NCBI RefSeq assembly: GCF_008000995.1
Contig: NZ_CP042828.1
Span: forward strand, 4,826,882 to 4,890,881
Length of the DNA stretch: 64,000 bases
DNA from: Ruania zhangjianzhongii
GTDB taxonomy: Bacteria > Actinomycetota > Actinomycetes > Actinomycetales > Beutenbergiaceae
Direction of reading: 5' to 3'
This document shows positions 1 to 64,000 of this stretch, piece after piece; position 1 is the first letter of the stretch, and each line of letters opens with the position of its first letter. The notes below the pieces were generated by a model. That model had not been told where the DNA came from. It did no database searches and worked only from the letters and a program-made list of their open reading frames with translations. A program made the translations under genes and the position numbers.

Positions 1-658
1 CCAGCCGGGCCAGTGACCGGAACGTCTTCGAGGTGGCCACCACGTGGTCCGGCGCGGGGCAGCTGCTGACCCGCTGCACCAGCGGTTCGAGCGCAGTGCT
101 CACATGCTCTCGCAACGCGGCAAGCTCACCCGGTTCCGGCGGATCGTGCGGAAGGAAGGCACGGGTGAGGCGGCCGGCACCGAGCGGTACCGACTCGGCG
201 ACGTCCGGGATCTCGTCCACACCGGTGGCCACCTCCAGCGACCCGCCACCGATGTCCAGGACCAGCAGCCGACCGGCACCCCAGCCGTACCAGCGGCGGG
301 CGGCGAGGTAGGTCAGCGCCGCCTCGTCGGCACCGCCGAGCACCTGCAGATCGCCATCCATTCGAGCGTCGATCTCGGCGAGGATCTCCTCACCATTGGC
401 CGCCTCCCGAATCGCGGAGGTGACCATCACCAGTGTCTCGTCCACCCCGCGGGCTCGCGCCAGGTCCAGCAACTTGTCCACTGCCGCGAGCAGCAGGTCC
501 CTGCCTTCGGCGCTGATCACCTCCTCCTCGGTGAGGTAACGCATCAGCCGCATGGTGAACCGCTCGTCCACCTGCGGTTCCGGTCGCGCACCTCGCTGCA
601 CGTCGAAGACGAGCAGGTGCACCGTGTTCGAGCCAATGTCCAGAACTGCCAGCCGCAT
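1..658 (-). CDS. Ppx/GppA family exopolyphosphatase (5' part, truncated by window edge)
   Basis: Cytosolic phosphatase of the ASKHA fold that acts on polyphosphate or guanosine pentaphosphate. The 219 visible residues open with LAVLDIGSNTVHLL (phosphate-binding loop 1). VTSAIREA follows near residue 85, then LVLDIGGGSLEVA near residue 137 (phosphate 2 motif). Both glycine motifs are intact, so the N-terminal half looks functional. The rest, including any C-terminal HD-like part, lies outside the window. The ATG at 658 is chosen because a TACGAT -10 box lies six bases upstream and there is no Shine-Dalgarno sequence, the leaderless pattern seen repeatedly here. Exopolyphosphatase versus pppGpp hydrolase cannot be decided. 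Confidence 0.9.
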   Translation of the reverse strand, partial: MRLAVLDIGSNTVHLLVFDVQRGARPEPQVDERFTMRLMRYLTEEEVISAEGRDLLLAAVDKLLDLARARGVDETLVMVTSAIREAANGEEILAEIDARMDGDLQVLGGADEAALTYLAARRWYGWGAGRLLVLDIGGGSLEVATGVDEIPDVAESVPLGAGRLTRAFLPHDPPEPGELAALREHVSTALEPLVQRVSSCPAPDHVVATSKTFRSLARL

Positions 659-664
659 CCCGAC

Positions 665-670
665 ATCGTA
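665..670 (-). promoter_or_regulatory. Leaderless -10 box of the Ppx/GppA gene
   Basis: The minus strand reads TACGAT, then six bases, then ATG at 658. This fits the actinobacterial TAnnnT -10 consensus with transcription starting at or next to the start codon. No -35 is evident. Confidence 0.5.
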
Positions 671-755
671 GGTGGCACGGCACGCGACCTGAGTCAGCTA
701 GCCAGCCTCGACCAGCCCGGCACAGCGCGCAACTACCACAGCGGGTGCCGCTACG

Positions 756-1901
756 TCAGCGCGGAGCGCTGTAGTGCTGCTCCGGACGAGCACCGACCGG
801 GCCGGCCGACGGACCGAGGCGAGCTGCGCCGTCGCCGGCGGGAAGGAGGCGGCGACCTACCAGCACGGCCACCACCACGGCGGCCAGGCCGAGCACCAGC
901 AGCACGGGGCCAGCGGTAAGTCCGGCGATCTCCCGCATCCGGGTCACCTGGACCACCTGCTGGTAGTCCGCCGCATCCGGCGCACTCGCGAAGGTGAAGT
1001 CGGAGGTGATCTGCTCGGCCGGATCGTCGAACACGTGGTCGATCACGGTCAGGTAGTCGCCGGCGGCCGCGAGCTGGTCCCAGGTGGGACTGGTCTGCAG
1101 GCTCTCGTCGACCGGTCCGGCGTACCGCAGCTCGCCGGGCTCGCTCGTTCCGGTCGGATCGCTGTGCCGGACCTGACCGTCGGCGAGCACGTAGGTGGAC
1201 ACGTGCTGGGTCACCTCGGCCGCAGCAGAGATTCGCATCGGGTAGATCAGCGAGCTAGCGGGGAAACTGAGGTGCACCGGCTGGACCTCGCCGTTCAGCG
1301 TGCCCTCCTCGGCAACCATCCGGATCGCCACGAAGTACCAGCCCTCGGTGATGTACGGGGTGAGCGCATCCGCCAGCGGGTCGCTCATCACGTACTCGTG
1401 CTCGCGTAGCCAGTCGGTGAGTCCGTCGGCATCGGTGGCTGACAGCACGCTGGCCTCCAGCGGGCCGAGCGGCACCGTGTCCAGCACCTCGACCCCGCCG
1501 GTCGGCTCGGCCGCCCCGGCCCCGTCGGCCGGTCCGATGTCCTCCCACTGCGGCCACCAGGTGAACGTGTCCTCCACGCGTGGCGCAGCCATCTCGGCCA
1601 GCTCGTCGAAGAAGGACGTCTCCGCCAACTGCACCTCGGGCTCGCTGGGGGTCGGGATGATGACCGCGGCATCATCGGCGTCGGTGATCATGTCCAGCTG
1701 CATCACGATGTCCTCGGTGCTGCCGTCCCACGCGAGCGCGGCAACCTCCCGGTCCACGGTCAGCGCTTCACCCTCGGCAGAGACGGCACCACCACACGCG
1801 CAGGCCTGCGCCGGCTCGGCCACCAGCACGCCACCGAGCGCGAGCATGATCACCGAACCCGCCATCGCGAGGGCGCGCCGCAGCCGCCGAAACTCTCCCA
1901 T
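756..1901 (-). CDS. Secreted, C-terminally membrane-anchored DUF2330 protein
   Basis: Protein of 381 residues, function unknown. A basic N-terminus and hydrophobic stretch (about residues 13-30) ending in AEPAQACACGG form a signal peptide; the AxxxCxCGG start of the mature protein is typical of DUF2330. The middle is acidic and Trp-rich and probably extracellular. A transmembrane helix (AGPVLLVLGLAAVVVAVLVG, near residue 345) and a short basic tail anchor it at the C-terminus. Upstream in-frame starts up to 2012 are possible, but the ATG at 1901 directly precedes the signal peptide and has a TACGGT -10 box seven bases upstream. It is divergent from csoR. Confidence 0.8.
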   Translation of the reverse strand: MGEFRRLRRALAMAGSVIMLALGGVLVAEPAQACACGGAVSAEGEALTVDREVAALAWDGSTEDIVMQLDMITDADDAAVIIPTPSEPEVQLAETSFFDELAEMAAPRVEDTFTWWPQWEDIGPADGAGAAEPTGGVEVLDTVPLGPLEASVLSATDADGLTDWLREHEYVMSDPLADALTPYITEGWYFVAIRMVAEEGTLNGEVQPVHLSFPASSLIYPMRISAAAEVTQHVSTYVLADGQVRHSDPTGTSEPGELRYAGPVDESLQTSPTWDQLAAAGDYLTVIDHVFDDPAEQITSDFTFASAPDAADYQQVVQVTRMREIAGLTAGPVLLVLGLAAVVVAVLVGRRLLPAGDGAARLGPSAGPVGARPEQHYSAPR

Positions 1902-1908
1902 GAGCGCC

Positions 1909-1914
1909 ACCGTA
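1909..1914 (-). promoter_or_regulatory. Leaderless -10 box of the DUF2330 gene
   Basis: The minus strand reads TACGGT, seven bases, then ATG at 1901. Two GATATC hexamers (1943-1948 and 1954-1959, 11 bp apart) lie just upstream in the -40 region and could be an operator; no regulator can be named. Confidence 0.5.
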
Positions 1915-2016
1915 TGCGAGCCCGGAGCGTGAAAACGGGCTTGATATCGGATCGATATCCGGCGGCGGCAGATCGTGATCATTCCGTTGTCCCACGCGCA
2001 CAACCCCCACACAGGA

Positions 2017-2033
2017 ATACCCAGTGGGGGTAT
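2017..2033. promoter_or_regulatory. CsoR-type copper operator overlapping the csoR promoter
   Basis: ATACCCAGTGGGGGTAT has TACCC/GGGTA arms and a G-tract, the pattern of CsoR-family operators. The right arm runs into TATAGT (2031-2036), a good -10 box for csoR, so bound apo-CsoR would block polymerase. This is consistent with autoregulation of csoR-copZ and release by Cu(I). Confidence 0.7.
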
Positions 2034-2068
2034 AGTGGATGACGATCAGACGTCACCCAGGAGGATCG

Positions 2069-2383
2069 ATGACCACCCAGGAAACGCTGGAGGCCCAACC
2101 TCCGCACGGCTACACCCCGGACAAAGAGGCGTACCTGAAGCGGATGCGCCGGATCGAGGGGCAGGTGCGCGGGATCGCCCGGATGGTCGACGAGGACGTC
2201 TACTGCATCGACGTACTCACCCAGATCTCCGCCGTCACCAAAGCATTGCAGGCGGTAGGGCTCGGCCTGCTCGAGGACCACCTCAGCCATTGCGTGATCG
2301 ACGCCGCCCGCACCTCCCCCGAAGCCGGCGAGGAGAAGGTGAAAGAAGCATCGGCCGCCATCGCCCGGCTGGTCCGGTCCTGA
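2069..2383 (+). CDS. csoR: CsoR-family copper-sensing repressor
   Basis: DUF156/CsoR all-helical repressor of 104 residues, the normal length, that leaves DNA on binding Cu(I). The ligand set is visible as C46 (VYCIDV), H71 and C75 (DHLSHC). The 25- and 4-residue spacings equal those of M. tuberculosis CsoR C36-H61-C65. The helix-1 signature RMRRIEGQVRGIARM is present. The start at 2069 has AGGAGG seven bases upstream; an in-frame ATG at 2039 would sit inside the promoter. It is followed after 60 bp by copZ and preceded by a matching operator, so autoregulation is likely. Confidence 0.93.
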   Translation: MTTQETLEAQPPHGYTPDKEAYLKRMRRIEGQVRGIARMVDEDVYCIDVLTQISAVTKALQAVGLGLLEDHLSHCVIDAARTSPEAGEEKVKEASAAIARLVRS

Positions 2384-2443
2384 CCGGACCGGACTGGACC
2401 GCACGGTCTGTACCCGCACGCCAGGAACAACGAGGAGATATCT

Positions 2444-2665
2444 GTGACCACCACTGTGATCGACGTCGAGGGCATGACCTGCGGCAACTGCGTCAACCAC
2501 GTCACCGAGGAGCTGACCGGCCTGGACGGCGTCAGCGCGGTAGACGTGGACCTGCACGCCGGGGGCGTCTCCCCGGTGACCGTGACCTCGGCTGCCGCCC
2601 TGGACGAGTCGGCGGTGCGCGAGGCGGTCGACGAAGCGGGGTACGCGGTCACCGCGATCCGCTGA
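2444..2665 (+). CDS. copZ: CopZ-like heavy-metal-associated (HMA) copper chaperone
   Basis: A 73-residue ferredoxin-like HMA domain. The metal motif GMTCGNC (Cys13, Cys16) is in the usual place, and a Tyr near the C-terminus (AGYAV) replaces the eukaryotic Lys, as in bacterial CopZ. It would carry Cu(I) in the cytosol to a P-type ATPase. The GTG start has AGGAGATATCT upstream, a good ribosome-binding site. It lies in the csoR transcription unit. The usual partner copA is absent from this window: the next gene is convergent, after a terminator. Confidence 0.88.
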   Translation: MTTTVIDVEGMTCGNCVNHVTEELTGLDGVSAVDVDLHAGGVSPVTVTSAAALDESAVREAVDEAGYAVTAIR

Positions 2666-2749
2666 GCGGCGGCGACTGAGCGGCGGCAGAGCCGCGACGC
2701 CTCAGCGGCGGCGGCTGACCGACGCCAGCTTGCCGTGGCGCCGAAATCG

Positions 2750-2786
2750 CGATGCCCCGGGTGCCTCATCGGCACCCGGGGCATCG
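2750..2786. terminator. Bidirectional intrinsic terminator between copZ and hsp20
   Basis: A perfect 16-bp stem (2750-2765 with 2771-2786) around a TCATC loop, GC-rich, between two convergent genes. There is no long T-run, as is common in high-GC actinobacteria. Confidence 0.8.
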
Positions 2787-2802
2787 GCTTCGGTCGTGCA
2801 GG

Positions 2803-3285
2803 TCAGGCGGCGACCGCCGCTGCATCCTCACTGTTCTCGTTCTCGACGGCGGTCTCCCGCTCCTGGTCGGCGACGGTCACCGCGGACGCCTCGGCGGTCT
2901 GCACCGCGATCTTGCGCGGCTTGGCCGCTTCTGCCACCGGGATGCGCAGGGTGAGCACGCCGTGGGCGTAGGACGCGCTGATCGCATCGACGTCCAGGCC
3001 GTCGTTCAGGGTGAGCTGGCGGCGGTAGCCACCGGCCGGCCGCTCCTGGGCGAGCCACCGGCGGCCCTCGGGTCGATCGATGGTGCGCTCGGCCTGGACA
3101 GTCAGCACGTTGCCGTCCACGTCCAGGTCGATGGTCTCCGGGGCCACACCGGGAAGGTCGATGTCCACCACGAACTCATCGCCTGCACGGTAGAGGTCCA
3201 TCGGCATCCAGCGCGGGCCGCGGCTGCCGGCAAAGGTACCGGTCAGTCGGTCCAGCTCACGGAACGGGTCAAAGGTCAGAGCCAT
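2803..3285 (-). CDS. Hsp20/alpha-crystallin small heat-shock protein
   Basis: ATP-independent holdase chaperone of 160 residues. The N-terminus ALTFDPFRELDRL is typical of actinobacterial Hsp20s. The alpha-crystallin domain spans about residues 35-130, with the beta-strand VVDIDLPGVAPETIDLDV and the C-terminal HGVLTLRIPVAE element (I-x-I/V-like anchor region). The acidic tail (QERETAVENENSEDAAAVAA) is disordered. The ATG at 3285 has GAGGAG upstream; the longer frame to 3351 has no ribosome-binding site. A HAIR-like repeat lies 75 bp upstream, suggesting HspR control as for M. tuberculosis acr2. Confidence 0.93.
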   Translation of the reverse strand: MALTFDPFRELDRLTGTFAGSRGPRWMPMDLYRAGDEFVVDIDLPGVAPETIDLDVDGNVLTVQAERTIDRPEGRRWLAQERPAGGYRRQLTLNDGLDVDAISASYAHGVLTLRIPVAEAAKPRKIAVQTAEASAVTVADQERETAVENENSEDAAAVAA

Positions 3286-3359
3286 GGGAACTCCTCGGGT
3301 CGGTTCTGGATAGGTTCTCGCCCGGTACAACGGCGGAACCCGTAGGTACATTCCCGAGA

Positions 3360-3380
3360 GTTGAGTCTGGTTCGCTCAAG
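3360..3380. promoter_or_regulatory. HAIR-like HspR operator upstream of hsp20
   Basis: GTTGAGT, seven bases, GCTCAAG. This matches 12 of 14 arm positions of the HspR repeat CTTGAGT-N7-ACTCAAG with exact spacing. It lies 75-95 bp upstream of the hsp20 start. That HspR exists in this genome is inferred; it is not in the window. Confidence 0.6.
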
Positions 3381-3551
3381 GTGAACGAACGAGCCGGTTC
3401 TTAGTAGGTGGAGGAGCCGATGGTTCCCAGCACTACGACTGTGAAGTCGTCGGGCTGATCGAGCCGCGCTGATCTATCGGTCCAGCCCAGGCCCGGCCGC
3501 TCCAGCGCGCCCGGCTGCCCTCCGACCCCCACGGTGCTGTCGTCCCACCCT

Positions 3552-3624
3552 GCCTCGGAATCCACTTGGCGCCTCGGAATCCGGGTGGAACTGGATTCCG
3601 AGGGTGTCAGTGGATTCCGAGGCG
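3552..3624. repeat. Compound inverted repeat (four copies of an 11-bp unit) forming a long hairpin
   Basis: The 3286-3729 intergenic stretch (about 440 bp) carries no gene I can support. Within it, CCTCGGAATCC occurs at 3553-3563 and 3572-3582, and its reverse complement at 3593-3603 and 3612-3622. The outer arms pair over 15 bp (3552-3566 with 3610-3624) and the inner arms over 11 bp, separated by a small internal loop and a 10-base apex. The element is AT-richer than its surroundings. It could be an extragenic palindromic (REP/MITE-like) element; it lies between divergent hsp20 and the CPBP gene, so it is not a simple terminator. Confidence 0.7.
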
Positions 3625-3729
3625 CAAGACCGGGCCAGGACCGAGCCGGGGGCCGGGGCGAGTGGGGCAGTGGGGTCGGAGGCGGCCACGAGGAATGGGG
3701 ACGCCGGGCCCGGTGCGATATAACGAGAT

Positions 3730-4536
3730 GTGACCAGCCCCGACCCACCCCTGGAGAAGTCCAGATCGCGGCGCCTGACCGCCGAGATCTGGATCGTGAT
3801 AGGGCTCTCCCTCGGCCAGTCCGGTGTGTACGCGGTGGTCGCCATCATCGCCGCACTCACTCGCGGGCCGCTCGGCGAGCAGAGCACCGCGCTGAACGCC
3901 TCGCAGTCCCCGCGCCCGTATCTGGACCTGACCTATCAGATCCTGTCCATCACCTTCGCGCTGGTGCCGGTCGCCCTCGCGCTCTACCTGCTCTCCGACC
4001 GGGGCCGCAGCCCCTGGCGGCGAATCGGCTTGGACGCCCGGCGCCCGGGGAGGGACGTGGCCTGGGGCGTGGGCCTGGGTGCGCTGATCGGTATCCCCGG
4101 CCTCGGGTTGTACGTGGCCGGCCGCGCGCTGGGCATCACGGTCGCGGTGCAGGCCTCCGCGCTGGACCCGTACTGGTGGACCGTGCCGGTGCTGCTCCTC
4201 GCCGCCCTGAAGAACGGGCTGCTGGAGGAGGTCGTGGTGGTCGGCTACCTGGTGGAACGGCTGCAGGAGAAGCGGTGGGGACCGGTCGCGATCGTCGCGC
4301 TCTCGGCGTTCATCCGCGGCTCCTACCACCTCTACCAGGGCTGGGGGCCGTTCGCGGCGAACATGCTGATGGGCGTCATCTTCGCGACCTTCTACCTGTC
4401 CCGTTGGGGCCGACGCCGAGTGATGCCACTGGTAATCGCGCACACGCTGCTGGATGTCGCGGCCTTCGTCGGCTACCAGCTGCTCCCCGAGGACTGGCTG
4501 ACCGCCATCGGCGTGACCTCCTCGGCTGGGCTGTGA
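3730..4536 (+). CDS. CPBP-family intramembrane metalloprotease (Abi/CAAX type)
   Basis: Polytopic membrane protein of 268 residues with about 7-8 hydrophobic helices. The CPBP motifs are present: the EE pair in GLLEEVVVVGYL (near residue 172, followed by Y instead of the common R in EExxxR), RGSYHLYQG (motif 2, His about 199), and the third-motif His in VIAHTLLD near residue 238. This family is related to prenyl-protein proteases and bacteriocin self-immunity proteins; the substrate here is unknown. The GTG start lies five bases after TATAAC, so the gene is probably leaderless. Confidence 0.85.
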   Translation: MTSPDPPLEKSRSRRLTAEIWIVIGLSLGQSGVYAVVAIIAALTRGPLGEQSTALNASQSPRPYLDLTYQILSITFALVPVALALYLLSDRGRSPWRRIGLDARRPGRDVAWGVGLGALIGIPGLGLYVAGRALGITVAVQASALDPYWWTVPVLLLAALKNGLLEEVVVVGYLVERLQEKRWGPVAIVALSAFIRGSYHLYQGWGPFAANMLMGVIFATFYLSRWGRRRVMPLVIAHTLLDVAAFVGYQLLPEDWLTAIGVTSSAGL

Positions 4537-4597
4537 CTCCCGTCACCGACTGACCACACCTCGCCCGTCGCGGCGGTGTGCGGCGAGTCACGTCGCA

Positions 4598-4603
4598 TAC
4601 CAT
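4598..4603 (+). promoter_or_regulatory. Leaderless -10 box of the flippase/pseudokinase gene
   Basis: TACCAT, seven bases, then ATG at 4611, with no Shine-Dalgarno sequence. This supports the ATG at 4611 over an upstream in-frame GTG at 4578. Confidence 0.5.
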
Positions 4604-4610
4604 CGTGGCC

Positions 4611-7430
4611 ATGGCTGAGGGGACCGCCCAGGAACCGCCCGCGCGCGGCCGGTTCCGCACGATCACGGTGCTGGACATTCCCCTGGTCCGGGTCCGGCGA
4701 CCGATCGACCTGGTGATGATGCTCGCCACGGTCGCCGGAATCGTGGCCGTGCTGGTGCTCTCCGTGTTCGCCTACCGCACCACCACAGCGGTCACCCAGG
4801 ACGTGCAGTCGGTGTTCGCCCAGGTGCTGCGCAACATCCTGCTGGTGCCGATCAACGCGATCGAGGGTTTCCTCACCCTCATCCTGCCGATCGTGGTGAT
4901 CGCCGAACAGCTCTTCCGCCGGCAGGTGCGCGCGGTGATCGACGCGGTGGCAGCAGCCCTGGCGGCCATCCTGATCACCAGTGCGGCGGTCTGGCTGCTG
5001 CACAGCCTTGCCCCGGAGGCGATGCTGCGGGCCCTCCGGCTGCACGAGGGCACCGACCTGGTCATGACGATCACCCCGATGGTGGCCGGACTGGCGGCGT
5101 TCCTCACCGGTACCGGCACCCGGGACGAGCGTCGCCTGGTGGGGATCTCCTGGAATCTGCTCTGGGTAGTGCTGGTGGTCTCGGTGATCGCCGGTGAGTC
5201 CACGCTGGCCGGGGCGATCATCTCGGTGCTGATCGGCCGGGCCGTGGGGCTGGGCATGCGATACGCCTCGGGGGTGCTCAGCCGCCGGGCGCACGGGCAG
5301 GTGCTGGTGGAGGGTATCCGCCGCGCCGGCGTGGACGCGGTGAGCGTGATCCGCATCGGCGACTCCACGGACGCCGCCAGTCTGCAGAGCGAGTCCGTGA
5401 CGGCCACCAACCCGATCGGGTACGTCGCGCCCAGCGGCTCGCGGGCTCCGGTCGACGACGGCGCAGCCCCCTCGGGTGCACCCCTCACCTCGGCAGGTGG
5501 GCCGGCTGGGGTGACCCCACCCGGCCACGGTGAAGTCGCCCCACACGGCCCGGGTGAAGCGGCCCCACGCGGCCCAGGTCGGGAAGTCCCGGCCAGGCCG
5601 GACGGGAACGCAGGTACTGCTCCTCCCCCAGGCCCAGGCACCGGTCCACCGCGGTACCCGGGCAGCGGTCCGGGTGGCCTGGCCGAGGCCGACGACGCAG
5701 CGCCGTCGGGTGCGGTGGTACCGGACCATGTCCAAGAGTCGGCCACTGTCGCCACCGAGCGCGAGGGTGCCAACCGGGTGTACGCCGTCACCGACACCAC
5801 CGGGCAGCGCTGGGACGCCGTGGTCCTGGACGCGGACCGCCAGGTGATCGGCTGGTTGAACGGGCTGATCACCACGCTCACCCGCCGAGGTCTGGACCGG
5901 CGCACCTCGGTGGGCCTGCGGCAGAGCGCCGAACGCGCCTCGCTGATGTACTACGCCGCCTCGGCGGCCGGGGTGAACTGCCCGCGCCTGCACGGGATCG
6001 CCGAGGCCGGCGCGTCGGTACTGCTGCTCGGTGAGCACGTCCGAGACGCCCAGCAGCTGGCCGACCTCCCCGATACGGCGATCACCGACGACGTGATGAT
6101 GAACGCCTGGGAGCAGCTGCGGATCGCGCACACCTCCGGGCTGGCACACCGAAACATCTGCGCCGACACCGTATCGGTGGTCAGCTCCGGTAGCGATGCG
6201 GGCCAGGTCTGGCTGAACGGCTGGGAGGAGGGGGAGATCGCGGCCACCTCACTGGCCCGCCGGGTGGACCTGGCGCAGCTGCTCACCCTGTTCGCCCTCC
6301 GGGTGGGTCCGCAGCGCGCGGTGGCCGCCGCCTCCCGCTCGCTGAACATCGCACAGCTCGCGGAGATCGCTCCGCTGCTGCAGCCGATCGCGATGCCCGC
6401 CCAGACCCGCGCCGCCGCCCGGGCGAACAAGGCGGGGATGCGCACGCTGCGCTCGCACCTGGTGGACTTCATCCCGACGGCCGGGGACGTCGAGCCGATC
6501 CAGCTGGCCCGGTTCAACGCCCGCACCGCGATCACCCTCACCGTGGCGGTGGTGGCCGGCTGGGTGCTGCTCACCACCCTGAACTTCGAGACCATCACCG
6601 AGGTGGTGGTCGACGCCAACCCGATGTGGATGGTGGTGGCCTTCGGGCTGGGCCTGCTCACCTACCTGGGCGGCGCGATGGGCCTGACCGGTCTCTCCCC
6701 GGACCGTCTCGGGCTGTGGCGCACCACGCTGGTGCAGGTCGCTGCCTCGGTGATCACTCTGGTGGCGCCGGCCGGTGTCGGCCCCGCCGCGCTCAACCTG
6801 CGGTACATGCAGAAGCGCGGCGTGGCCACCCCGATGGCGTTGGCCACAGTAGCCCTGCTGCAGGTCTCCCAGTTCGTCACCACCGTGCTCCTGCTGATCG
6901 CGATCGCCCTGCTCACCGGCTCGTCCGGGGCGCTGCAGCAGGTGCCCTCGGGTGCCGTGCTGATCGGTGTCGGTGTGGTGCTGCTGCTGGTGGGGGTGGT
7001 GATGGCGGTCGGATCGCTGCGACGCTGGGTGATCGCCAAGGTCCGGCCGACGCTGCAGCAGGTGTGGCCGCGGCTGGTCTGGGTGATCGGTCAGCCGCAC
7101 CGGCTGGCGATGGCCCTCGGTGGCAACCTGCTGATGACCGCCGGGTACCTGGGAGCGTTCGCCGCGGCGCTGGCCGCGTTCGGGCAGTCGCTGCCGCCGA
7201 CGTCGCTGGCGATCGTGTACCTCACCGGTAACGCGGTCGGTTCGGCGATCCCGACCCCGGGCGGTATCGGCACTGTGGAGCTGGCGCTGTCCACCGGTCT
7301 GACTACGGCCGGGATCGCTGCTGCTGCGGCGGCGTCCACAGCGGTGCTGTTCCGGGTGCTGACGTTCTGGATCCGCGTGCCGTTGGGCTGGTGGGCGCTG
7401 CGGTACCTTCAGCGGCGGAACATGCTCTGA
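4611..7430 (+). CDS. Membrane fusion protein: kinase-like (pseudokinase) domain plus LPG-synthase-type flippase domain
   Basis: Protein of 939 residues. Order: about six TM helices (residues 25-210), a soluble stretch and a Pro/Gly-rich disordered linker (about 275-365), a kinase-like domain (about 380-620), then a lysylphosphatidylglycerol-synthase TM/UPF0104 flippase domain (about 630-930) with the typical APAGVGPAALNLRYM and IPTPGGIGTVE. The kinase-like part has AHRNICADTVSVV where an active kinase has HRDxxxxN, and NGWEEG where DFG is expected, so the catalytic and metal Asp appear missing: a pseudokinase by sequence. Domain order resembles actinobacterial multidomain flippase-like proteins; lipid substrate unknown. 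A PP2C phosphatase follows 125 bp downstream on the same strand, suggesting a Ser/Thr phospho-signalling link. Confidence 0.85.
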   Translation: MAEGTAQEPPARGRFRTITVLDIPLVRVRRPIDLVMMLATVAGIVAVLVLSVFAYRTTTAVTQDVQSVFAQVLRNILLVPINAIEGFLTLILPIVVIAEQLFRRQVRAVIDAVAAALAAILITSAAVWLLHSLAPEAMLRALRLHEGTDLVMTITPMVAGLAAFLTGTGTRDERRLVGISWNLLWVVLVVSVIAGESTLAGAIISVLIGRAVGLGMRYASGVLSRRAHGQVLVEGIRRAGVDAVSVIRIGDSTDAASLQSESVTATNPIGYVAPSGSRAPVDDGAAPSGAPLTSAGGPAGVTPPGHGEVAPHGPGEAAPRGPGREVPARPDGNAGTAPPPGPGTGPPRYPGSGPGGLAEADDAAPSGAVVPDHVQESATVATEREGANRVYAVTDTTGQRWDAVVLDADRQVIGWLNGLITTLTRRGLDRRTSVGLRQSAERASLMYYAASAAGVNCPRLHGIAEAGASVLLLGEHVRDAQQLADLPDTAITDDVMMNAWEQLRIAHTSGLAHRNICADTVSVVSSGSDAGQVWLNGWEEGEIAATSLARRVDLAQLLTLFALRVGPQRAVAAASRSLNIAQLAEIAPLLQPIAMPAQTRAAARANKAGMRTLRSHLVDFIPTAGDVEPIQLARFNARTAITLTVAVVAGWVLLTTLNFETITEVVVDANPMWMVVAFGLGLLTYLGGAMGLTGLSPDRLGLWRTTLVQVAASVITLVAPAGVGPAALNLRYMQKRGVATPMALATVALLQVSQFVTTVLLLIAIALLTGSSGALQQVPSGAVLIGVGVVLLLVGVVMAVGSLRRWVIAKVRPTLQQVWPRLVWVIGQPHRLAMALGGNLLMTAGYLGAFAAALAAFGQSLPPTSLAIVYLTGNAVGSAIPTPGGIGTVELALSTGLTTAGIAAAAAASTAVLFRVLTFWIRVPLGWWALRYLQRRNML

Positions 7431-7555
7431 GCACGGATCCAGCCACCCACCGAGGACGGCCAGCAGCCGTGCGCGGGTGGGGTCTGGTGGGGTTGTAAGG
7501 TGAGGGACGCAAGGGGCTTTCGCAACGGCGGACGACACAGTTGAGGCGGTGCACG

Positions 7556-8779
7556 ATGGCGGTCAGCTTCCGCTATGCCACCCGCACTGACCTCGGCACT
7601 GTCCGGACGAACAATGAAGACTCCGCGTTGGCCAGCCCGCAGTTGCTGGTCCTCGCCGACGGGATGGGCGGGCACGCAGCCGGTGAGGTGGCCTCCGCCG
7701 TAGCGTTGCGTGTGTTCGCCGAGGTGGACCAGAGTGGCGAGCACGCTTTGGCTGAGGAGTTCCTCCGCGCCGGCCGACGCGCCCGCCGCGCACTGTTCGC
7801 CATGTCCGATGCGGACCCGGTGCTGGAGTCGATGGGTACCACGCTGCTGGTGGTCGGCTCCGACGGCGACCGGGTCAGTGTGGGGCATATCGGCGACTCT
7901 CGGGTGTACGCGCTCCGGGACGGCTCGCTGTACCAGATCACCACCGACCACACCCATGTGCAACGACTGATCGACAACGGCGAGCTCACCGTGGAGCGAG
8001 CCCGCACCCATCCGTATCGGTCGATGCTGTTGAAGTCGCTGGACGACCAGCCGGGCGGCCCCGACCTGGACATCATCGACGCCGAGGTGCAGCCAGGGGA
8101 CCGGGTGCTGCTCTGCTCGGACGGACTCTCGGACTACCTGGGCGCCGAGGCGATCGGCACTGCGCTGATCGCCGAGGACCGCGAGCAGGCGGCGGCCGCC
8201 CTGATCGAAGCGGCGCTGGCCGTCGGCACCCGGGACAACGTGACAGTGGTGGTAGCGGACGTGGTCGCCGACCTCGACGACGCCGGTGCGGACACCACCG
8301 AACCGGGCGGAGTGCGGTCCGCGATCACCGAGGCCGCTGGCACCAGCCCGAACCGGCTGGCGGCTTCGGCACCGGTCGTCGTCGGCGCCGCCGTGGATGG
8401 CGTGACCCTGTCCGCAGAGGCGGCTGAAGCGCTGCACGCCTGCCTGCCGGACGTCCCGTTCGATGCCGCCGCACCGATGGCCGGGGCACGCCTGTGCCCC
8501 CCTGAGGCGGCGCCGGACGAGACGGAACACACCCCCGATACGGCAGGCCCGCCCCAGGACAAGACGACGCAGCAGCACGAGGAGGCTGCGCCGTCGCCAG
8601 CGGGACGTTCCGCCGAGACTCCCGGCCCGGAACCCACCGCGGGCCCTACCGACCCACCCCGGGCTGTCGACCCCGACACCGTTCCGGTGCCCACCGGGCC
8701 CACCAGCACCCTGCCCGGGATCCTGGCGGCAGCCGGCGTGGCGGCCCTGGTGGTGCTGCTGTACCTGGTGCTCGGCTGA
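7556..8779 (+). CDS. PP2C-type Ser/Thr protein phosphatase with C-terminal TM anchor
   Basis: Mn/Mg-dependent phosphatase that reverses Ser/Thr kinase signalling (PstP-like). The catalytic domain is residues 1-235: RTNNEDSAL, LADGMGGHAAGEVAS (metal Asp), GHIGDSRVYALRDG, LCSDGLSDYL (metal Asp) and TRDNVTVVV, all intact. A long Ala/Pro/Glu-rich disordered region (about 240-380) follows, then a single TM helix (LAAAGVAALVVLLYLVL) at the very end. It is thus membrane-tethered by its C-terminus with the catalytic domain inside. Start 7556 is chosen for the domain boundary. TAAGGT at 7496-7501 is a possible -10. Confidence 0.93.
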   Translation: MAVSFRYATRTDLGTVRTNNEDSALASPQLLVLADGMGGHAAGEVASAVALRVFAEVDQSGEHALAEEFLRAGRRARRALFAMSDADPVLESMGTTLLVVGSDGDRVSVGHIGDSRVYALRDGSLYQITTDHTHVQRLIDNGELTVERARTHPYRSMLLKSLDDQPGGPDLDIIDAEVQPGDRVLLCSDGLSDYLGAEAIGTALIAEDREQAAAALIEAALAVGTRDNVTVVVADVVADLDDAGADTTEPGGVRSAITEAAGTSPNRLAASAPVVVGAAVDGVTLSAEAAEALHACLPDVPFDAAAPMAGARLCPPEAAPDETEHTPDTAGPPQDKTTQQHEEAAPSPAGRSAETPGPEPTAGPTDPPRAVDPDTVPVPTGPTSTLPGILAAAGVAALVVLLYLVLG

Positions 8780-8824
8780 TTCTCCCGACCTGAGCCGCGC
8801 CTCCCCCGTCGGTGGGCGAACCAG

Positions 8825-10012
8825 TCAGCCCGCGATCGTTCGGTTCCGGCCGACCAGTGGGCCCAGTGCCGCGGTGACGAGTCCGACCGCGGCGATCAGC
8901 AGCGGCACAGCGGACGGTCCGAGACTATGCAGCACCCCGGCGACCAGGAGCCCGGTCGCGGCGATCGCGTAGCCCAGCGACTGGGCCATCGCGGACAGTC
9001 GCGGCGCAGTGTGCAGATCACCCGCACGCACCGCGATCAGGGTCAGCGAGACGACGAAGGAGAGGCCGGTGCCCAGGCCGATCACGCACATCCACACCAG
9101 GGCCGCGCCGGGGAACAGCACCAGCGCGAGAGACCCGGCCACCATGAACACTCCGGGCAGGGTGGCGGTGACCCGTTCGTCCCGGCCGACTCGCATCAGC
9201 ACCGGGGCTGCGAGATTGCCACCGATGGCGAAGACCTGGAGCACGAACATGTGCCAGCCGGAGGCCACATCGGTGAAGCCGAGCTCTTGCTCCACGGTGG
9301 GCAACCAGGTGAGCGAGATGTAGAACGCACCGGACTGCACCCCCATGTAGGCGGAGAGCAGCCAGGCGTCCCGGTTGCGCCAGAGCGCGCCGGGCCCGGT
9401 GGTGGGCGGATTCGACCGCGCGGCGCGGGCATCGGCGCGCACCGAACGGCTGCGCGGCACCCAGACGGCGAGCGCGAGCACGGTCAGCACCGCCCACCCG
9501 CCGAGGGAGAGGCGCCAGCTCAGCGTGCTCGCAGCGGCGAGCGGCACGGCGAACGCGGCGGCAAGACCGGCGAAGATCCCCAGCACCGCCACGTAGATCC
9601 CGGTGACCAGCGGGGTGGCGGTGGGGAAGTCTCGCTTCACGATCACCGGGACGATCACGTTCCCCACGGCGACCGCCGCCCCGATCAGCACGGTGCCCGC
9701 CCAGAGGTTCGCCTCCGGCCCCGGCCAGGACCGCAGCACTGTCGCCAGGGCGAGCACGCTCAGCGCGAGCACTGCCGTACGTTCCACGCCGAAGCGCCGG
9801 ACCAGGTGGCCGACGATGCTGGACACGAGCGCGAACACCGCGACCGGAAGCGCCCCGAGCAGCCCCATCGCGAAGGGGCTGAGCGTGAGGTCCCCGCCCA
9901 GCACCGGCAGTACCGGTCCTACGGCGGTGATCGCCGGGCGCAGGTTCACCGCGATCACCACGATGCTCAGCAACGCCCACCCGCGCGCGGGAGCGTCGTG
10001 GCTGGGCGTCAT
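8825..10012 (-). CDS. MFS transporter, CynX/NimT-like
   Basis: Twelve-helix major facilitator of 395 residues. The first helix carries NLRPAITAVGPVL, a signature of the CynX (cyanate)/NimT (2-nitroimidazole) branch, and the A-like loop motif GHLVRRFGVERT is present. The substrate is unknown. It ends 46 bp from the convergent PP2C gene; no strong terminator hairpin is visible between them. It is preceded on the same strand by the LssY_C gene with a 79-bp gap. Confidence 0.88.
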   Translation of the reverse strand: MTPSHDAPARGWALLSIVVIAVNLRPAITAVGPVLPVLGGDLTLSPFAMGLLGALPVAVFALVSSIVGHLVRRFGVERTAVLALSVLALATVLRSWPGPEANLWAGTVLIGAAVAVGNVIVPVIVKRDFPTATPLVTGIYVAVLGIFAGLAAAFAVPLAAASTLSWRLSLGGWAVLTVLALAVWVPRSRSVRADARAARSNPPTTGPGALWRNRDAWLLSAYMGVQSGAFYISLTWLPTVEQELGFTDVASGWHMFVLQVFAIGGNLAAPVLMRVGRDERVTATLPGVFMVAGSLALVLFPGAALVWMCVIGLGTGLSFVVSLTLIAVRAGDLHTAPRLSAMAQSLGYAIAATGLLVAGVLHSLGPSAVPLLIAAVGLVTAALGPLVGRNRTIAG

Positions 10013-10091
10013 GGCCGCAGCCTACGGCGCACCCGGCGCACTGATCGGATCGGTCTAGCCAGCGGGACGTCCACGCCGCGGCCGGCACCGG

Positions 10092-11447
10092 CTACGAGCT
10101 CGGCCGCTGCCCGGTGGCCGACTGCCGGGTCGTGGTGAACAGCCGCGCGGTGTCCCCAGAGAGCGCGAGCATCACCAGGATCTCCAGCGCCGAACCGAAC
10201 ACCTGCGTGGCCAGCGTGCTCTCCGGAGCACCGGTGATCCACAGCACCACGTACACGCTGACACTGATCGCACTGAGAGTGAGGGCGAGCATCCGTGCCC
10301 GGTTCGAGCGGCGGAAGATCAGTGCGGCGAGAACCAGATAGGCGAGCAGGTACGCCACCAGCACGGACCGCACCAGCACGGTCATCACATCCGCCGGTAG
10401 TCCGGCCTGCAGCAGCGGCGCCACCACCTGCAGATCGCTGAGGCTGGCGGTGCTCAGTCCGGCCAGCCAGGCCAGCGAGACCACACCGATGGCCACCCGG
10501 ACCGCCATCAGCAGCAGACCGAAAGCCACGGTCAGTGGCACGGCGCGCCGGTGCCGGCCCTCGGCGTCGTCGCCGGCGATGACCTCTCGGACCTCCGCCG
10601 ACGGCGGCCGGGTCCGCCGCAGGTCCACGATCGGCAGGTCGCCATCGGTGCGGATAGCGTCACCGCCGCCGTTGTGGTGGTGGTAGCCGGTGGAGAAGTT
10701 GCGCAGGTGCCGCACCGCGATACCCCGGTTCTCGGCGGAGGTCAGCGTCTCGAGCACATGGTCCCGTTCGGCGTCGATATCGGCATCGATCCGGTGGGTG
10801 ATCTGCAGGGTGAAGCGGGACAGGCCCACCGAGGTGTCGTAGGTGCCGGCGGCGAGCCAGTCCACTTTCTTGCCACCGGGCAGCCGCCAGCCCTCCGGGC
10901 ACCGCCAGAAGCGCACGTGGTGCCGCTTGGCGGGGTTCCCGGCCACTTCTTGTTGGTAGGTGAACGCCTGCCGCTGCTTGAACACGAACAGCGGACTGAC
11001 CGGTGCGTCCGGGTAGCTGCGCCGCAGCAGGGTGGCCATCACCATCCGGCGGCTGGACTCGAGGTTGATCTCGTCGGCACGGTGCCAGCCGGCCCGGAGC
11101 ATCGCCGTGTGCAGCTGCTCGACGTCACCGCGAAAGCCCAGGTTCACCGGATCCCCGAGCAGGCCCTCACGGGTGCGGGAGCGGCCGATGAAGTAGTTCG
11201 GGACGTACACCCGGGTGAGCAGCGCGTGCAGTCGGGGCAGCAGCAGGTAGGTGACGATCACCCAGAACGGGATGAACGCCCACAGGTGCCGCCAGCCCGC
11301 GGTGACGAGCTGGTGGACGAGCAGGAACGCGAGCCAGCCGGAGGCGATCGTTGCCAGCACGAAGAACACCTGGTCGGCGAACCGGACCGGGTTCTCGTGC
11401 ACCACCTCGACGGCAGCCTGCGCGCGCTCGGTGAGCGTACGGGCCAT
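10092..11447 (-). CDS. LssY C-terminal-domain membrane protein
   Basis: Protein of 451 residues. Two N-terminal TM helices (about 28-70) are followed by a soluble LssY_C domain (about 80-285). That domain has the hallmark elements GDVEQLHTAMLRAGWHRAD, VFKQRQAFTYQQ, KRHHVRFWRCPEGW, WLAAGTYD and ITHRIDADIDAERDHV. Four TM helices (about 330-440) close the protein. In other bacteria LssY_C is attached to PAP2 phosphatases; function is unclear. The ATG at 11447 lies six bases after TACGGT (leaderless); the upstream in-frame extension to 11756 overlaps the divergent YjbR gene and is not used. Confidence 0.85.
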   Translation of the reverse strand: MARTLTERAQAAVEVVHENPVRFADQVFFVLATIASGWLAFLLVHQLVTAGWRHLWAFIPFWVIVTYLLLPRLHALLTRVYVPNYFIGRSRTREGLLGDPVNLGFRGDVEQLHTAMLRAGWHRADEINLESSRRMVMATLLRRSYPDAPVSPLFVFKQRQAFTYQQEVAGNPAKRHHVRFWRCPEGWRLPGGKKVDWLAAGTYDTSVGLSRFTLQITHRIDADIDAERDHVLETLTSAENRGIAVRHLRNFSTGYHHHNGGGDAIRTDGDLPIVDLRRTRPPSAEVREVIAGDDAEGRHRRAVPLTVAFGLLLMAVRVAIGVVSLAWLAGLSTASLSDLQVVAPLLQAGLPADVMTVLVRSVLVAYLLAYLVLAALIFRRSNRARMLALTLSAISVSVYVVLWITGAPESTLATQVFGSALEILVMLALSGDTARLFTTTRQSATGQRPSS

Positions 11448-11453
11448 GCCTCT

Positions 11454-11459
11454 ACCGTA
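11454..11459 (-). promoter_or_regulatory. Leaderless -10 box of the LssY_C gene
   Basis: The minus strand reads TACGGT, six bases, then ATG at 11447. It decides the start of this gene. Confidence 0.55.
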
Positions 11460-11510
11460 ACCTCCGGACCCCAGCAGACCGAGCATAGTTTTTGGCATGA
11501 TGGGGCGCCT

Positions 11511-11963
11511 ATGGCGCATCCGATGATGTACGACGACGGCGACCCGTACCTGGCCCGGGTCCGTCAGGTCGCTCTGGCGTTCCCGGAGACGGTCGAGAAG
11601 GTGGCGCACGGGCGGCCCACCTTCCGTTCGCAGAAAGTGTTCGTGGTCTACGGCGGCGGGACAAAAGGCCCAGCGAGCACCCGCCAGCGGTACGACCACT
11701 CCCTCCTGCTGTTTCCGGACGCCGGGGAGAAACCGGCGCTGGAGGAGGACCCGCACTACTTCCTGCCGGCGTACTACGGTCCGTACGGGTGGATCGGCTG
11801 GGATCTCGCTGCCGGCGGCGACGCACCGCAGCAGGTGGACTGGGCGGAGGTGTTCGAGCTGGTGGACGCCTCCTACCGCGCGTTGAGCAGCCCGGACCAG
11901 GTGCGCCGGCTCGACGAGAGTGACCTCACGCCGTCGGACTTCGCTCAGCCGCCACCGGGCTGA
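11511..11963 (+). CDS. MmcQ/YjbR family protein
   Basis: A 150-residue single-domain protein of the MmcQ/YjbR fold (DUF661), small cytosolic proteins with a CyaY-like fold whose role is not settled. Visible: VRQVALAFPETVEKVAHGRPTFR (family N-terminal motif with GRPTF) and DPHYFLPAYYGPYGWIGWDL. The ATG has no ribosome-binding site; CATGAT nine bases upstream could be the -10 of a leaderless or near-leaderless message. Its 3' end overlaps the convergent response-regulator gene by 19 bp. Confidence 0.85.
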   Translation: MAHPMMYDDGDPYLARVRQVALAFPETVEKVAHGRPTFRSQKVFVVYGGGTKGPASTRQRYDHSLLLFPDAGEKPALEEDPHYFLPAYYGPYGWIGWDLAAGGDAPQQVDWAEVFELVDASYRALSSPDQVRRLDESDLTPSDFAQPPPG

Positions 11964-12601
11964 ACCAGCCCGGACTCATAGGCGAGCACGACCGCCTGAG
12001 CACGGTCCCGCAGCTCGAGCTTGCCGAGGACGGCGCTCACATGGCCTTTGATGGTCTGCTCGGCCAGGTTCAGGTACGTGGCGATCTCGCGATTCGACAA
12101 CCCCGTCGCCACCAGCTCCAGCACGTCGGACTCCCGGCGGGTGAGCTGGTCCAGCTCTGCCGGTACCTGGGGCCGCTCCGGGCGGCGCACCAGATCGGCC
12201 ACCAGCCGCTTCAGCACTGCCGGAGCGAGCAGGGCCTCCCCTCGCGCCACGGTCAGCACCGCTTCGGTCAGCTCCTCGGCGCGGGCATCTTTGAGCAGGA
12301 AGCCGGACGCTCCCGCCCGCAACGCCTGCAGCACGTACTCGTCCAAGTTGAACGTGGTCAGCACCAGCACGCGGGCGTCGGTGTCGGAGACGATCTGCTC
12401 AGTGGCGGCGATGCCGTCCATCCCGGGCATCCGGATGTCCATCAGCACGACGTCCGGCCGGTGTTCTCGGGCAGCAAGGACGGCGGCGTTCCCGTCCGCG
12501 GCTTCGCCCACCACGTGCAGTCCGGGCTGGGCGCTCAGCAGAGCGGAGAATCCGGCGCGCACCATCGACTGGTCGTCGACCACCAGGATGCTGGTACTCA
12601 C
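11945..12601 (-). CDS. NarL/FixJ-type response regulator
   Basis: 218 residues. The receiver domain (1-120) has the acidic pair DD9-10, the phospho-acceptor Asp in VVLMDIRMPGMDG (about 54), the switch Thr in LTTFN and the Lys in LLKDA. A LuxR-type HTH follows (about 150-210: LTRRESDVLELVATGLSN, TIKGHVSAVLGKL). It overlaps its sensor kinase gene by ATGA (12598-12601), so the pair is translationally coupled. The regulon is unknown. Confidence 0.95.
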   Translation of the reverse strand: MSTSILVVDDQSMVRAGFSALLSAQPGLHVVGEAADGNAAVLAAREHRPDVVLMDIRMPGMDGIAATEQIVSDTDARVLVLTTFNLDEYVLQALRAGASGFLLKDARAEELTEAVLTVARGEALLAPAVLKRLVADLVRRPERPQVPAELDQLTRRESDVLELVATGLSNREIATYLNLAEQTIKGHVSAVLGKLELRDRAQAVVLAYESGLVQPGGG

Positions 12602-13857
12602 TGCTGCGTCCTCATCGGCAATCGTGCTTCCACCCGGAATACCCTGCCATCACTGGTGAGGGTCAACGACCCACCAGCAGCACGCGCCTGTTCGGCCAGA
12701 CCACGCAGACCGTGCCCCTCGGCGCGGGGCTGTCCGGTGACTGCGTTGTGTACCTGGACGTGCAGGAACTCCTGCCCGGAGACGGTCTGCTCGGCCACGG
12801 TGACGTGGACGTCCTGGTCGGGAGCGTGTCGGCGGGCGTTGCTCAACGACTCCTGGATCACCCGGTAGGCGGCGATCCCGCATCGTGCCGGCAGCTCAGG
12901 CAACGGGTCCGGCAGGTCCTCGTGCACGGTGGTGCCGGCACCACGGGCCGCCACGATCAGAGCCGGCACCTGCGCCAGACCGGGCTGCGGGGCGAGCGGT
13001 GCCCCGCCGTCGTGGAGCACGGTCAACACCCCGCGCACCTCCTGCAGTGCCGTGCGCGCCTCCTCGGCGAGATCGCGGAACTCGGTGCGGGCGGGTGGGT
13101 CCAGCCCGGTGAGTCGGTAGGAGGCAGTATCGGCCCGCACCACGATCAGCGACATGTGGTGGGCGACGACGTCATGCAGGTCCCGGGCGATCCTCGCCCG
13201 CTCTTGAGCCAGGAGCTCCCGGTCGCGCGCGCTGCGCGCCTCAGCGCGCGCTTCGTCTGCGCTCAGCAGGGCGGCATCGGCCCGGGCTTGCTCGGCACGC
13301 TTGCTTCGGGAAGCGTCGATGCTGAGGGTGAGGAGCACGACCAGCAGCGGCCAGACGATGCGGTCCAGACCGTGCGGGCCGACCAGGAGCAGCACCAGTG
13401 CGTACCCGGCTGCGACCCGGCGGGGCAGCGCCGGCGCCCGGACCAGGAGTACTGCCGTGCTCCCCACCAGTGCACTGGCCGACCAGATGCTCGGATCGGC
13501 CAGCGGCAGCCCGGTGACCGCCGCAAGTGCGAGTGCCGCGTTCAGCGCCGCCGCCAACCACCAGCCGTAGCGTGGCCGCCAGCCGGTGAGCAGCCAGGCC
13601 GCTCCGGCCACGACCCACGCGATGTTCAGTACGGGCGGCTCGTTCGGCTGCTGCGTCACGACGGCGAGTCCGAGCGCGAGAAGAGCCGGGACAGCGCACA
13701 AGATCCGGGCCCACCAGGCCAACGGGCCCCAGTGCTCCACTCCGACGAACGGGGCCAGCGCCGCGCGAAGCAGGTCAGCTGACCACCGGCGGTTCCGCGA
13801 ACCTTCCTCGGCCCGGGTGCCCCGGTCGAGCACGGTCTCCTCTGGGCTGGTCACCAT
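12598..13857 (-). CDS. Sensor histidine kinase (HisKA_3/NarL-associated family)
   Basis: 419 residues. About five N-terminal TM helices (45-185) lack an extracellular sensor domain, so it belongs to the DesK-like intramembrane-sensing group. A short coiled coil follows, then the HisKA_3 box ERARIARDLHDVVAHHMSLI with the phospho-His near residue 228. The HATPase part (AAYRVIQESLSNARRHA as N box, GHGLRGLAEQARAAGG as G box) is intact. ATG 13857 and GTG 13854 are both possible; TAGGGT lies six bases before the GTG, which fits a leaderless start at 13854. Confidence 0.93.
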   Translation of the reverse strand: MVTSPEETVLDRGTRAEEGSRNRRWSADLLRAALAPFVGVEHWGPLAWWARILCAVPALLALGLAVVTQQPNEPPVLNIAWVVAGAAWLLTGWRPRYGWWLAAALNAALALAAVTGLPLADPSIWSASALVGSTAVLLVRAPALPRRVAAGYALVLLLVGPHGLDRIVWPLLVVLLTLSIDASRSKRAEQARADAALLSADEARAEARSARDRELLAQERARIARDLHDVVAHHMSLIVVRADTASYRLTGLDPPARTEFRDLAEEARTALQEVRGVLTVLHDGGAPLAPQPGLAQVPALIVAARGAGTTVHEDLPDPLPELPARCGIAAYRVIQESLSNARRHAPDQDVHVTVAEQTVSGQEFLHVQVHNAVTGQPRAEGHGLRGLAEQARAAGGSLTLTSDGRVFRVEARLPMRTQQ

Positions 13858-13860
13858 TCG

Positions 13861-13866
13861 ACCCTA
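13861..13866 (-). promoter_or_regulatory. -10 box of the two-component operon
   Basis: The minus strand reads TAGGGT, six bases, then GTG at 13854 (three bases to the ATG at 13857). Confidence 0.4.
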
Positions 13867-14028
13867 GAGCCGTCCGGCTCACGGCGTCTGCCACCGGAAG
13901 ATGGATCGTCGCCCCCTACTGCAGTAGGTGGTGGGCAGATACCGGCGTACCGGCCTGCCGGAGCAGCGCCCCGTTCGTACCGACGACGATTCAGCACACC
14001 GGCCGATCCGTCACCGTCGGGATGTTTT

Positions 14029-14034
14029 TAGCGT
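14029..14034 (+). promoter_or_regulatory. Leaderless -10 box of the PLA2/hydrolase fusion gene
   Basis: TAGCGT, seven bases, then GTG at 14042. The same hexamer and spacing occur before the genes at 20232 (minus) and 35219 (plus). Confidence 0.5.
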
Positions 14035-14041
14035 CGATCAG

Positions 14042-15493
14042 GTGCTGCACTCGATCCTTCGCCTGCTCCGTTCAGCCGCACTGGCACTCCTTCTGGTGGC
14101 GCTGCTGGTGAGCCTTCTGCCACTACGCGGGGTACTGCCCGATTCGGGGGTATCCCCGTGGCCGACACCGGCCCAGCTGACCCCGCTGCCACCTGGGGAC
14201 GACGCCCTCGGCTACCGACCGGCCGTGCGGGCGCATGCCGGCGGCATCGAGGCCTACCGAGCCGACGGCTCCTGCTCGACCCCCTGGCCGGCACCGGCGC
14301 CGTTCGGTCTGGAATCCGCCTGCCAGGTACACGATCTGGCCTACGACCGGCTCCGGGTGGCGCATCAGCGCGACGCCGGCACCCGGGTGGAACGGATGGC
14401 CGCCCGTCTGCGGGCGGACCTGGTGTTCACCCGCCGCAGCCACGAGCAGTGCGCGGCACAACGCCCGCTGGCACGGATTGCCTGCAGCGGGGTGGCGCAG
14501 GTGTTCGGCGCCGTCGTGCTGCTCAACTCCGCGCGGCAAGGATTCGGCGCGGCGCCGCCGGAGTCACCGGTGCGGCTGGGGCTGTGGGGACTGGCCCTGC
14601 TGATCGCCCTCGGCGGCGCACCGGCCCTCCGCCGGTGGAACAGCGCCGTCGGCAAGCATGAGCGCGAGTTCCTCGGACTGGCTCTGCCCCGCGCACAGCT
14701 GACCCGGATCTACGTCGGCGTACGGCACGGCTGGTCCCGTCGCGCCCGGCTCACCCACCTGGTCACCGAACTGGACCGCACCGGGGCGTTCCGCGGCCAG
14801 ACCGTGTGCCTGGTGATCACCACCGGTTCCGGCTGGGTGAACCCGTACGCCCTGTCCACCCTCGCCCAGACCGCTTCCGGGCCGCTGACCGTGGTGGCCC
14901 TGCAGTACTCCCGCCTGCCCAGCTGGGCGGTCCTGCTGCTGCGCCCCCGGCTGGCGACGCGCACTGCCAGCGCGGCGCTGCACGCCGTGGCCGACTACCG
15001 CGACGGACTGACCCAACGGCGCGCACCCACCGGCGCCGCCCCGCTCGTCGTGCACGGCGAGAGCCTGGGCGCAGGTGCCATCGCGACAGCGCTGGCCCGG
15101 ACGCCGACGCTGGCCAGACGGCTGGACGGCGGGGTACTGGTGAGCCCGCCCGGCAGCGTCGAGCTTGCGCCACCGGCGGGGATGGTACTGGTCCGGCACG
15201 CCGACGACGCCGTGGTGTGGTGTACCCCGGCACTGCTGTGGCGCGCGGTGCGCTGGCGGGTGGCTGCGGGCACCGATGACGTGCAGGTCCCGCCGCCGTG
15301 GCGGCGCTGGTGGCCGGTGACCACGTTCCTGACGGTACTGCGCGCGCTCCCGGCGGCCGGCGACCACCCTTTCGGCCACGGGCACCGCTACGGCGAGGAG
15401 CTCAGCGACGCCTGGGCCCGGGCCCTCCCACCGTCGGCACCCGCACCCCCGGACCACTTCTCGCCGGAGCTGAGGACTGGTGCGGCACAATAG
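14042..15493 (+). CDS. Phospholipase A2-like domain fused to alpha/beta-hydrolase (Abhydrolase_9/DUF2319)
   Basis: 483 residues from the leaderless GTG at 14042; an in-frame GTG at 13928 is possible but adds a charged segment without support. A hydrophobic N-terminal helix (about 7-30) exports or anchors the protein. Residues about 80-165 contain FGLESACQVHDLAYDRLR, the Cys-x-x-His-Asp centre of bacterial secreted phospholipase A2, with further Cys residues for disulfides. After a second hydrophobic helix comes an Abhydrolase_9 domain (about 225-480): LVITTGSGWVNPYAL, VALQYSRLPSW and the nucleophile elbow HGESLGAG. Both putative active sites look intact. Substrate inferred to be a lipid or ester; joining the two families is unusual. 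Confidence 0.75.
   Translation: MLHSILRLLRSAALALLLVALLVSLLPLRGVLPDSGVSPWPTPAQLTPLPPGDDALGYRPAVRAHAGGIEAYRADGSCSTPWPAPAPFGLESACQVHDLAYDRLRVAHQRDAGTRVERMAARLRADLVFTRRSHEQCAAQRPLARIACSGVAQVFGAVVLLNSARQGFGAAPPESPVRLGLWGLALLIALGGAPALRRWNSAVGKHEREFLGLALPRAQLTRIYVGVRHGWSRRARLTHLVTELDRTGAFRGQTVCLVITTGSGWVNPYALSTLAQTASGPLTVVALQYSRLPSWAVLLLRPRLATRTASAALHAVADYRDGLTQRRAPTGAAPLVVHGESLGAGAIATALARTPTLARRLDGGVLVSPPGSVELAPPAGMVLVRHADDAVVWCTPALLWRAVRWRVAAGTDDVQVPPPWRRWWPVTTFLTVLRALPAAGDHPFGHGHRYGEELSDAWARALPPSAPAPPDHFSPELRTGAAQ
15486..15491 (+). promoter_or_regulatory. Possible leaderless -10 box of the UbiB-like gene
   Basis: CACAAT, seven bases, then GTG at 15499. A weak match to TAnnnT, located inside the end of the upstream gene. 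Confidence 0.3.
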
Positions 15494-15498
15494 CTGGT

Positions 15499-17493
15499 GT
15501 GATGGATGCCCTCGGTGCACAGCTGTACCTGTGGTCGGTCGTGATCTCGGTGCTGCTGTTCGCCCTGTTCGTCCGCCGGGTGATGGGCGTGCGGCTGAGC
15601 CTGGCCCGCACGGTGCTGGCCGCCCTGATCGCGACGCTCGTCGGCCCGTGGCTGCTCACTCTGCTGGTGCCGGTCCCGGGGGACGCCGCGGACCCTGCGA
15701 CGCTCGTCCTCTACGGCACCTTGATGTCGGTGTTCCTGCTGATCCTGGCGATGTTCGCGCTGGCCGTCCTGGAGATGCTGCTACCGGACGGCACCCTGCC
15801 CGGACCGGTGACCGCCTGGCGATCGCTGCGTGGCCGGCTGCGCCGCACCCGCCGCTACCTGCGGATCCTGCGGATCATCGCTCGGCATGGTCTGGTGCGT
15901 TTCCTCCGCGGCGGAGCACCGCGGGGGGTGGGCACCCCGGAGGAACGCCACGAGCTCGCTCGCTCGCTGCGCCGGGCGCTGGAGGACGGCGGAGTCACCT
16001 TCGTCAAGCTCGGCCAGCAGCTCTCCACCCGGCGGGACCTGCTGGCGCCGGAGTTCGTCACCGAGCTCTCTCACCTGCAGGACGACGCCGCTGCGCTGGA
16101 CTGGGAGAGGGTCGCCGCGACGATCACGGCCGAGCTCGGAGGCCCGCCGGAGGAGTTGTTCGGCAGTATCGAGGAGGAACCACTGGCTGCGGCCTCGGTC
16201 GCGCAGGTGCACGCAGCCACCACCCAGGACGGACAGCCGGTGGTGCTGAAGGTGCAGCGGCCGGGCATCCGGGCACAGGTGGCCGGGGACCTGGAGATCC
16301 TCGACCGGATGGCCGCGACCCTGACCGCGCACACCACCTGGGCCACCAACCTGGGGTTGAGCGACCTGGTGACCGGGTTCGCCGCGGCGCTGACCGAAGA
16401 GCTGGACTTTCGGATCGAGCAGGACAACCTCGCCACGGTCGCCGCCGGGGTGCGCAGCTCCGGGGCCGAGCAGATCCGCGTGCCCGCGACGCTGCCGCAG
16501 TGGTGCACACCCCGGGTCCTGGTGATGGAACGGGTGATGGGCGATCCGGTCGGTCAGCCCCGCGCGCAGGCGAGGCTTGCCGGTCTACCGGACGGGCAGC
16601 GGGAGGAGCTGGCCACCGATCTGCTCCGGGTCGTGCTGGACCAGGTCACCCAGCACGGCGTGTTCCATGTCGACCTGCATCCCGGCAACCTGCTCGTGGC
16701 CGAGGACGGCACGCTCGCGATGCTCGACCTGGGCTCGGTCGGCCGGCTGGGCTCCCAGGCCCGGTCCAGCCTGACCCGGCTGCTCGCCGCCCTGGGCATG
16801 GCCGACTCGGTCGCCGCCGCGGACGCCCTGCTGGAGGTCGTGGACCGACCGGACCGGGTGGACGAGCGCCGGCTCGAACAGGAGCTCGGTGAGATCCTGC
16901 TGCGGTTCGCCCCAGCAGGGAACGCGAACGTCACCGGAGCGGTCGGCGAGCTGTTCAAGCTGGTCGCCCGGCACCGGTTCGGTATCCCCCCGCAGCTGGC
17001 CGCGGCGTTCCGTGCCGTGGCGACGCTGGAGGGCACGCTCGCCGTGCTCTCCCCCGGATTCGACCTGGTCAGCAGCGCCCGGGAGGCCGGTGAACGGCAG
17101 CTGGCGGCCGCCATCGCCCCGACCGAGCTGAAGCAGACCGCCGAGCGCGAGCTGGCCACGTTGCTGCCCCTGTTGCGCCGCCTCCCCCGCCGGATGGAAC
17201 GGATCGCCGATGCCGCTGAGCACGGCCGGCTGCAGGTGAACACCCGGCTGCTCGCCGACCCGGCGGACCGCCGCTTCCTGGTCCGGCTCTGGCACCAGGC
17301 GTTGCTCACTGTGCTGGCGGCGAGCGCGGGGCTGATGTCGGTGGTGCTGTTCGCCGTCGCACCTGGCCCGATGGTCACCGAGACCGTCGGGCTGTTCCAT
17401 GTGCTGGCAACCGCACTGCTGGCCGGGTCGGTGATCCTGGTGATGCGATTGCTGGTCGTCTTCTTCCGGCACGACGAGGAGGCCATGAAATGA
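15499..17493 (+). CDS. ABC1/UbiB-family atypical protein kinase-like ATPase
   Basis: 664 residues, membrane protein: three N-terminal TM helices (about 7-95) and two C-terminal ones (about 605-660), a layout common for actinobacterial UbiB-like proteins. The central domain has the family KxGQ motif (FVKLGQQLSTRRDLL), the Ala-rich nucleotide loop AASVAQVHAA, the Lys in VVLKVQRPGI and the catalytic/metal pair HVDLHPGNLL and LDLGSVG. UbiB proteins are ATPases that support isoprenoid-lipid (quinone) biosynthesis; a direct role here is inference. Start ATG 15502 is equally possible. The gene begins 5 bp after the lipase fusion and overlaps marR by ATGA, so the run 14042-18906 is likely one operon. 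Confidence 0.88.
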   Translation: MMDALGAQLYLWSVVISVLLFALFVRRVMGVRLSLARTVLAALIATLVGPWLLTLLVPVPGDAADPATLVLYGTLMSVFLLILAMFALAVLEMLLPDGTLPGPVTAWRSLRGRLRRTRRYLRILRIIARHGLVRFLRGGAPRGVGTPEERHELARSLRRALEDGGVTFVKLGQQLSTRRDLLAPEFVTELSHLQDDAAALDWERVAATITAELGGPPEELFGSIEEEPLAAASVAQVHAATTQDGQPVVLKVQRPGIRAQVAGDLEILDRMAATLTAHTTWATNLGLSDLVTGFAAALTEELDFRIEQDNLATVAAGVRSSGAEQIRVPATLPQWCTPRVLVMERVMGDPVGQPRAQARLAGLPDGQREELATDLLRVVLDQVTQHGVFHVDLHPGNLLVAEDGTLAMLDLGSVGRLGSQARSSLTRLLAALGMADSVAAADALLEVVDRPDRVDERRLEQELGEILLRFAPAGNANVTGAVGELFKLVARHRFGIPPQLAAAFRAVATLEGTLAVLSPGFDLVSSAREAGERQLAAAIAPTELKQTAERELATLLPLLRRLPRRMERIADAAEHGRLQVNTRLLADPADRRFLVRLWHQALLTVLAASAGLMSVVLFAVAPGPMVTETVGLFHVLATALLAGSVILVMRLLVVFFRHDEEAMK

Positions 17494-17963
17494 GTGTGTC
17501 CGACCCCCAGTGGCTCTCGGCCGACGAACGCAGCGCCTGGCTGGCGCTGACCGGGCTGCTGGTCCGCCTGCCCGGTGCGCTGGACAACCAGCTCGAGCGG
17601 GATGCCGGGCTGAGCTTCTTCGAGTACATGGTGCTCGCGATGCTCGCCGAGCAGCAGGACCAGACCCTGCGGATGAGTGCGCTGGCCGAGCTGACGAACG
17701 GGTCGCTGTCCCGACTCTCGCACGTGGTCCGGCGCCTGGAGAGCCAGGGCCTGGTGCGCCGGGAGACCTGTCAGGAAGACCGGCGGGCCACGAACGCGAT
17801 CCTCACCGCCGGGGGACGGGACCGGGTGGATGCGGCTGCACCGGGGCACGTGCAGCACGCTCGGGAACTGGTGGTGGACGCCGTCGCCCCGGAGGATCTG
17901 GCCACCTTCGGTAGGGTGGCGTGGCAGATTCTGGACCGACTAGGGGGTTGGCAACGGACATGA
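17490..17963 (+). CDS. MarR-family transcriptional regulator
   Basis: 157 residues, winged-helix dimeric regulator. The core is visible: FFEYMVLAMLAEQ, LRMSALAELTNGSLSRLSHVVRRLESQGLVRRE (recognition helix) and DRRATNAILTAGG (wing, with the conserved DxR). It overlaps the upstream ubiB-like gene and the downstream acetyltransferase gene by ATGA, so it is co-translated with them. The ligand and target are unknown; autoregulation of the operon is possible but no palindrome stands out upstream. Confidence 0.93.
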   Translation: MSVSDPQWLSADERSAWLALTGLLVRLPGALDNQLERDAGLSFFEYMVLAMLAEQQDQTLRMSALAELTNGSLSRLSHVVRRLESQGLVRRETCQEDRRATNAILTAGGRDRVDAAAPGHVQHARELVVDAVAPEDLATFGRVAWQILDRLGGWQRT

Positions 17964-18517
17964 GCACAGTGGCCAGCGGGGAGCAGCTGCTGCTGCGTGA
18001 TTGGGTACCCGGCGATCGGGACCGGGTGCGCAGCCTGCTGCGCGCCGACCGGCCGTGGCACCGGACCAACGGGCCGTACTTCGGTGCGCCGAGCGCCGAG
18101 GACATGTCCGCGCTGGCGGACCGATACGTGGACGACAGCCCGCACCAGGACGATGGGGTGCGCACGATGCTCGGCATCGAGACCGCCGGCGTGCTGGTGG
18201 GCGCGGTGACCTGGTACTGGGAGTCGAAGGAGACCGACTGGCGCCGCATGGGTATCAGCATCCACGACGAGACCTACTGGGGGCGAGGGCTGGCCACCGA
18301 GGCGATGGGTCTGTGGACCAGCTACCTGTTCCAGAACACGGATGCGCTGCGCCTGGACCTGGCCACCTACTCCGGCAACCCCGGGATGGTCGCGGTCGCA
18401 CGCCGCCTCGGCTTCACTGAAGAGGCCCGGATGCGCCAGGCCCGCCGCTGGTCCGGTGGCATCCACGACTCGCTGGTGTTCGGCATCCTTCGCCAGGAGT
18501 GGGAACAGCGGCGGTGA
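17960..18517 (+). CDS. GNAT-family N-acetyltransferase (RimJ/RimL-like)
   Basis: 185 residues. The GNAT core is visible as VGAVTWYWES (beta-4), TYWGRGLATEAMGLW (acetyl-CoA loop, a Q/RxxGxG/A variant) and ATYSGNPGMVAVARRLGFTEEARMR (motif B). This resembles the RimJ/RimL branch that acetylates ribosomal-protein N-termini or small amines; substrate unknown. The ATG at 17960 forms ATGA with the marR stop; the longer frame inside marR is not used. Confidence 0.9.
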   Translation: MSTVASGEQLLLRDWVPGDRDRVRSLLRADRPWHRTNGPYFGAPSAEDMSALADRYVDDSPHQDDGVRTMLGIETAGVLVGAVTWYWESKETDWRRMGISIHDETYWGRGLATEAMGLWTSYLFQNTDALRLDLATYSGNPGMVAVARRLGFTEEARMRQARRWSGGIHDSLVFGILRQEWEQRR

Positions 18518-18906
18518 TGCAGTTCCAGCGCGACACCAGCGGCGAGGACTTCTACGCCCTGACCACGTTCCGGCGGGACGGCACTGCAGTATCCACGCCG
18601 ATCTGGTTGGCGCCGGCGAAGGGCTGCTGGTACGCGTTCACCGCCGGCCGCTCCGGCAAGGTGGCCCGGCTCCGCCGCGACCCCCGGGTACAGGTGGCGC
18701 CGTCGGACTTCCACGGTGAGCCGGCCGGGGCAGCGTCCGAGGGCACAGCGCGCGTGCTCCCGGATGCGCAGTTCCGGACAGCGGTGCGCGCGCTGACCGC
18801 GAAGTACGGGTGGAAGTTCCGGTTCTTCCGCCTGGTCTCCTGGCTCGGCCGGGGACGGCGCCGCGGTGGCCCGCCGGTGGGGCTGGAGATCGTGCTGGCC
18901 GGCTGA
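18517..18906 (+). CDS. PPOX-class F420-type/flavin-binding protein (Rv2061-like)
   Basis: 129-residue split-barrel protein of the pyridoxamine-phosphate-oxidase superfamily. FYALTTFRRDGTAVSTPIWLAPAKGCWYAFT and SGKVARLRRDPRVQVAPSDFHGEP match the actinobacterial Rv2061c-type branch, whose members bind F420 or FAD. The cofactor here cannot be read from sequence. The ATG overlaps the previous stop as TGATG; GTG 18514 is an alternative. Last gene of the run starting at 14042. Confidence 0.85.
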   Translation: MQFQRDTSGEDFYALTTFRRDGTAVSTPIWLAPAKGCWYAFTAGRSGKVARLRRDPRVQVAPSDFHGEPAGAASEGTARVLPDAQFRTAVRALTAKYGWKFRFFRLVSWLGRGRRRGGPPVGLEIVLAG

Positions 18907-18930
18907 CGACCCAGGGCGAGGGCCGAGGCC

Positions 18931-18954
18931 GGGGGCCGGGGCCGGGGGCCGGGG
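18931..18954 (+). repeat. G-run array (G-quadruplex motif) between convergent genes
   Basis: Four runs of 4-5 G separated by CC lie just after the operon stop and before the convergent membrane-protein gene. This meets the G4 motif rule; it could also fold as a GC hairpin. It may help end transcription. Confidence 0.5.
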
Positions 18955-18971
18955 CCACGTCGGCACCCGGC

Positions 18972-19406
18972 TCAGCCGAGCACCTCGGCCGGATCGGTCA
19001 GCTCCAGCTCGGCACCGGACGAGTCCAGCACAGTGCGCCCGGCCAGCGGCTCGGTCAGCCAGACCGTCTCGGCGACGGTGTACAGGTCGTCGGTGCACGC
19101 CTTGTCGGTGACCCGGGTGCCGGTGGGGTCGAGCGCCGAGCCGGTGAGCGTGATGGTCTGGTCGGTCTCGGTCAGCGTCACTCCGCCGGGGATCTGGCAG
19201 CTGGAGGAGCCGACCTCGTACCGGACCAGCAGCCCGTGCCCACTGTTCACCGGCGCAGCGGCGAGCACCGTCGTGGGCGTGGAGACGGGGAAGCCGAGGA
19301 AGGCGGCGTAGCCGGCGATGCCCAGACCGACCACCACGATGGCCGCGATCAGCCACATCACCGACGCGCGGATCCGCGCTCGGCCCTCCTCCGGCAGGCT
19401 TCCCAT
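18972..19406 (-). CDS. Small membrane-anchored protein of unknown function
   Basis: 144 residues. A short basic cytoplasmic N-terminus (GSLPEEGRARIRAS), one TM helix (about 16-38) and a roughly 100-residue extracytoplasmic domain with two Cys (SSSCQIPGG and DKACTDD) that could form a disulfide. I do not recognise a named family. The ATG at 19406 lies six bases after GATAAT, a strong -10, so it is leaderless; the upstream extension to 19502 would overlap the TauE gene. Unit ACTGGGCCCTTGCG is duplicated just upstream (19445-19472). Confidence 0.7.
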   Translation of the reverse strand: MGSLPEEGRARIRASVMWLIAAIVVVGLGIAGYAAFLGFPVSTPTTVLAAAPVNSGHGLLVRYEVGSSSCQIPGGVTLTETDQTITLTGSALDPTGTRVTDKACTDDLYTVAETVWLTEPLAGRTVLDSSGAELELTDPAEVLG

Positions 19407-19412
19407 CCGGTC

Positions 19413-19418
19413 ATTATC
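19413..19418 (-). promoter_or_regulatory. Leaderless -10 box (GATAAT) of the small membrane protein
   Basis: The minus strand reads GATAAT, six bases, then ATG at 19406. Confidence 0.55.
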
Positions 19419-19479
19419 GCGCTGGCCCTCCGGGAGCGCTGGGCACTGGGCCCTTGCGACTGGGCCCTTGCGACTGGGC

Positions 19480-20232
19480 TCAGAACAGCAGGTAGACGGC
19501 ACCGACGACGGTGAGCAGGATGATCAGCCGGTCGAACAGTGTCTGGTTCATCTTCGTGACCAGGGCGCGCCCGGCAAGGGCGCCGGCCACCACGGCCGGC
19601 ACCAGCACGGCGTTCACCAGCAAGGTCTGCTCGGTGATCAGCCCGAGGCCGACCGAGAAGGGCACCTTCACCAGGTTGACCACGGCATAGAACCAGGCTG
19701 CCGTACCGAGAAACGTCTTCATCGAGAACCGGGAGGCGAGGAAGTACATCGACATCACCGGCCCCGCGGCGTTCGCCACCATCGTGGTGAAACCGCCGAG
19801 CGTGCCGTAGACCCCGGCCTGCACGTGCTCCCTGCGCTTGCTGATCGGACGGTCGCCACTCTTGCGTGTGGTGTACCGGCGCACCAGGGTCATCGCGATC
19901 ACCAGGAGCAGGATCACGCCGATCACTCGGCGTACCCCGGCATCGGAGGCGAGGGCCAGGAACAACGCCCCAGCAACCAGTCCGGCGACCACTGTCGGCA
20001 CCAGCCGCCGCAGCACCTGCCAGTCGGCGTGCTTCCGGTAGGCCCAGACAGCGAACGCGTCGCCGACGATCAGCAGCACCAGCAGGGCACCGGTGGACTC
20101 CTTGGCGGGCAGCAGGGCAGCAAAGATCGCCACCGAGATGGTGTTCGAGCCGGGGAGGGCGGTCTTGGAGATGCCGACGAGGAGTGCGGCGAACGCCATC
20201 AGTGTCCAGGCGAGCGCACTGAGGTCGGGCAT
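19480..20232 (-). CDS. TauE/SafE-family anion permease
   Basis: 250 residues, about eight TM helices in the two-half TauE/SafE (sulfite exporter/DUF81) arrangement. Repeat signatures: LVGISKTALPGSNTISVAIFAALLP in helix 1 and GTLGGFTTMVANAAGPVMSMYFL in the second half. The family moves sulfite, sulfoacetate or other organosulfur anions. That would suit the sulfonate-degrading operon at the far end of the window, but the 35-kb distance gives no real link. The ATG at 20232 lies seven bases after TAGCGT. Confidence 0.88.
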   Translation of the reverse strand: MPDLSALAWTLMAFAALLVGISKTALPGSNTISVAIFAALLPAKESTGALLVLLIVGDAFAVWAYRKHADWQVLRRLVPTVVAGLVAGALFLALASDAGVRRVIGVILLLVIAMTLVRRYTTRKSGDRPISKRREHVQAGVYGTLGGFTTMVANAAGPVMSMYFLASRFSMKTFLGTAAWFYAVVNLVKVPFSVGLGLITEQTLLVNAVLVPAVVAGALAGRALVTKMNQTLFDRLIILLTVVGAVYLLF

Positions 20233-20239
20233 ACCGGCC

Positions 20240-20245
20240 ACGCTA
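20240..20245 (-). promoter_or_regulatory. Leaderless -10 box of the TauE gene
   Basis: The minus strand reads TAGCGT, seven bases, then ATG at 20232. Confidence 0.5.
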
Positions 20246-20291
20246 ACGACGGCGGAGGGCGGGCGCCGCTCGTTTCCACCAGTTGGCACGG

Positions 20292-20329
20292 GCTCGGCGG
20301 GGCGGTGCAGGTGCCGCACCCCGCCGAGC
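20292..20329. terminator. Hairpin downstream of the GH109/secreted-protein operon
   Basis: An 11-bp GC stem (20292-20302 with 20319-20329) lies about 40 bp after the stop of the minus-strand secreted-protein gene. No T-run follows. Confidence 0.55.
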
Positions 20330-20375
20330 GCAGTGGTCGCCTCAGAGCCCACCGAGCGCAGTGGTCGCCTCAGAG
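20325..20375. repeat. Two direct copies of a 23-bp sequence
   Basis: CGAGCGCAGTGGTCGCCTCA plus three more identical bases occurs at 20325-20347 and 20353-20375. The second copy runs into the 3' end of the secreted-protein gene, encoding its last residues; it looks like a recent tandem duplication. Confidence 0.75.
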
Positions 20376-21368
20376 GCTGGCGGCGCCGATCTCCTCTGCC
20401 TGCTCGAGCGCTTCCTGGTGCCGGTCCGCGCGTGCGCCCTGCAGGCGTTCGCCGGAGTCGGCCGGTCCGGCTTCGCGGGTGAGCGTGTCCGCCTCCGGTG
20501 CGGGTTCAAGGTCGGCGAACTGCCCGCTCTGCTCGCCGCGGACGCGGTTGTCCTGTCCGTGCGGAGCCGGATCGTTGCCCTCGCCGCCGAGGTCGCCACG
20601 GACGATGGCGTCCCGGACCACCACTCCTGCAGTGTTGCCCTCGACCACGAGGTCGCTACCGAAGTAGCTCATCCCCGAGCACTCGGCGATCAGTCCACTG
20701 CCGAGATGGACCGGGCCGGCGTTCTCGTGCAGGTGAGTGTTCCCGTCGATCTCACTGTCACAGACGGCAGTGCCGAAGCTGCTGGCGCCGACGGTCAGGC
20801 TCGCCAGCAGGGTCGAGTCGATGACGTCGGTGTAGGTAGTGCCGGTCGTCACCACGTCTCCGGTCACCCGGGTGGACACCAGGTACACGTCACCGGCAGC
20901 CACCTCGATCGCGCCGTCGAGCTCGGCGGCATCGGCATAGAGGAAGGGTGCGCTCTCCTCTGCGCTCGGCTCGGCGACCGTCACCGAGGCGGCCTGGGTG
21001 CCATCGAGCCAGATGCCGTAGCCCTGGCTGGTGATGTCGCCGGCGACGCTACCGCCCTCGGCGTCGACGTAGCCGTCGGCGGCCACCTGGACGTCACCGG
21101 CGATCGCACTGCCGGCCAGCACCAGGTTGGCGCCTGCCTCAACCTGCACGTCGCCAGTGATGGTGACCTCCTGCAGCACGCAGGAGGAGTCGGCGGGGAC
21201 GAGCAGGTCGCCGGGGACGGTGACGCCGTCGGCCTCGCCGGTGCAGTGCGTCACCAGGTCTGCCGACGCGGCGCTCTGCGTGGTCACGACGGCTGCGGCC
21301 GCCAGGCCCAGGATCGCCAGTGCCCCCAGCGGGCGGGTGGCCCACAACGGGCGGGTGGAGATGGTCAT
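20370..21368 (-). CDS. Secreted Ala/Gly/Asp-rich protein, probable parallel beta-helix
   Basis: 332 residues. A Sec signal peptide (residues 1-36, cleavage near SAASA-DL) is followed by repeating strands of the kind VTITGDVQVEAGANLVLAG, IAGDVQVAADGYVDAEGG and VTGDVVTTGTTYTDVI. This regular GDV/AG pattern is typical of right-handed beta-helix or polymer-forming surface proteins. Four Cys are present. The last 65 residues are charged and low complexity. The stop of the exported GH109-like enzyme lies only 12 bp upstream, so the two are co-transcribed and probably meet outside the cell. The exact role is unknown. Confidence 0.7.
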   Translation of the reverse strand: MTISTRPLWATRPLGALAILGLAAAAVVTTQSAASADLVTHCTGEADGVTVPGDLLVPADSSCVLQEVTITGDVQVEAGANLVLAGSAIAGDVQVAADGYVDAEGGSVAGDITSQGYGIWLDGTQAASVTVAEPSAEESAPFLYADAAELDGAIEVAAGDVYLVSTRVTGDVVTTGTTYTDVIDSTLLASLTVGASSFGTAVCDSEIDGNTHLHENAGPVHLGSGLIAECSGMSYFGSDLVVEGNTAGVVVRDAIVRGDLGGEGNDPAPHGQDNRVRGEQSGQFADLEPAPEADTLTREAGPADSGERLQGARADRHQEALEQAEEIGAASL

Positions 21369-21380
21369 CAGTTCGCTCCT

Positions 21381-22814
21381 TCAGTCCAGCAATGGTGCTC
21401 GGTCAGAATCCAGGCCAGCGCGCTCCTCGCTCCACTGGCCACGGGTGAAGTCCGGGATCTGCACCGGGCCACCGGTGCTCAGCGACTCTCCGGACAGGGG
21501 CACTGCGGCACACCAGGCCGCCGAGTCGTAGATGTCGATGTCCGGCACGAGCCCTTGCTGCATGCACTGCATCGTGCGGTAGATGAGGATGTAGTCCATC
21601 CCGCCGTGTCCACCATGGTTCCCGGCGTCGTCCCCGATGTCCTGCCAGAGCCAGTGGTCGTACTCGTCGAGGTAGGGCTGGGAGTCGGCCCAGGTATGGC
21701 CCTCGTGGTCCGGCTCGAAGTAGATCCGGGACGGGTAGTCCTCCAACAACCCGCGTGAGCCGGCAATGGTGTTGATCCGGCTGTACGGCCGGGGGCTGCA
21801 GACATCGAGCTCAGCGCGAATCAGCCGACCCTGCTCGGTGCCGATCATGCAGGTCACCCGGTCTCCGGAGATGTACTCCTCTGCCCAGACCTCGGTCCGG
21901 TCCTTGGACACGAAGCGTTCCCGGTAGTCGGCCAGGCCGCGGGCGGGCGAGGCGGAGGCCTGCAGAGTGGTCAGCCGGTCGCCGCGATTGATGTCCATGG
22001 CCGCCGCGATCGGCGCCAGGCCATGCATCGGATAGAAGGACCGGTTCTTCTCCGTGTGCCACTTGCGGCGCCACTGGTTGTAGTAGTGCGTCTCGGAGAA
22101 CAGCAGCTCGCGCAGGTCGTGCAGGTAGCCGCCGTGGCCGTGGGTCACCTCGCCGAACAGCCCGTCGTGGGCCATCCGGAGCATCGCCAGCTCCTGCCGC
22201 CCGTAGCTGCAGTTCTCCATCAGCAGGCAGTGCCGCCGCTGCTGCTCGGACAGGTCCACCAGCGACCAGATCTCGTCCAGCTCGGTGGCGATCGGCAGCT
22301 CGATCCCGACGTGCTTACCGCCACGCAAGCAGGCTGCCGCCTGAGGGTAGTGGTTCTCCCAGGGTGAGGCGATGTAGACGAAGTCCACATCCTCGGCCTC
22401 AGCGAGCCGCTCGTAGTCTTCGGCGCCTCGAGCGTACTCCCGGGGTCGGCGCGATCCGGCCTCGGCGAGCAGATCGGATCCTTGCCGGACCCGTTCCCGG
22501 CGCACGTCACAGATCGCTGTCACCCGTACGCCAGGGACCGCATCGAACAGCGGCAGCATCCCCATCCCACGGTTACCCAGCCCGATGATGCCCACGCGGA
22601 CCTCGTCGTAGCCATCGAACGGTACCCCGATCATGCTCTGCTGCGCTGCCCGCCGGGGTGGATCGCCACCCTGCGGGCTACTCGAAGCGCCCGCTCCGGT
22701 GGCAGTGGCAGCAGTCAGGCCACCGACCCCGGCCGCCACCCCTGAGGCCAATAAGCTCCGGCGTGAGACTCCGCCAGGTGTGCGCTCCGTACCGTTCGCG
22801 TGTGCGTCCGACAT
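21381..22814 (-). CDS. Tat-exported Gfo/Idh/MocA protein resembling GH109 N-acetylgalactosaminidases
   Basis: 477 residues. The N-terminus has a twin-Arg signal (VSRRSLLASG, about 17-26) and an Ala-rich hydrophobic region. The Rossmann motif VGIIGLGNRGMGML binds NAD(H). Family-specific stretches MENCSYGRQELAMLRM, GGYLHDLRELLF, PMHGLAPIAAAMDINRGDR and HGGMDYILIYRT match glycoside hydrolase family 109, which cleaves alpha-N-acetylgalactosaminides by an NAD-dependent redox mechanism. Tat export fits a folded, cofactor-loaded enzyme. Start 22814 has GGAGG eight bases upstream. Actual sugar specificity is inferred. Confidence 0.85.
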   Translation of the reverse strand: MSDAHANGTERTPGGVSRRSLLASGVAAGVGGLTAATATGAGASSSPQGGDPPRRAAQQSMIGVPFDGYDEVRVGIIGLGNRGMGMLPLFDAVPGVRVTAICDVRRERVRQGSDLLAEAGSRRPREYARGAEDYERLAEAEDVDFVYIASPWENHYPQAAACLRGGKHVGIELPIATELDEIWSLVDLSEQQRRHCLLMENCSYGRQELAMLRMAHDGLFGEVTHGHGGYLHDLRELLFSETHYYNQWRRKWHTEKNRSFYPMHGLAPIAAAMDINRGDRLTTLQASASPARGLADYRERFVSKDRTEVWAEEYISGDRVTCMIGTEQGRLIRAELDVCSPRPYSRINTIAGSRGLLEDYPSRIYFEPDHEGHTWADSQPYLDEYDHWLWQDIGDDAGNHGGHGGMDYILIYRTMQCMQQGLVPDIDIYDSAAWCAAVPLSGESLSTGGPVQIPDFTRGQWSEERAGLDSDRAPLLD

Positions 22815-22937
22815 CCCGATCCTCCCCGCGTCCTTGCGTACTCGTGATTCATACCCCACCAAATTAGTCAATATTGCGCAAGAGGCACGGTGCAATCGGA
22901 TGCAATCGGGTCTCTTGACAGCGTGCCTGCACTCCTC

Positions 22938-22968
22938 TTGACTTTGACGCAACGTCAACCATCAGAGT
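22938..22968 (+). promoter_or_regulatory. MerR-type promoter with 19-bp spacer and central dyad
   Basis: TTGACT (22938-22943) and CAGAGT (22963-22968) are separated by 19 bp, the overlong spacer characteristic of MerR-activated promoters. The spacer contains the perfect dyad TTGACG-CAA-CGTCAA (22944-22958). It lies 35 bp before the MerR/TipA-like gene, implying autoregulation. Confidence 0.75.
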
Positions 22969-23002
22969 TGTTCGCGTCCAGAGATGAGGAAGGAGTGCAG
23001 CG

Positions 23003-23764
23003 ATGTCCGCCACGGCCGAATGGTCGATGCAGGAGATCACTCGTGCGACCGGAACCACCAGTCGCACGTTGCGGCACTACGACCACATCGGGCTGCTACC
23101 CCCGTCCCGCCTCGGGTCGAACGGGTACCGGTTCTACAACACCGACACCCTGGTCCGGTTGCAGCGGATTCTGCTGCTGCGCCAGCTGGGCCTGGGGCTG
23201 AAGGAGATCGCGGAGGTCGTGGATGGGCAACAGCCGGAAGCAGAAGCGCTGCAGGCCCATCTTGACCTGATGCAGCTCGAACGCAAGCAGCTGGACCGGC
23301 GGATCGCCGCCGTCAACACCACGCTCACGAAAAGAGCAGAAGGGAAAACTCTGATGGCAACCGAGATGTTCGACGGGTTCGACCACACCCGCTACGAGGA
23401 AGAGGTCACCCAGCGCTGGGGCCGCGAGGCCTACCAGTCCGGCGACCGCTGGTGGCGTTCTCTCTCCGAGGAGGAGAAGCAGGCCATCCAGGCCGAGCAG
23501 CAGCGAATCCAGGATGACTACGCCGAGGCCTACCGGGCCCAGCTGGACCCAGGTGCGGAACAGGTCCGGGCGATCACCGCCCGGCTGCACCAGTGGCTGC
23601 GCGCTCCGATGGGTTCGGTCAGCCAGGGCTACTTCCTCGGCCTGGCCGACCTGTACGTGGCCGATGACCGGTTCGCCGCCAACTACGGCGGCACCGAGGG
23701 GGCCACTTTCGTTCGCGACGCGATGCGCGTCTACGCCGAGTCGGCGCAGTTCGACCAGGAGTAG
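23003..23764 (+). CDS. MerR-family regulator with TipAS antibiotic-recognition domain
   Basis: 253 residues. The N-terminal MerR winged helix (about 9-78: EITRATGTTSRTLRHYDHIGLLPPSR) is followed by a coiled-coil dimerisation helix, then a TipAS domain (about 125-250: RYEEEVTQRWGREAYQ, GYFLGLADLYVADDRFAANYGG). In Streptomyces, TipAL covalently traps thiopeptides and activates its own promoter. The catalytic Cys of TipAS (in its C-terminal helix) is not obvious here, so binding may be non-covalent. AAGGAG lies upstream of the ATG, and the promoter has the MerR geometry. In this organism it would sense drug-like or peptide ligands. Confidence 0.9.
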   Translation: MSATAEWSMQEITRATGTTSRTLRHYDHIGLLPPSRLGSNGYRFYNTDTLVRLQRILLLRQLGLGLKEIAEVVDGQQPEAEALQAHLDLMQLERKQLDRRIAAVNTTLTKRAEGKTLMATEMFDGFDHTRYEEEVTQRWGREAYQSGDRWWRSLSEEEKQAIQAEQQRIQDDYAEAYRAQLDPGAEQVRAITARLHQWLRAPMGSVSQGYFLGLADLYVADDRFAANYGGTEGATFVRDAMRVYAESAQFDQE

Positions 23765-23773
23765 GCCGGAACG

Positions 23774-23807
23774 CGCCCGGCCTCGCTGATCACGGCGAGG
23801 CCGGGCG
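23774..23807. terminator. Bidirectional terminator between MerR gene and YdeI gene
   Basis: A perfect 13-bp stem (23774-23786 with 23795-23807) with an 8-base loop. Its right half overlaps the last codons of the convergent YdeI gene. Confidence 0.8.
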
Positions 23808-24383
23808 TCGTTGTGGGTAGAACGTCTCGCCCCGCGCCAGCATGTCCACGAATGTGACGATCTTGCTGGCGCGGGTCGAGGCGCGTTTCACACTCTGCAG
23901 CCGGTACAGCAGCGCGAAGCGGTTCTGCGAGGTGAGCACGTCGAACATCGCCTGAGCGTTCGGGTTCGCCGCCATCGCCGCGGCAAGGTCATCCGGCACG
24001 ACGGCGGTCGCCGGGCCTGCGTAGGCCCGTTCCCATCGGCCGTCCTTCTTGGCGGCCTCCACGGCGGCCCAGCCGGCCGGCTGCATCCGGCCCTCCGCCC
24101 CCAATCGTTCCACCCGGCCGACATTCTTCGCCGACCACTGGCTACGGGCACGGCGTGGTGTGTAGCGCTGCAAGCTGGTCTGGTCATCCCGGGAACGGGC
24201 CTGGCCATCGATCCAGCCGACGCAGAGGGCCTCCAGGACCGCACCCTCGTAGTTCAGCGACGTGAGCGTGCCGCCCTTCTTGGTCAGCACCAGCCAGACG
24301 CCAGGCGCGTCTGCGTGGTTCTGGGCTAGCCAGTCCCGCCACCCGGCGGCATCGGGCACCACCAGCTCCGGCAACTCGTCCAT
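23790..24383 (-). CDS. YdeI/OmpD-associated (OmdA) family protein
   Basis: 197 residues, cytosolic. Family hallmarks: WRDWLAQNHADAPGVWLVLTKKGG, LNYEGAVLEALCVGWIDGQ, RYTPRRARSQWSAKNVGRVERL and FDVLTSQNRFALLYRLQSVKRASTRASKIVTFVDML. These proteins have been linked to stress and antimicrobial-peptide tolerance, without a proven reaction. The ATG at 24383 has GGAG upstream. The longer in-frame reading into the 15-bp tandem repeat would add a DRDRDD array and overlap plsC; it is not preferred but cannot be fully excluded. Confidence 0.85.
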   Translation of the reverse strand: MDELPELVVPDAAGWRDWLAQNHADAPGVWLVLTKKGGTLTSLNYEGAVLEALCVGWIDGQARSRDDQTSLQRYTPRRARSQWSAKNVGRVERLGAEGRMQPAGWAAVEAAKKDGRWERAYAGPATAVVPDDLAAAMAANPNAQAMFDVLTSQNRFALLYRLQSVKRASTRASKIVTFVDMLARGETFYPQRRPASP

Positions 24384-24419
24384 CCGCACTCCATCGTGGT
24401 CGTCCTGCTCGTGGTCGTC

Positions 24420-24464
24420 TCGATCGCGGTCGTCTCGATCGCGGTCGTCTCGATCGCGGTCAGT
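24420..24464. repeat. Three tandem copies of a 15-bp unit
   Basis: TCGATCGCGGTCGTC is repeated three times (last copy ends CAGTC) between the YdeI start and the plsC stop; the final bases overlap plsC. It is a potentially variable-number repeat in the YdeI leader. Confidence 0.8.
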
Positions 24465-25032
24465 CTTCGTCCCGCAGTCGCGGCGGGATCCCCAGACCGG
24501 GCCGTACGCCGGTCTTGCCATCGTAGAACTCACGGATCCGGTCCATATCGGCGCGCACGTCACCGGTGAGCCGGAAGGTGGGGCCGAGGCCGGTGGTCAT
24601 CGTCCGGCGGTCCACGTAGCCGAGGGTGACCGGCAGATCAGCCTCCCGGGCAATCCGGTAGAACCCGGAGCGCCAGTACTCGGACCGGCCACGGGTGCCC
24701 TCCGGGGTGACCACCAGGAAGAACCGGTCCCCGGCCTCCAGCCGGGCGACGACCTCCCCGACCACCTGGGAGGGGTCGCGCCGGTCCACCGGGATCCCGC
24801 CGAGCGCGCGCATCAGCGGTCCGAACGGGCGGCGGAAGAGCTGGTGCTTGCCGAGGAACTTCACCCGGATCCCGGAGCGCCAGCTCAGTGCCAGCATCAG
24901 CACGAAGTCCCAGTTGGAGGTGTGCGGGGCGCCGATGAGAATCCCGGCCGGCTCGGTCGGCTTCTCCGGCACCCGGTACTGCCAGCGGCTGACCGCCCAG
25001 TAGATGCCGGCGACGGCTCGAGTGATCGACAT
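24460..25032 (-). CDS. PlsC-type acyltransferase
   Basis: 190-residue glycerolipid acyltransferase-like protein. The catalytic block I is HTSNWD (HxxxxD, His near residue 37) and block III is VVTPEGTR (EGTR). Length is short for a housekeeping 1-acyl-glycerol-3-phosphate acyltransferase and resembles the small 1-acyl-G3P acyltransferase-like branch; the exact acceptor is unknown. It starts 15 bp after the lpdA stop, so it is probably in that operon. Confidence 0.88.
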   Translation of the reverse strand: MSITRAVAGIYWAVSRWQYRVPEKPTEPAGILIGAPHTSNWDFVLMLALSWRSGIRVKFLGKHQLFRRPFGPLMRALGGIPVDRRDPSQVVGEVVARLEAGDRFFLVVTPEGTRGRSEYWRSGFYRIAREADLPVTLGYVDRRTMTTGLGPTFRLTGDVRADMDRIREFYDGKTGVRPGLGIPPRLRDED

Positions 25033-25047
25033 CAGGTGCCGGTCGGC

Positions 25048-26448
25048 TCAGAGGTTGAGCATGTGCCCGGAGATACCGTGCACGGCCTCCTTGATCGCCT
25101 CACCGAGGGTCGGGTGGGCGAACACGTTCCGGGAGACCTCGTCCGCGGTCAGATCCCACTTCTGTGCCAGGTTGAGCACCGGCAGCAGCTCGGTCACATC
25201 GGGGCCGATCAGGTGCGCGCCGATGATCTCGTTGTACTGCGAGTCGGCCACCACCTTCACGAACCCGACGGCCTCGCCCAGACCCATCGCCTTACCGTTC
25301 GCGGTGAACGGGAACTTGGCCACCTTCACGTCGTAGCCGCGCTCGGTGGCCTGCTCCTCGGTATAGCCGAAGGAGGCGATCTGCGGCTGGCAGTAGGTCG
25401 CGCGCGGGATGAAGTCGAAGTCGATCTCCTGGGTCTCGGCGCCGGCGATCGTCTCGGCCGCCACCACCCCCATCGCTTCGGCGGTGTGGGCGAGCATCAG
25501 CTTGCCGGTGACATCGCCGATCGCGTACACGTTCGCCACGTTCGTGCGTCCGCGCGCGTCCACGGCGATCGCGCCGCGCTCGGTGACCTGCACGCCGATC
25601 GTGTCCAGGCCGTAGCCCTCCACCCGCGGGGCGAAGCCGATCGCAGAGAGCAACCGGTCAGCCTCGAGCACCTGGGAGTCGCCGCCGTTCGCGGGACTGA
25701 CCGTGACCTTCACTCCGGAGCCGGTGTCCTCCACCCCTTCGACCTTGGTGGAGGTCATCACCTTCACGCCGAGCTTCTTGTAGTGCTTGGCGAGCTCCTT
25801 GGAGACCTCCGGGTCCTCCGTGGGCACCATCCGGTCGAGGAACTCCACGATGGTCACGTCCACGCCGAAGTTCTTCATCACGTAGGCGAACTCCACGCCG
25901 ATCGCGCCGGAGCCGGCGATGATGATCGAGTCCGGGAGCTCGGCGTCGAGGATCTGCTCCTCGTAGGTCACCACGTTCTTGCTCACCTGCACCCCGGGGA
26001 GCATCTTCGTGGTCGCACCTGCGGCGACGATGAGGTCAGAGAACTCCAACTCGGTGGTGGCGCCGTCGTCGGCCTGCACCGAGAGCGAGGTGGGCGAGGT
26101 GATCGTGCCCCAGCCGTCCACCTCGGTGATCTTGTTCTTCTTCATCAGGAAGTGCACGCCCTTGACGATGCCGGCGGACACCTTCCGGCTGCGCTCGTGC
26201 GTGGGCCCGTAGGACATCGCGGCGTCACCGGTGATGCCGAACTTGTCCTTCTCGTGGGTGAGCAGGTGTGAGAGCTCCGCATTGCGCAGCAGCGCCTTGG
26301 AGGGGATGCAGCCGACATTCAGGCAGACACCGCCCCAATACTGCTTCTCCACCACCGCGACCGATTTGCCCAGCTGCGCCGCGCGAATGGCGGCGATGTA
26401 TCCACCGGGACCGGCTCCGAGTACAACGACGTCATAGTGTGCAGTCAC
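25048..26448 (-). CDS. lpdA: Dihydrolipoyl dehydrogenase (E3)
   Basis: 466-residue flavoprotein that reoxidises dihydrolipoamide in 2-oxo-acid dehydrogenase complexes and passes electrons to NAD. The FAD motif is [19 protein letters not shown], the redox-active disulfide [13 protein letters not shown] (Cys42, Cys47), the NAD motif [16 protein letters not shown], the second FAD site VYAIGDVT, and the C-terminal catalytic [13 protein letters not shown] (His-Glu). All are intact. The GTG start lies seven bases after TAGAGT and lacks a ribosome-binding site. Confidence 0.96.
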
Positions 26449-26455
26449 GCATCTG

Positions 26456-26461
26456 ACTCTA
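26456..26461 (-). promoter_or_regulatory. Leaderless -10 box of lpdA
   Basis: The minus strand reads TAGAGT, seven bases, then GTG at 26448. Confidence 0.5.
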
Positions 26462-26650
26462 CTGCCGCAGACCAGTGCCCGGCCACGGGACGAATGAGCA
26501 GTTGCTCACACCGGCTGGCCGTCCCGGTTCGCACACCGCACCCAGGTGCCGGTACTCGCGCCGGTTCTGGCGGGCCGGTGACCGGTCCGGCTGGGGCTGG
26601 GTGATGGCGCGCCCCGGGACTGCTCGCCGTGACAAACGCCGCACACCGCC

Positions 26651-26676
26651 CTAAAGTTCGGGTACCCGAACTTTAG
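26651..26676. promoter_or_regulatory. Perfect 26-bp palindrome upstream of mntH (metal-regulator operator)
   Basis: Two 13-bp arms (26651-26663 and 26664-26676) meet without a gap: CTAAAGTTCGGGT and its reverse complement. It lies about 120 bp before mntH in a 344-bp intergenic stretch otherwise without genes. By position it is most likely the site of a DtxR/MntR-type manganese repressor. The regulator is not in the window. Confidence 0.7.
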
Positions 26677-26792
26677 TAGCCGAAATTTCCGTCCGGAGTG
26701 GTCGTCGCTGCCGGACCGTCCCGCGGCCCCGCGTGGGGACGGTCCAGCGACCGCCCGCGCGGGGACGCTCAGACGGATCGAGAGGAGCACTG

Positions 26793-28076
26793 GTGACCCG
26801 TCCCGCCACGACGCCAGCCTCCCGGCCCCACTCCCCGGATGCGGCTGCACCGAACGGGCGACGGGGTCAGCGCAGCCGTGTGCTGCATCTGATGGGGCCT
26901 GCGTTCGTGGCGGCAGTCGCCTATGTGGACCCCGGGAACGTGGCGGCCAACCTCACCGCGGGCGCCCGGTACGGATACCTGCTGCTCTGGGTGCTGGTAG
27001 CCGCGAACCTGATGGCTGTGCTGGTGCAGTACCAGTCCGCGAAGCTGGGCCTGGTCACCGGCCGGACGATGCCGGAGCTGCTCCGGGGCCGGCTCCGCCG
27101 CGGGCCACGGTTGGCGTACTGGGCACAGGCGGAGCTGGTGGCTGCCGCCACCGACCTGGCCGAGGTGATCGGCGGCGCGATCGCGCTCTCCCTGCTGTTC
27201 GACCTACCGCTGGTGTGGGGTGGGCTGATCGTGGCCGTCGTGTCGATGGCGCTGCTGCTGGTGCAGGACCGTCAGGGGCAGCGCCGGTTCGAGCATGTGA
27301 TCGTCGGCCTGCTCGCGGTGATCACCGTCGGGTTCGTCGCCGGACTGTTCGTGGCGCCCCCGGACCCGGCCGCGATGGCCGGCGGGCTGCTGCCCCAGTT
27401 CGCTGGTACGGACAGCGTCGTCCTGGCGGCCGGGATGCTCGGGGCCACGGTGATGCCGCACGCGATCTACGTGCACTCGGCGCTGGCCCGGGACCGGCAC
27501 GGCCACGCCAGCACGCCGCAGCTGCGCCGCCGGCTGCTCGGCGCCACCCGGTGGGACGTCATCATCGCGCTCGCCGTGGCCGGCTGCGTGAACATCGCGA
27601 TGTTGCTGCTGGCCGCCGCCAGTCTGCAGGGGGTGTCCGGGACCGACTCGATCGAGGGCGCCCACGCAGCGGTGACCGCAGCACTCGGCCCGGGGATCGG
27701 GATCGCGTTCGCGATCGGGCTGCTCGCCTCCGGGCTCGCCTCCACCTCGGTCGGTTGCTACGCGGGCGCCACGATCATGGCCGGGCTGCTGCACAAGCGA
27801 ATCCCGGTGCTGGCCCGCCGGGCGATCACTGCCGTGCCGGCGCTGGTGCTGCTCGCCGTGGGCGTGGATCCCACGTGGGCGCTGGTCGCCTCCCAGGTGG
27901 TGCTGAGCTTCGGCATCCCGTTCGCCCTGGTCCCGCTGCTGCGGCTGACCTCCGACCGGGGCGTGATGGGTTCCGCCGCCAACGGGCGGGGAGTGCGCTG
28001 GCTACTCGCCCTGATCGTCGTGGCGGTGGTCGCGTTGAACCTGGCACTCGTCGTGCTCACCCTGACCGGCGGCTGA
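26793..28076 (+). CDS. mntH: Nramp-family divalent metal (Mn2+) transporter
   Basis: 427 residues, 11-12 TM helices. The metal site is visible: DPGN in helix 1 (YVDPGNVAAN, residues 46-49) and MPHAIYVHS in helix 6 (near 220), the Asp/Asn/Met set that binds Mn2+ and moves it with protons. The N-terminal 30 residues are disordered. The GTG at 26793 has GAGGAG upstream; the longer frame from 26733 lies in the leader. The upstream palindrome suggests repression when manganese is plentiful. Confidence 0.95.
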   Translation: MTRPATTPASRPHSPDAAAPNGRRGQRSRVLHLMGPAFVAAVAYVDPGNVAANLTAGARYGYLLLWVLVAANLMAVLVQYQSAKLGLVTGRTMPELLRGRLRRGPRLAYWAQAELVAAATDLAEVIGGAIALSLLFDLPLVWGGLIVAVVSMALLLVQDRQGQRRFEHVIVGLLAVITVGFVAGLFVAPPDPAAMAGGLLPQFAGTDSVVLAAGMLGATVMPHAIYVHSALARDRHGHASTPQLRRRLLGATRWDVIIALAVAGCVNIAMLLLAAASLQGVSGTDSIEGAHAAVTAALGPGIGIAFAIGLLASGLASTSVGCYAGATIMAGLLHKRIPVLARRAITAVPALVLLAVGVDPTWALVASQVVLSFGIPFALVPLLRLTSDRGVMGSAANGRGVRWLLALIVVAVVALNLALVVLTLTGG

Positions 28077-28223
28077 GACAGCGCACAGGTCAGCTGCACC
28101 CGCCGCGTTCCGTACCCGGGTGTGCGGCGTGCGTCGGGGTGCTGCGAGGGGGAACGGGAGCGATGCCGACGGCAGCACGCTCGATGCGCGGGCCGTGGCA
28201 TGCCGCCGTCGAAAGCCGACTGC

Positions 28224-28229
28224 GACAAT
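28224..28229 (+). promoter_or_regulatory. Leaderless -10 box of hrpB
   Basis: GACAAT, six bases, then GTG at 28236. It selects this start over in-frame codons up to 28122. Confidence 0.45.
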
Positions 28230-28235
28230 GGCCCG

Positions 28236-30884
28236 GTGACATCGCACCCGCACCTGTTCGACCTGGATCGGATCGGTGCCGGGCTCGTCGTCTCGACGGC
28301 CCGCGGCGACCTGGAGCGCGGGCTCGCGACGGGCGCTGCGGTCGTGACAGCACCGCCTGGCACCGGCAAGACGACCGTCGTGCCGCCCCTCGTCGCCAAT
28401 CTCACGGCGAAGCGGGGCGCGACGGGTCGCGTCCTGGTGACCCAGCCCCGACGGGTCGCCGTCCGCGCGGCCGCTCGGCGCATCGCGCACCTGGACGGCT
28501 CACCGCTCGGTGGCCCCGTCGGGTTCACCGTGCGGGGCGAGCACCAGGTCTCGGCAGACACGCGGATCGAGGTCGTCACGCCCGGCGTCCTGCTCCGCCG
28601 ACTGCTGAACGACCCTGGGCTCGACGGCGTTGACGCCGTGATCCTCGACGAGGTGCACGAGCGATCGCTGGACGGCGACCTGCTGCTCGGGATCCTCGCC
28701 GAGGTGCGCGCCCTGCGCGACGACCTCGCGCTCGTCGCGATGTCCGCGACGCTGGACGCCGGCGCGATCAGCGCCCTGATCGGCGGCGCGATCATCGACG
28801 TGCCCTCCGCACTTCACCCGCTGACGGTGGATTACGCGCCGGCTCCCGCCTCGCGCCTCGGTCCGCGCGGCGTCACCCGCGAGTTCCTCGACCACCTCGC
28901 CGGCGTCGCGGTCGAGGCGCAGGCCTCGGACGAGGTCGACGCCCTCGTCTTCGTGCCCGCCGCCCGCGACGTCGACGAGGTGGTGACGCGAATCCGCGCT
29001 GGCTCCTCGGCCGTGGACGTTCTCCCGCTGCACGGCCGGCTCTCCGCACGCGATCAGGACCGCGCGACCACGGGCCGCGCCCGCGCATCGGATCCGCCGC
29101 GCATCGTCGTCAGCACCGCCCTCGCCGAGAGCTCGCTCACCGTTCCCGGCGTGCGGCTCGTCATCGACGCCGGTCTCTCCAGGGAGATGCGCCGCGACCA
29201 GGCACGCGACATGTCGGGCCTCGTCACGGTCAGCGCGTCGCGCGCGAGCGCCGAGCAGCGCGCCGGACGCGCGGCACGCCAGGGGCCGGGGCGCGTCGTG
29301 CGCGCCTACAGCGAGCCCGAGTTCGCGGCGTTCCGTTCCTCGACCGACCCTGAGATCGCCTCCGCCGACCTCACCGATGCGGCGCTCCTGCTCGCTGCCT
29401 GGGGAACACCGGCGGCCCGTGGCCTGCCGCTGCTCACCCCACCGCCGCGCGCATCGATGGTCCGCGCGACCGCCACGCTCACGGCCCTGGGGCTCACTGA
29501 CGAGAGCGGCCGCATCACCGGGCTCGGATCCCGGGTCGCCCGTATGCCCGTCGGCGCCCGGGAGGGCCGCGCGCTGCTCGTGGCCACCGGTGCACACCGG
29601 GTGACTGCCGGATCCGGGGACCCGGGGCTGCGGGCCGGCCAGCACTCCGTCGACGCCGCGGACGAGATCGATCCGCGCGCGGCGGCGGAGACGGTCGCCG
29701 CGCTCTCGAGTGGGATCCGCGAACCCGGCGCCGATCTCTCCGTGCTGCTGCAGGGGCTGCACCGAGGCGATGTTCCCGGAGTGCAGCGGTGGCGCGCCGA
29801 GGCCACGCGACTCACTCGCCTCGCCGCCGGCGTCCCTGGCCACGCTCCCGCTCGCGACCGCGAGCGGCGCGCCACGAGACCTGGCGCCGTACCAGAAGCC
29901 ACCCGGCTGGCCGGGATCATCGCGGCACTCACCCGCCCCGCATGGATCGCCCGGCGCGTCGGCGACGGATCCCGCGCCTACCTGTTTGCCAGCGGCACTC
30001 GCGCCGCCCTGCCCGAGAGGTCGTCGCTCACCGGATCCGAATGGATCGCCGTGTCCGAGGTGCAGCGCGCGCAAGGGCGTGTCGCGGAGGCGACCGGAGC
30101 GGTGATCCGGCTCGCGGCGCCGCTCGGTGAGCACGATGCGCTGCGGATCGGGGAGGTGAGGGCCGTACGGCAATCGACGGTGGTCGACGGACGCGTCCGC
30201 GTTCGCGAGGAGCGCCGGCTGGGCTCGATCCTGCTTTCGTCCACACCGTCGCAGCCCCGCACGCAGGAGTGCTCCGACGCCCTCACGGCATACCTGCGGG
30301 AGAACGGCCTCGGCGCCCTCGACTGGTCCGAGAAGGCGACGATGCTCCGACGCCGGCTCGCCCTCCTCCACCGAGAGCTCGGCGATCCGTGGCCCGACGT
30401 CTCGGACCAGGAGCTTCTCGGCCGTCTCGACGGCTGGCTGGGTCCGGACCTCCGGGCCCCGACGCTCGGCGCGGTCAGCGTGGCCGCCGCTCTCCAGCGA
30501 ATCCTGCCCTGGCCCGAGGCGTCGCGGCTCGCCTCCCTCGCACCCGAGCGCCTCGAGGTGCCGTCCGGCGCGGGCGTGCGCATCCAGTACGCCGAAGACC
30601 CCGATACCCGTCCCGTCGTCGCGGTGAAGCTCCAGGAGGTGTTCGGTCTCGCCGAGACCCCGCGTCTTGCCGACGGTCGCGTGCCCGTGCAGTTCCATCT
30701 GCTCTCCCCCGCGCGCCATCCACTCACCGTGACCGACGACCTTGCGTCGTTCTGGAACGGCCCGTACCGGGACGTGCGCAAGCAGATGCGTGGTCGCTAC
30801 CCGAAGCATCCGTGGCCGGAAGATCCCTGGACTGCGTCCGCGACTGCGCGGACGAATCGGGCGCTGCGCGGACCGAGGCGCTGA
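28236..30884 (+). CDS. hrpB: ATP-dependent RNA helicase HrpB (DEAH/DExH family)
   Basis: 882 residues, close to the usual 800-850. Motif I TAPPGTGKTTVVPP, motif II LDEVHERSLDGD (DEVH), motif III AMSATLD, motif V VVSTALAESSLTVPGV and motif VI SAEQRAGRAARQGPGR are all present, followed by HA2 and the HrpB C-terminal domain (FWNGPYRDVRKQMRGRYPKHPWPEDP). The RNA substrate of HrpB is not established. Codon use differs from the neighbours: Leu is mostly CTC and Val GTC, against CTG/GTG around it, suggesting acquisition from another actinobacterium. Confidence 0.94.
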   Translation: MTSHPHLFDLDRIGAGLVVSTARGDLERGLATGAAVVTAPPGTGKTTVVPPLVANLTAKRGATGRVLVTQPRRVAVRAAARRIAHLDGSPLGGPVGFTVRGEHQVSADTRIEVVTPGVLLRRLLNDPGLDGVDAVILDEVHERSLDGDLLLGILAEVRALRDDLALVAMSATLDAGAISALIGGAIIDVPSALHPLTVDYAPAPASRLGPRGVTREFLDHLAGVAVEAQASDEVDALVFVPAARDVDEVVTRIRAGSSAVDVLPLHGRLSARDQDRATTGRARASDPPRIVVSTALAESSLTVPGVRLVIDAGLSREMRRDQARDMSGLVTVSASRASAEQRAGRAARQGPGRVVRAYSEPEFAAFRSSTDPEIASADLTDAALLLAAWGTPAARGLPLLTPPPRASMVRATATLTALGLTDESGRITGLGSRVARMPVGAREGRALLVATGAHRVTAGSGDPGLRAGQHSVDAADEIDPRAAAETVAALSSGIREPGADLSVLLQGLHRGDVPGVQRWRAEATRLTRLAAGVPGHAPARDRERRATRPGAVPEATRLAGIIAALTRPAWIARRVGDGSRAYLFASGTRAALPERSSLTGSEWIAVSEVQRAQGRVAEATGAVIRLAAPLGEHDALRIGEVRAVRQSTVVDGRVRVREERRLGSILLSSTPSQPRTQECSDALTAYLRENGLGALDWSEKATMLRRRLALLHRELGDPWPDVSDQELLGRLDGWLGPDLRAPTLGAVSVAAALQRILPWPEASRLASLAPERLEVPSGAGVRIQYAEDPDTRPVVAVKLQEVFGLAETPRLADGRVPVQFHLLSPARHPLTVTDDLASFWNGPYRDVRKQMRGRYPKHPWPEDPWTASATARTNRALRGPRR

Positions 30885-30990
30885 CGCCAACAGATCGTCG
30901 GGACCGGTCGGTTACGGTGGGAGTGGCATCGGACGTGCCCGCACACCACAGACGAGTAAACTTCCGGTCAACGAGCGAGAGGGAGAAGCG

Positions 30991-31443
30991 ATGGTCGCGC
31001 TGGAGCGAGCCGAATGGGCCGACACGGACCTGCAGCGGCTGGTCGCGGAGCACAAGACGGAGATCGACGATCGGTACGGCACCGAGGAGGTGCCCGAGGT
31101 CGACCCGGCCACAGTGCGTGCCGCCGTCCTGGGACGGATCGGCGACGAGGCGGTCGCCTGCGGCATCCTCACCCACCCGGTGCCCTCGTTCGAAGGAACC
31201 ACCGGCGAGCTCGGCCGGATGTTCGTGGCCCCGGGTCACCGCCGCAAGGGCATCGCCAAGGAGCTGCTCCGCGAGCTGGAGGCGGCCGCCGTCGAGCTCA
31301 AGTTCGAGCAGCTCGTGCTGGAGACCGGGATCAAGCAGCCGGAGGCGATCGGCCTGTACTCCTCCGAGGGCTATCGGATCATCGACAACTACCCGCCATA
31401 CGAGGACTCCCTCGACTCGCGCTGCTTCGCCAAGGCGCTCTGA
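30991..31443 (+). CDS. GNAT-family N-acetyltransferase
   Basis: 150 residues. The acetyl-CoA signature GRMFVAPGHRRKGIAKELLREL (Q/RxxGxG/A as RRKGIA) sits near residue 75-95, followed by LVLETGIKQPEAIGLYSSEGYRIIDNYPPYEDS, typical of stand-alone small-molecule or protein acetyltransferases. A ribosome-binding site GGGAG lies upstream of the ATG, with TAAACT (30957-30962) as -10. It follows hrpB by 106 bp and is independently expressed. Substrate unknown. Confidence 0.9.
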   Translation: MVALERAEWADTDLQRLVAEHKTEIDDRYGTEEVPEVDPATVRAAVLGRIGDEAVACGILTHPVPSFEGTTGELGRMFVAPGHRRKGIAKELLRELEAAAVELKFEQLVLETGIKQPEAIGLYSSEGYRIIDNYPPYEDSLDSRCFAKAL

Positions 31444-31459
31444 GGCGCCACCCTCCCGG

Positions 31460-31484
31460 GTGCCGGACCGAGCCCGCCCGGCAC
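31460..31484 (+). terminator. Possible terminator after the GNAT gene
   Basis: A 7-bp stem GTGCCGG/CCGGCAC with an 11-base loop, 17 bp after the stop and before a convergent gene. Weak. Confidence 0.35.
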
Positions 31485-31534
31485 GGCACGACTTCCTGCC
31501 CAGGGACGCCGCACCGTAGCGCCTTGGCGACCCT

Positions 31535-32194
31535 TCAGGCCACGTCCCGGAACGCGCTCTGGTGCGCGGCGATCAGCAGCCACACCAGGCAGAGGAGACG
31601 CGCTGCCACCCCGAACGGACCGAGCGCAGGTGCCACCAGCACCACCAGGGCGCCGACGGCGCACCACCCGGCGAGAGCACCGGTCACCCGGAGCATCGGG
31701 GACCACAGCAGCGACCGGGCCAGCCACGCCACGTAGAGGCCGAGCGTGGCCACATGCAGCTCGCCGCCACTGAGCCAGGCGACGGTGTGCAGCACGTGGA
31801 TCGCCGCGTCGTCGGACACCGGTGCCACCACGGCGAGCGCGAAGCCGGCCACCGCCGCCAGCACGAGCACCCCCACCCCCACCAGCAGCGCCATGCGAAC
31901 CCGGCGCACCGACCGCACCGCGTGCGGCACGTAGGCGCCGTAGACATACAGGGCAGCGGCCGCCACCAGCTGGCTCGCCGCCACCAGGTAGATGGCGCCG
32001 ATATGCCCGGCGAGGTAGGCGGGCGCCTCAGGGTCGCCTGGCTGCGGCATCGCGGTACGGCTCAGTGGACCGAGCACCAACGCGCCGAGCGCCGACGCCG
32101 CCAGCAAGACCACGCAGGAGAGCATCACGGCAGCACCGGCACCGCCACCGGCGCGTTGCACCGATAGTGCTGGGGTGTGCTCGTCCTCGCGCAT
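31535..32194 (-). CDS. Polytopic membrane protein of unknown function
   Basis: 219 residues with about six TM helices: near 20-45, 68-90, 100-125, 137-155, 165-185 and 190-210. The loop between helices 1 and 2 (LSRTAMPQPGDPEAPAYLAGH) is the only long soluble stretch. I do not recognise a family. The ATG at 32194 follows GAGGTGGAAG, a plausible ribosome-binding site; ATG at 32221 is an alternative. Its 3' end faces the GNAT gene. Confidence 0.65.
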   Translation of the reverse strand: MREDEHTPALSVQRAGGGAGAAVMLSCVVLLAASALGALVLGPLSRTAMPQPGDPEAPAYLAGHIGAIYLVAASQLVAAAALYVYGAYVPHAVRSVRRVRMALLVGVGVLVLAAVAGFALAVVAPVSDDAAIHVLHTVAWLSGGELHVATLGLYVAWLARSLLWSPMLRVTGALAGWCAVGALVVLVAPALGPFGVAARLLCLVWLLIAAHQSAFRDVA

Positions 32195-32307
32195 GCCACT
32201 TCCACCTCTTCGTGCTGACACGGTAGGCCACCACCGCTTTCACGGCGCTGTCATGGCCCGATGCCCGCTGACCAGAGCGAGTCGGCCCGGACGTGGGAGC
32301 GGGCGGC

Positions 32308-32339
32308 GATCAGCGAGTCACAGCTGACGCCCGCTGATC
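32308..32339 (-). terminator. Terminator of the mntA-hepT operon
   Basis: The hairpin GATCAGCG/CGCTGATC (8 bp) encloses a second stem GTCA/TGAC. It overlaps the hepT stop codon on the minus strand. Confidence 0.55.
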
Positions 32340-32775
32340 AGTCCGACTCGGTCCGGCGTTCCTCGCCGACGACGTACCGTGCCACCGCGGAGACGAATTG
32401 ACGGAGGTGGCTCAGATCCTCCAGGCGGGCGACGACGATCGCGTCATCGACGTCGGCATAGTCATGCACCAGCACGTTGCGGAAGCCGACCGCCTGGCGC
32501 AGGCCGACCGCCAGTTCAGGCTCCAGGACGCCGTGCTCACCGAGCAGACGCATCGCGTCGCCATTGTCAGCAGGAGGGCCCCAGCCCGCGCTGGCACACA
32601 GGTGCTGTGCGGTATCGACACCCGCCTCGATCGCAGCGACGAAGGAGTACTTGACTCCCCGAAGCCAGATGGGGTCGCTGCGCCGCTCGGCGCCGGCTCG
32701 CGCCTCACCGTCCAGGAAGGACAGTTCCTCGGTGATGCCGCGCAATAGTCGTTGGATCCGGAGCAGGTCAACCAT
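32338..32775 (-). CDS. hepT: HepT-family toxin (HEPN ribonuclease)
   Basis: 145-residue helical HEPN protein of the type VII HepT/MntA toxin-antitoxin system. The RNase motif RX4HXY is intact as RNVLVHDY (near residue 100); the Tyr is the residue the antitoxin AMPylates in studied systems. It acts as an RNase (reported tRNA or mRNA cleavage) when unmodified. Start ATG 32775 has GGAGAG upstream; GTG 32784 is possible. It overlaps the 3' end of mntA by 8 bp, hence is translationally coupled. Confidence 0.9.
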   Translation of the reverse strand: MVDLLRIQRLLRGITEELSFLDGEARAGAERRSDPIWLRGVKYSFVAAIEAGVDTAQHLCASAGWGPPADNGDAMRLLGEHGVLEPELAVGLRQAVGFRNVLVHDYADVDDAIVVARLEDLSHLRQFVSAVARYVVGEERRTESD

Positions 32776-33148
32776 GGCGCACACTCTCCAGGAACTCGCG
32801 ATGCGCGCGTTCGAATCGGGGTCGCTCGTCGAAGTAGATCTTCCGCGTCATCGCCTCCCACCGGACTCGGGCGACAGCGTCTGCCTCGAACAGCAGACGC
32901 CCGGTCGCCGCGATCCGGCCGGCGATCTCCAGCGGAGCAGTATCGAGGACGAGGAGGTCCACAGAGCGGGGTAGGACCAGGTCTGAAGCGAGCAGATCCT
33001 CGCGCGCGAAGAAGGCCGCGACGTCGACATCCGCACCAGCTGCGGCGTAGCCGCTGGCTTGACTACCGTGCAGGTAGGCGAACTGCGCGCGATGGGCTCG
33101 CAACTCCTCGACCGCTTCGGCGATCGCAGCCCGCACACTCGCGTCCAT
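32768..33148 (-). CDS. mntA: MntA-family antitoxin (minimal nucleotidyltransferase)
   Basis: 126-residue MNT-domain protein. GSQASGYAAAGADVD gives the complete GSX10DXD active-site motif (near residues 29-43), needed to transfer AMP from ATP to the HepT tyrosine. It is followed by the VDLLVLDTAP strand. It is located immediately upstream of hepT in one operon, antitoxin first. Not to be confused with the manganese transporter genes of similar name; mntH above is unrelated. Confidence 0.9.
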   Translation of the reverse strand: MDASVRAAIAEAVEELRAHRAQFAYLHGSQASGYAAAGADVDVAAFFAREDLLASDLVLPRSVDLLVLDTAPLEIAGRIAATGRLLFEADAVARVRWEAMTRKIYFDERPRFERAHREFLESVRHG

Positions 33149-33238
33149 GCGCTCAGTCTCGCACTATCGCCCCACATTCGGCGGTACGCACGCAAGGTCG
33201 GACCGCGCCGGGCTGCCCAGCGGTGCCCGCGCTGCCGA

Positions 33239-33898
33239 TCAGCCTCCCGCCCGGACCAACCCGGTCTCGTAGGCGAGCACCACCAGTCCGGCGCGGTCGC
33301 GCACTCCGGTGCGGGCGAGCAGCCGGCTCACGTAGGTGCGTGCCGTGGCGGGGCTCAGGTACAGCTCGACGGCGATCTCGTCGTTGGTCAGTCCTCGGCC
33401 GACCGCAGTGAGCACCTCGATCTCCCGCTCGGAGAGCACGGACAGCCGCTCGGGGTCCACCTGGGGTTCGCGATGGGAGGTGGCGGACCGGATCAGGGTG
33501 CGTAACGCCGTCGGGGAGAACATCGGCTCCCCGGCCGCCACGGCGCGGATGGAGCTGCGCAACTGGTCCGGGGAGACGTCCTTGAGCAGGTAGCCGGAGG
33601 CGCCGGCGCGGATCGCCTCGAGGATCTCGGCATCCTCGTCGAAGGTGGTGAGGATGACCACCCGGACGTGGTCGAGCTCGGGGTCGGCGCAGATCGCCTC
33701 GGTAGCGTCGATCCCATTCATCTCCGGCATCCGCAGGTCCATCAGCACCACGTCCGGGCGGGTGCGACGCACCTCAGCGACCCCGGCCCGCCCGGTGCCG
33801 GCCTCGGCGACCACCTCGATATCGCCGTCGTGGCTGGCCAGGGCGGTCAGCCCGGTGCGCACCACGGCCGAGTCGTCCACCAGCGCGAGGGTGATCAT
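33239..33898 (-). CDS. NarL/FixJ-type response regulator
   Basis: 219 residues. Receiver: DD8-9, phospho-Asp in VVLMDLRMPEMNG, switch Thr in LTTFDED and Lys in LLKDV. LuxR HTH at about 155-210 (LSEREIEVLTAVGRGLTNDEI, ATARTYVSRLLARTGV). It overlaps the sensor gene by ATGA (33895-33898). Since the sensor reading frame is disrupted, this regulator may be an orphan or be driven by another kinase or acetyl phosphate. Confidence 0.94.
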   Translation of the reverse strand: MITLALVDDSAVVRTGLTALASHDGDIEVVAEAGTGRAGVAEVRRTRPDVVLMDLRMPEMNGIDATEAICADPELDHVRVVILTTFDEDAEILEAIRAGASGYLLKDVSPDQLRSSIRAVAAGEPMFSPTALRTLIRSATSHREPQVDPERLSVLSEREIEVLTAVGRGLTNDEIAVELYLSPATARTYVSRLLARTGVRDRAGLVVLAYETGLVRAGG

Positions 33899-35018
33899 GC
33901 CCCGAGCCTGCCAGGAAGGTCAGCCTGCACCAGATAGCCCCCGCCGGTCTGGGCACCCGCGCGCACGGTCCCGCCGAGCAGTCGGGCCCGCTCCACCATG
34001 CCGGTGATGCCGTGCCCGGCCGGCGCGTCACCGCCGCGACCGTCGTCGCGCACCTCGATCCGGAGCCGCTCACCCTCGAGCACGAGCCGCACCTGCACAG
34101 CGCTCGCCCCGGAGTGCCGGAGCACATTGGTCAGCGCCTCCTGCACGATCCGGTACCCGGCGGCCTCGATCGGAGCAGAGAGCCCGCCCTCGGCCACTGC
34201 CTGCTCCAGCTCGACGGCGATCCCCGCCTCCCGGATCGAGGTCACCAGGGCGCCCAGCCCGGCAAGGCCCGGGGAGGGCGCTGACGGTCCGGCGTCGCTG
34301 CGCAGCACCCGCACGGTGCCGCGCAGCTCCCCCAGGGCTGGCGAGGTGGCCGACTGGATCGCTCCGATCGCACGGCGAGCGGCGCCGTCGTCGTGCCCGA
34401 TCGCCTCCTCGGCCACGTGCGCGTGCACGGACACCACCGAGAGCGTGTGGCCGATCACGTCATGCAGGTCGCGAGCGAGCTGGACCCGTTCGTCCTGGGC
34501 GTGCTCACGTGCCTGCCGGACGGCGGCCTCGGCGGTGAGCGCCGTGATTCGTTCCGCCTGCGCCCGCGCCTCCCGGCGCAGCCGCACGCTCACGCCGAGG
34601 GCGATGGCGGCGGCGATCAGGGCGACGTTGGTGATCAGCTCGTAGGAGACGAGGTAGGCGGTCGGCAGGCCCTCGTGCACCCGGAAGTAGGAGGCCACCG
34701 CGGTGAGGACGCCGCCGCCGAACTGCGGCGAGGGTGCGGGCCTGCTCCGCGCAGGAGTACAGCGCCGCCACTGCCGGCAGTGCGATACCGATCGGCGGGT
34801 AGTCCAGGGCGTAGTAGGCGAAGATCCCAAGCACGGTCAGGGTGAGGACGAGCCGCGGCGCGTACCGGCGCCAGAGGATGACCAGACCGAAGGCGAGCGC
34901 GAACAGGTACGCCCACGGGGACTGCGGGACCTCACGCTGCCAGTCGGCGGCGATCACCACGGCCACCCCGAGCGCGATCCCCGGCGCCGAGCAGCACGTC
35001 CGTCACGCGTGGGTTCAC
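33895..35018 (-). pseudogene. Sensor histidine kinase (HisKA_3) with two +1 frameshifts
   Basis: The C-terminal part (frame open from about 34730 to 33895) is a good NarL-type kinase: DERVQLARDLHDVIGHTLSVV with the phospho-His, AAGYRIVQEALTNVLRHSG (N box) and AGHGITGMVERARLLGG (G box). The TM N-terminus is read in two other frames. From the GTG at 35018 the frame gives VTDVLLGA; one extra base in the CCCC run at 34979-34982 shifts it to ALGVAVVIAADWQREV. A second extra base near 34721-34722 shifts EQARTLAAV into GGGVLTAVASYF. Removing one base at each place restores one continuous protein of about 373 residues. Either a decayed gene or two sequencing errors. Confidence 0.75.
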
Positions 35019-35024
35019 ACCGGC

Positions 35025-35030
35025 AGCCTA
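35025..35030 (-). promoter_or_regulatory. Leaderless -10 box of the frameshifted kinase
   Basis: The minus strand reads TAGGCT, six bases, then GTG at 35018. It supports 35018 as the original start of the broken kinase gene. Confidence 0.5.
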
Positions 35031-35073
35031 CGGAGCCGGCCTCAGATTGGGTATCGACCCCCGGAGCAAACCC

Positions 35074-35130
35074 GGGTCGCTCCGGGGCGACAGCGCGGGT
35101 CGCTTCGGGGCGACAGCGCGGGTCGCTCCC
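35074..35130. repeat. 23-bp tandem repeat, two full copies and a partial
   Basis: The unit CGGGTCGCTCCGGGGCGACA plus GCG runs 35074-35096, is repeated with one change at 35097-35119, and restarts at 35120. Each unit contains a small inverted repeat (GTCGC/GCGAC). It lies between divergent genes. Confidence 0.75.
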
Positions 35131-35205
35131 GTTCGACCCGCAGGTCCTCCCGCCGCGACCCGGATCGACCACACCGGGTGGATGTGCCGGCAGGTCCGGG
35201 ATTCC

Positions 35206-35211
35206 TAGCGT
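35206..35211 (+). promoter_or_regulatory. Leaderless -10 box of the Pro-rich membrane protein
   Basis: TAGCGT, seven bases, then ATG at 35219. Confidence 0.5.
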
Positions 35212-35218
35212 CGAGGAC

Positions 35219-35710
35219 ATGCACACACCACCCCCACCCCCGCCGCCCGGCGGCCCCTCCCCAGCACCTCGCGATCCACACCGGCCGCAGGCCAGAGGGC
35301 CCGTCCCGCCGGCTGCTCAGCACCCCCGGCCGCCGATCGTCTGGCAGGCGGTGTTCGGCCTGGGCGCGCTGATGCTGCTCTGGCCCTTGACCAGCCTCAC
35401 CGGGGTGGCCGACCTGATCGGCGCACCAGCGCGGGCGATCGCAGTGATGGCAGTCATCGGTGCCGCGTGCGTGGGTGTGGTGGGTCTGGGCGGACTGCCC
35501 CGGCCGATCCTGACCCTCGTGCTGACGGGAATGGCCGGCGGCGGTTATCTGCTCCTGGCCGACCTGTTCGTCGGGATGGGTGTCGCCGGTGGCGTCAGCG
35601 CTCTTGCGGTGCCGTTCGTCCTGCTGGAGCTGATCGGCGGCGGTGCACTCTGGGGCGGGCTCGCCGGGTTGGTGGCGGCCGGAGTGCAGAAGCTGCGAGG
35701 AGTGCGCTGA
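35219..35710 (+). CDS. Small Pro-rich membrane protein of unknown function
   Basis: 163 residues: a disordered Pro-rich N-terminus (HTPPPPPPPGGPSPAPRDP, about 1-40) followed by four hydrophobic helices (about 43-65, 70-95, 98-120, 125-155). No family recognised. It is leaderless by its TAGCGT -10, and its stop overlaps the multicopper oxidase start (TGATG), so the two are coupled; it may help insert or accompany the oxidase. Confidence 0.7.
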   Translation: MHTPPPPPPPGGPSPAPRDPHRPQARGPVPPAAQHPRPPIVWQAVFGLGALMLLWPLTSLTGVADLIGAPARAIAVMAVIGAACVGVVGLGGLPRPILTLVLTGMAGGGYLLLADLFVGMGVAGGVSALAVPFVLLELIGGGALWGGLAGLVAAGVQKLRGVR

Positions 35711-37281
35711 TGGCGAGGAGCCGCAGCGAGGCGCCACAGCCTTCATCGCCGAGTGACCGAATGACCGGGCTGACCGGGCTGACCGGGCTGACCCGGCGCC
35801 GGCTGCTGCTGCTCGGCGGAGCCGGGCTGGCCGGGGCGGGCGTGGCCGTACTGGCCGGCTGCTCGACGGCGAGCACCAGCAGCGTGAGCGAACCGGAGGA
35901 GTTCGACACCCCGCTGCCGATCCCTCCGCTGGCGGAGAGCCGGTGGGAGGCCGGGACGCGCACGTTCTCGTTGCGCGCCCAGGAGGGCAGCTGGCAGTTC
36001 CAGCCCGGCGCGCACGGCGCCAGCACGTGGGGGTTCAACGGCCCCTACGGCGGACCCACGTTACGGGCGAACGTCGGGGAGCGAGTCGCTGTGGAGGTCG
36101 GCAACGACCTGCCGGAGGCCACCAGCACGCACTGGCACGGGATGCACCTGCCGGCGGAGATGGATGGTGGCCCGCACCAGATGGTCGAACCGGGGGATAC
36201 CTGGCGCGCAGAGTGGGTGATCGGGCAGGCGCCGTGCACGCTCTGGTACCACCCGCATCCGCACGGGCAGACCGAGCGTCACGTCTACCGCGGGCTGGCG
36301 GGGATGTTCTGGCTGGACGACCCGCAGGACCCGGTGACGCAGGCTCTCCCGCACACCTACGCCGTCGACGATGTGCCGGTGATCATCGGCGACAAGACCT
36401 TCGATGACCAGGGCGAGCTGGTGATCGACGATGGTGGCAACGAGGTCGGTCTGCTCGGCGACGTCGTCACCGTCAACGGGGTAGCCGGTGCCCGGCTGGA
36501 GGTGACCACCACACTGGTGCGGTTGCGGATCCTGAACGCCTCGACGGCTCGCATCTACTCCCTCGGCATTGCCGACCGATCGATGCTGATGATCGCTTCG
36601 GACGGCGGCCTGTTGCGGTCTCCGCTCGAGCTCGAGCGGGTGCGGCTCTCCCCGGGCGAACGGGCCGAGGTGCTGGTGGCGCTGGACCCCGGCGACGATG
36701 TCCGGCTGCACTCCTTCGAACCGGAGCTGGGGTCCGTGGCGGCACCGTTCGCCGTGGGTGCGAACGACTCCTTCGACGTGCTCCGGCTGGTCGCCGCCGA
36801 CGAGCTGGCCGCCTCGGCGGAGGTACCCGAGCAGCTCGCCTCGTTCGGCCTGGATGCCGCGGCGGTGGGCCCCCGGCGGCGGTTCGAACTGGAGGACCGG
36901 GAGATCAACGGTGCACGGATGGACATGGCCCGGATCGACGAGACGGTCGAGCTCGGCGACACCGAGATGTGGACCGTGGTCAACCGGAACCTCTTCCCAC
37001 ACAATTTCCATGTGCACGATGTGCAGTTCGAGGTGCGCAGCATCGACGGCGAGCCGCCCCCGCCGGAGCTCGCCGGCCGGAAGGACACCGTGTACCTGGA
37101 GCCACAGCGCGAGTACGAGCTGCTGATGCAGTTCATCGACTACACCGACCCGCAGATGCCGTACATGTACCACTGCCACCTGCTCCGGCACGAGGACGAA
37201 GGGATGATGGGCCAGTTCGTGGTGGTCCAACCCGGTGAGCGGGCTGACCCGTCGATGATCAGCGGCCACGGCGGGCACTAA
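35710..37281 (+). CDS. Exported multicopper oxidase (CueO/FtsP-like, laccase family)
   Basis: 523 residues. A Tat-type signal (LTRRRLLLLGG, about 28-38) ends in the lipobox VLAGC (Cys51), so it is likely a Tat lipoprotein. All four copper-ligand segments are present: THWHGMH, WYHPHPHGQT, HNFHVHD and YHCHLLRHEDEGMM (HCHxxxHxxxxM), giving type 1, 2 and 3 copper sites. It would oxidise Cu(I), Fe(II), Mn(II) or phenolics at the cell surface. Just before the signal, three tandem 9-bp repeats encode TGLTGLTGL; M18 after the first 17 residues is an alternative start. Confidence 0.92.
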   Translation: MARSRSEAPQPSSPSDRMTGLTGLTGLTRRRLLLLGGAGLAGAGVAVLAGCSTASTSSVSEPEEFDTPLPIPPLAESRWEAGTRTFSLRAQEGSWQFQPGAHGASTWGFNGPYGGPTLRANVGERVAVEVGNDLPEATSTHWHGMHLPAEMDGGPHQMVEPGDTWRAEWVIGQAPCTLWYHPHPHGQTERHVYRGLAGMFWLDDPQDPVTQALPHTYAVDDVPVIIGDKTFDDQGELVIDDGGNEVGLLGDVVTVNGVAGARLEVTTTLVRLRILNASTARIYSLGIADRSMLMIASDGGLLRSPLELERVRLSPGERAEVLVALDPGDDVRLHSFEPELGSVAAPFAVGANDSFDVLRLVAADELAASAEVPEQLASFGLDAAAVGPRRRFELEDREINGARMDMARIDETVELGDTEMWTVVNRNLFPHNFHVHDVQFEVRSIDGEPPPPELAGRKDTVYLEPQREYELLMQFIDYTDPQMPYMYHCHLLRHEDEGMMGQFVVVQPGERADPSMISGHGGH

Positions 37282-37351
37282 CAGCAGTCGCGAGCGCTCC
37301 CTCGTGCGAGGTGAATCGTCGCGAAAGCCGCGCAGGCGAGCGTTCGCGATC

Positions 37352-37377
37352 CCTGACCAGTCGCGAGCCTGGTCAGG
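37352..37377. terminator. Hairpin between the multicopper oxidase and sufE
   Basis: CCTGACCAG (37352-37360) pairs with CTGGTCAGG (37369-37377), 8-base loop, between convergent genes; it overlaps the last bases of sufE. Confidence 0.6.
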
Positions 37378-37840
37378 CCGCGGACTTCTCCCGGACCTGG
37401 CGCTGGATCCGGCCGAGCATCCCACCCATGCCGCGCAGCCGCAGCGGGCTGACCGCCTGCGCCAGGCCGAGCCGGTCGGAGATGTCCCCCGGCACAGCGA
37501 GTACCTCGGCCGCGGTGAGCCCGTCCAGGCCTTCCTGGAGGATCCCGGCGAAACCGCGGGTGGTCGGCGCCTCGGCGGGGGCGGAGAAGATCAGGTGCAC
37601 CACTGACTCTTCACCCACGCCGGCGGCGTCGTCGATCTCGGCGATCAGGAAGATCGGCGACTGACACTCCGGCACCGGCTCGAGCAGCTCCGGGTGTTCG
37701 GCATAGCGCTCCGGGAGGTCCGGCAGACCCTGACTGAACTCCAGCAGCAGCTGCAGCCGGTCCGGCTGGGACAAGGCGTTGAAGTCGTCGACGATCGTGG
37801 CCAGCGCGTCCGGGAGATCCGCAGTGGCTCCGGCAGTCAT
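37373..37840 (-). CDS. sufE: SufE-family cysteine-desulfurase activator
   Basis: 155 residues. SufE accepts persulfide sulfur from a SufS-type cysteine desulfurase; the acceptor is Cys59 in [10 protein letters not shown]. Family motifs [32 protein letters not shown] and [24 protein letters not shown] are present. It overlaps the upstream rhodanese gene by ATGA, a pairing seen in many actinobacteria and suggesting a sulfur-relay unit. Confidence 0.93.
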
Positions 37841-38736
37841 CGAGAGGGCACCTCTCCGGGTTCGCTACCCACGGCGATCGGGACGCGGACCGAGTTCCCC
37901 CACTCAGTCCACGAGCCATCGTAGTTCTTGACGTCCTCGAAGCCGAGCAGGTGCTCCAGCACGAACCAGGTGTGGCTAGAGCGCTCCCCGATCCGGCAGT
38001 AGGCGATCACCGGCTCCTCGGCATCCAACCCCTTCTCCTGCCGGTAGATCTCCTCCAGCTCGCCGCGGGACCGGAACGTGCCGTCCTCGTTCGCGGCGCG
38101 GGCCCAAGGCACCGACTGCGCTCCGGGGATGTGCCCACCGCGGACCGTGCCCTCCTCGGGATAGTCCGGCATGTGCGTGCGCTCTCCGGTGTACTCCGGC
38201 AGCGAGCGCACGTCCACCAGCTGACCGCCGAGGAAGGCCACCACGTCCTCCTTGAAGGCGCGCAGCGTGGTGTCGTCGCGCTCGACCACCGGGTACTCGG
38301 TAGGTGCCGGGGTGGGCGCTTCTGTGGTGAACTCGCGGCCTTCGGCCACCCACAGCGCCCGACCGCCGTCGAGCAGACGGACATCCTCGTGACCGAAGAG
38401 CGCGAACACCCAGAGCGCATAGGCCGCCCACCAGTTGTTCTTGTCGCCATAGATCACCACCGTGTCCGTGCGCGCGATCCCCTTGGCAGACATCAGCTGG
38501 GCGAACCCCGCACCATCCACGTAGTCCCGGGTGACCGGGTCGTTCAGCTCGGTGTGCCAGTCGACCTTGACGGCGCCCGGGATGTGCCCTGTCTCGTACA
38601 GCAGGACATCCTCGTCGCTCTCCACCACCACCAGGCCGTCACTGCCGAGGTGCTCGGCGAGCCAGGCGGTGCTGACCAGGCGCTCAGGGTTGGCATAGGC
38701 GGCGAACTTCGGGTTGTCGTCATAGGGCAGCGGCAT
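37837..38736 (-). CDS. Tandem-rhodanese sulfurtransferase (SseA-type)
   Basis: 299 residues, two rhodanese domains (about 20-135 and 165-290). The first is catalytically silent ([11 protein letters not shown], no Cys); the second has the active Cys in [16 protein letters not shown], a CRxGxRS loop as in thiosulfate sulfurtransferases. Cytosolic; moves sulfur from thiosulfate or 3-mercaptopyruvate. The ATG at 38736 follows GAGGGAGGA. The in-frame extension to 38844 lacks a ribosome-binding site. Coupled to sufE. Confidence 0.93.
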
Positions 38737-38849
38737 GGGGGTCCTCCCTCGAGGCGGATCGGGCACTACCTCGATGGTCTCACCTGGATGGCACCGGGCT
38801 GACCTTCCGTCCCGCCAGTCCACACTCTGGTCGGTGCGGCACACCTTCC

Positions 38850-40190
38850 TCAGCCGCCTCGGCGACTGTGCCGAGACGGTGGCTGCTGTGGGTCGATCAG
38901 ACCGGTCTCTTCGTCCACGTCCCCGATGTCGGTACCTGCGGTGTCCGCCTGACCGTCCTGGTTCATATCTGCCGAGCGAGCGCGGCTGGCGTCCCAGCGC
39001 AGCATGATCGCGGCGAGCAGCGCGGCCAGCACGGAGGCGATGAGAATCGCTGCTTTAGCTCCGCTGATGTGCGTCTCGTCGGTGAAGGACAGCTCGGCAA
39101 TCAGCAGGGCCACGGTGAAGCCGATCCCGGCGAGCAGACCCACGGGCAGCAGGTCACGCACCCCGATCCGGTCCGGCAGACGCAGCGGAGAGAGCCGGGT
39201 GACCAGGAAGGTGACGCCCAGCACGCCGACGACCTTACCGAGCACCAGTCCGAGCACGATCGCCGGCACCACCGGCTGGGCGAGCACGGCCGCGATCCCC
39301 TCGCCGCCCACCAGCGAGACCCCGGCGGAGAAGAAGGCGAACACCGGGAGCGCGATCCCGGCGGAGATCGGCTTGACCCGGTCCTCGAGCTGGTGCGTGC
39401 GGCTGTGCTGCTCGCCGTGGCGGAGCAGCGCCGGAACAGTCAGCCCGAGGAGCACGCCGGCGATAGTGGCGTGGATACCGGCCTCGTGCATGAGCGCCCA
39501 GGCGAGCAGCGCCAGCGGCAGCAGCAGCCACCAGCGCATCCTGCGCATCCGCACCAACACCGCAAAGACGGCGATGACCACCAGCGAGGCAGCCAGATAC
39601 TGCAGCTTGAGCTCGTCGGTGTAGAAGATCGCGATCACCACGATGGCGAGGAGATCGTCCATCACGGCGAGGGTGAGCAGAAAGGTACGGATCGCCGTCG
39701 GCAACCCGCGGCCGAACACCGCGAGCACGGCGAGGGCGAACGCAATGTCTGTGGCGGCGGGGATCGCCCACCCGCTGAGCGCGGCGGGCTCACCGGCGAG
39801 GACCACTACCGCGGCATAGATCCCGGCCGGAACGGCCATCCCACCGACCGCCGCGAGTATCGGCACTCCTGCCTGTTTCACGTCCCGCAGACCGCCGGCC
39901 ACGAACTCGTGCTTGAGCTCGATGCCGACGACGAAGAAGAAGATCGCGAGCAGGCCGTCGGCTGCCCACGTGCCGAGGGAGAGGTCCAGGTGCAGTGCCG
40001 CCGGCCCGAGCACCGTCTCGGTGAGGGCGCTGTAGGCGTCCCGGATCGGGGAGTTCGCCCAGATGAGCGCGATTGCCGCAGCCCCGATGAGGAGCATGCC
40101 TCCGGTGGTTTCCCGGGTGACCCAGGCTCCGAGCCGCGCCCGAGGAGACAGACGCGGGGCGGGAGACGGCGGTTCGTGGTGGTTGGTCAT
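38850..40190 (-). CDS. nhaA: Na+/H+ antiporter NhaA
   Basis: 446 residues, 12 TM helices. The ion-binding Asp pair is in [19 protein letters not shown] (near residue 165), with NSPIRDAY after helix 1, [13 protein letters not shown] and [13 protein letters not shown] (helix 4, with the conserved Thr-Asp). It exports Na+ in exchange for protons. The C-terminal 45 residues are acidic and disordered. RBS GGAG before ATG. Together with the BCCT carrier in this window it suggests adaptation to salt. Confidence 0.95.
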
Positions 40191-40410
40191 CAGACTCCAG
40201 GGCGTTCATCGAGCACGTTGCTCATCGCACAACCGCGCACACTGGCACGGCTGCCGCCGACCAGACTTCCCGGCACACCACCGATCAGCCTAACGTCACT
40301 CGTTCCCGGAGGCCGCCCTGGCACCTGTGGTGGTACCGCCGCGCGCTGCCCTGGTGCTGTGCTGGCGCATCGGCACGGTCACCGGCGAATCGGCGGCACG
40401 GTTCTGGGCG

Positions 40411-42006
40411 TCACCCGCTGAGCAGGTCGCGACGGCGGAGCGTGGCAAACCCGAACAGCACCAGCACAGTGGCTGCCGCGGCGAGTAGCAGGTAGGTCAG
40501 CACGGTCGGCTGGTAGTAGGGGCTGATCGCGCCGAAGGGTGACACGGCCCGGTAGAGGCTGTCGGGCAGGCCGGCCTTGACGGCCAGCTCCGCGACGATG
40601 CCGAGGGTGAGGGCGAACCAGCCGGCGATCGGGGCGATGCGTGCGTGCAGACCGAACGCTGCGAAAGTCACGGCGATGATCACCCAGACGGCCGGCACCA
40701 GCGGCATGGTCCACGACAGTGCGCGCCACAGCTGGCCGGTGCCGCCCGTGCCGATCGAGCCGCCGAGCCCGAGCCCCAAGCCCAGGGCCAGCTGCAGCAG
40801 CACGGGAGTCATCAGGGCTACCGCGAGTCTGCTTGCCGCCCAGTGCGCCCTGGTGAGGGGAACGCTCAGCAGAGTGGCGGCCACACCCCCGGACTCCTCG
40901 CGGTGCAGCCGAAGCGTGGCCAGCACTGCTGGTATCGCGGCGATCAGTACGAAGACGAAGACCACGTAGACGAAGAACGCGTCGGCCGGGTCTTCGACTC
41001 GCATGGCGGCCGCCCACTCACGTACCCAGGCCAGATCGGCGTACTCGGCCATCGCGCGGGACCCGGCAGCACCCATCGCGAGACCCAACGCGAACAGCCC
41101 GCCGGTCCAGGCGACCAGCTCCGATCGCTGCAGTCGCAGGGCCAGCCGGAACGGGCCACGCAGCGATGGGGTCGCCGTCGCTCGGCCTGGGCGCGCGGCG
41201 AAGACCGCACCGCCGACATCGCGGCGGGCCGAGCACGCGAACGCCAGCGCGACCAGCGCGCCGGTCAGCAGGAGGGCGAGCAGCAGCGGCCACCAGCGCG
41301 TCCCAGCGAACGGTCGTACCTGCTCCAACCATGCGTTGGGGATCACCCAGCTCAGCCAGGACAGAGAGTCACCGGCGAGATCGGCGACACCACGCAGGTA
41401 GTGCATCGCGAAGAAGACGAGGAACGCACCCAGACCTGCAAGCCCCGGACGCTCGGTGAGCTGTGCCGCGACCGCAGCCAGTGCCGCCGAGACCACGATC
41501 GCCCCACCCCCGACCGCTCCGACGGCAGCCGAGCCGGTGACCGGCAGACCGATCCCGACGAGTCCCAGCCCGATGAGACCTGCGACGAGGACCCCGGCCG
41601 CCAGCGTCACCGTCAACGCCGCCGCCAGCGGCGCGTGCCGACCGACCCCTGTGGAACCGAGGAGTTCGCGCCGTCCGGTGCTCTCCTCCCCCCGGGTGTG
41701 GCGCGCCACCAGGAGGGCGGCGCCCAGTGCGCCCACCAGCGTGGTCACCGCGAAGGTCTGCTGCGCAGTGAGTGCAGCGATCGAGGACCCGAACGCCTGG
41801 CTCTGGAAGAGGACGAACATCGGTACGGCCTCGATCTGATCCAGCCTGTCCTGCCGGGCAGCCGCCGTCGAGTAGGTGCTCTGCACCGCCGAGGCGGCAC
41901 CGAGCGCGCTCGCGAGGGTGAGAATCAACCAGACCGGGATGAGGGCCCGATCCCGTCGCACGATCAGTCGCATCAGGCCGGGCGTCCCGGTGAGCTGGGT
42001 GGCCAT
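40411..42006 (-). CDS. ABC-2-type exporter permease (two-half, antibiotic-exporter-like)
   Basis: 531 residues with about 12 TM helices in two similar halves, the TetR-linked actinobacterial exporter permease type. Each half has a helix-rich pattern ending in [20 protein letters not shown] and [19 protein letters not shown]. The ATG at 42006 lies inside the 3' end of the ATPase gene (34-bp overlap), so both are coupled. Substrate unknown, probably a hydrophobic drug or secondary metabolite. Confidence 0.88.
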
Positions 42007-42890
42007 CGCACCCCCTCGTAGTGCCGGAGGAACAACTCCTCGAGCGTGGGTGGCGCAATGACGAGCCGGCGCGTACCGATGCTGGCGATCCGGGCCAGCA
42101 GTGGGTCGAGCCACTCGGTGTCGACCTCGCACCGGAAGGTGTCGCCGTTGATGTCGGCGTCGTGAACGCCATCCAGACGCATCAGCGGGCCAGGGTCACC
42201 GACCAGCTCAGCATCGACGACCGTCCGGGTGAGGTGTCGAAGGGCGGCGAGAGAACCGGATTCGGCAACGCTGCCCTGCCGAACGATGGTGACCTGGTCA
42301 CAGATCGCCTCGACCTCGCCCAGGATGTGGCTGGACAACAGCACCGTGCACCCCTCGGCAGCTGCATCGGCGACACACGATCGAAAGACCTCCTCCATCA
42401 GTGGGTCCAGTCCCGCCGTCGGCTCGTCGAGGATCAGCAGTTCGACGTCCGCAGCCAGGGCGGCAACGAGCGCGACCTTCTGACGGTTGCCGGTCGAGTA
42501 GCTTCGGCACTTCTTGGTCGGATCGAGCTGAAACTGCTCGATCAAACGGTTCTTGCGGGCAGGATCGACGCCGCCTCGCATCCGGGTCAGCACATCGATC
42601 ACCTCACCGCCGGTCAGGTTGGGCCACAGCGCGACGTCGCCAGGCACGTACGCGAGGTTCTCGTGCAGCGTGGGGTCGGACCACGGATCTCTGCCCAGCA
42701 CCTCGACTCGGCCTGAGTCGGCACGCATCTGCCCGAGCAGGATCCGGAGCGTGGTCGACTTACCGGCACCATTCGGACCGAGGAAGCCGTGCACCTGTCC
42801 GCGTTCGACGGTGAGACCGAGACCGTCCAGTGCTCGGGTCCGGCCGAATGTCTTGACGAGGTTCTCGATTCGGACGGCCTTATTCGTCAT
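41973..42890 (-). CDS. ABC exporter ATP-binding protein
   Basis: 305 residues. Walker [12 protein letters not shown]-loop region [11 protein letters not shown], signature [14 protein letters not shown] (STGNRQ in place of LSGGQ), Walker [13 protein letters not shown] and H-loop LLSSHIL are complete. A C-terminal accessory part (about 220-305) ends in [14 protein letters not shown], usual for drug-exporter ATPases. The start overlaps the TetR stop by 11 bp and the end overlaps the permease. Confidence 0.93.
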
Positions 42891-43533
42891 CAGTTTCCTC
42901 CGCGCGCGGCGGGTACTCGTTCCGCAGCCGTCGCCCTTCGGGCGTGGCAAGGAAGCTCGCCATCGCTTGGTACACGTCCACCAGCGCGGCAGGAACGCGG
43001 ACGTCGCCCAGGGTGTCGATACCCAGTTGACGCGAAAGGTGACGGTGCAGCACGAGCGTGCTCAGGTGCATGGCGCCCATGACGGCTGCGGCGTCGCGGG
43101 CACGGGCCGAGCCCACGGGAAATCGGTCCGGCCACCGGCTCGAGAGCCACCGCTCGGCGACGTCCACACCGGAGTCGAACAGCTCGTCCGCGGCAGCAGA
43201 GCCTTCCACCAGCACCCGCGCGAGGTACCTGGTGCTGAGCTCGGTCGCGGCCGTGCTGGCCACAGCGAAACCGGGCTGGGCGTGGCCAGCAGCCGCTCCG
43301 CTGGCGAGTTCGAGGTACTGGCCAACGGCGTACTCGTCACAAGCGCGGCGCAGACCGGCTTTTGAGCCGAAGTGGTGCTGCACCAGCCCGGTCGACACCC
43401 CCGCTTCCTGAGCGACTGCACGCAGCGACGCCCCCGCCACACCGTGTTCGGCAAACATCCTCAACGCCACGTTCCGCACCCGTGCGCGGGCGGTGAGGTC
43501 CAGGGTCGCGTGGTCGATACTCTGCGCATCCAT
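42880..43533 (-). CDS. TetR-family repressor of the adjacent ABC exporter
   Basis: 217 residues. HTH at about 15-62 ([44 protein letters not shown]). The C-terminal ligand-binding domain is typical of regulators heading drug-export operons. The ATG at 43533 is preceded by TATGGT and seven bases, hence leaderless; upstream in-frame starts would sit in the promoter. First gene of a three-gene operon with ATPase and permease, so it most likely represses its own operon. Confidence 0.9.
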
Positions 43534-43540
43534 GACATCG

Positions 43541-43570
43541 ACCATACAAGTGCGCGGTATCCAATACAAG
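43541..43570 (-). promoter_or_regulatory. Promoter and candidate operator of the first TetR-ABC operon
   Basis: The minus strand has TATGGT (43541-43546) seven bases before ATG 43533. ATACAAG is directly repeated at 43544-43550 and 43564-43570, 20 bp (two helical turns) apart, covering the -10 to -35 area. It is a candidate site for the TetR protein. Confidence 0.45.
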
Positions 43571-43717
43571 CGTGCGGTCGGGGTTCGGGGTGACCAACTG
43601 CGGCCGAGTCACCACGCTGGACGCGGGCTGGGTGACGGTGCCGCTGTCGGGCAGGAGGCAGGTCCGGGGCGGGTGGACGCGACTGGCGCCGTTGGTCTCG
43701 GCGACCGAGCGGGCTAC

Positions 43718-44485
43718 CTATCGGTCGAGCTGTAGTCGACGCCAGGTGAGGCAGGTCAGCGCCACGAACGAGATCGGCACTACCGCGGTCAGGGCGAGCT
43801 GCCCGGCGTGGACCGTGCCGGGCTGGAGCGCCCAGAGGGCCGGGGCGGACACCGGCAGCCAGGCGGCGGTCTCGGGCGATGCGATGGCGGTGACCTGCGC
43901 CGCGATCAGGACGGCGAGGGTGACGGCGATACCGGGCAGAGTGCCGCGGCCGAGAGTTGCCGCCCAGCCGGCCGGAGTGGCGATCAGCCCGGTGAGGAAC
44001 GTCAGGACGGCTTGGCGGGACAGTTGGCGCAGCACCTCGTCGTCGATGGGGCCGAGGCCGAGGATGCGGCCGGCGGCGAGGACGAGGAAGGTCAAGGCGA
44101 GCGCGACGGCGGCGGTCCAGACCAGGTGGATGCACAGTTTGCCGAGGGCGATCATCGGCCGCGTGACCGGCAGTGCGAAGAGGCCGGTGATGGTGCCGTC
44201 GGTGAATTCGCGCCCGAACGTCCAGCTGAGGGCGACGCCGAAGGCGAGAAGCGCTCCGGCTGCGGTGATCTGCGCGGTGACTCCGGTGAGCAACGTCCAG
44301 CCGGACTCGCCGGCGAGTGGACCCAACTGGGTCAGGATTTGCTCGTTGCCGGCCCGCGCTGCGGCGACCAGGATCAGGGCGAGCAGGGCGATGCCCATCA
44401 CGACGAGGAGCGTGGTGGTCTGCAGCACCCGGGAGGCGAGGGCCTTGCGCAGCTCCACCTGCAGCGCGGTCCAGAAGGCGGTCAT
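43718..44485 (-). CDS. ABC-2-type transporter permease
   Basis: 255 residues, six TM helices. The cytoplasmic start LQVELRKALASRV and helix 2 region GVALSWTFGREFTDGTITGLFALPVTRPMI are hallmarks of ABC-2 permeases of the lantibiotic/bacitracin-export group. It is coupled to the ATPase gene by an ATGA-type overlap (44482-44485). Substrate unknown. Confidence 0.88.
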   Translation of the reverse strand: MTAFWTALQVELRKALASRVLQTTTLLVVMGIALLALILVAAARAGNEQILTQLGPLAGESGWTLLTGVTAQITAAGALLAFGVALSWTFGREFTDGTITGLFALPVTRPMIALGKLCIHLVWTAAVALALTFLVLAAGRILGLGPIDDEVLRQLSRQAVLTFLTGLIATPAGWAATLGRGTLPGIAVTLAVLIAAQVTAIASPETAAWLPVSAPALWALQPGTVHAGQLALTAVVPISFVALTCLTWRRLQLDR

Positions 44486-45210
44486 CGACGCTCTCGCTTC
44501 TCGTCGTCGGCGTGGACCATCTCGAAGAAGGCCCGTTCCAGGTCAGGTGTGCCGACATCGAGAGTGCCGACGACGCGGCCGTGGTTGAGGACGGAGATAC
44601 GGTCCGCGATCCGGGCGACTTCGTCCAGATGGTGACTGGACACCAGAACCCCGGCCCCGGCGGCGGCCCGGCGCAGCAGAGTCTCCCGGAGCAGAATCAC
44701 ACCGGCCGGATCGAGGGCGTTGGTCGGCTCATCCAGCACGATCAAGGTCGGGTGGTGCTGGAGAGCGGCGGCTACGCCCAGGCGCTGCCGGTTGCCCTGC
44801 GACAGCCGACGTGCCGCGACAGCGGCATAGCGGCCGAGGCCCAGCTCGATGATGGCGGCATCGACCACAGCGGCGACGGCGTGGGACTCGACACCGTGGA
44901 GGCGGGCGGCAAGTGCAAGGTTGGTGCGGGTGTCGAGCTCGGGATAGGCGAAGGGCTGCTCCACAAGGTGGCCGACCTGGCGCCACGCGGCGGCCGGCAT
45001 CCGGTCCAGGCGAGCGCCGTCGATGTGAATGTCGCCTTGACTGAGCCGCAGCATGGCGAGGATCGCGCGCATCACCGTGGTCTTGCCCGCGCCGTTCAGG
45101 CCGACGAGTGCGTGCACCCGGCCTGCTGTCACCGCGAGGTCGAGACCGAACAGGCCCGCGTCGGGCCCGAACGCCCGGGTCGCGCCGCGCACGCGCAGGA
45201 GATCCGTCAC
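44482..45210 (-). CDS. ABC transporter ATP-binding protein
   Basis: 242 residues. Walker A GLNGAGKTT, signature RRLSQGNRQRLG, Walker B LIVLDEPTNALD, H-loop VLVSSHHLDE: all intact. The GTG at 45210 overlaps the TetR stop (GTGA), so translation is coupled; the longer reading to 45282 lies in tetR. Works with the downstream six-helix permease. Confidence 0.92.
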   Translation of the reverse strand: MTDLLRVRGATRAFGPDAGLFGLDLAVTAGRVHALVGLNGAGKTTVMRAILAMLRLSQGDIHIDGARLDRMPAAAWRQVGHLVEQPFAYPELDTRTNLALAARLHGVESHAVAAVVDAAIIELGLGRYAAVAARRLSQGNRQRLGVAAALQHHPTLIVLDEPTNALDPAGVILLRETLLRRAAAGAGVLVSSHHLDEVARIADRISVLNHGRVVGTLDVGTPDLERAFFEMVHADDEKRERR

Positions 45211-45761
45211 CGCTCGCCTTCTAAGGTACGCAGCGCCGTCTCGAGCGCTGCAGGCAGGGTGAGCTGCTCGTCGCGGGCCCACTCGAACAGCGCAGCCGTC
45301 AGCACCGCCAGGACCGCGGCTGCAGCCGCGCGGGCGGCCAGCGCCGAGGCGCCACCGGCGATGAGCTGGTCGCCGATGAGCCGTTCCGTGGCCGCGTTGA
45401 CTCCGATGCTGCTCGCCCGCAACGACGGCGAGCCCGCGATGATGCGCACTCGCCGCCGCACCAGCTCCGATTCCGGCTCCGACAGCCCGCGCAACGCCTG
45501 CCGGACGCCACGCGTGGCCCGGATCACTGGCGCACCGCCTACCGGCTGCGCCGCCACCGCATCCGCGATCACCGGATCATACGGATCGGTCAGGATGACG
45601 AGCTCTTTGCTGGCGAAGTGCCGGAAGAACGTCATCTCCGTCACCTCTGCGGCGGCCGCGATCTGCGCCACCGTGGTCCGTTCGAAGCCCTGCGCCTCGA
45701 ACAGCTCCAGTGCGCACGCGACCAACCGCGCACGCGTGCGCTCCGACCGAGACAAGACCAT
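45207..45761 (-). CDS. TetR-family repressor of the second ABC exporter
   Basis: 184 residues. HTH at about 10-55 (RARLVACALELFEAQGFERTTVAQIAAAAEVTEMTFFRHFASKE). First gene of a three-gene operon with ATPase and permease. The ATG at 45761 lies four bases from a 23-bp perfect palindrome that contains the -10 TAACAT, which makes direct autorepression very likely. TTG at 45767 is an unlikely alternative since it sits in the operator. Confidence 0.93.
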   Translation of the reverse strand: MVLSRSERTRARLVACALELFEAQGFERTTVAQIAAAAEVTEMTFFRHFASKELVILTDPYDPVIADAVAAQPVGGAPVIRATRGVRQALRGLSEPESELVRRRVRIIAGSPSLRASSIGVNAATERLIGDQLIAGGASALAARAAAAAVLAVLTAALFEWARDEQLTLPAALETALRTLEGER

Positions 45762-45764
45762 CCT

Positions 45765-45787
45765 CAAATGTTAGTGACTAACATTTG
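45765..45787. promoter_or_regulatory. Perfect 23-bp palindromic TetR operator overlapping a leaderless -10
   Basis: Two 11-bp arms around a single central base (45776): CAAATGTTAGT / ACTAACATTTG. On the minus strand it contains TAACAT (45768-45773), six bases before the TetR ATG. A dimer bound here would cover the -10 and transcription start. Confidence 0.8.
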
Positions 45788-45888
45788 CTGTGTCGAGACT
45801 CGTGTGGAAGTCGTGCCAGGGTCGGCGCGCCGTCGCCATCCCTCTTCGGCCGGCGCGAGGCGAGGGCGTCCACACCGTGGTCGAGAAT

Positions 45889-46398
45889 TCAGGGAGCGGC
45901 CTCAGCAGCCGGCAGCGGGGCAACGGCGACCACGCGGCGGCGAGCGCCCTCGAGCAGGAACCGCTGGCCGACGAAGGCCACGGCCAGGAGGACGAGGAGC
46001 ACGATGCCGCCCCAGCTTGCCCCGGACGAGACAGCGGCCATCGCGGCGTTCAGCGGCGCCAGCGCGAGGGTCAGAATACCGAGGGAGCCGAGCACGAAGA
46101 CCGGCCAGCGCACCACGAACAACACGCACAGGAGCAGGGCTACCGCGCCGAGGACGACAAGCCCTGGCAGGAATGCCGTGAGCAGCTGATCGGCAGTGAA
46201 CTCCGTACCGGGAGTGGCCCCGGTGCCCAGATCCCGCCCCCTGCGGCTGAGCTGAAATCCATAGGTCATGACCCCCTGGGAGCCGACGGCCGCCTTCATC
46301 ACCAGGATGCTCACCAGTCCGAGCACCGTGGGCAGAGCGGCCGCTGCGAGGTAGAACCAGAACGCGGGCAGAGTGAGCTTCTTCGAACGGCTGAGCAT
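45889..46398 (-). CDS. Membrane protein of unknown function
   Basis: 169 residues with four TM helices (about 12-32, 70-90, 95-115, 122-142) and a 35-residue extracytoplasmic loop after helix 1 (GFQLSRRGRDLGTGATPGTEF). No family recognised; the arrangement resembles small DUF-type integral proteins. The ATG at 46398 follows GGGAAGG; the extension to 46518 overlaps the promoter region of helR. Divergent from helR. Confidence 0.65.
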   Translation of the reverse strand: MLSRSKKLTLPAFWFYLAAAALPTVLGLVSILVMKAAVGSQGVMTYGFQLSRRGRDLGTGATPGTEFTADQLLTAFLPGLVVLGAVALLLCVLFVVRWPVFVLGSLGILTLALAPLNAAMAAVSSGASWGGIVLLVLLAVAFVGQRFLLEGARRRVVAVAPLPAAEAAP

Positions 46399-46577
46399 GA
46401 TGCCTTCCCGCCAGGAGCGAATGGGCACCGAGGTCCGCTCCAGCGTCCCGTCGTCCCTGTTGACGAGCCAGATGCTAGCGAACCCGGTGAACGGCCGTCT
46501 AGCAGGGGTGAGGAACAAAGCGACGCACCCGGTCGTTGGAACCCGCGTCCGTCATCACTCGAGGCGAGAGGGGCTCC

Positions 46578-48911
46578 GTGTCGACCGAGGTCATCAAGCA
46601 TGAACAGCAGCATCTGGATCGGCTGTACCAGCGTGTGGACGAACTGAGGGGGGAGGCGAGCCACCAGCTTGCCGAGACGCTGCGCGCGCCCGGCACAGAT
46701 TCCACCGCGCTGCTGGACCGGGACGCCCGGATCAGCCAGCTGGAACAGCGCACGTCCGAGCTGGCGCGTGCGGAGCAGGGGCTGTGCTTCGGTCGGCTGG
46801 ACCGCACCGATGGGTCCACCAGCTATATCGGCCGGATGGGCCTACGCTCGGCGGACCTCGACTCGCTGGTGATCGACTGGCGGGCCCCGGCCGCCGCGGA
46901 CTTCTACACCGCTACCGCGGCCAGCGGCTCCGATGTGCGGCTGCGCCGCCACCTGCTCACCCGCGGGCGCTCGGTGGTGGGCGTCAACGATGAGCTGCTC
47001 GAGATCGATTCCGACGGCGGAGCACCAGGGGCACAGTCCAGTTCCGGTGCCAGCGGCGAGTTTGTCGGCGAGGCGGCGCTGATGCACGCACTGACCAGTG
47101 AACGCACCGGCAGGATGGCCGATATCGTCGCCACGCTGCAGTCCGAGCAGGACGCGATCATCCGGTCCGGGCCGGACGGCATGCTCGTGGTGCAGGGCGG
47201 CCCGGGCACGGGGAAGACGGCGGTGGCCCTACACCGCACCGCCTACCTGCTCTACAGCCACCCGACGATCGCCGACCGTGGTGTCCTGGTGCTCGGCCCG
47301 AGCCCGGCGTTCCTGGACTACATCGAGGCGGTGCTGCCTTCGCTCGGGGAGACCCAGGCGGTGACGGCCACGCTGGAGACGCTGCTGCCCGGAGTCGTGG
47401 CCACCCGGACCGAGACGGCCGCGGCCGCCGCGGTAAAGGCGCTGCCGCTGATGGCCGAGGTGGTGACCCGCGCGGTGCGGCGTCAGGAGGGCTCCGAGAA
47501 CGCGACAGCGGTCACTTACCAGGGTGACGTCTACCGGATCGGCGCCGACCTGCTGTCCCGCTGCACCGAACGGGCCCGGCTCACCGGTCTGCCGCACAAC
47601 GAGGCCCGCGCCACGTTCACCGGTGAGCTGCTCGATCACCTCACCGAGCGGGTGCTCGCCGGGGACCAGCAGCTCTACGACGACGCCGACCGCGGCTTCG
47701 AGGCCGAGCTCGCGACGCTGGACGCCGCGCTGGCGAAGGGCACCGACAGGCTCCCAGCCGCAGTCGAGGGAGCCGGTACCGAAGTGACCGGGCTCGCCGC
47801 CGGGCACGAGGCACCGCGGATCCGGCAGGAGCTGAGCGTCGATCCAGCGGTGCAGACATTGCTGGCCGAGCTCTGGCCGGAGCTGACCCCGGCGGCCTTG
47901 CTGGAGGAGCTGTATGCCGATCCGGCAGTGCTCGCCGAGGTGGCCCCCGAGCTTGATCCGGGTCAGCGGGAGGCGCTGCGGCGGCCGGCCGGCGGTGGCT
48001 GGTCCAGCGGTGACGTCCCGCTGCTGGACGAAGCCGCCGAGCTGCTCGGTGAGGACGACAGCGCCGCCGAGTCCCGCCGCCGCGCACAGCACGAGGCCGG
48101 GCTGGCCTATGCCCAGCAGGTGATCGCCGCCAGCGGCGGGCTCGGCGTCTCCGCCGCCGAGCTGGCGGACCGGTTCACCGAGTCCGACACCCGGCCGCTC
48201 GCCGAGCGGGCAGCCGCCGACCGCACCTGGGCCTACGGGCATGTGATCGTCGACGAGGCGCAGGAACTCACCGCCATGCAGTGGCGGATGGTGCTGCGCC
48301 GGGTGCCGACCCGGTCCCTGACCGTGGTCGGCGACGTCCACCAGACCGCGGCGGTCGCCGGCACCACGGCCTGGGACGAGCTCGCCGACGCGAACCCTTC
48401 GCTCGCGATCCGGCAGGTGGAGCTGAGCATCAACTACCGCACGCCGGAACCGATGATGGCGGCCGCCGTCGACCTGCTCCGCACAGTGGAGCCGGACGCA
48501 TTGCTGCCGGAGTGCGCCCGCACCGCGGGCGCACCGCCCTGGGTGCGCCCCAGCCAGGGCGAGTTCGCCGAGGACTTGGCCCGCGCCGTCGTCGACGAAC
48601 AGCACCAGGTGGCTGACGGCACGTTCGCCGTGGTCGCCCCGCACGAACGCCTGGTGGAGATCGCGATGATCGTGGAGGCCGCACTGCCGGGCGCCTCGTT
48701 CGGAGCGGACGTGGACTTGCGGGCACCATGCGTGGTGCTCACGCCGGAGCAGGCCAAGGGCTTGGAGTTCGACGGCGTCCTGGTGGCGGATCCGGCGACG
48801 ATCCTGGACGGGCGGCGCGGGGTGAACGGCCTGTACGTGGCGATGACCCGCGCTACCCAGCGGCTCGGGCTGCTCTGCGACGGTCCGGTGCCGCCGGCGC
48901 TCGGCGGCTGA
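46578..48911 (+). CDS. helR: RNA polymerase recycling motor ATPase HelR (HelD family)
   Basis: 777-residue superfamily 1 helicase-like ATPase that pulls stalled RNA polymerase off DNA; actinobacterial HelR also displaces rifampicin. The N-terminal coiled-coil arm (EVIKHEQQHLDRLYQRVDEL) enters the secondary channel. Walker A VVQGGPGTGKTAVAL (near residue 210), Walker B HVIVDEAQELTAMQW, motif III VVGDVHQT and the C-terminal GLYVAMTRATQRLGLL are intact. The GTG at 46578 is chosen for its GAGAGGGG upstream; a TTG at 46536 is possible. I found no clear rifamycin-associated element upstream by eye. Confidence 0.88.
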   Translation: MSTEVIKHEQQHLDRLYQRVDELRGEASHQLAETLRAPGTDSTALLDRDARISQLEQRTSELARAEQGLCFGRLDRTDGSTSYIGRMGLRSADLDSLVIDWRAPAAADFYTATAASGSDVRLRRHLLTRGRSVVGVNDELLEIDSDGGAPGAQSSSGASGEFVGEAALMHALTSERTGRMADIVATLQSEQDAIIRSGPDGMLVVQGGPGTGKTAVALHRTAYLLYSHPTIADRGVLVLGPSPAFLDYIEAVLPSLGETQAVTATLETLLPGVVATRTETAAAAAVKALPLMAEVVTRAVRRQEGSENATAVTYQGDVYRIGADLLSRCTERARLTGLPHNEARATFTGELLDHLTERVLAGDQQLYDDADRGFEAELATLDAALAKGTDRLPAAVEGAGTEVTGLAAGHEAPRIRQELSVDPAVQTLLAELWPELTPAALLEELYADPAVLAEVAPELDPGQREALRRPAGGGWSSGDVPLLDEAAELLGEDDSAAESRRRAQHEAGLAYAQQVIAASGGLGVSAAELADRFTESDTRPLAERAAADRTWAYGHVIVDEAQELTAMQWRMVLRRVPTRSLTVVGDVHQTAAVAGTTAWDELADANPSLAIRQVELSINYRTPEPMMAAAVDLLRTVEPDALLPECARTAGAPPWVRPSQGEFAEDLARAVVDEQHQVADGTFAVVAPHERLVEIAMIVEAALPGASFGADVDLRAPCVVLTPEQAKGLEFDGVLVADPATILDGRRGVNGLYVAMTRATQRLGLLCDGPVPPALGG

Positions 48912-48929
48912 GCGGTCCACACCGACGAT

Positions 48930-48965
48930 GCCGACGAACCGGCACGATCGTACCGGTTCGTCGGC
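48930..48965. promoter_or_regulatory. hipBA-type operator 1 / terminator-like hairpin after helR
   Basis: A 36-bp inverted repeat (18-bp arms, one mismatch) with core ACCGGCACGATCGTACCGGT, 18 bp after the helR stop. As RNA it folds into a strong hairpin, so it may both end helR transcription and bind HipB. Confidence 0.7.
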
Positions 48966-48990
48966 TCCGTAGCTCCCGCACGACCGATCC

Positions 48991-49026
48991 CATCCCCAAC
49001 CGGCACGATCGTGCCGGTTGGGGATG
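48991..49026. promoter_or_regulatory. hipBA operator 2: perfect 36-bp palindrome
   Basis: Arms of 18 bp (48991-49008 and 49009-49026) without mismatch or gap, core ACCGGCACGATCGTGCCGGT. Its centre is 61 bp from operator 1 and 60 bp from operator 3. It lies just upstream of the CATACT -10. Confidence 0.8.
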
Positions 49027-49045
49027 ACGGAGCTCCTCCATCCGG

Positions 49046-49051
49046 CATACT
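49046..49051 (+). promoter_or_regulatory. -10 box of hipBA
   Basis: CATACT, about 40 bp before the hipB GTG and 8 bp before operator 3. Confidence 0.45.
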
Positions 49052-49058
49052 GGCCACC

Positions 49059-49078
49059 ACCGGCACGATCGTGCCGGT
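49059..49078. promoter_or_regulatory. hipBA operator 3: perfect 20-bp palindrome
   Basis: ACCGGCACGATCGTGCCGGT, the same core as operators 1 and 2, here without extended arms. It lies at the expected transcription start, just before the hipB ribosome-binding site. Confidence 0.8.
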
Positions 49079-49091
49079 CTTGGAGGTAGTA

Positions 49092-49307
49092 GTGGGAGTC
49101 GGACCGGACTTGGCCGAGCAGGTTGTCGCGCGCCGCAAAGAGCTGGGCCTCAGGCAGGAGGATCTCGCACTCCTTGCCGGCGTCTCCGAACGGTTCGTGC
49201 GCCAGCTGGAAGCGGGGAAGCCGACCGTGCGGCTGGACACCCTGACTGCCGTCCTGGATGCCCTCGGCTTGGAAATCGCTCTGGTGCGCCGTGAGGTGGG
49301 CGGATGA
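49092..49307 (+). CDS. hipB: HipB-like antitoxin, XRE-family DNA-binding protein
   Basis: 71-residue helix-turn-helix protein. The HTH is LRQEDLALLAGVSERFVRQLEAGKPTVRLDTLTAVLDAL (about 19-58), followed by a strand LEIALVRRE as in HipB. It neutralises HipA and represses the operon through palindromic sites. The GTG at 49092 is chosen because GGAGG lies five bases upstream; the frame is open back to 49011 but that would cross operator 3. ATGA overlap with hipA. Confidence 0.9.
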   Translation: MGVGPDLAEQVVARRKELGLRQEDLALLAGVSERFVRQLEAGKPTVRLDTLTAVLDALGLEIALVRREVGG

Positions 49308-50527
49308 CCGCCGCACCCGACCCTCGCGAGGTGCGCACCGCCGTCGTGCTGAAGCAGGGAAAGCGCGCGGGGACGCTCCGGCGCGAGGACGACGGGGTCT
49401 GGTTCCGCTATGACGAGGACTACCTGGACAGCAACGGCCCGGCGGTGGCGACCACCCTGCCACTGACCGACGAGCCACGGGTGACCCGCAGCGGCGGGGT
49501 GCCCGCCTACTTCGCGAACCTGCTTCCCGAAGGACGCCGCCTGACCGCGCTACGGCATGCGGTCAAGACCAGTGCGGACGACGAGCTGTCGCTGCTCCTG
49601 GCGGTCGGATCCGACCCAGTCGGTGACGTGCAGGTAGTGGCGGAGGACGCTCGAGCCGAGGCGCAGGCCGGGCCGCCGGTGTCGGAACAGGTGGATGTGG
49701 CGGACTTCGCCACCATCGATTTTGCCGATCTCCTCGCGGAAGCCGGGGTCGGCGATCCCGCGGCGCTTGCCGGAGTGCAGGACAAGGTCTCCGAGCGGAT
49801 GCTCTCCCTGCCGCTGGCCCATGGCGGGCGTCGGCACTTCCTGAAGTTTGAGGTCCCCGAGTTTCCCCGCGTCGTAGACAACGAGGCCTATTTCCTCACC
49901 TTGGCCCGGCGCCTCAGGCATCCGGTAACCGGGGCGCAGGTGGCTCGCGACCGCGCCGGCCGTGCCGGCTTGCTGGTCACCCGCTTCGACCGGGAGATCG
50001 AGGCCGCTGGGAAGGTGCGGGCACTGCCGGTCGAGGACGGGGCACAGCTACTCGATATCCACCCGGCGCAGAAGTACACAGCGACCAGCGAGGCGCTCGC
50101 CACGCGCATCGGCGCCGTGTGCGCCGCACGCCCGGTCGCGCTGCGCGCTGTGCTGCAGCAGCTCCTCTTCGCCTGGCTCACCGGGAACGGCGACCTGCAC
50201 GCGAAGAACATCTCCGTGCTGGCCTCCGGGGCCGAGTGGCGCGTAGCGCCGATCTACGACGTGCCGAGCACCCTGATCTACGGGGACCACACTGCCGCAC
50301 TCACGATCGCCGGCCGCCGGTCGAACCTGTCCCTGCGGGCGTTCGAGGAGTTCGCCGACGCCGTCGGGCTGCCCGCCCGCGCGGCGAGCGCGACAGTCGC
50401 CGCGGTGCTGGCGGCGACCGAGCCTGCGATCGCTGAGATCGAGAGCGGCCCGGAGTGGCTCGAGACCCGGGCGCGGCGGGACCTGCTGCGCGTGCTCCGG
50501 CGTCGGCGCCGCGACCTCGGCGGCTGA
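49304..50527 (+). CDS. hipA: HipA-family Ser/Thr kinase toxin
   Basis: 407 residues, near the usual 430. N-terminal subdomain (about 1-100: GGVPAYFANLLPEGRRL, the conserved PxFxNLLPEG region), then the kinase fold. The ATP loop is GVQDKVSERM, the catalytic Asp is in GNGDLHAKNIS (near residue 300), and the metal Asp is in IYDVPS, all present. Classical HipA phosphorylates glutamyl-tRNA synthetase and induces dormancy; other family members have other targets. Two-gene operon with hipB under three operators. No antitoxin-only or disrupted remnants seen. Confidence 0.93.
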   Translation: MTAAPDPREVRTAVVLKQGKRAGTLRREDDGVWFRYDEDYLDSNGPAVATTLPLTDEPRVTRSGGVPAYFANLLPEGRRLTALRHAVKTSADDELSLLLAVGSDPVGDVQVVAEDARAEAQAGPPVSEQVDVADFATIDFADLLAEAGVGDPAALAGVQDKVSERMLSLPLAHGGRRHFLKFEVPEFPRVVDNEAYFLTLARRLRHPVTGAQVARDRAGRAGLLVTRFDREIEAAGKVRALPVEDGAQLLDIHPAQKYTATSEALATRIGAVCAARPVALRAVLQQLLFAWLTGNGDLHAKNISVLASGAEWRVAPIYDVPSTLIYGDHTAALTIAGRRSNLSLRAFEEFADAVGLPARAASATVAAVLAATEPAIAEIESGPEWLETRARRDLLRVLRRRRRDLGG

Positions 50528-50563
50528 CCGCGGCCCGGTCCGCCCGCGGCCGGGCCGTGCCGG

Positions 50564-51259
50564 TCAGCTCTCCGGCTGGCGCGGGGCGGAGCCGAGGGCA
50601 CCGGCGATCCGCTGCTCCAGGGCGTCCGTGGTCGGCTGCGGCAGCACGATCAGACCCTGCAGCTCGCGGGTGGCGCGCTTGTAGGCGCTCTGCCGTTCGG
50701 CCTGGGTGGCGGCGGAGTCCTCGGCCAGCGCGAGCAGCTTCTTCGCCCGCTCCAGGCTCTGCCGTTCCTCCGGGGAGAAGTCGGTGGCGCGGCGGCGCCG
50801 GGCCTCCCGCTCGGCGATCTCGAAAGTGAGGGTGAACTCCCGGACCGCTTCCCGATAGCGCTCCAGCAGCTCCGGGTTGCGGAGCTCGGTGGGATCCTCC
50901 GGGCGGAGCCGGTCGACCTCCTGCTTCGCCCGGTGGAAGTCCACGGTGACCGGTTCGCGCATGTCCGTCATCACCGGGAAGTCGATCAGCTTGGCAACAT
51001 CCAGCTCGTAGTCCAGCCAGCGGCGCTCGGTCTCGGTGTGCTCGGCGAGCAGCCGGTCGATCTCGCCGGTGCTCGGGCTAGCTGCGGCCGGAGGTGGCGG
51101 CGGGACTGCCTGCTGGCCCGCCTGTCCGTACTGGATCCGGGCCAGCTCGAGCTTGTCCTTCCGGCGCTTCTCGTCCCACTTCTGGGCGCCCTTGATCCAG
51201 CCGCCGATGATCCCGCTGAGCGGGAAGATCAGCCACCAGAAGCCCCAGATATTGTCCAC
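50564..51259 (-). CDS. Membrane-anchored helical protein of unknown function
   Basis: 231 residues. One N-terminal TM helix (NIWGFWWLIFPLSGIIGGWI, about 2-22), then a basic stretch, a Pro-rich linker and about 150 residues of charged helix (ELRNPELLERYREAVREF, ERQSLERAKKLLALAED). Similar single-TM helical proteins are frequent in Micrococcales; function unknown. The GTG at 51259 lies six bases after TACCCT, hence leaderless; it directly precedes the TM helix, unlike the upstream ATG at 51328. Confidence 0.7.
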   Translation of the reverse strand: MDNIWGFWWLIFPLSGIIGGWIKGAQKWDEKRRKDKLELARIQYGQAGQQAVPPPPPAAASPSTGEIDRLLAEHTETERRWLDYELDVAKLIDFPVMTDMREPVTVDFHRAKQEVDRLRPEDPTELRNPELLERYREAVREFTLTFEIAEREARRRRATDFSPEERQSLERAKKLLALAEDSAATQAERQSAYKRATRELQGLIVLPQPTTDALEQRIAGALGSAPRQPES

Positions 51260-51265
51260 AGGTCC

Positions 51266-51271
51266 AGGGTA
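51266..51271 (-). promoter_or_regulatory. Leaderless -10 box of the helical membrane protein
   Basis: The minus strand reads TACCCT, six bases, then GTG at 51259. Confidence 0.45.
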
Positions 51272-51448
51272 GCGGCGGCGGCGCCCACCGCCGAGGCACA
51301 TTTCCGCGTCCGAGGTCCGGGACACCAACCTCAGACCGCGTCCGCGACCTCCGCTGCCCCTCAGTCGGCAGTGGTGCGCGGGCTGTAATACTGGCTCGGT
51401 GCCGTCTCCGCCCGCCGGTCAGCGTGAGCCGACCGCGCACCATTCCTC

Positions 51449-52702
51449 ATGAGCCTTGCTCGCGCCGTCCTCGACCTGAGCCCGCTGCGCGCCAGCCGGG
51501 CGTTCCGGGATCTGTGGCTCGGCTCCTCGGCTGCGGCGCTGGGTGGGCAGTTCGTCATGGTCGCCGTGCTGTTCCAGGTGTGGGAGCTGACCGCGAGCGC
51601 GTTCTGGACCGGAGCGATCGGGCTGGCACGGGCAGTGCCGCTGATCATCTTCGGCCTGGTCGGCGGCGCCCTCGCAGATGCGGCCGACCGCCGTCGAGTG
51701 GTGCGCTGGACCACGGCGGCACAGCTGGTCGCCGCACTCGGCCTGGCCACTCAGGCGCTCCTGCAGGTGGACTCGCTGGCGCTGCTGCTCGGCCTGGTCG
51801 CACTCCAGGCCGCTTTCGGTGCGCTCGGCATCCCGGCCAAACGGGCGCTGACACCACGGCTGCTGCCGGCGGCGCAGGTACCGGCCGGGATCGCGCTGCA
51901 GCACCTGAGCTTCCAGATCGCCATGCTGGTGGGCCCGGCACTGGCCGGGATCCTGATCGCCGAGCTCGGCCTGACCTGGGCGTTCACCGTGCAGGCGGTG
52001 ACGTTCGTGCTGGCGTGGCTGGGCGTGCTGCGGCTGCCGAGCCTGCCCCCGCTGGAACGGCCGGACCGGCCGGGGCTGCGGGCGATGGCCGACGGCGTCC
52101 GGATGGTCTGGCGCCGTCCGGTGCTCCGGGGCTCGTTCGTCACCGACCTGTTCGCCACCCTCCTGGTGATGCCGATCTCACTGTTCCCACTGATCAACGA
52201 ACTCCGGTTCGGCGGGTCGGCGAGCACTTTGGGACTCCTCCTGTCCGCAGTGGCGGTCGGCGGTATCGCCGCCGGCCTGTTCTCCGGCTCGTTCACCCGC
52301 GCCCGGCGCGCCGGGTTGGTCCAGCTGGTCGCGGCCGGCACCTGGGGGCTCGCCCTGGCGGGGTTCGGGCTGGCCCAGCCACTCTGGCTCGCCCTCGGGC
52401 TCCTCGCCGTGGCCGGGGCCGCGGACACGATCTCGGTGGTGACCCGTGCGGCGATGGTGCAGCTGGACACTCCGGACTCCCACCGGGGCCGGGTCTCCGC
52501 GGTGGAGTCGGTGATCGGACAAGCCGGGCCGGACGTCGGCAACTTCCGTGGTGGTGTGGTTGCCGGGCTGACGTCGGCGCCGTTCGCGCTGGCCACCGGC
52601 GGGATCGCCTGCGTGCTCGGGGTGGCATTCGTCGGCTGGCGGAACCGGGCGCTGCGGCAGTACGAGCCGCCGACGGCGGAGGTTCCGCAGTCGGGTCAGT
52701 GA
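51449..52702 (+). CDS. MFS transporter (EntS/MFS_3-like exporter)
   Basis: 417 residues, 12 TM helices. The N-terminal ASRAFRDLWLGSSAAALGGQFVMVAVLFQVW pattern and loop GGALADAADRRRVV are typical of the MFS_3/EntS branch, which exports siderophores, macrolides or other drugs. No siderophore genes are nearby, so the substrate is unknown. TAATACT lies about 60 bp upstream. Confidence 0.9.
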   Translation: MSLARAVLDLSPLRASRAFRDLWLGSSAAALGGQFVMVAVLFQVWELTASAFWTGAIGLARAVPLIIFGLVGGALADAADRRRVVRWTTAAQLVAALGLATQALLQVDSLALLLGLVALQAAFGALGIPAKRALTPRLLPAAQVPAGIALQHLSFQIAMLVGPALAGILIAELGLTWAFTVQAVTFVLAWLGVLRLPSLPPLERPDRPGLRAMADGVRMVWRRPVLRGSFVTDLFATLLVMPISLFPLINELRFGGSASTLGLLLSAVAVGGIAAGLFSGSFTRARRAGLVQLVAAGTWGLALAGFGLAQPLWLALGLLAVAGAADTISVVTRAAMVQLDTPDSHRGRVSAVESVIGQAGPDVGNFRGGVVAGLTSAPFALATGGIACVLGVAFVGWRNRALRQYEPPTAEVPQSGQ

Positions 52703-52811
52703 CCTGGCCATACGGTCACCATTCCCGTGTGGCCTGCGCGTACGGCTTGCCCAAATCGATCCGACACGACACTGTGGGACGGGCATCAGTCTCCGACGGG
52801 CGGATTGGACA

Positions 52812-54749
52812 GTGGCGACCAACAAGCGAACGGACTCCGAGGACCCCTCGACATCTCAGCAGGCGGAACCGGACGGTAACGGCGCCGCCGGCGGACTGAC
52901 CGGCGCCGATGACGGTCTGCCGGAGTCCGTCCACCTCCCGCGGAAGATGCAGATCCACGACGAGGACAGCGACGAGGCGATCACCGCCAAGCTCCGCCAC
53001 CATGGGGTGCGGATCGGCAAGGGACTGGTGGCGCCGCGCGTGTTCTGGCCCGCACTCATCCTGGTCATCGCTGTGGTGGTGTTCGCGCTCATCGCCCCGG
53101 CTGTGACCGACACGGTCTTCACGGGGATGAACAACTGGATCGTCGCCAGCCTCGGCTGGTACTACATGGTGGCGGTCGGCGTGTTCGTCGTCGTGGCGAT
53201 CGGCATCGGCGTCTCGAGGATGGGCAAGATCCGCCTCGGCCGGGATGACGAGAAGCCCGAGTTCGGCCTGATGTCCTGGTTCGCGATGTTGTTCGCCGCC
53301 GGTATGGGCATCGGCCTGGTGTTCTACAGCGTGGGCGAGCCGCTCGGCTACATCACCACCGACATCAAGCCCGGCTGGGAGGGGAGCGAGGCGGACATCG
53401 CCGGCCTGGCGATGGCGCAGACCTTCATCCACTGGGGTCTGCACCCGTGGGCGATCTACGCCATCATCGGGCTCGGACTTGCCTATGCGATCCACCGCAG
53501 GGGCCGACCGGTCTCGATCCGGTGGGCACTCGAACCCCTGCTCGGCGATCGGGTGAAGGGCTGGATGGGCGATCTGATCGACGTCCTCGCGGTCGTCGGC
53601 ACCCTGTTCGGGATCGCCACCTCGCTGGGCCTGGGGGTGCAGCAGATCTCCTCGGGAATGGCCGCGATGGGGGTCGTGGAGGAATCGAGCAACACGCTGC
53701 TGGTCGTGCTCATCGTGGTGATCAGTTTCCTGGCCACGCTGTCGGTGGTCAGCGGTGTGGGCGCGGGTATCAAGTGGCTCTCGAACATCAACCTCTCATT
53801 GGCCGGGTTACTGCTGATCAGTGTGCTGCTGCTCGGGCCCACCATCTTCCTGCTCCAGAACCTGGTGGAGTCGCTCGGGGTGTACCTGGCGAACCTGATG
53901 AGCATGACGTTCGATGTCGGCGCGTACCAGCGCGGTGAGGGAGCTGCCGGCTGGTTCTCGAAGTGGACGATCTTCTACTGGGGTTGGTGGATCTCCTGGT
54001 CACCGTTCGTCGGTGTGTTCATTGCCCGGATCTCCCGGGGCCGCACCATCCGGCAGTTCATCGCCGGCGTGCTGCTGGTGCCGACGATCGTGGGCTTCGT
54101 GTGGTTCTCGGTGCTCGGCGGGGCAGGGCTGTTCCTGCAGATGTTCACCGGCACCGACCTCACCGAGGGCAACCTGAACGAGGACGGCTTCCTGGTCGCC
54201 GAGAGTGTCCTGTTCGACGTCCTCGGCTCCCTGCCGCTCGGCACGGTGTTCTCGGTGATCGCGATCTTCCTGGTGGCGATCTTCTTCATCACCTCCTCCG
54301 ACTCCGGCTCGCTGGTGGTGGACATGCTCGCCTCTGGCGGGCATCCGAACCCACCCACCTGGTCCCGGGTGCTCTTCGCCCTGCTCGAGGGCGCCATCGC
54401 CATCGCCCTGCTACTCACTCCGGGTGGTCTGGGCTCGCTGCAGGCGGCGGCGCTGGCCACGGCATTGCCGTTCAGCGTGATCCTGTTGCTGATGTGCTGG
54501 GCGAACATCCGCGCACTGCAGGTTGATCACCGGGTTCGAGAACGCGACGAGATGCTGGCACGGCTGGACCGGGTCACCGACCACGTGACCGAGGAGGTCA
54601 CCGCGGACTTCTCCCGGTACCCGAAGCTGGAGACGTTTGTGGATGACCGGATCGACTACCGGATCTCCCGCACCCGGAACCCGTTGACCAAGGCGAGCCG
54701 GGCTGCTCGAGCGGCTGGCCGAGCCGGTGAGGGGCCTGACGGCGGCTGA
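52812..54749 (+). CDS. BCCT-family betaine/choline/carnitine transporter (BetP-like)
   Basis: 645 residues, 12 TM helices plus long charged N- and C-terminal tails. The Gly-rich substrate helix is FAAGMGIGLVFYSVGEP and the family signature is WGWWISWSPFVGVFIARISRGRTIRQF. GMGIG is the sodium-coupled betaine form of this motif. The charged tail (DHVTEEVTADFSRY and later basic residues) suggests osmosensing as in BetP. It would take up glycine betaine for salt protection. GTG start; no clear ribosome-binding site. Confidence 0.94.
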   Translation: MATNKRTDSEDPSTSQQAEPDGNGAAGGLTGADDGLPESVHLPRKMQIHDEDSDEAITAKLRHHGVRIGKGLVAPRVFWPALILVIAVVVFALIAPAVTDTVFTGMNNWIVASLGWYYMVAVGVFVVVAIGIGVSRMGKIRLGRDDEKPEFGLMSWFAMLFAAGMGIGLVFYSVGEPLGYITTDIKPGWEGSEADIAGLAMAQTFIHWGLHPWAIYAIIGLGLAYAIHRRGRPVSIRWALEPLLGDRVKGWMGDLIDVLAVVGTLFGIATSLGLGVQQISSGMAAMGVVEESSNTLLVVLIVVISFLATLSVVSGVGAGIKWLSNINLSLAGLLLISVLLLGPTIFLLQNLVESLGVYLANLMSMTFDVGAYQRGEGAAGWFSKWTIFYWGWWISWSPFVGVFIARISRGRTIRQFIAGVLLVPTIVGFVWFSVLGGAGLFLQMFTGTDLTEGNLNEDGFLVAESVLFDVLGSLPLGTVFSVIAIFLVAIFFITSSDSGSLVVDMLASGGHPNPPTWSRVLFALLEGAIAIALLLTPGGLGSLQAAALATALPFSVILLLMCWANIRALQVDHRVRERDEMLARLDRVTDHVTEEVTADFSRYPKLETFVDDRIDYRISRTRNPLTKASRAARAAGRAGEGPDGG

Positions 54750-54757
54750 GCCGATAG

Positions 54758-54785
54758 CGGTTCCGGCCTCTTCTGGCCGGAGCCG
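54758..54785. terminator. Bidirectional terminator after the BCCT gene
   Basis: An 11-bp stem with one G-T pair (54758-54768 with 54775-54785) and a TCTTCT loop, between convergent genes. Confidence 0.7.
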
Positions 54786-54809
54786 CCGGGGTTGGGACGC
54801 ACCCAGCGG

Positions 54810-55490
54810 TCACGGGTCTCCGAGCGCGTAGGTATATCGCCCCGTGGTCCAGTTCATGGTGGCGTTGTAGCCGAAGCCGCTCATCGTGCCGTCTCCGTTG
54901 TCCTCGGTCGCCACGAAGCACTCGAAGACGGTGGTCTCCTGATCCAGGTCGCCGACAGAGCCGCCAGCCACCGGGGAACACATCACCGAAAGCACCTCTG
55001 CGGCATCGATCAGGTCGTCCCCGATGTGCTCTTCTGCCATGGTCTGGACTGACGCCTCAATCTCCGGCACCATTCCTTCGCGGAGCTCACGCTCCTGCTC
55101 GTCACGGCTCTCCTGCTCTTGCGCAGCCGCCTCTGCCGAGGCTTGTTCCGCTGCCTCTATTGAGGCCTGTTCCGCCGCCTGCGCGCTAGCCTCCTCCGCG
55201 GCCTGGGCGCTCTCGTCTTCGGCAGCTGCCGCGGCCGCCGCAGCACTCGTCGCCTGTTCCGCCGCCGCCCGCTGCTCCGCGCGGTCCAGCTGGAACAGGG
55301 CGACGCCGCCACCGATCACTGCCGCCACCACGAGCGAGGCGATGAAGGCCACCAAGGTTCGTGTGCGGCGGTTCGGGCCACCGGTAGAACCAGGGGGAGG
55401 AATGGCGAGCCACTGCCGGCCGTCCCAGTACTGCTGGCTCCCGTCCGAGGTGGGATACCACCCCGCGGGAGCACCTCGAGGCTCGTCCAT
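54810..55490 (-). CDS. DUF2510 protein with TM helix and Ala/Glu coiled coil
   Basis: 226 residues. N-terminal DUF2510 (GAPAGWYPTSDGSQQYWDGRQW, residues 6-27), an actinobacterial module of unknown role often joined to membrane proteins. One TM helix follows (about 45-66), then a long Ala/Glu/Gln-rich coiled coil (about 68-140). The C-terminal domain (about 145-226) has two Cys (VMCSPV, FECFV) likely to form a disulfide outside the cell. Function unknown. Confidence 0.8.
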   Translation of the reverse strand: MDEPRGAPAGWYPTSDGSQQYWDGRQWLAIPPPGSTGGPNRRTRTLVAFIASLVVAAVIGGGVALFQLDRAEQRAAAEQATSAAAAAAAAEDESAQAAEEASAQAAEQASIEAAEQASAEAAAQEQESRDEQERELREGMVPEIEASVQTMAEEHIGDDLIDAAEVLSVMCSPVAGGSVGDLDQETTVFECFVATEDNGDGTMSGFGYNATMNWTTGRYTYALGDP

Positions 55491-55703
55491 GAGTGCTCAC
55501 GTTCCCACTGCGAACCCGTCCGTCATTGGCCGGTCTCGGCAGTGTTGCTAGTGCCACAGTATTCCGTCTGAACAGCCGTCTTTGGCTGGTCGTGACCGCG
55601 AGCATAGACCACGCGCGGCCAACCCGTGGGGGGTTCGACCGTCCTGCCTGACCGCCGACGCCTCGCGCGGCCGTGCGGCTCGTACGCGGCCGCCGACACC
55701 ACC

Positions 55704-58025
55704 TCAGCTGTGCCGGACCACCGTGGGGTGCACCTGCTGCGCCCCGTCCACCTGCACCTCGGTGCCCCGAACCTGCACCCGCAACGTTCCGCCGTCGAAA
55801 TCGGTCAGCTCCAGGTCAGCATTCGCAGCACCGTACGCGTGCATCACCCACGGCCGGCCGACCAGCTCGTCGGTGTTGCGCACCTCGGCGCCGACCTCGA
55901 CCCTGGGCAGCACGGTGCCGGTCCGAACCAGCACCGGCATCTGCTCCAGCCCCACCGTGCGGCTGTGGAAGCCCGGGCCGGTCACCACCGAGCCGTCCAG
56001 GATGTCCACCCATTCCCCCGCGGGAACGTAGAACCGTCGGGTCACCGGCGCGGTGCCGTCGTCCAGGACCGGCACCACCAGCAGGTCCTCCCCGAGCAGG
56101 AACTGATCGTCGATTCCGGCCGCGAACGGATCCGTCGGGAACTCCAGCGCCAACGGCCGCAGCATAGGCAGTCCGGCGGCCGCCGAACGGTGCGCGGCCT
56201 GCCAGAGGTAGGGCAGCAGCTCATACCGCAGCCTGATCCAGTCCCGGCAGATCGCCAGCGCCTGCTCACCGAACTGCCACGGCTCCCGCGGCCGCAGCCC
56301 GTGTGCGCGCATCAGCGGGGACAGCGCCCCCAGCTGGGTCCAGCGCACGTACAGACCCGGGGTGAGCTCGGGCCCGAAGAACCCGCCGATGTCGTGGCTC
56401 CAGAAGCCGGGGGCGCTCAGCGCGTAGGACAGTCCGCCGCGCAGCGTCGCCTGCAGCCCGGCGACGGTGGACTCCGCGTCCCCGCCCCACTGGCCCGGAT
56501 AACGGTGTGAGCCGGCCCAGCCACTCCTCCCCCAGACCAGCGGTGCGCGGCCGGTGTGAGCGCCGAGGTGCTCGCTGACGGCGCGGTTGTACAGCAGCGG
56601 GTACAGATTGTGGGCGTGCACGGCCGGGGTGCCGTCGGCGAGGGCAGCATCGTCGGGAAGACCTTCACCGAAGTCGGTCTTGAACACGGCGACGCCGTCG
56701 TCGAGAAAGTCGTCGTGCAGGTGCTGCCACCAGCTCCGGGCCGCCGGGTTGGTGAAGTCGATCAGCGCCCGGTGGCGGCCGTCCGGGGTCGGCGTACCGG
56801 CCACTTCGGCGATCTGCCCCGCGGCGTCACGAACCAGGTAGCCCGCCTCCGCCGCTTCGGCGTACCGCGGGGAGTGCGGGTCGAGGTAGGGCAGCTCCCA
56901 GATCGAGAGCCGGCAGCCCTGCTCCCGCAGCGCAGCGACGAACTCGGCCCGGTCGCCGAACCGGTCGGTGTTCCAGATGAAGTCGGTGTTCAGCCGGTCG
57001 ACCACCAGCCAGTCCGGGTCCAGGTGCAGCACATCGCAGGGCACCTCGTGCTGACGCATCGACCGCGCGACGTCGAGCATCTCCTCGGCCGAGTGGTACC
57101 GGCAGCGGCCCATCCAGTAGCCGAACGCCCACAGCGGCGGTACCGGGGCACGGCCGGTGATCTCGGTGTACTCCCTCAGCCGCTCCCGAGGGTCCTGCCC
57201 GGCGGTGAGCACCAGGTCAAGCTCGCCACCAGGCACCTGCAGGCTGAGCACCGAGGCACGCTCGTGACCCACGTCCGCCACCACCTGGGCGCCGGTGTTC
57301 AACAGTGCCGTGTACCCGGCAGTGGAGTGCCAGACCGGCACCGGCTTGTAGGCGCGTCCGGTACCGGTGCCGAGGGCATCCTCAGCGCGCAGCACCAGCT
57401 GCTGCCCGTTCTTGACCAGCCGGGAGAACTGCTCACCGAACCCGGTGATGTCCTCCTCGGCGGCCAGTTCCGCCTGCAGCTGCACCTGCCCGCCGTGCCA
57501 CAGCACCGGCGGTGCCATCGGGAAGCCGGCCACCTGGCGCAGCCGCTCGGCGGTGCGCAGCACCCGGCGCCCGGCGGAGTCGAATGCTTGCAGAGAGAAC
57601 GGCTGGCGATGGATCTCCAGCCGGATCATGCCGCAGTCGATCTCCACCCGGTCCTCGTGCTCGGTGACCTGCGGGGCGCGTTCCTCCTCAGCCGTGACGA
57701 TCCCGAGCCAGCCGGCCTCCTCGCCGAGGACGCGGGCACCGGCCGGGGCGATCACCACCCGCGCGCTGCCGCTGCCGAGGGCACTGACCCGCATCTCGGC
57801 GCGCTGGGACTCCAGCGGCGGCAGCTGCAGCCCACGGGGCAGGTTCGGCATCTCGGTCTCGATGCCCTGGTCGGCCATCGACTCCCCGGTGAGCCAGCCC
57901 GGAGTACCCGGCAGGCTGACCGCCCGCAGCGCCTGCAGACCGATCCGGACTGCGCCGGGCTCCGTCGTCACCTCGGTGACCGACCGGAGGAGGTACGCCT
58001 GCTGAGCGTCCATCCCGGTGCTCAC
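55704..58025 (-). CDS. Glycoside hydrolase family 31 (alpha-glycosidase), last gene of the sulfoglycolysis operon
   Basis: 773 residues. The GH31 barrel has the nucleophile Asp in VAVFKTDFGEGLPDD (near 450) and the acid/base Asp in PGQWGGDAES (near 515), plus FWSHDIGGFFGPE. N-terminal beta-sandwich and C-terminal beta domains are complete. Overall it recalls alpha-xylosidase YicI more than sulfoquinovosidase YihQ, but its operon suggests the natural substrate is a sulfoquinovoside such as sulfoquinovosyl glycerol. No signal peptide, so it acts on imported glycosides. The GTG at 58025 overlaps the permease stop (GTGA); ATG 58013 is an alternative. Confidence 0.9.
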   Translation of the reverse strand: MSTGMDAQQAYLLRSVTEVTTEPGAVRIGLQALRAVSLPGTPGWLTGESMADQGIETEMPNLPRGLQLPPLESQRAEMRVSALGSGSARVVIAPAGARVLGEEAGWLGIVTAEEERAPQVTEHEDRVEIDCGMIRLEIHRQPFSLQAFDSAGRRVLRTAERLRQVAGFPMAPPVLWHGGQVQLQAELAAEEDITGFGEQFSRLVKNGQQLVLRAEDALGTGTGRAYKPVPVWHSTAGYTALLNTGAQVVADVGHERASVLSLQVPGGELDLVLTAGQDPRERLREYTEITGRAPVPPLWAFGYWMGRCRYHSAEEMLDVARSMRQHEVPCDVLHLDPDWLVVDRLNTDFIWNTDRFGDRAEFVAALREQGCRLSIWELPYLDPHSPRYAEAAEAGYLVRDAAGQIAEVAGTPTPDGRHRALIDFTNPAARSWWQHLHDDFLDDGVAVFKTDFGEGLPDDAALADGTPAVHAHNLYPLLYNRAVSEHLGAHTGRAPLVWGRSGWAGSHRYPGQWGGDAESTVAGLQATLRGGLSYALSAPGFWSHDIGGFFGPELTPGLYVRWTQLGALSPLMRAHGLRPREPWQFGEQALAICRDWIRLRYELLPYLWQAAHRSAAAGLPMLRPLALEFPTDPFAAGIDDQFLLGEDLLVVPVLDDGTAPVTRRFYVPAGEWVDILDGSVVTGPGFHSRTVGLEQMPVLVRTGTVLPRVEVGAEVRNTDELVGRPWVMHAYGAANADLELTDFDGGTLRVQVRGTEVQVDGAQQVHPTVVRHS

Positions 58026-58837
58026 CCCTTCACCGCGCCCGCGGTGATCCCGGCGACGAAGTGCCGTTGCAGCAGGACGTAGCCGATCACCACCGGCAGG
58101 GAGGCGATCACCACTCCGGTGAACAGCAGCGGATAGTCGGTGAGGAACTGTCCCTGGAAGTCCAGCAGTGCCAGCGGGATCGTCTTCTTCCCCGGGGAGC
58201 TGATGAACAGCAGCGGATAGAGCAGGTCGTTCCACTGGATCACGAACAGGAAGATCGCGGTGGCCGCGATCGACGGCGTCGACATCGGCATCACGATCGA
58301 CCAGTAGGTGCGCACCGGGCCGGCACCGTCCACCGAGCTCGCCTCATAGGTCTCCCGCGGCAAGGTGCGCATGAACCCGGCGAGGATGAACACTGCCACC
58401 GGCAGCCCGACGACGATATTGATCAGCACCAGGCCAAGCCGGGAGTCGAGCAGCCCGAGCTGGTCGAACAGCACGTACTGCGGAATCATGTTCGCCTGCG
58501 GCGGCACGGACATGCCGAGCACCAGGAAGCCGAAGATCAGCCAGCCCTTCCAGCCCGGGATCCGTGCGACGGCGTACGCCGCGAGGCTACCGATCAGCAG
58601 GGTGAGCAGCACTGACGCGCCAGTGACCAGCACGCTGTTCAGAAAGGCCTGCCGCAGGTTCTGCTGATTCAGCACCACGTCATAGTTCTCGAACGAGATC
58701 GAGGACGGCAGCCCGAACGGGGAGTCGAACAGCTCCGGGGTGGTCTTGAAGGACCCGAAGATCACCACTGTCACCGGCACGATGATCAGCACTGCGTAGA
58801 CGGCGAGGACGGCACCGCGGCCGAGCTGGTAGCGCAT
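58022..58837 (-). CDS. Carbohydrate ABC transporter permease (MalG-type)
   Basis: 271 residues, six TM helices. The EAA loop that docks on the ATPase is PRETYEASSVDGAGPVRTYWSIVMPM. It pairs with the MalF-type permease upstream (10-bp gap). No ATPase gene is in the operon; a shared MsiK/UgpC-like ATPase encoded elsewhere is usual in actinobacteria. ATG 58837 follows GGAGG; the extension to 59020 lies in the upstream gene. Confidence 0.93.
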   Translation of the reverse strand: MRYQLGRGAVLAVYAVLIIVPVTVVIFGSFKTTPELFDSPFGLPSSISFENYDVVLNQQNLRQAFLNSVLVTGASVLLTLLIGSLAAYAVARIPGWKGWLIFGFLVLGMSVPPQANMIPQYVLFDQLGLLDSRLGLVLINIVVGLPVAVFILAGFMRTLPRETYEASSVDGAGPVRTYWSIVMPMSTPSIAATAIFLFVIQWNDLLYPLLFISSPGKKTIPLALLDFQGQFLTDYPLLFTGVVIASLPVVIGYVLLQRHFVAGITAGAVKG

Positions 58838-58847
58838 CGAGGCCTCC

Positions 58848-59810
58848 TCAGGCTTCCTTCTGGGTGAGCTTGAGCATCCGCCGCTGCACCACCACGATCG
58901 CCGCGATGAACAGCATGAAGATGATCGACTGGGTGGCGGCGTAGCCGAACTCGGAGTTGGCGAAGGTGCTGTAGATCCGGGTGGACAGGATGTCCAGGCT
59001 GGTCTTCGGCGGGTTACCACCCAGACCCAGGATCAAGTCGAAAGCCTTGAAGGATTGGATGGTGGTGTAGGCGACGACGATGGCGGTCGCCGGGGCGAGC
59101 ATCGGCCAGGTGATCGCGGTGAACTGCTTCCACCGGCCGGCACCGTCGATCTCCGCTGCTTCGTACAGCTCCCGCGGTACGGCCTGCAGCCCGGCGATGA
59201 AGATGACCATCATCTGCCCGGCGTGGAACCACACCTGCGTGATCGCCACCCAGTAGATCGCTGCCTCGTCGTTGCCGAGGTAGGAGCTGGTCAGCGCGTC
59301 CAGCCCGACCGCCTCCAGCACCCGGTTTCCCAGGCCGAAGTTCGGGTCGTAGATGAACTTGAAGATGTAGGCGACCGACACCGACGACAGGATCGTCGGG
59401 AAGAAGAACAGGCCACGCAGCAGCGTCGACCCGCGGGTGTTCCGGACCAGGAAGATCGCCAGGATCAGTGCCAGGATCGTCTGGAACACCACCACGACGA
59501 CCATGAACTTCAAGTTGTTGGTCAGCGCGTTGAGGAACAGCGTGTCACCGGTGAGCAGGCGGTCGAAGTTGCCGATACCGACGTTCTCGTAGTCGGCGCT
59601 GAACCCGTCCCAGTCGGTGGCCGAGTACTGCACTGCCTGCAGGGTCGGGATGACGAAGAAGATCACGTAGATGATCAACGCCGGCAGCGTGAAGGCATAC
59701 AGCAGCGGGTGCACCCGCGAGGAGGGGCCGCGGCGCCGGCGCCGGGGGCGTTCTGGCCGGCCCCCGGTGCCGGCACCGGTAGCGGTGGTGGCGCTGGCTG
59801 GTGTGCTCAT
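58848..59810 (-). CDS. Carbohydrate ABC transporter permease (MalF-type)
   Basis: 320 residues. Basic N-terminus (RPERPRRRRRGPSSRVHP), then six TM helices; EAA loop VPRELYEAAEIDGAGRWKQFTAITWPML. It forms the channel with the MalG-type partner for the sugar delivered by the lipoprotein at 59875-61176. Starts 64 bp after the binding-protein stop. Confidence 0.93.
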   Translation of the reverse strand: MSTPASATTATGAGTGGRPERPRRRRRGPSSRVHPLLYAFTLPALIIYVIFFVIPTLQAVQYSATDWDGFSADYENVGIGNFDRLLTGDTLFLNALTNNLKFMVVVVVFQTILALILAIFLVRNTRGSTLLRGLFFFPTILSSVSVAYIFKFIYDPNFGLGNRVLEAVGLDALTSSYLGNDEAAIYWVAITQVWFHAGQMMVIFIAGLQAVPRELYEAAEIDGAGRWKQFTAITWPMLAPATAIVVAYTTIQSFKAFDLILGLGGNPPKTSLDILSTRIYSTFANSEFGYAATQSIIFMLFIAAIVVVQRRMLKLTQKEA

Positions 59811-59874
59811 GCGTCGCTCTTTCGCCAGAAGTGAGATCGCAGAAGGGGCGCCAGGGGCGCCGCTTCGGCAATGC

Positions 59875-61176
59875 TCAGGCGTTCACCCGTTCGTCGATGA
59901 TCTGCTGCGCCCGCTCGGCCGCCTGCTCCGGGGAGGTGCCGCCGACCACGTCGATACAGGACTGCTCGGCGGCGTTGCGGATGTCCAGGTCGTTGAACTG
60001 GAACCGCGGGGCGAGCATGGTGTCCTTGTCCAGCCAGTCGGCGGTGGCGGCCAGGTCCTCGTTCTCATAGTTCACCTCGGCCACGGTGAGGTGCTGGGCG
60101 GTGCCGTTGGCGTAGGTGCTGGCGTGCTCGGTCTCGCTGAGGTACTCCAGCAGTGCCATCGCCGTGGCCTGGTTGTCCGAGGCACTGTTCACCCCGAGGA
60201 CGAAGGTGGCGTTGTGGATGCCCACGTACTTCGCCTCGTCCGCGGACACGGTGATCGGAGCCATCATGCCGACCGGGAACTCGGCCCCGAGGGCACGCAC
60301 AGCGGCGATGTGGAACGAGCCGGTCAGCAACAGGGCGGCGTCTCCGGAGGAGAACATCTGCTGTGCCGGCTCCACGGCGGTGCCGGTCGCGTTGTTCTGG
60401 AAGTACGGCCGCAGCTCGACGTACTGGTCCAGCGTGTGCAGGAACCAGTCGTCGGTGCACTTGTACTCACCGGACTCGATCTTGGCGCACATATCGTCGC
60501 TGGGGGCGTTGTTCATCATCATGCAGTTGAACAGGTGGCCGGCGTTGCCGATCTCCCCACCGGGCCAGGCCATCGGGATCTTGTCGATGGACAGGATGTC
60601 CTCGCACATCGACAGCCATCCGTCCCAGTCCGGCGGCGGCTCGGAGATACCGGCCTCCTCCAGGACGTCGAGGTTGGACACCGGCTGGTTGAACACCAGC
60701 TGGTACGGCAGCCCGTACTGCGTCCCGTCCTGCGCGCCGGCCTCGATCAGCGAGGGGTTGTACTTGCCGACCACATCGGTGCCGGACAGGTCGGCGTACA
60801 GCCCGGCGCTGACCATGTCCACGAACTGCGCGCCACGGAAGGCCACGAACAGGTCGCCGATGTTCCCGCTGCGGATCTGCTGCAGCGCGCTGGACTGGTA
60901 GTCGTTCGAGGGCGAGATGTCCTGGCGGACAGTAGCGCCGTCGTTCTCGGCGGAGAAGGACTCGATGATCTCCGCGAGCACCTCCTGGTCCTCAGCACGC
61001 CAGTGCGCGAACGAGATCTCACCGCCGATCTCACCATCGCCTCCGCCGGTGTCCGGTGGTTCGTCGCCACCGCCCCCGGATCCGGGCCCGGCGCAGGCCG
61101 CGACGGCGGCGAGCAGCCCACCGCCTCCGAACACGTGCAGGGCGCCTCGGCGGGACAGGTTGAACTTCTCACTCAT
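59875..61176 (-). CDS. Carbohydrate ABC transporter solute-binding lipoprotein
   Basis: 433 residues. Signal LSRRGALHVFGGGGLLAAVAAC with lipobox Cys28 and possibly Tat-dependent (SRRGAL). The mature protein is a family-1 (MalE-like) binding protein: ISFAHWRAEDQEVLAEIIESF, LPYQLVFNQPVSNLD, LLLTGSFHIAAVRAL. By context it would bind sulfoquinovose or sulfoquinovosyl glycerol; similarity to the SmoF group was not testable here. ATG 61176 has AAAGGAG upstream. 25 bp after the isomerase stop. Confidence 0.92.
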   Translation of the reverse strand: MSEKFNLSRRGALHVFGGGGLLAAVAACAGPGSGGGGDEPPDTGGGDGEIGGEISFAHWRAEDQEVLAEIIESFSAENDGATVRQDISPSNDYQSSALQQIRSGNIGDLFVAFRGAQFVDMVSAGLYADLSGTDVVGKYNPSLIEAGAQDGTQYGLPYQLVFNQPVSNLDVLEEAGISEPPPDWDGWLSMCEDILSIDKIPMAWPGGEIGNAGHLFNCMMMNNAPSDDMCAKIESGEYKCTDDWFLHTLDQYVELRPYFQNNATGTAVEPAQQMFSSGDAALLLTGSFHIAAVRALGAEFPVGMMAPITVSADEAKYVGIHNATFVLGVNSASDNQATAMALLEYLSETEHASTYANGTAQHLTVAEVNYENEDLAATADWLDKDTMLAPRFQFNDLDIRNAAEQSCIDVVGGTSPEQAAERAQQIIDERVNA

Positions 61177-61201
61177 CGGGTTCTCCTTTGAACGGGCTTG
61201 G

Positions 61202-62596
61202 TCACCATTCGATGACCGGGATACGGAGCTGGTCAGCGGCGGCGCGCAGGCCTGGGCGGACATCCGTCCAGGCCAGCACGGTGTGGTGCGGGAAGCCGCC
61301 GGCAACCAGTCCGTCGATGAACTCGGTCGCGTCGGCGTCCAGCACGACGTCGGCACTGTTGCCCTGGAACCGGTTCGGTGCCGGGATCGAGGTGCCGGAG
61401 GCGATCAGCAGGCGCAGACCGCCGGTCTCGTTGTCCTCGGTGAGCCGGGCGGCGATCACCGGACCGGTGCGCAGCGGGAAGTTTCCCGCCACACCGATCT
61501 TGCGGTTGCAGTGCACATACTGGGTGGCCTCAGCCGGGTCGGCAGCCAACTCGGTGGCGGCTGCACCGCAGTGCCAGAACCGGACCAGGTTCCGGTCAGC
61601 CTCCAGGTCGACGGTGTCGGCCAGGTAGGTCATCCCCGCACCGAGCTCGGCGAGCAGCAGCATGGTCGCCGCGCCGTAGACGTCGCGTTCGCACTGGGTG
61701 GGGATGCCGTCATCGGCCACCCGGGACAACGAGGAGCACGGGCACACCCCGCGCTGGGTGGGGAACTCCGGCCAGCAGCGCACTGCCACCGAATCGAGCC
61801 GGTCCTCGCCGATCCAGTCGCGCAGCGCCGTCGTGACCGCCGCGTGGCCGGCCACCTCGTCGCTGTCCAGTGCCGTGAGCGAGGGTTGTGCCGCACTGGC
61901 GGCCGCGACCTCGGCCACCTGCCGCTCGGCCGGGACGGCATCGATCCGGGCGAAGACCTCCGCCATGGTCAGTGGCTGAGCCGTCAGGCCGAAGTAGTCC
62001 TCGAGCAGCGCCGGGTCGTACTCGCTCGGGGTGAAACCCGGCGGGGCGTCGCCGACCACGCCGATCGTGCGTCCTCGCAACCGGGTGAGTGCCTCCGCGG
62101 CTGCCGCCGGATCGCCGCGCTCCCGGGCGGAGGTCGGCAGCTCGGGTGCCGCCGGCAGCCGCCCGGCCAGCACCTCCTGCAGCTTCTGGCGCACGGCCGG
62201 TTCGTCCGCTTCGCCATAGACCAGTCGGGCCTGGCGGCCGAGGCGGGCGAGGGCGTGCCCGAACAGGTTGGTGCCGCACAGCGAGTTCAGCCAGAGCTTG
62301 TCGCCCACCGGGCCGGGTTCGCGGAAGGCCCAGAGCAGCACCGGCTGCTCCAGGTCCGCATACAACGCCAGGGCTGGACCGGCGTCGGAGAACGAGGCGC
62401 ACACGTGCACCACCTGATCCGCACCGTCCAGGTACGGTCGGGCCGCCTCGACATCCTCGGGGGTCATCACCAGCTCTTCGGGGCCGACCACCTCAGCACC
62501 GAGCTCGGTCAACAGCGCCCGGGCGGCGCGCGCCCGGTCCCGGGCGACGTCCACGACGAAGGTGGGGCGCGCCGTCGCGATCATCGCAATCCGCAT
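61202..62596 (-). CDS. L-fucose/L-arabinose-isomerase-like protein, candidate sulfoquinovose isomerase
   Basis: 464 residues. Metal-dependent aldose-ketose isomerase fold. Characteristic pieces: HVCASFSDAGPALALY (N-terminal domain), RCWPEFPTQRGVCPCSSLSRVADDG and YLADTVDLEADRNLVRFWHCGAAATELA, where PEF, VDLEAD and the HCG His (near residue 341) sit where FucI has its metal ligands. Placed between a YihT-like aldolase and the transporter, it would convert sulfoquinovose to sulfofructose. ATG 62596 has GGGGAGG upstream; GTG 62605 would overlap the aldolase stop. Function is inferred from context. Confidence 0.85.
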   Translation of the reverse strand: MRIAMIATARPTFVVDVARDRARAARALLTELGAEVVGPEELVMTPEDVEAARPYLDGADQVVHVCASFSDAGPALALYADLEQPVLLWAFREPGPVGDKLWLNSLCGTNLFGHALARLGRQARLVYGEADEPAVRQKLQEVLAGRLPAAPELPTSARERGDPAAAAEALTRLRGRTIGVVGDAPPGFTPSEYDPALLEDYFGLTAQPLTMAEVFARIDAVPAERQVAEVAAASAAQPSLTALDSDEVAGHAAVTTALRDWIGEDRLDSVAVRCWPEFPTQRGVCPCSSLSRVADDGIPTQCERDVYGAATMLLLAELGAGMTYLADTVDLEADRNLVRFWHCGAAATELAADPAEATQYVHCNRKIGVAGNFPLRTGPVIAARLTEDNETGGLRLLIASGTSIPAPNRFQGNSADVVLDADATEFIDGLVAGGFPHHTVLAWTDVRPGLRAAADQLRIPVIEW

Positions 62597-62601
62597 CCGG
62601 G

Positions 62602-63489
62602 TCACCTCCCCACCACAGTGTCGACGAGGTCGCCGAGCCGGCGCAGCCGATCGACGGCGGCAGTGCGCAGCTCGTGGGCGACATCGGGTTTGCCGATGCA
62701 CGAGGCCCAGACCGCTCGTCCGGCGAGGAACCCGGCGGCACCGGCCCGGCAAGCGGTCTCGACCGCCGTCGGAAAGACGTCCTCGCGCACGCCGCTGGAG
62801 AGCACCACCCAGGGCGAGTCGACAGTCGCGGTGATCTGTTCACATCGGCGGGCCACCTCGACGGCGGGTCCCTCCCCGTGCAGCGGAATCTCCGCCTTGT
62901 ACAGGTCGGCGCCGAGGGAGCCGAGCTCCTCGGCAGCGGCGAGCACACCGGCATCCCAGTCCCAGTCGCCACCGCCCAGCGGTGATCGGGAGACCGGTTC
63001 GACGATGCTGATCAGTCCGGCGCCGCGGCACAGCCGGACGAACTCCTCGACCATCTCGACCCGCTCCGCGCCCCCACCGTCCGGCCGGTAGAGGACGAGC
63101 AGCTTCAGCGCCACCGCACCCTGCGTCCGCGCAGTCTGCGGGTCCACCTCGCGGTCGATCGTCACCCGGCCGACCACCTCGCCGTAGGCGGCCTCGAAAT
63201 GGTCCGCAGAAGCGATCAGCCCACATCCCGGTGCCACTGCCTGCTGCGCCACTACCTGCTCCCAGGCGAACTGCCGGTCCACCAGCATGGCGGAGGCATA
63301 GGGGCTGAGCGCACGCGCCGCCTCGAGCTTGAACTCGGTGAGAGCGGCGTCCGGCACCGCTGAGTCGGTGTGCTCGGCGAACATGTTCCGTAGCGCCTCG
63401 CGCTGGTCGATCGCCACCATCGCGAACGCCCCGGACGGGCGTTGCAGGGCGGACAGGTCGACGGGCTCGACCGCGTTCGCGGTGCTCAT
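62602..63489 (-). CDS. Class I aldolase, YihT-like sulfofructose-1-phosphate aldolase
   Basis: 295 residues, LacD/DeoC-type TIM barrel. It closely follows E. coli YihT as I remember it: GAFAMVAIDQREALRNMF, TEFKLEAARALSPYASAMLVD, ALKLLVLYRPDG, ISIVEPV, GADLYKAEIPL with the Schiff-base Lys (near 198), VVLSSGV and GAAGFLAGRAVWAS. It splits sulfofructose-1-phosphate to dihydroxyacetone phosphate and sulfolactaldehyde. Overlaps the kinase stop by ATGA. The nearest alternative, tagatose-bisphosphate aldolase, fits less well. Confidence 0.88.
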   Translation of the reverse strand: MSTANAVEPVDLSALQRPSGAFAMVAIDQREALRNMFAEHTDSAVPDAALTEFKLEAARALSPYASAMLVDRQFAWEQVVAQQAVAPGCGLIASADHFEAAYGEVVGRVTIDREVDPQTARTQGAVALKLLVLYRPDGGGAERVEMVEEFVRLCRGAGLISIVEPVSRSPLGGGDWDWDAGVLAAAEELGSLGADLYKAEIPLHGEGPAVEVARRCEQITATVDSPWVVLSSGVREDVFPTAVETACRAGAAGFLAGRAVWASCIGKPDVAHELRTAAVDRLRRLGDLVDTVVGR

Positions 63490-64000
63490 CTGGCCTCCTC
63501 GGCTCGGTGGGCCGGGCGCAGCTCGGGCCGAGCTGCCAGTACCTCGGCTGGTGTCGGAATTGCAGATCGTCCGTCTACTCCGCGGCAGGACAGTGCGGCC
63601 ACGACGCTTGCCCAGGAGACCGCGTGCGCGAGCTCGGTGGTGGTGACGTCGGTGGGACGGTGGCCGGCGAGCGCGGCGAGCAACCCGCCGTGGAAGACGT
63701 CGCCGGCACCGAGGGTGCTCAGGGCGTCCACCCGGTGCGCGGGCAGGTGCTCAGCGGTGCCGTCGGCGACGAACCAGGCACCCTGGGCGCCGTCCGTGGC
63801 CACGACGGCATGTGCGCCGTCCGCTCGAGCAGCAGCCAGGAGATCGGGCACCGGCCGGTCGCCGTACCGCTGGGCCAGGGAGGCCACAGTGGGTGCGTAC
63901 AGGTCCACTCCGCCGGGGGTGAAGCCGTCGATGCCGTAACCGTCGTCGATGGACAGCCCCGGGCGGTCCTGGGTGGGCAACATGGCGAGGTGGGCCAGCA
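63486..64000 (-). CDS. PfkB-family carbohydrate kinase (3' part), candidate sulfofructose kinase
   Basis: The C-terminal 170 residues of a ribokinase-fold sugar kinase; the start lies beyond the window. The catalytic motif is STLGAGDVFHGGLLAAL with the general-base Asp, and VATDGAQGAWFV is the strand before it. GDVFHG and the ending CRGVDGRSAIPT resemble YihV (GDVFHG, RPGGRAGIP as I remember it), which phosphorylates sulfofructose. Coupled to the aldolase gene by ATGA, in a pathway order kinase-aldolase-isomerase. The N-terminus and any upstream regulator or sulfolactaldehyde-converting enzyme cannot be seen. Confidence 0.88.
   Translation of the reverse strand, partial: LAHLAMLPTQDRPGLSIDDGYGIDGFTPGGVDLYAPTVASLAQRYGDRPVPDLLAAARADGAHAVVATDGAQGAWFVADGTAEHLPAHRVDALSTLGAGDVFHGGLLAALAGHRPTDVTTTELAHAVSWASVVAALSCRGVDGRSAIPTPAEVLAARPELRPAHRAEEAR

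Follow-up and report, generated by a model that had tools for sequence, protein, structure and literature searches.

The genome of the actinobacterium Ruania zhangjianzhongii harbours a seven-gene operon that very probably serves the import and degradation of sulfoquinovose, a sulfur-bearing sugar found in plant sulfolipids, through a mixed set of sulfo-EMP and sulfo-EMP2 enzymes. We infer the reactions, the substrate and the transport direction from the observed gene content and homologies, the predicted fold of the isomerase and synteny. The existence of the operon in the analysed stretch of 64,000 nucleotides (the window) was confirmed: genes for a kinase, an aldolase, an isomerase, a lipoprotein, two permeases and a family GH31 glycosidase (starts and stops checked) follow each other on the minus strand. 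The coupling proposed in the first-pass annotation takes the form of 4-base overlaps at three of the six junctions (ATGA for kinase/aldolase, GTGA for aldolase/isomerase and for permease 2/GH31), while 25, 64 and 10 bases separate the genes at the other three. A stretch after the GH31 gene folds no better than its own shuffles.

Only the C-terminal part of the PfkB-family kinase is encoded in the window (63486..64000, minus strand); its gene extends past the edge to about position 64433 if its ATG is the start, and the full sequence was taken from genome locus L003 (adding 53118 to an L003 position gives the window position). The kinase keeps the GAGD motif, is 35% identical to YihV and finds its best solved-structure match in the sulfofructose kinase 7AG6 (108 bits, next match 83 bits). 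Its domain is PF00294 (PfkB-type) and not PF00365 (PfkA-type, SqiK). YihV residues K27, N109 and R138, which we take to bind the sulfonate, are poorly reflected: the K27 column reads R in all 21 readable operon-kinase rows, N109 is kept as N in 2 of 23 rows, and R138 gave no alignment. The adjacent gene (62602..63489, minus strand) encodes a YihT-like class I aldolase of the DeoC/LacD family (putative sulfofructose-1-phosphate aldolase) with 49% identity to YihT and 289 bits to 7AG1 versus 53 for the next family. It possesses the domain PF01791 (class I), not PF01116 (class II, SqiA), and the lysine of YihT position 193, presumably the Schiff-base residue, is conserved in 24 of 24 operon aldolases. 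Judged by these comparisons, the operon appears to encode the YihV-type PfkB kinase and the YihT-type class I aldolase expected for sulfo-EMP, as the first-pass annotation had suggested.

The isomerase (61202..62605, minus strand) scores 283 bits (E 3e-84) on the NCBIfam sulfoquinovose isomerase (SftI) model NF048012, which is far below the model cut-off of 700, versus 37 bits for the L-arabinose/fucose-type paralogue of the same genome. Its AlphaFold model (mean pLDDT 90.5) retrieved L-arabinose, D-arabinose and L-fucose isomerases on PDB ranks 1-41, with TM-scores on the query of 0.50-0.57. The enzyme is thus predicted to have the AraA/FucI fold, in line with the earlier assignment to the FucI type, and to be nearest to the sulfoquinovose isomerase SftI/SqvD (treated as one function in PMC13219744), although far under the cut-off. 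A YihS-type isomerase (PF07221) is absent from the operon; a PF07221 gene whose product shares 36% identity with YihS is located elsewhere in the genome, at locus L108.

The transport genes encode a sugar-binding lipoprotein (59875..61176, minus strand; Pfam SBP_bac_1 and SBP_bac_8), with a lipobox-like AVAAC at its start as read by eye, and two permeases matching BPD_transp_1 (58848..59810 and 58022..58837, minus strand). No ATPase gene is present inside the operon. This composition agrees with the proposed ABC import in place of YihO, import being the presumed direction.

The last gene (55704..58025, minus strand) encodes a candidate sulfoquinovoside hydrolase of family GH31. The highest-scoring curated NCBIfam model is that of the alpha-xylosidase YicI (459 bits, cut-off 606), whereas the protein reaches 228 bits (cut-off 553) on the model for which YihQ itself scores 1247 bits. 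In all 16 operon GH31 proteins the columns of the catalytic aspartates D405 and D472 of YihQ read D. As the YihQ signature we assume Q288, R301, W304 and Y508; W304 and Y508 are missing in all 16 copies (column 304 is C or T, column 508 is F), and the R301 column is R throughout. We rejected this arginine as proof of sulfonate binding, since the paralogue L106 of the same genome also has Arg there. With the full YihQ signature missing, the operon enzyme is by sequence YicI-like rather than YihQ-like. Note, however, that a separate YihQ-type GH31 of the same genome (L108:9764-12025) retains Q288, R301, W304, Y508, D405 and D472.

The same core arrangement of genes is found in actinobacterial relatives with isomerases 49-89% identical to that of the window and is therefore not due to chance. 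The operon type occurs in many actinobacterial genera, and we compared 26 such loci. A TauE-type exporter gene is found in 13 of them and a GabD-type dehydrogenase gene within the fetched stretch in 15, both together in 13. Homologues of SuyA and SuyB (sulfolactate lyase-like) are encoded in six loci, none of which has the TauE gene. GH31 (16 loci) and a Gfo/Idh/MocA gene of the GH188 sulfoquinovosidase type (6 loci) never occur together. The GH188-type protein of L048 matches 8QC3 and 8QC2, confirmed as GH188 sulfoquinovosidases in PMC10755693, with 768 and 763 bits, and each of the remaining five shares 44-79% identity with the L048 copy (tblastn). Furthermore, a gene for an M24-fold protein is present in 19 of the 26 loci. 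Both arginines proposed to bind the sulfonate are kept in the 15 dehydrogenases of the relatives, but E. coli GabD carries both as well, and we discarded them as proof of a sulfonated substrate. Synteny across the 26 loci nevertheless points to a sulfonated sugar, and together with the kinship to YihT and SftI it supports sulfoquinovose, the substrate named in the first-pass annotation.

What the Ruania locus lacks is a recognisable final step. The 8.6 kb read beyond position 64000, where a regulator and a sulfolactaldehyde reductase or dehydrogenase had been looked for, contained the former (a DeoR-family gene ending at window position 65409, part of a divergent DeoR-GH116 pair next to the kinase) but no gene for a reductase or dehydrogenase of this sort; neither was matched anywhere in L003 (E up to 1e-10), and no exporter or lyase gene lies beside the operon. 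A close orthologue of the relatives' dehydrogenase was not found in the genomes of R. zhangjianzhongii or R. gallistercoris (a draft; G413 is given as 92% complete): the best R. zhangjianzhongii match has 43% identity, whereas identities are 60-73% in five other genomes with such an orthologue, the genome of the query itself not counted. The M24 gene was likewise not found in these two genomes, genomes possessing it serving as positive controls, and SuyAB were not found within 252 kb of own-genome sequence, overlaps counted. The best YihU match (L079, 38%) was rejected as sulfolactaldehyde reductase, as its neighbours appear by eye to be genes for glyoxylate carboligase, glycerate kinase and allantoinase. 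A TauE homologue (L077), whose 42% identity to one operon exporter is no lower than that seen between some operon exporters, was set aside as the exporter but not excluded; its neighbours are, by eye, rhamnose and fucosidase genes.

In the pathway that we propose, the lipoprotein and the two permeases would import sulfoquinovose or a small sulfoquinovoside, probably driven by an ATPase shared with other systems, and from the sulfoquinovoside GH31 would release sulfoquinovose intracellularly. The metal-type isomerase would convert sulfoquinovose to sulfofructose, the kinase would phosphorylate it to sulfofructose-1-phosphate, and the class I aldolase would cleave the latter to dihydroxyacetone phosphate and sulfolactaldehyde. 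Regulation probably falls to the divergently encoded DeoR-family protein. Many relatives would go on to oxidise the sulfolactaldehyde, and would then either export the sulfolactate or split it into pyruvate and sulfite. As no suitable gene was recognised beside the operon in Ruania, this step would need an enzyme encoded elsewhere in the genome.

Other substrates have to be considered. The least probable of them are those of a tagatose- or galactose-type operon, in which the aldolase would be a LacD enzyme. Indeed, tagatose-bisphosphate aldolase models are the only NCBIfam matches of the aldolase, but YihT itself hits these four models with comparable scores: on NF009498 (cut-off 184) the window aldolase reaches 141.5 and YihT 137.1, whereas the LacD-type enzymes of L038 and L039 attain over twice these values (327.6 and 316.6). 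The difference in the solved-structure scores speaks against it as well, and we rejected this identity; the grouping with tagatose aldolases feared at first pass was not seen, as judged by scores and not by a tree including these enzymes. Hardly more credible is an operon for alpha-xylosides or other plant oligosaccharides, in which the GH31 would free xylose to be isomerised, phosphorylated at C1 and cleaved. This would suit the YicI model, matched below its cut-off, but the Cys-Phe pair of YicI, to which we ascribe a role in xyloside selectivity, is Pro-Asp in all 16 copies from the operons, the aldolase and isomerase are nearest to sulfosugar enzymes, and a GH188-type gene replaces GH31 in six relatives.

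More serious, though still unlikely, is that R. zhangjianzhongii and R. gallistercoris have turned the operon to a non-sulfonated sugar, e.g. 6-deoxyglucose or another 6-substituted glucoside. Cleavage by the aldolase would then yield lactaldehyde, or an aldehyde resembling it, beside dihydroxyacetone phosphate, with no need for sulfonate disposal. Such a change would fit the missing dehydrogenase orthologue and M24 gene, the YicI-like GH31, the arrival of the GH116 gene and a kinase pocket unlike that of YihV, though the pocket is likewise in all relatives. However, the isomerase and aldolase of this Ruania pair group among those of loci with sulfonate genes, and L043 also has a GH116 gene, with SuyA, SuyB and a dehydrogenase close by. 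Two metagenome-assembled genomes (those of L057 and L065) have no close dehydrogenase either (best matches 40% and 38%), yet possess SuyAB. Moreover, the YihQ-type enzyme is present in both family genomes having the operon isomerase, versus 1 of 22 others.

Taken as a sulfoquinovose operon, the cluster is by sequence a hybrid of sulfo-EMP and sulfo-EMP2, with an SqvD/SftI-like isomerase (below cut-off) beside a YihV/YihT-like kinase and aldolase. It shares YihV- and YihT-like enzymes and a DeoR-type regulator with the E. coli yih cluster, but has an AraA/FucI-fold isomerase for YihS and ABC import for YihO, and YihU, YihP, YihR and YihQ are absent from the operon. With the sulfo-EMP2 clusters of Bacillus urumqiensis and Megamonas rupellensis it would have the SqvD-family isomerase in common, that of Ruania scoring below the model cut-off, whereas their PfkA-type kinase and class II aldolase differ from the PF00294 and PF01791 enzymes of Ruania, and plain sulfo-EMP2 was rejected. 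The attribution of sulfo-EMP2 to Arthrobacter is not supported (PMC12890257); Arthrobacter AK01 and AK04 have actinobacterial sulfo-EMP clusters with ABC import and YihV and YihT homologues, but reportedly contain YihS and a dehydrogenase, to which AK01 adds GH188 (PMC8873060, PMC10755693), none of which is in the Ruania operon.

According to PMC10991401 and PMC10599462, the hybrid type has already been reported in Actinobacteria, e.g. in Streptomyces sp. WMMB 322, with sqvD in place of yihS (PMC10991401). These clusters share the SqvD-type isomerase (in Ruania below the model cut-off), YihV-type kinase, YihT-type aldolase and DeoR/CsqR-type regulator. Different here are the lack of an adjacent dehydrogenase, exporter or lyase gene, the YicI-like GH31 and the divergent DeoR-GH116 pair. 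Among the matches listed for sulfoquinovose together with Planktophila, Nanopelagicales, Ruania, GH116 or Haloactinopolyspora, only PMC10991401 appeared; its CsqR phylogeny names Ruania alkalisoli. The hybrids of PMC10599462 were found from a network anchored on the dehydrogenase, a search expected to miss the Ruania operon, which has no clustered dehydrogenase.

Tentatively, the YicI-like GH31 may represent an additional sulfoquinovosidase type, for which GH188 can substitute and vice versa, in a modular pathway whose end is swapped between TauE export, desulfonation in the same cell by SuyAB with SlcC- and ComC-like enzymes, and another fate of sulfolactaldehyde in Ruania, the M24-fold protein being a hitherto unrecognised part. 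Sulfoquinovose ranks with the most abundant of organosulfur compounds (PMC12890257), and its users and the resulting C3 sulfonate (or sulfite) matter for the sulfur cycle. Surveys that insist on a dehydrogenase gene or a YihQ-type gene within the cluster would be expected to miss the Ruania form. The six relatives with genes for import, sulfoglycolysis and SuyAB-like proteins in one stretch would mean full sulfur release by one organism.

The genome of Ruania zhangjianzhongii (5.1 Mb, two contigs; the window lies at positions 4826882-4890881 of contig C2) contains all seven operon genes listed in the first-pass annotation, and their coordinates and overlaps held on checking. The kinase gene runs past the window end and was read from the same locus in the genome (L003). 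Divergent from it stand genes for a DeoR-family regulator and a GH116 glycosidase, overlapping each other by 4 bases; the GH116 gene, which adjoins the regulator gene, occupies L003:12288-14750 (window positions 65406-67868), and its product perhaps acts on a beta-linked glycoside. Candidatus Ruania gallistercoris, of the same genus, was the nearest relative among the genomes found (locus L042; genome G413, one contig of which is the reverse complement of L042). Near the operon end, window positions 52812-54749 on the plus strand encode a large membrane protein resembling, by eye, a BCCT-type transporter.

Among sequences of solved structures, the three best matches of the aldolase were YihT-type enzymes (279-289 bits; the next match had 53 bits), and its identity to YihT is 49%, which bears out the proposed kinship with YihT. 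Its best curated match was a tagatose aldolase model (141.5 bits, below the cut-off of 184), because no YihT model was seen in the curated library, even with YihT itself as query; with the same model E. coli YihT scored 137.1, and the LacD-type aldolases of loci L038 and L039 scored 327.6 and 316.6. All 24 operon aldolases keep the lysine of YihT position 193. The kinase, proposed as YihV-like, indeed has sulfofructose kinase as its best solved match (35% identity). The sulfonate-binding residues of YihV are not kept as such in the aligned operon kinases; taken by itself, the kinase is thus no proof of the substrate.

A sequence search against solved structures (E up to 1) gave no relative of the isomerase. 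It scored 283 bits with the SftI model (below the cut-off of 700), and the L-arabinose/fucose-type paralogue of the same genome scored 37; SftI corresponds to SqvD, according to PMC13219744. The predicted structure (mean pLDDT 90.5, 22 sequences in the alignment) matched L-arabinose, D-arabinose and L-fucose isomerases at ranks 1-41, in line with the fucose-isomerase type assigned at first. As the TM-scores on the query were 0.50-0.57 with large rmsd, the predicted fold agrees with these enzymes but its domain placement differs.

Published papers describe hybrid clusters across Actinobacteria (PMC10599462; also the review PMC12890257, which refers to work from 2023), e.g., in Streptomyces sp. 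WMMB 322, where sqvD replaces yihS (PMC10991401). Furthermore, csqR homologues are reported near yihV and yihT in Actinobacteria, and that of Ruania alkalisoli was placed at the tree root (PMC10991401). The hybrid cluster type is already known, and the Ruania operon is a variant of it. Neither the Ruania form nor an actinobacterial SuyAB-linked form was found described among the listed hits in the accessible literature.

A single scan of genome contigs yielded 24 loci; L064 (a Lachnospiraceae contig, 24% identity) was dropped, and the window locus, L036 (genome G085) and L037 (G171) were added, resulting in 26 loci, some of them on short contigs. The aldolase gene is present in 24 of these, as are the genes for the binding protein and for each of the two permeases; the kinase gene is present in 23 (no match in the L054 stretch) and the DeoR gene in 18. 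GH31 (16 loci) and a Gfo/Idh/MocA gene (six loci) never occur together, and four loci (L055, L056, L060, L063) have neither. The Gfo gene of L048 matches GH188 sulfoquinovosidase crystal structures (768 and 763 bits), the entries being those of PMC10755693; the remaining five were judged GH188-type by 44-79% identity to the L048 gene. A GabD-type dehydrogenase gene is found in 15/26 loci. TauE (13 loci) and SuyB (six loci) never co-occur, and seven loci have neither (L003, L042, L054, L056 and, truncated at a stretch or contig end, L036, L060 and L063). A TauE-family permease is also encoded on the minus strand at window positions 19480-20352, but resembles the operon exporters only slightly (28% over 119 residues). 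Conserved in the relatives' operons is a protein of the M24 (prolidase/creatinase/EutD) fold (19/26 loci: L061:16901-17953 and 18 others); by eye, its usual metal-binding Asp motifs look replaced. A more distant actinobacterial locus (L038:6301-10631) combines a YihV-like kinase (43%) and an SftI-like isomerase with a LacD-type aldolase and a homologue of the GH188-type gene (44% identity), and is possibly a further hybrid.

The company of these genes, and no single enzyme, points to a sulfosugar as the likely substrate, because genes for a sulfonate-type exporter, a GabD-type dehydrogenase, a sulfolactate lyase and a GH188 sulfoquinovosidase attach to the same core. The gene content of L043 and a YihQ-type GH31 elsewhere in the window genome, both described below, speak for the same reading. 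The functional assignment, likely as it is, rests on synteny. Two dehydrogenase arginines have been proposed to bind the sulfonate (PMC10599462). Both are kept in 15/15 relatives' dehydrogenases, but add no evidence, since E. coli GabD has both too.

Trees of the isomerase and of the aldolase, each built from 24 operon proteins and one outgroup, place the window and R. gallistercoris proteins as sisters at full or near-full support. The GH116 gene occurs in 4/26 loci (L003, L042, L043, L054), which do not form one clade in either best tree; a single origin of the four is possible. The deep branching order is unsure, as the outgroups are long branches and midpoint rooting puts YihT inside, where it separates the L057-L065 group from all others.

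The operon GH31 is nearest to the YicI alpha-xylosidase model (459 bits, below the cut-off of 606) and reached half that score on the model matched by YihQ. W304 and Y508 of YihQ are absent in 16/16 operon GH31s, which fits the sulfosugar reading poorly; all 16 have Arg in the R301 column, which was not counted as evidence because a paralogue from the same genome (L106) has it too. A second, YihQ-type GH31 is encoded far from the operon (L108:9764-12025, i.e., C2:689763-692021). Its best solved match is YihQ (362 bits), it keeps the whole YihQ-type signature (Q288, R301, W304, Y508, D405, D472), and a hydrophobic stretch seen by eye near its start is an apparent N-terminal membrane anchor. Among 24 family genomes, the operon isomerase is present in two (E up to 1e-60) and a YihQ-type GH31 in three (E up to 1e-80), including both isomerase-bearing ones; in G413 it is in two pieces at contig ends. 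The chance of this overlap is ~0.011 in a hand calculation ignoring kinship. The cluster beside the YihQ-type gene, at L108:192-8992, has genes for an ABC ATPase and permease, an SDR, an enolase-superfamily protein, a YihS-like epimerase (36% to YihS), a Zn-alcohol dehydrogenase, an RraA-like aldolase and a Gfo oxidoreductase, and may encode another sugar-acid pathway. Of these genes, none but a Zn-alcohol dehydrogenase (41%) was seen next to the YihQ-type gene of genome G411.

Dehydrogenase orthologues were found in six of ten genomes tested (the query's own included; the other five at 60-73%). Neither the window genome nor G419, from which L042 comes, has a close one (best 43% each), and this too fits the sulfosugar reading poorly. 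Two observations soften this absence. The genomes of L057 and L065 also lack a close orthologue (40% and 38%) and still have SuyAB. Moreover, sulfolactaldehyde dehydrogenases are of GabD type (PMC10599462), and the window genome encodes one or more enzymes of this type (559 bits with the SSADH model, below its cut-off of 646). The M24 gene is present in four of the same ten genomes (those of L061, L036, L057 and L065) and was not found in the window genome or those of L042, L043, L054, L044 and L056.

SuyA-, SuyB-, SlcC- and ComC-like genes are present at L057, L058, L059 and L065, where sample proteins were assigned with Pfam and all others with tblastn. These loci belong to uncultured actinobacteria, presumably from freshwater, with genome sizes of 1.4 Mb for L057 and 1.7 Mb for L065. 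L044 has all four genes as well. L043, which like the window has the GH116 gene and which also has the dehydrogenase, carries SuyA and SuyB and, where its stretch ends, part of an SlcC-like gene. The SuyA/SuyB-like genes lie near the operon at L043:1933-3410, L044:2219-6823, L057:18280-21392, L058:8436-11561, L059:16685-19737 (SuyB in two pieces) and L065:16119-19136, in all but the first together with the SlcC- and ComC-like genes. The SuyB-like assignment was made from domain make-up, identity to a plasmid gene and the context of a Paracoccus homologue: the identity is 62% to a plasmid gene of Cupriavidus pinatubonensis, the species where SuyAB was identified (PMC12890257), and the Paracoccus homologue (56%) is encoded next to genes for a small UxaA subunit and for a putative sulfate exporter. 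The best plasmid matches, from Rhodococcus (74%), carry no annotation beyond UxaA family, or none. The location of these genes near a putative sulfosugar operon suggests that sulfoquinovose may be converted to sulfite in one organism.
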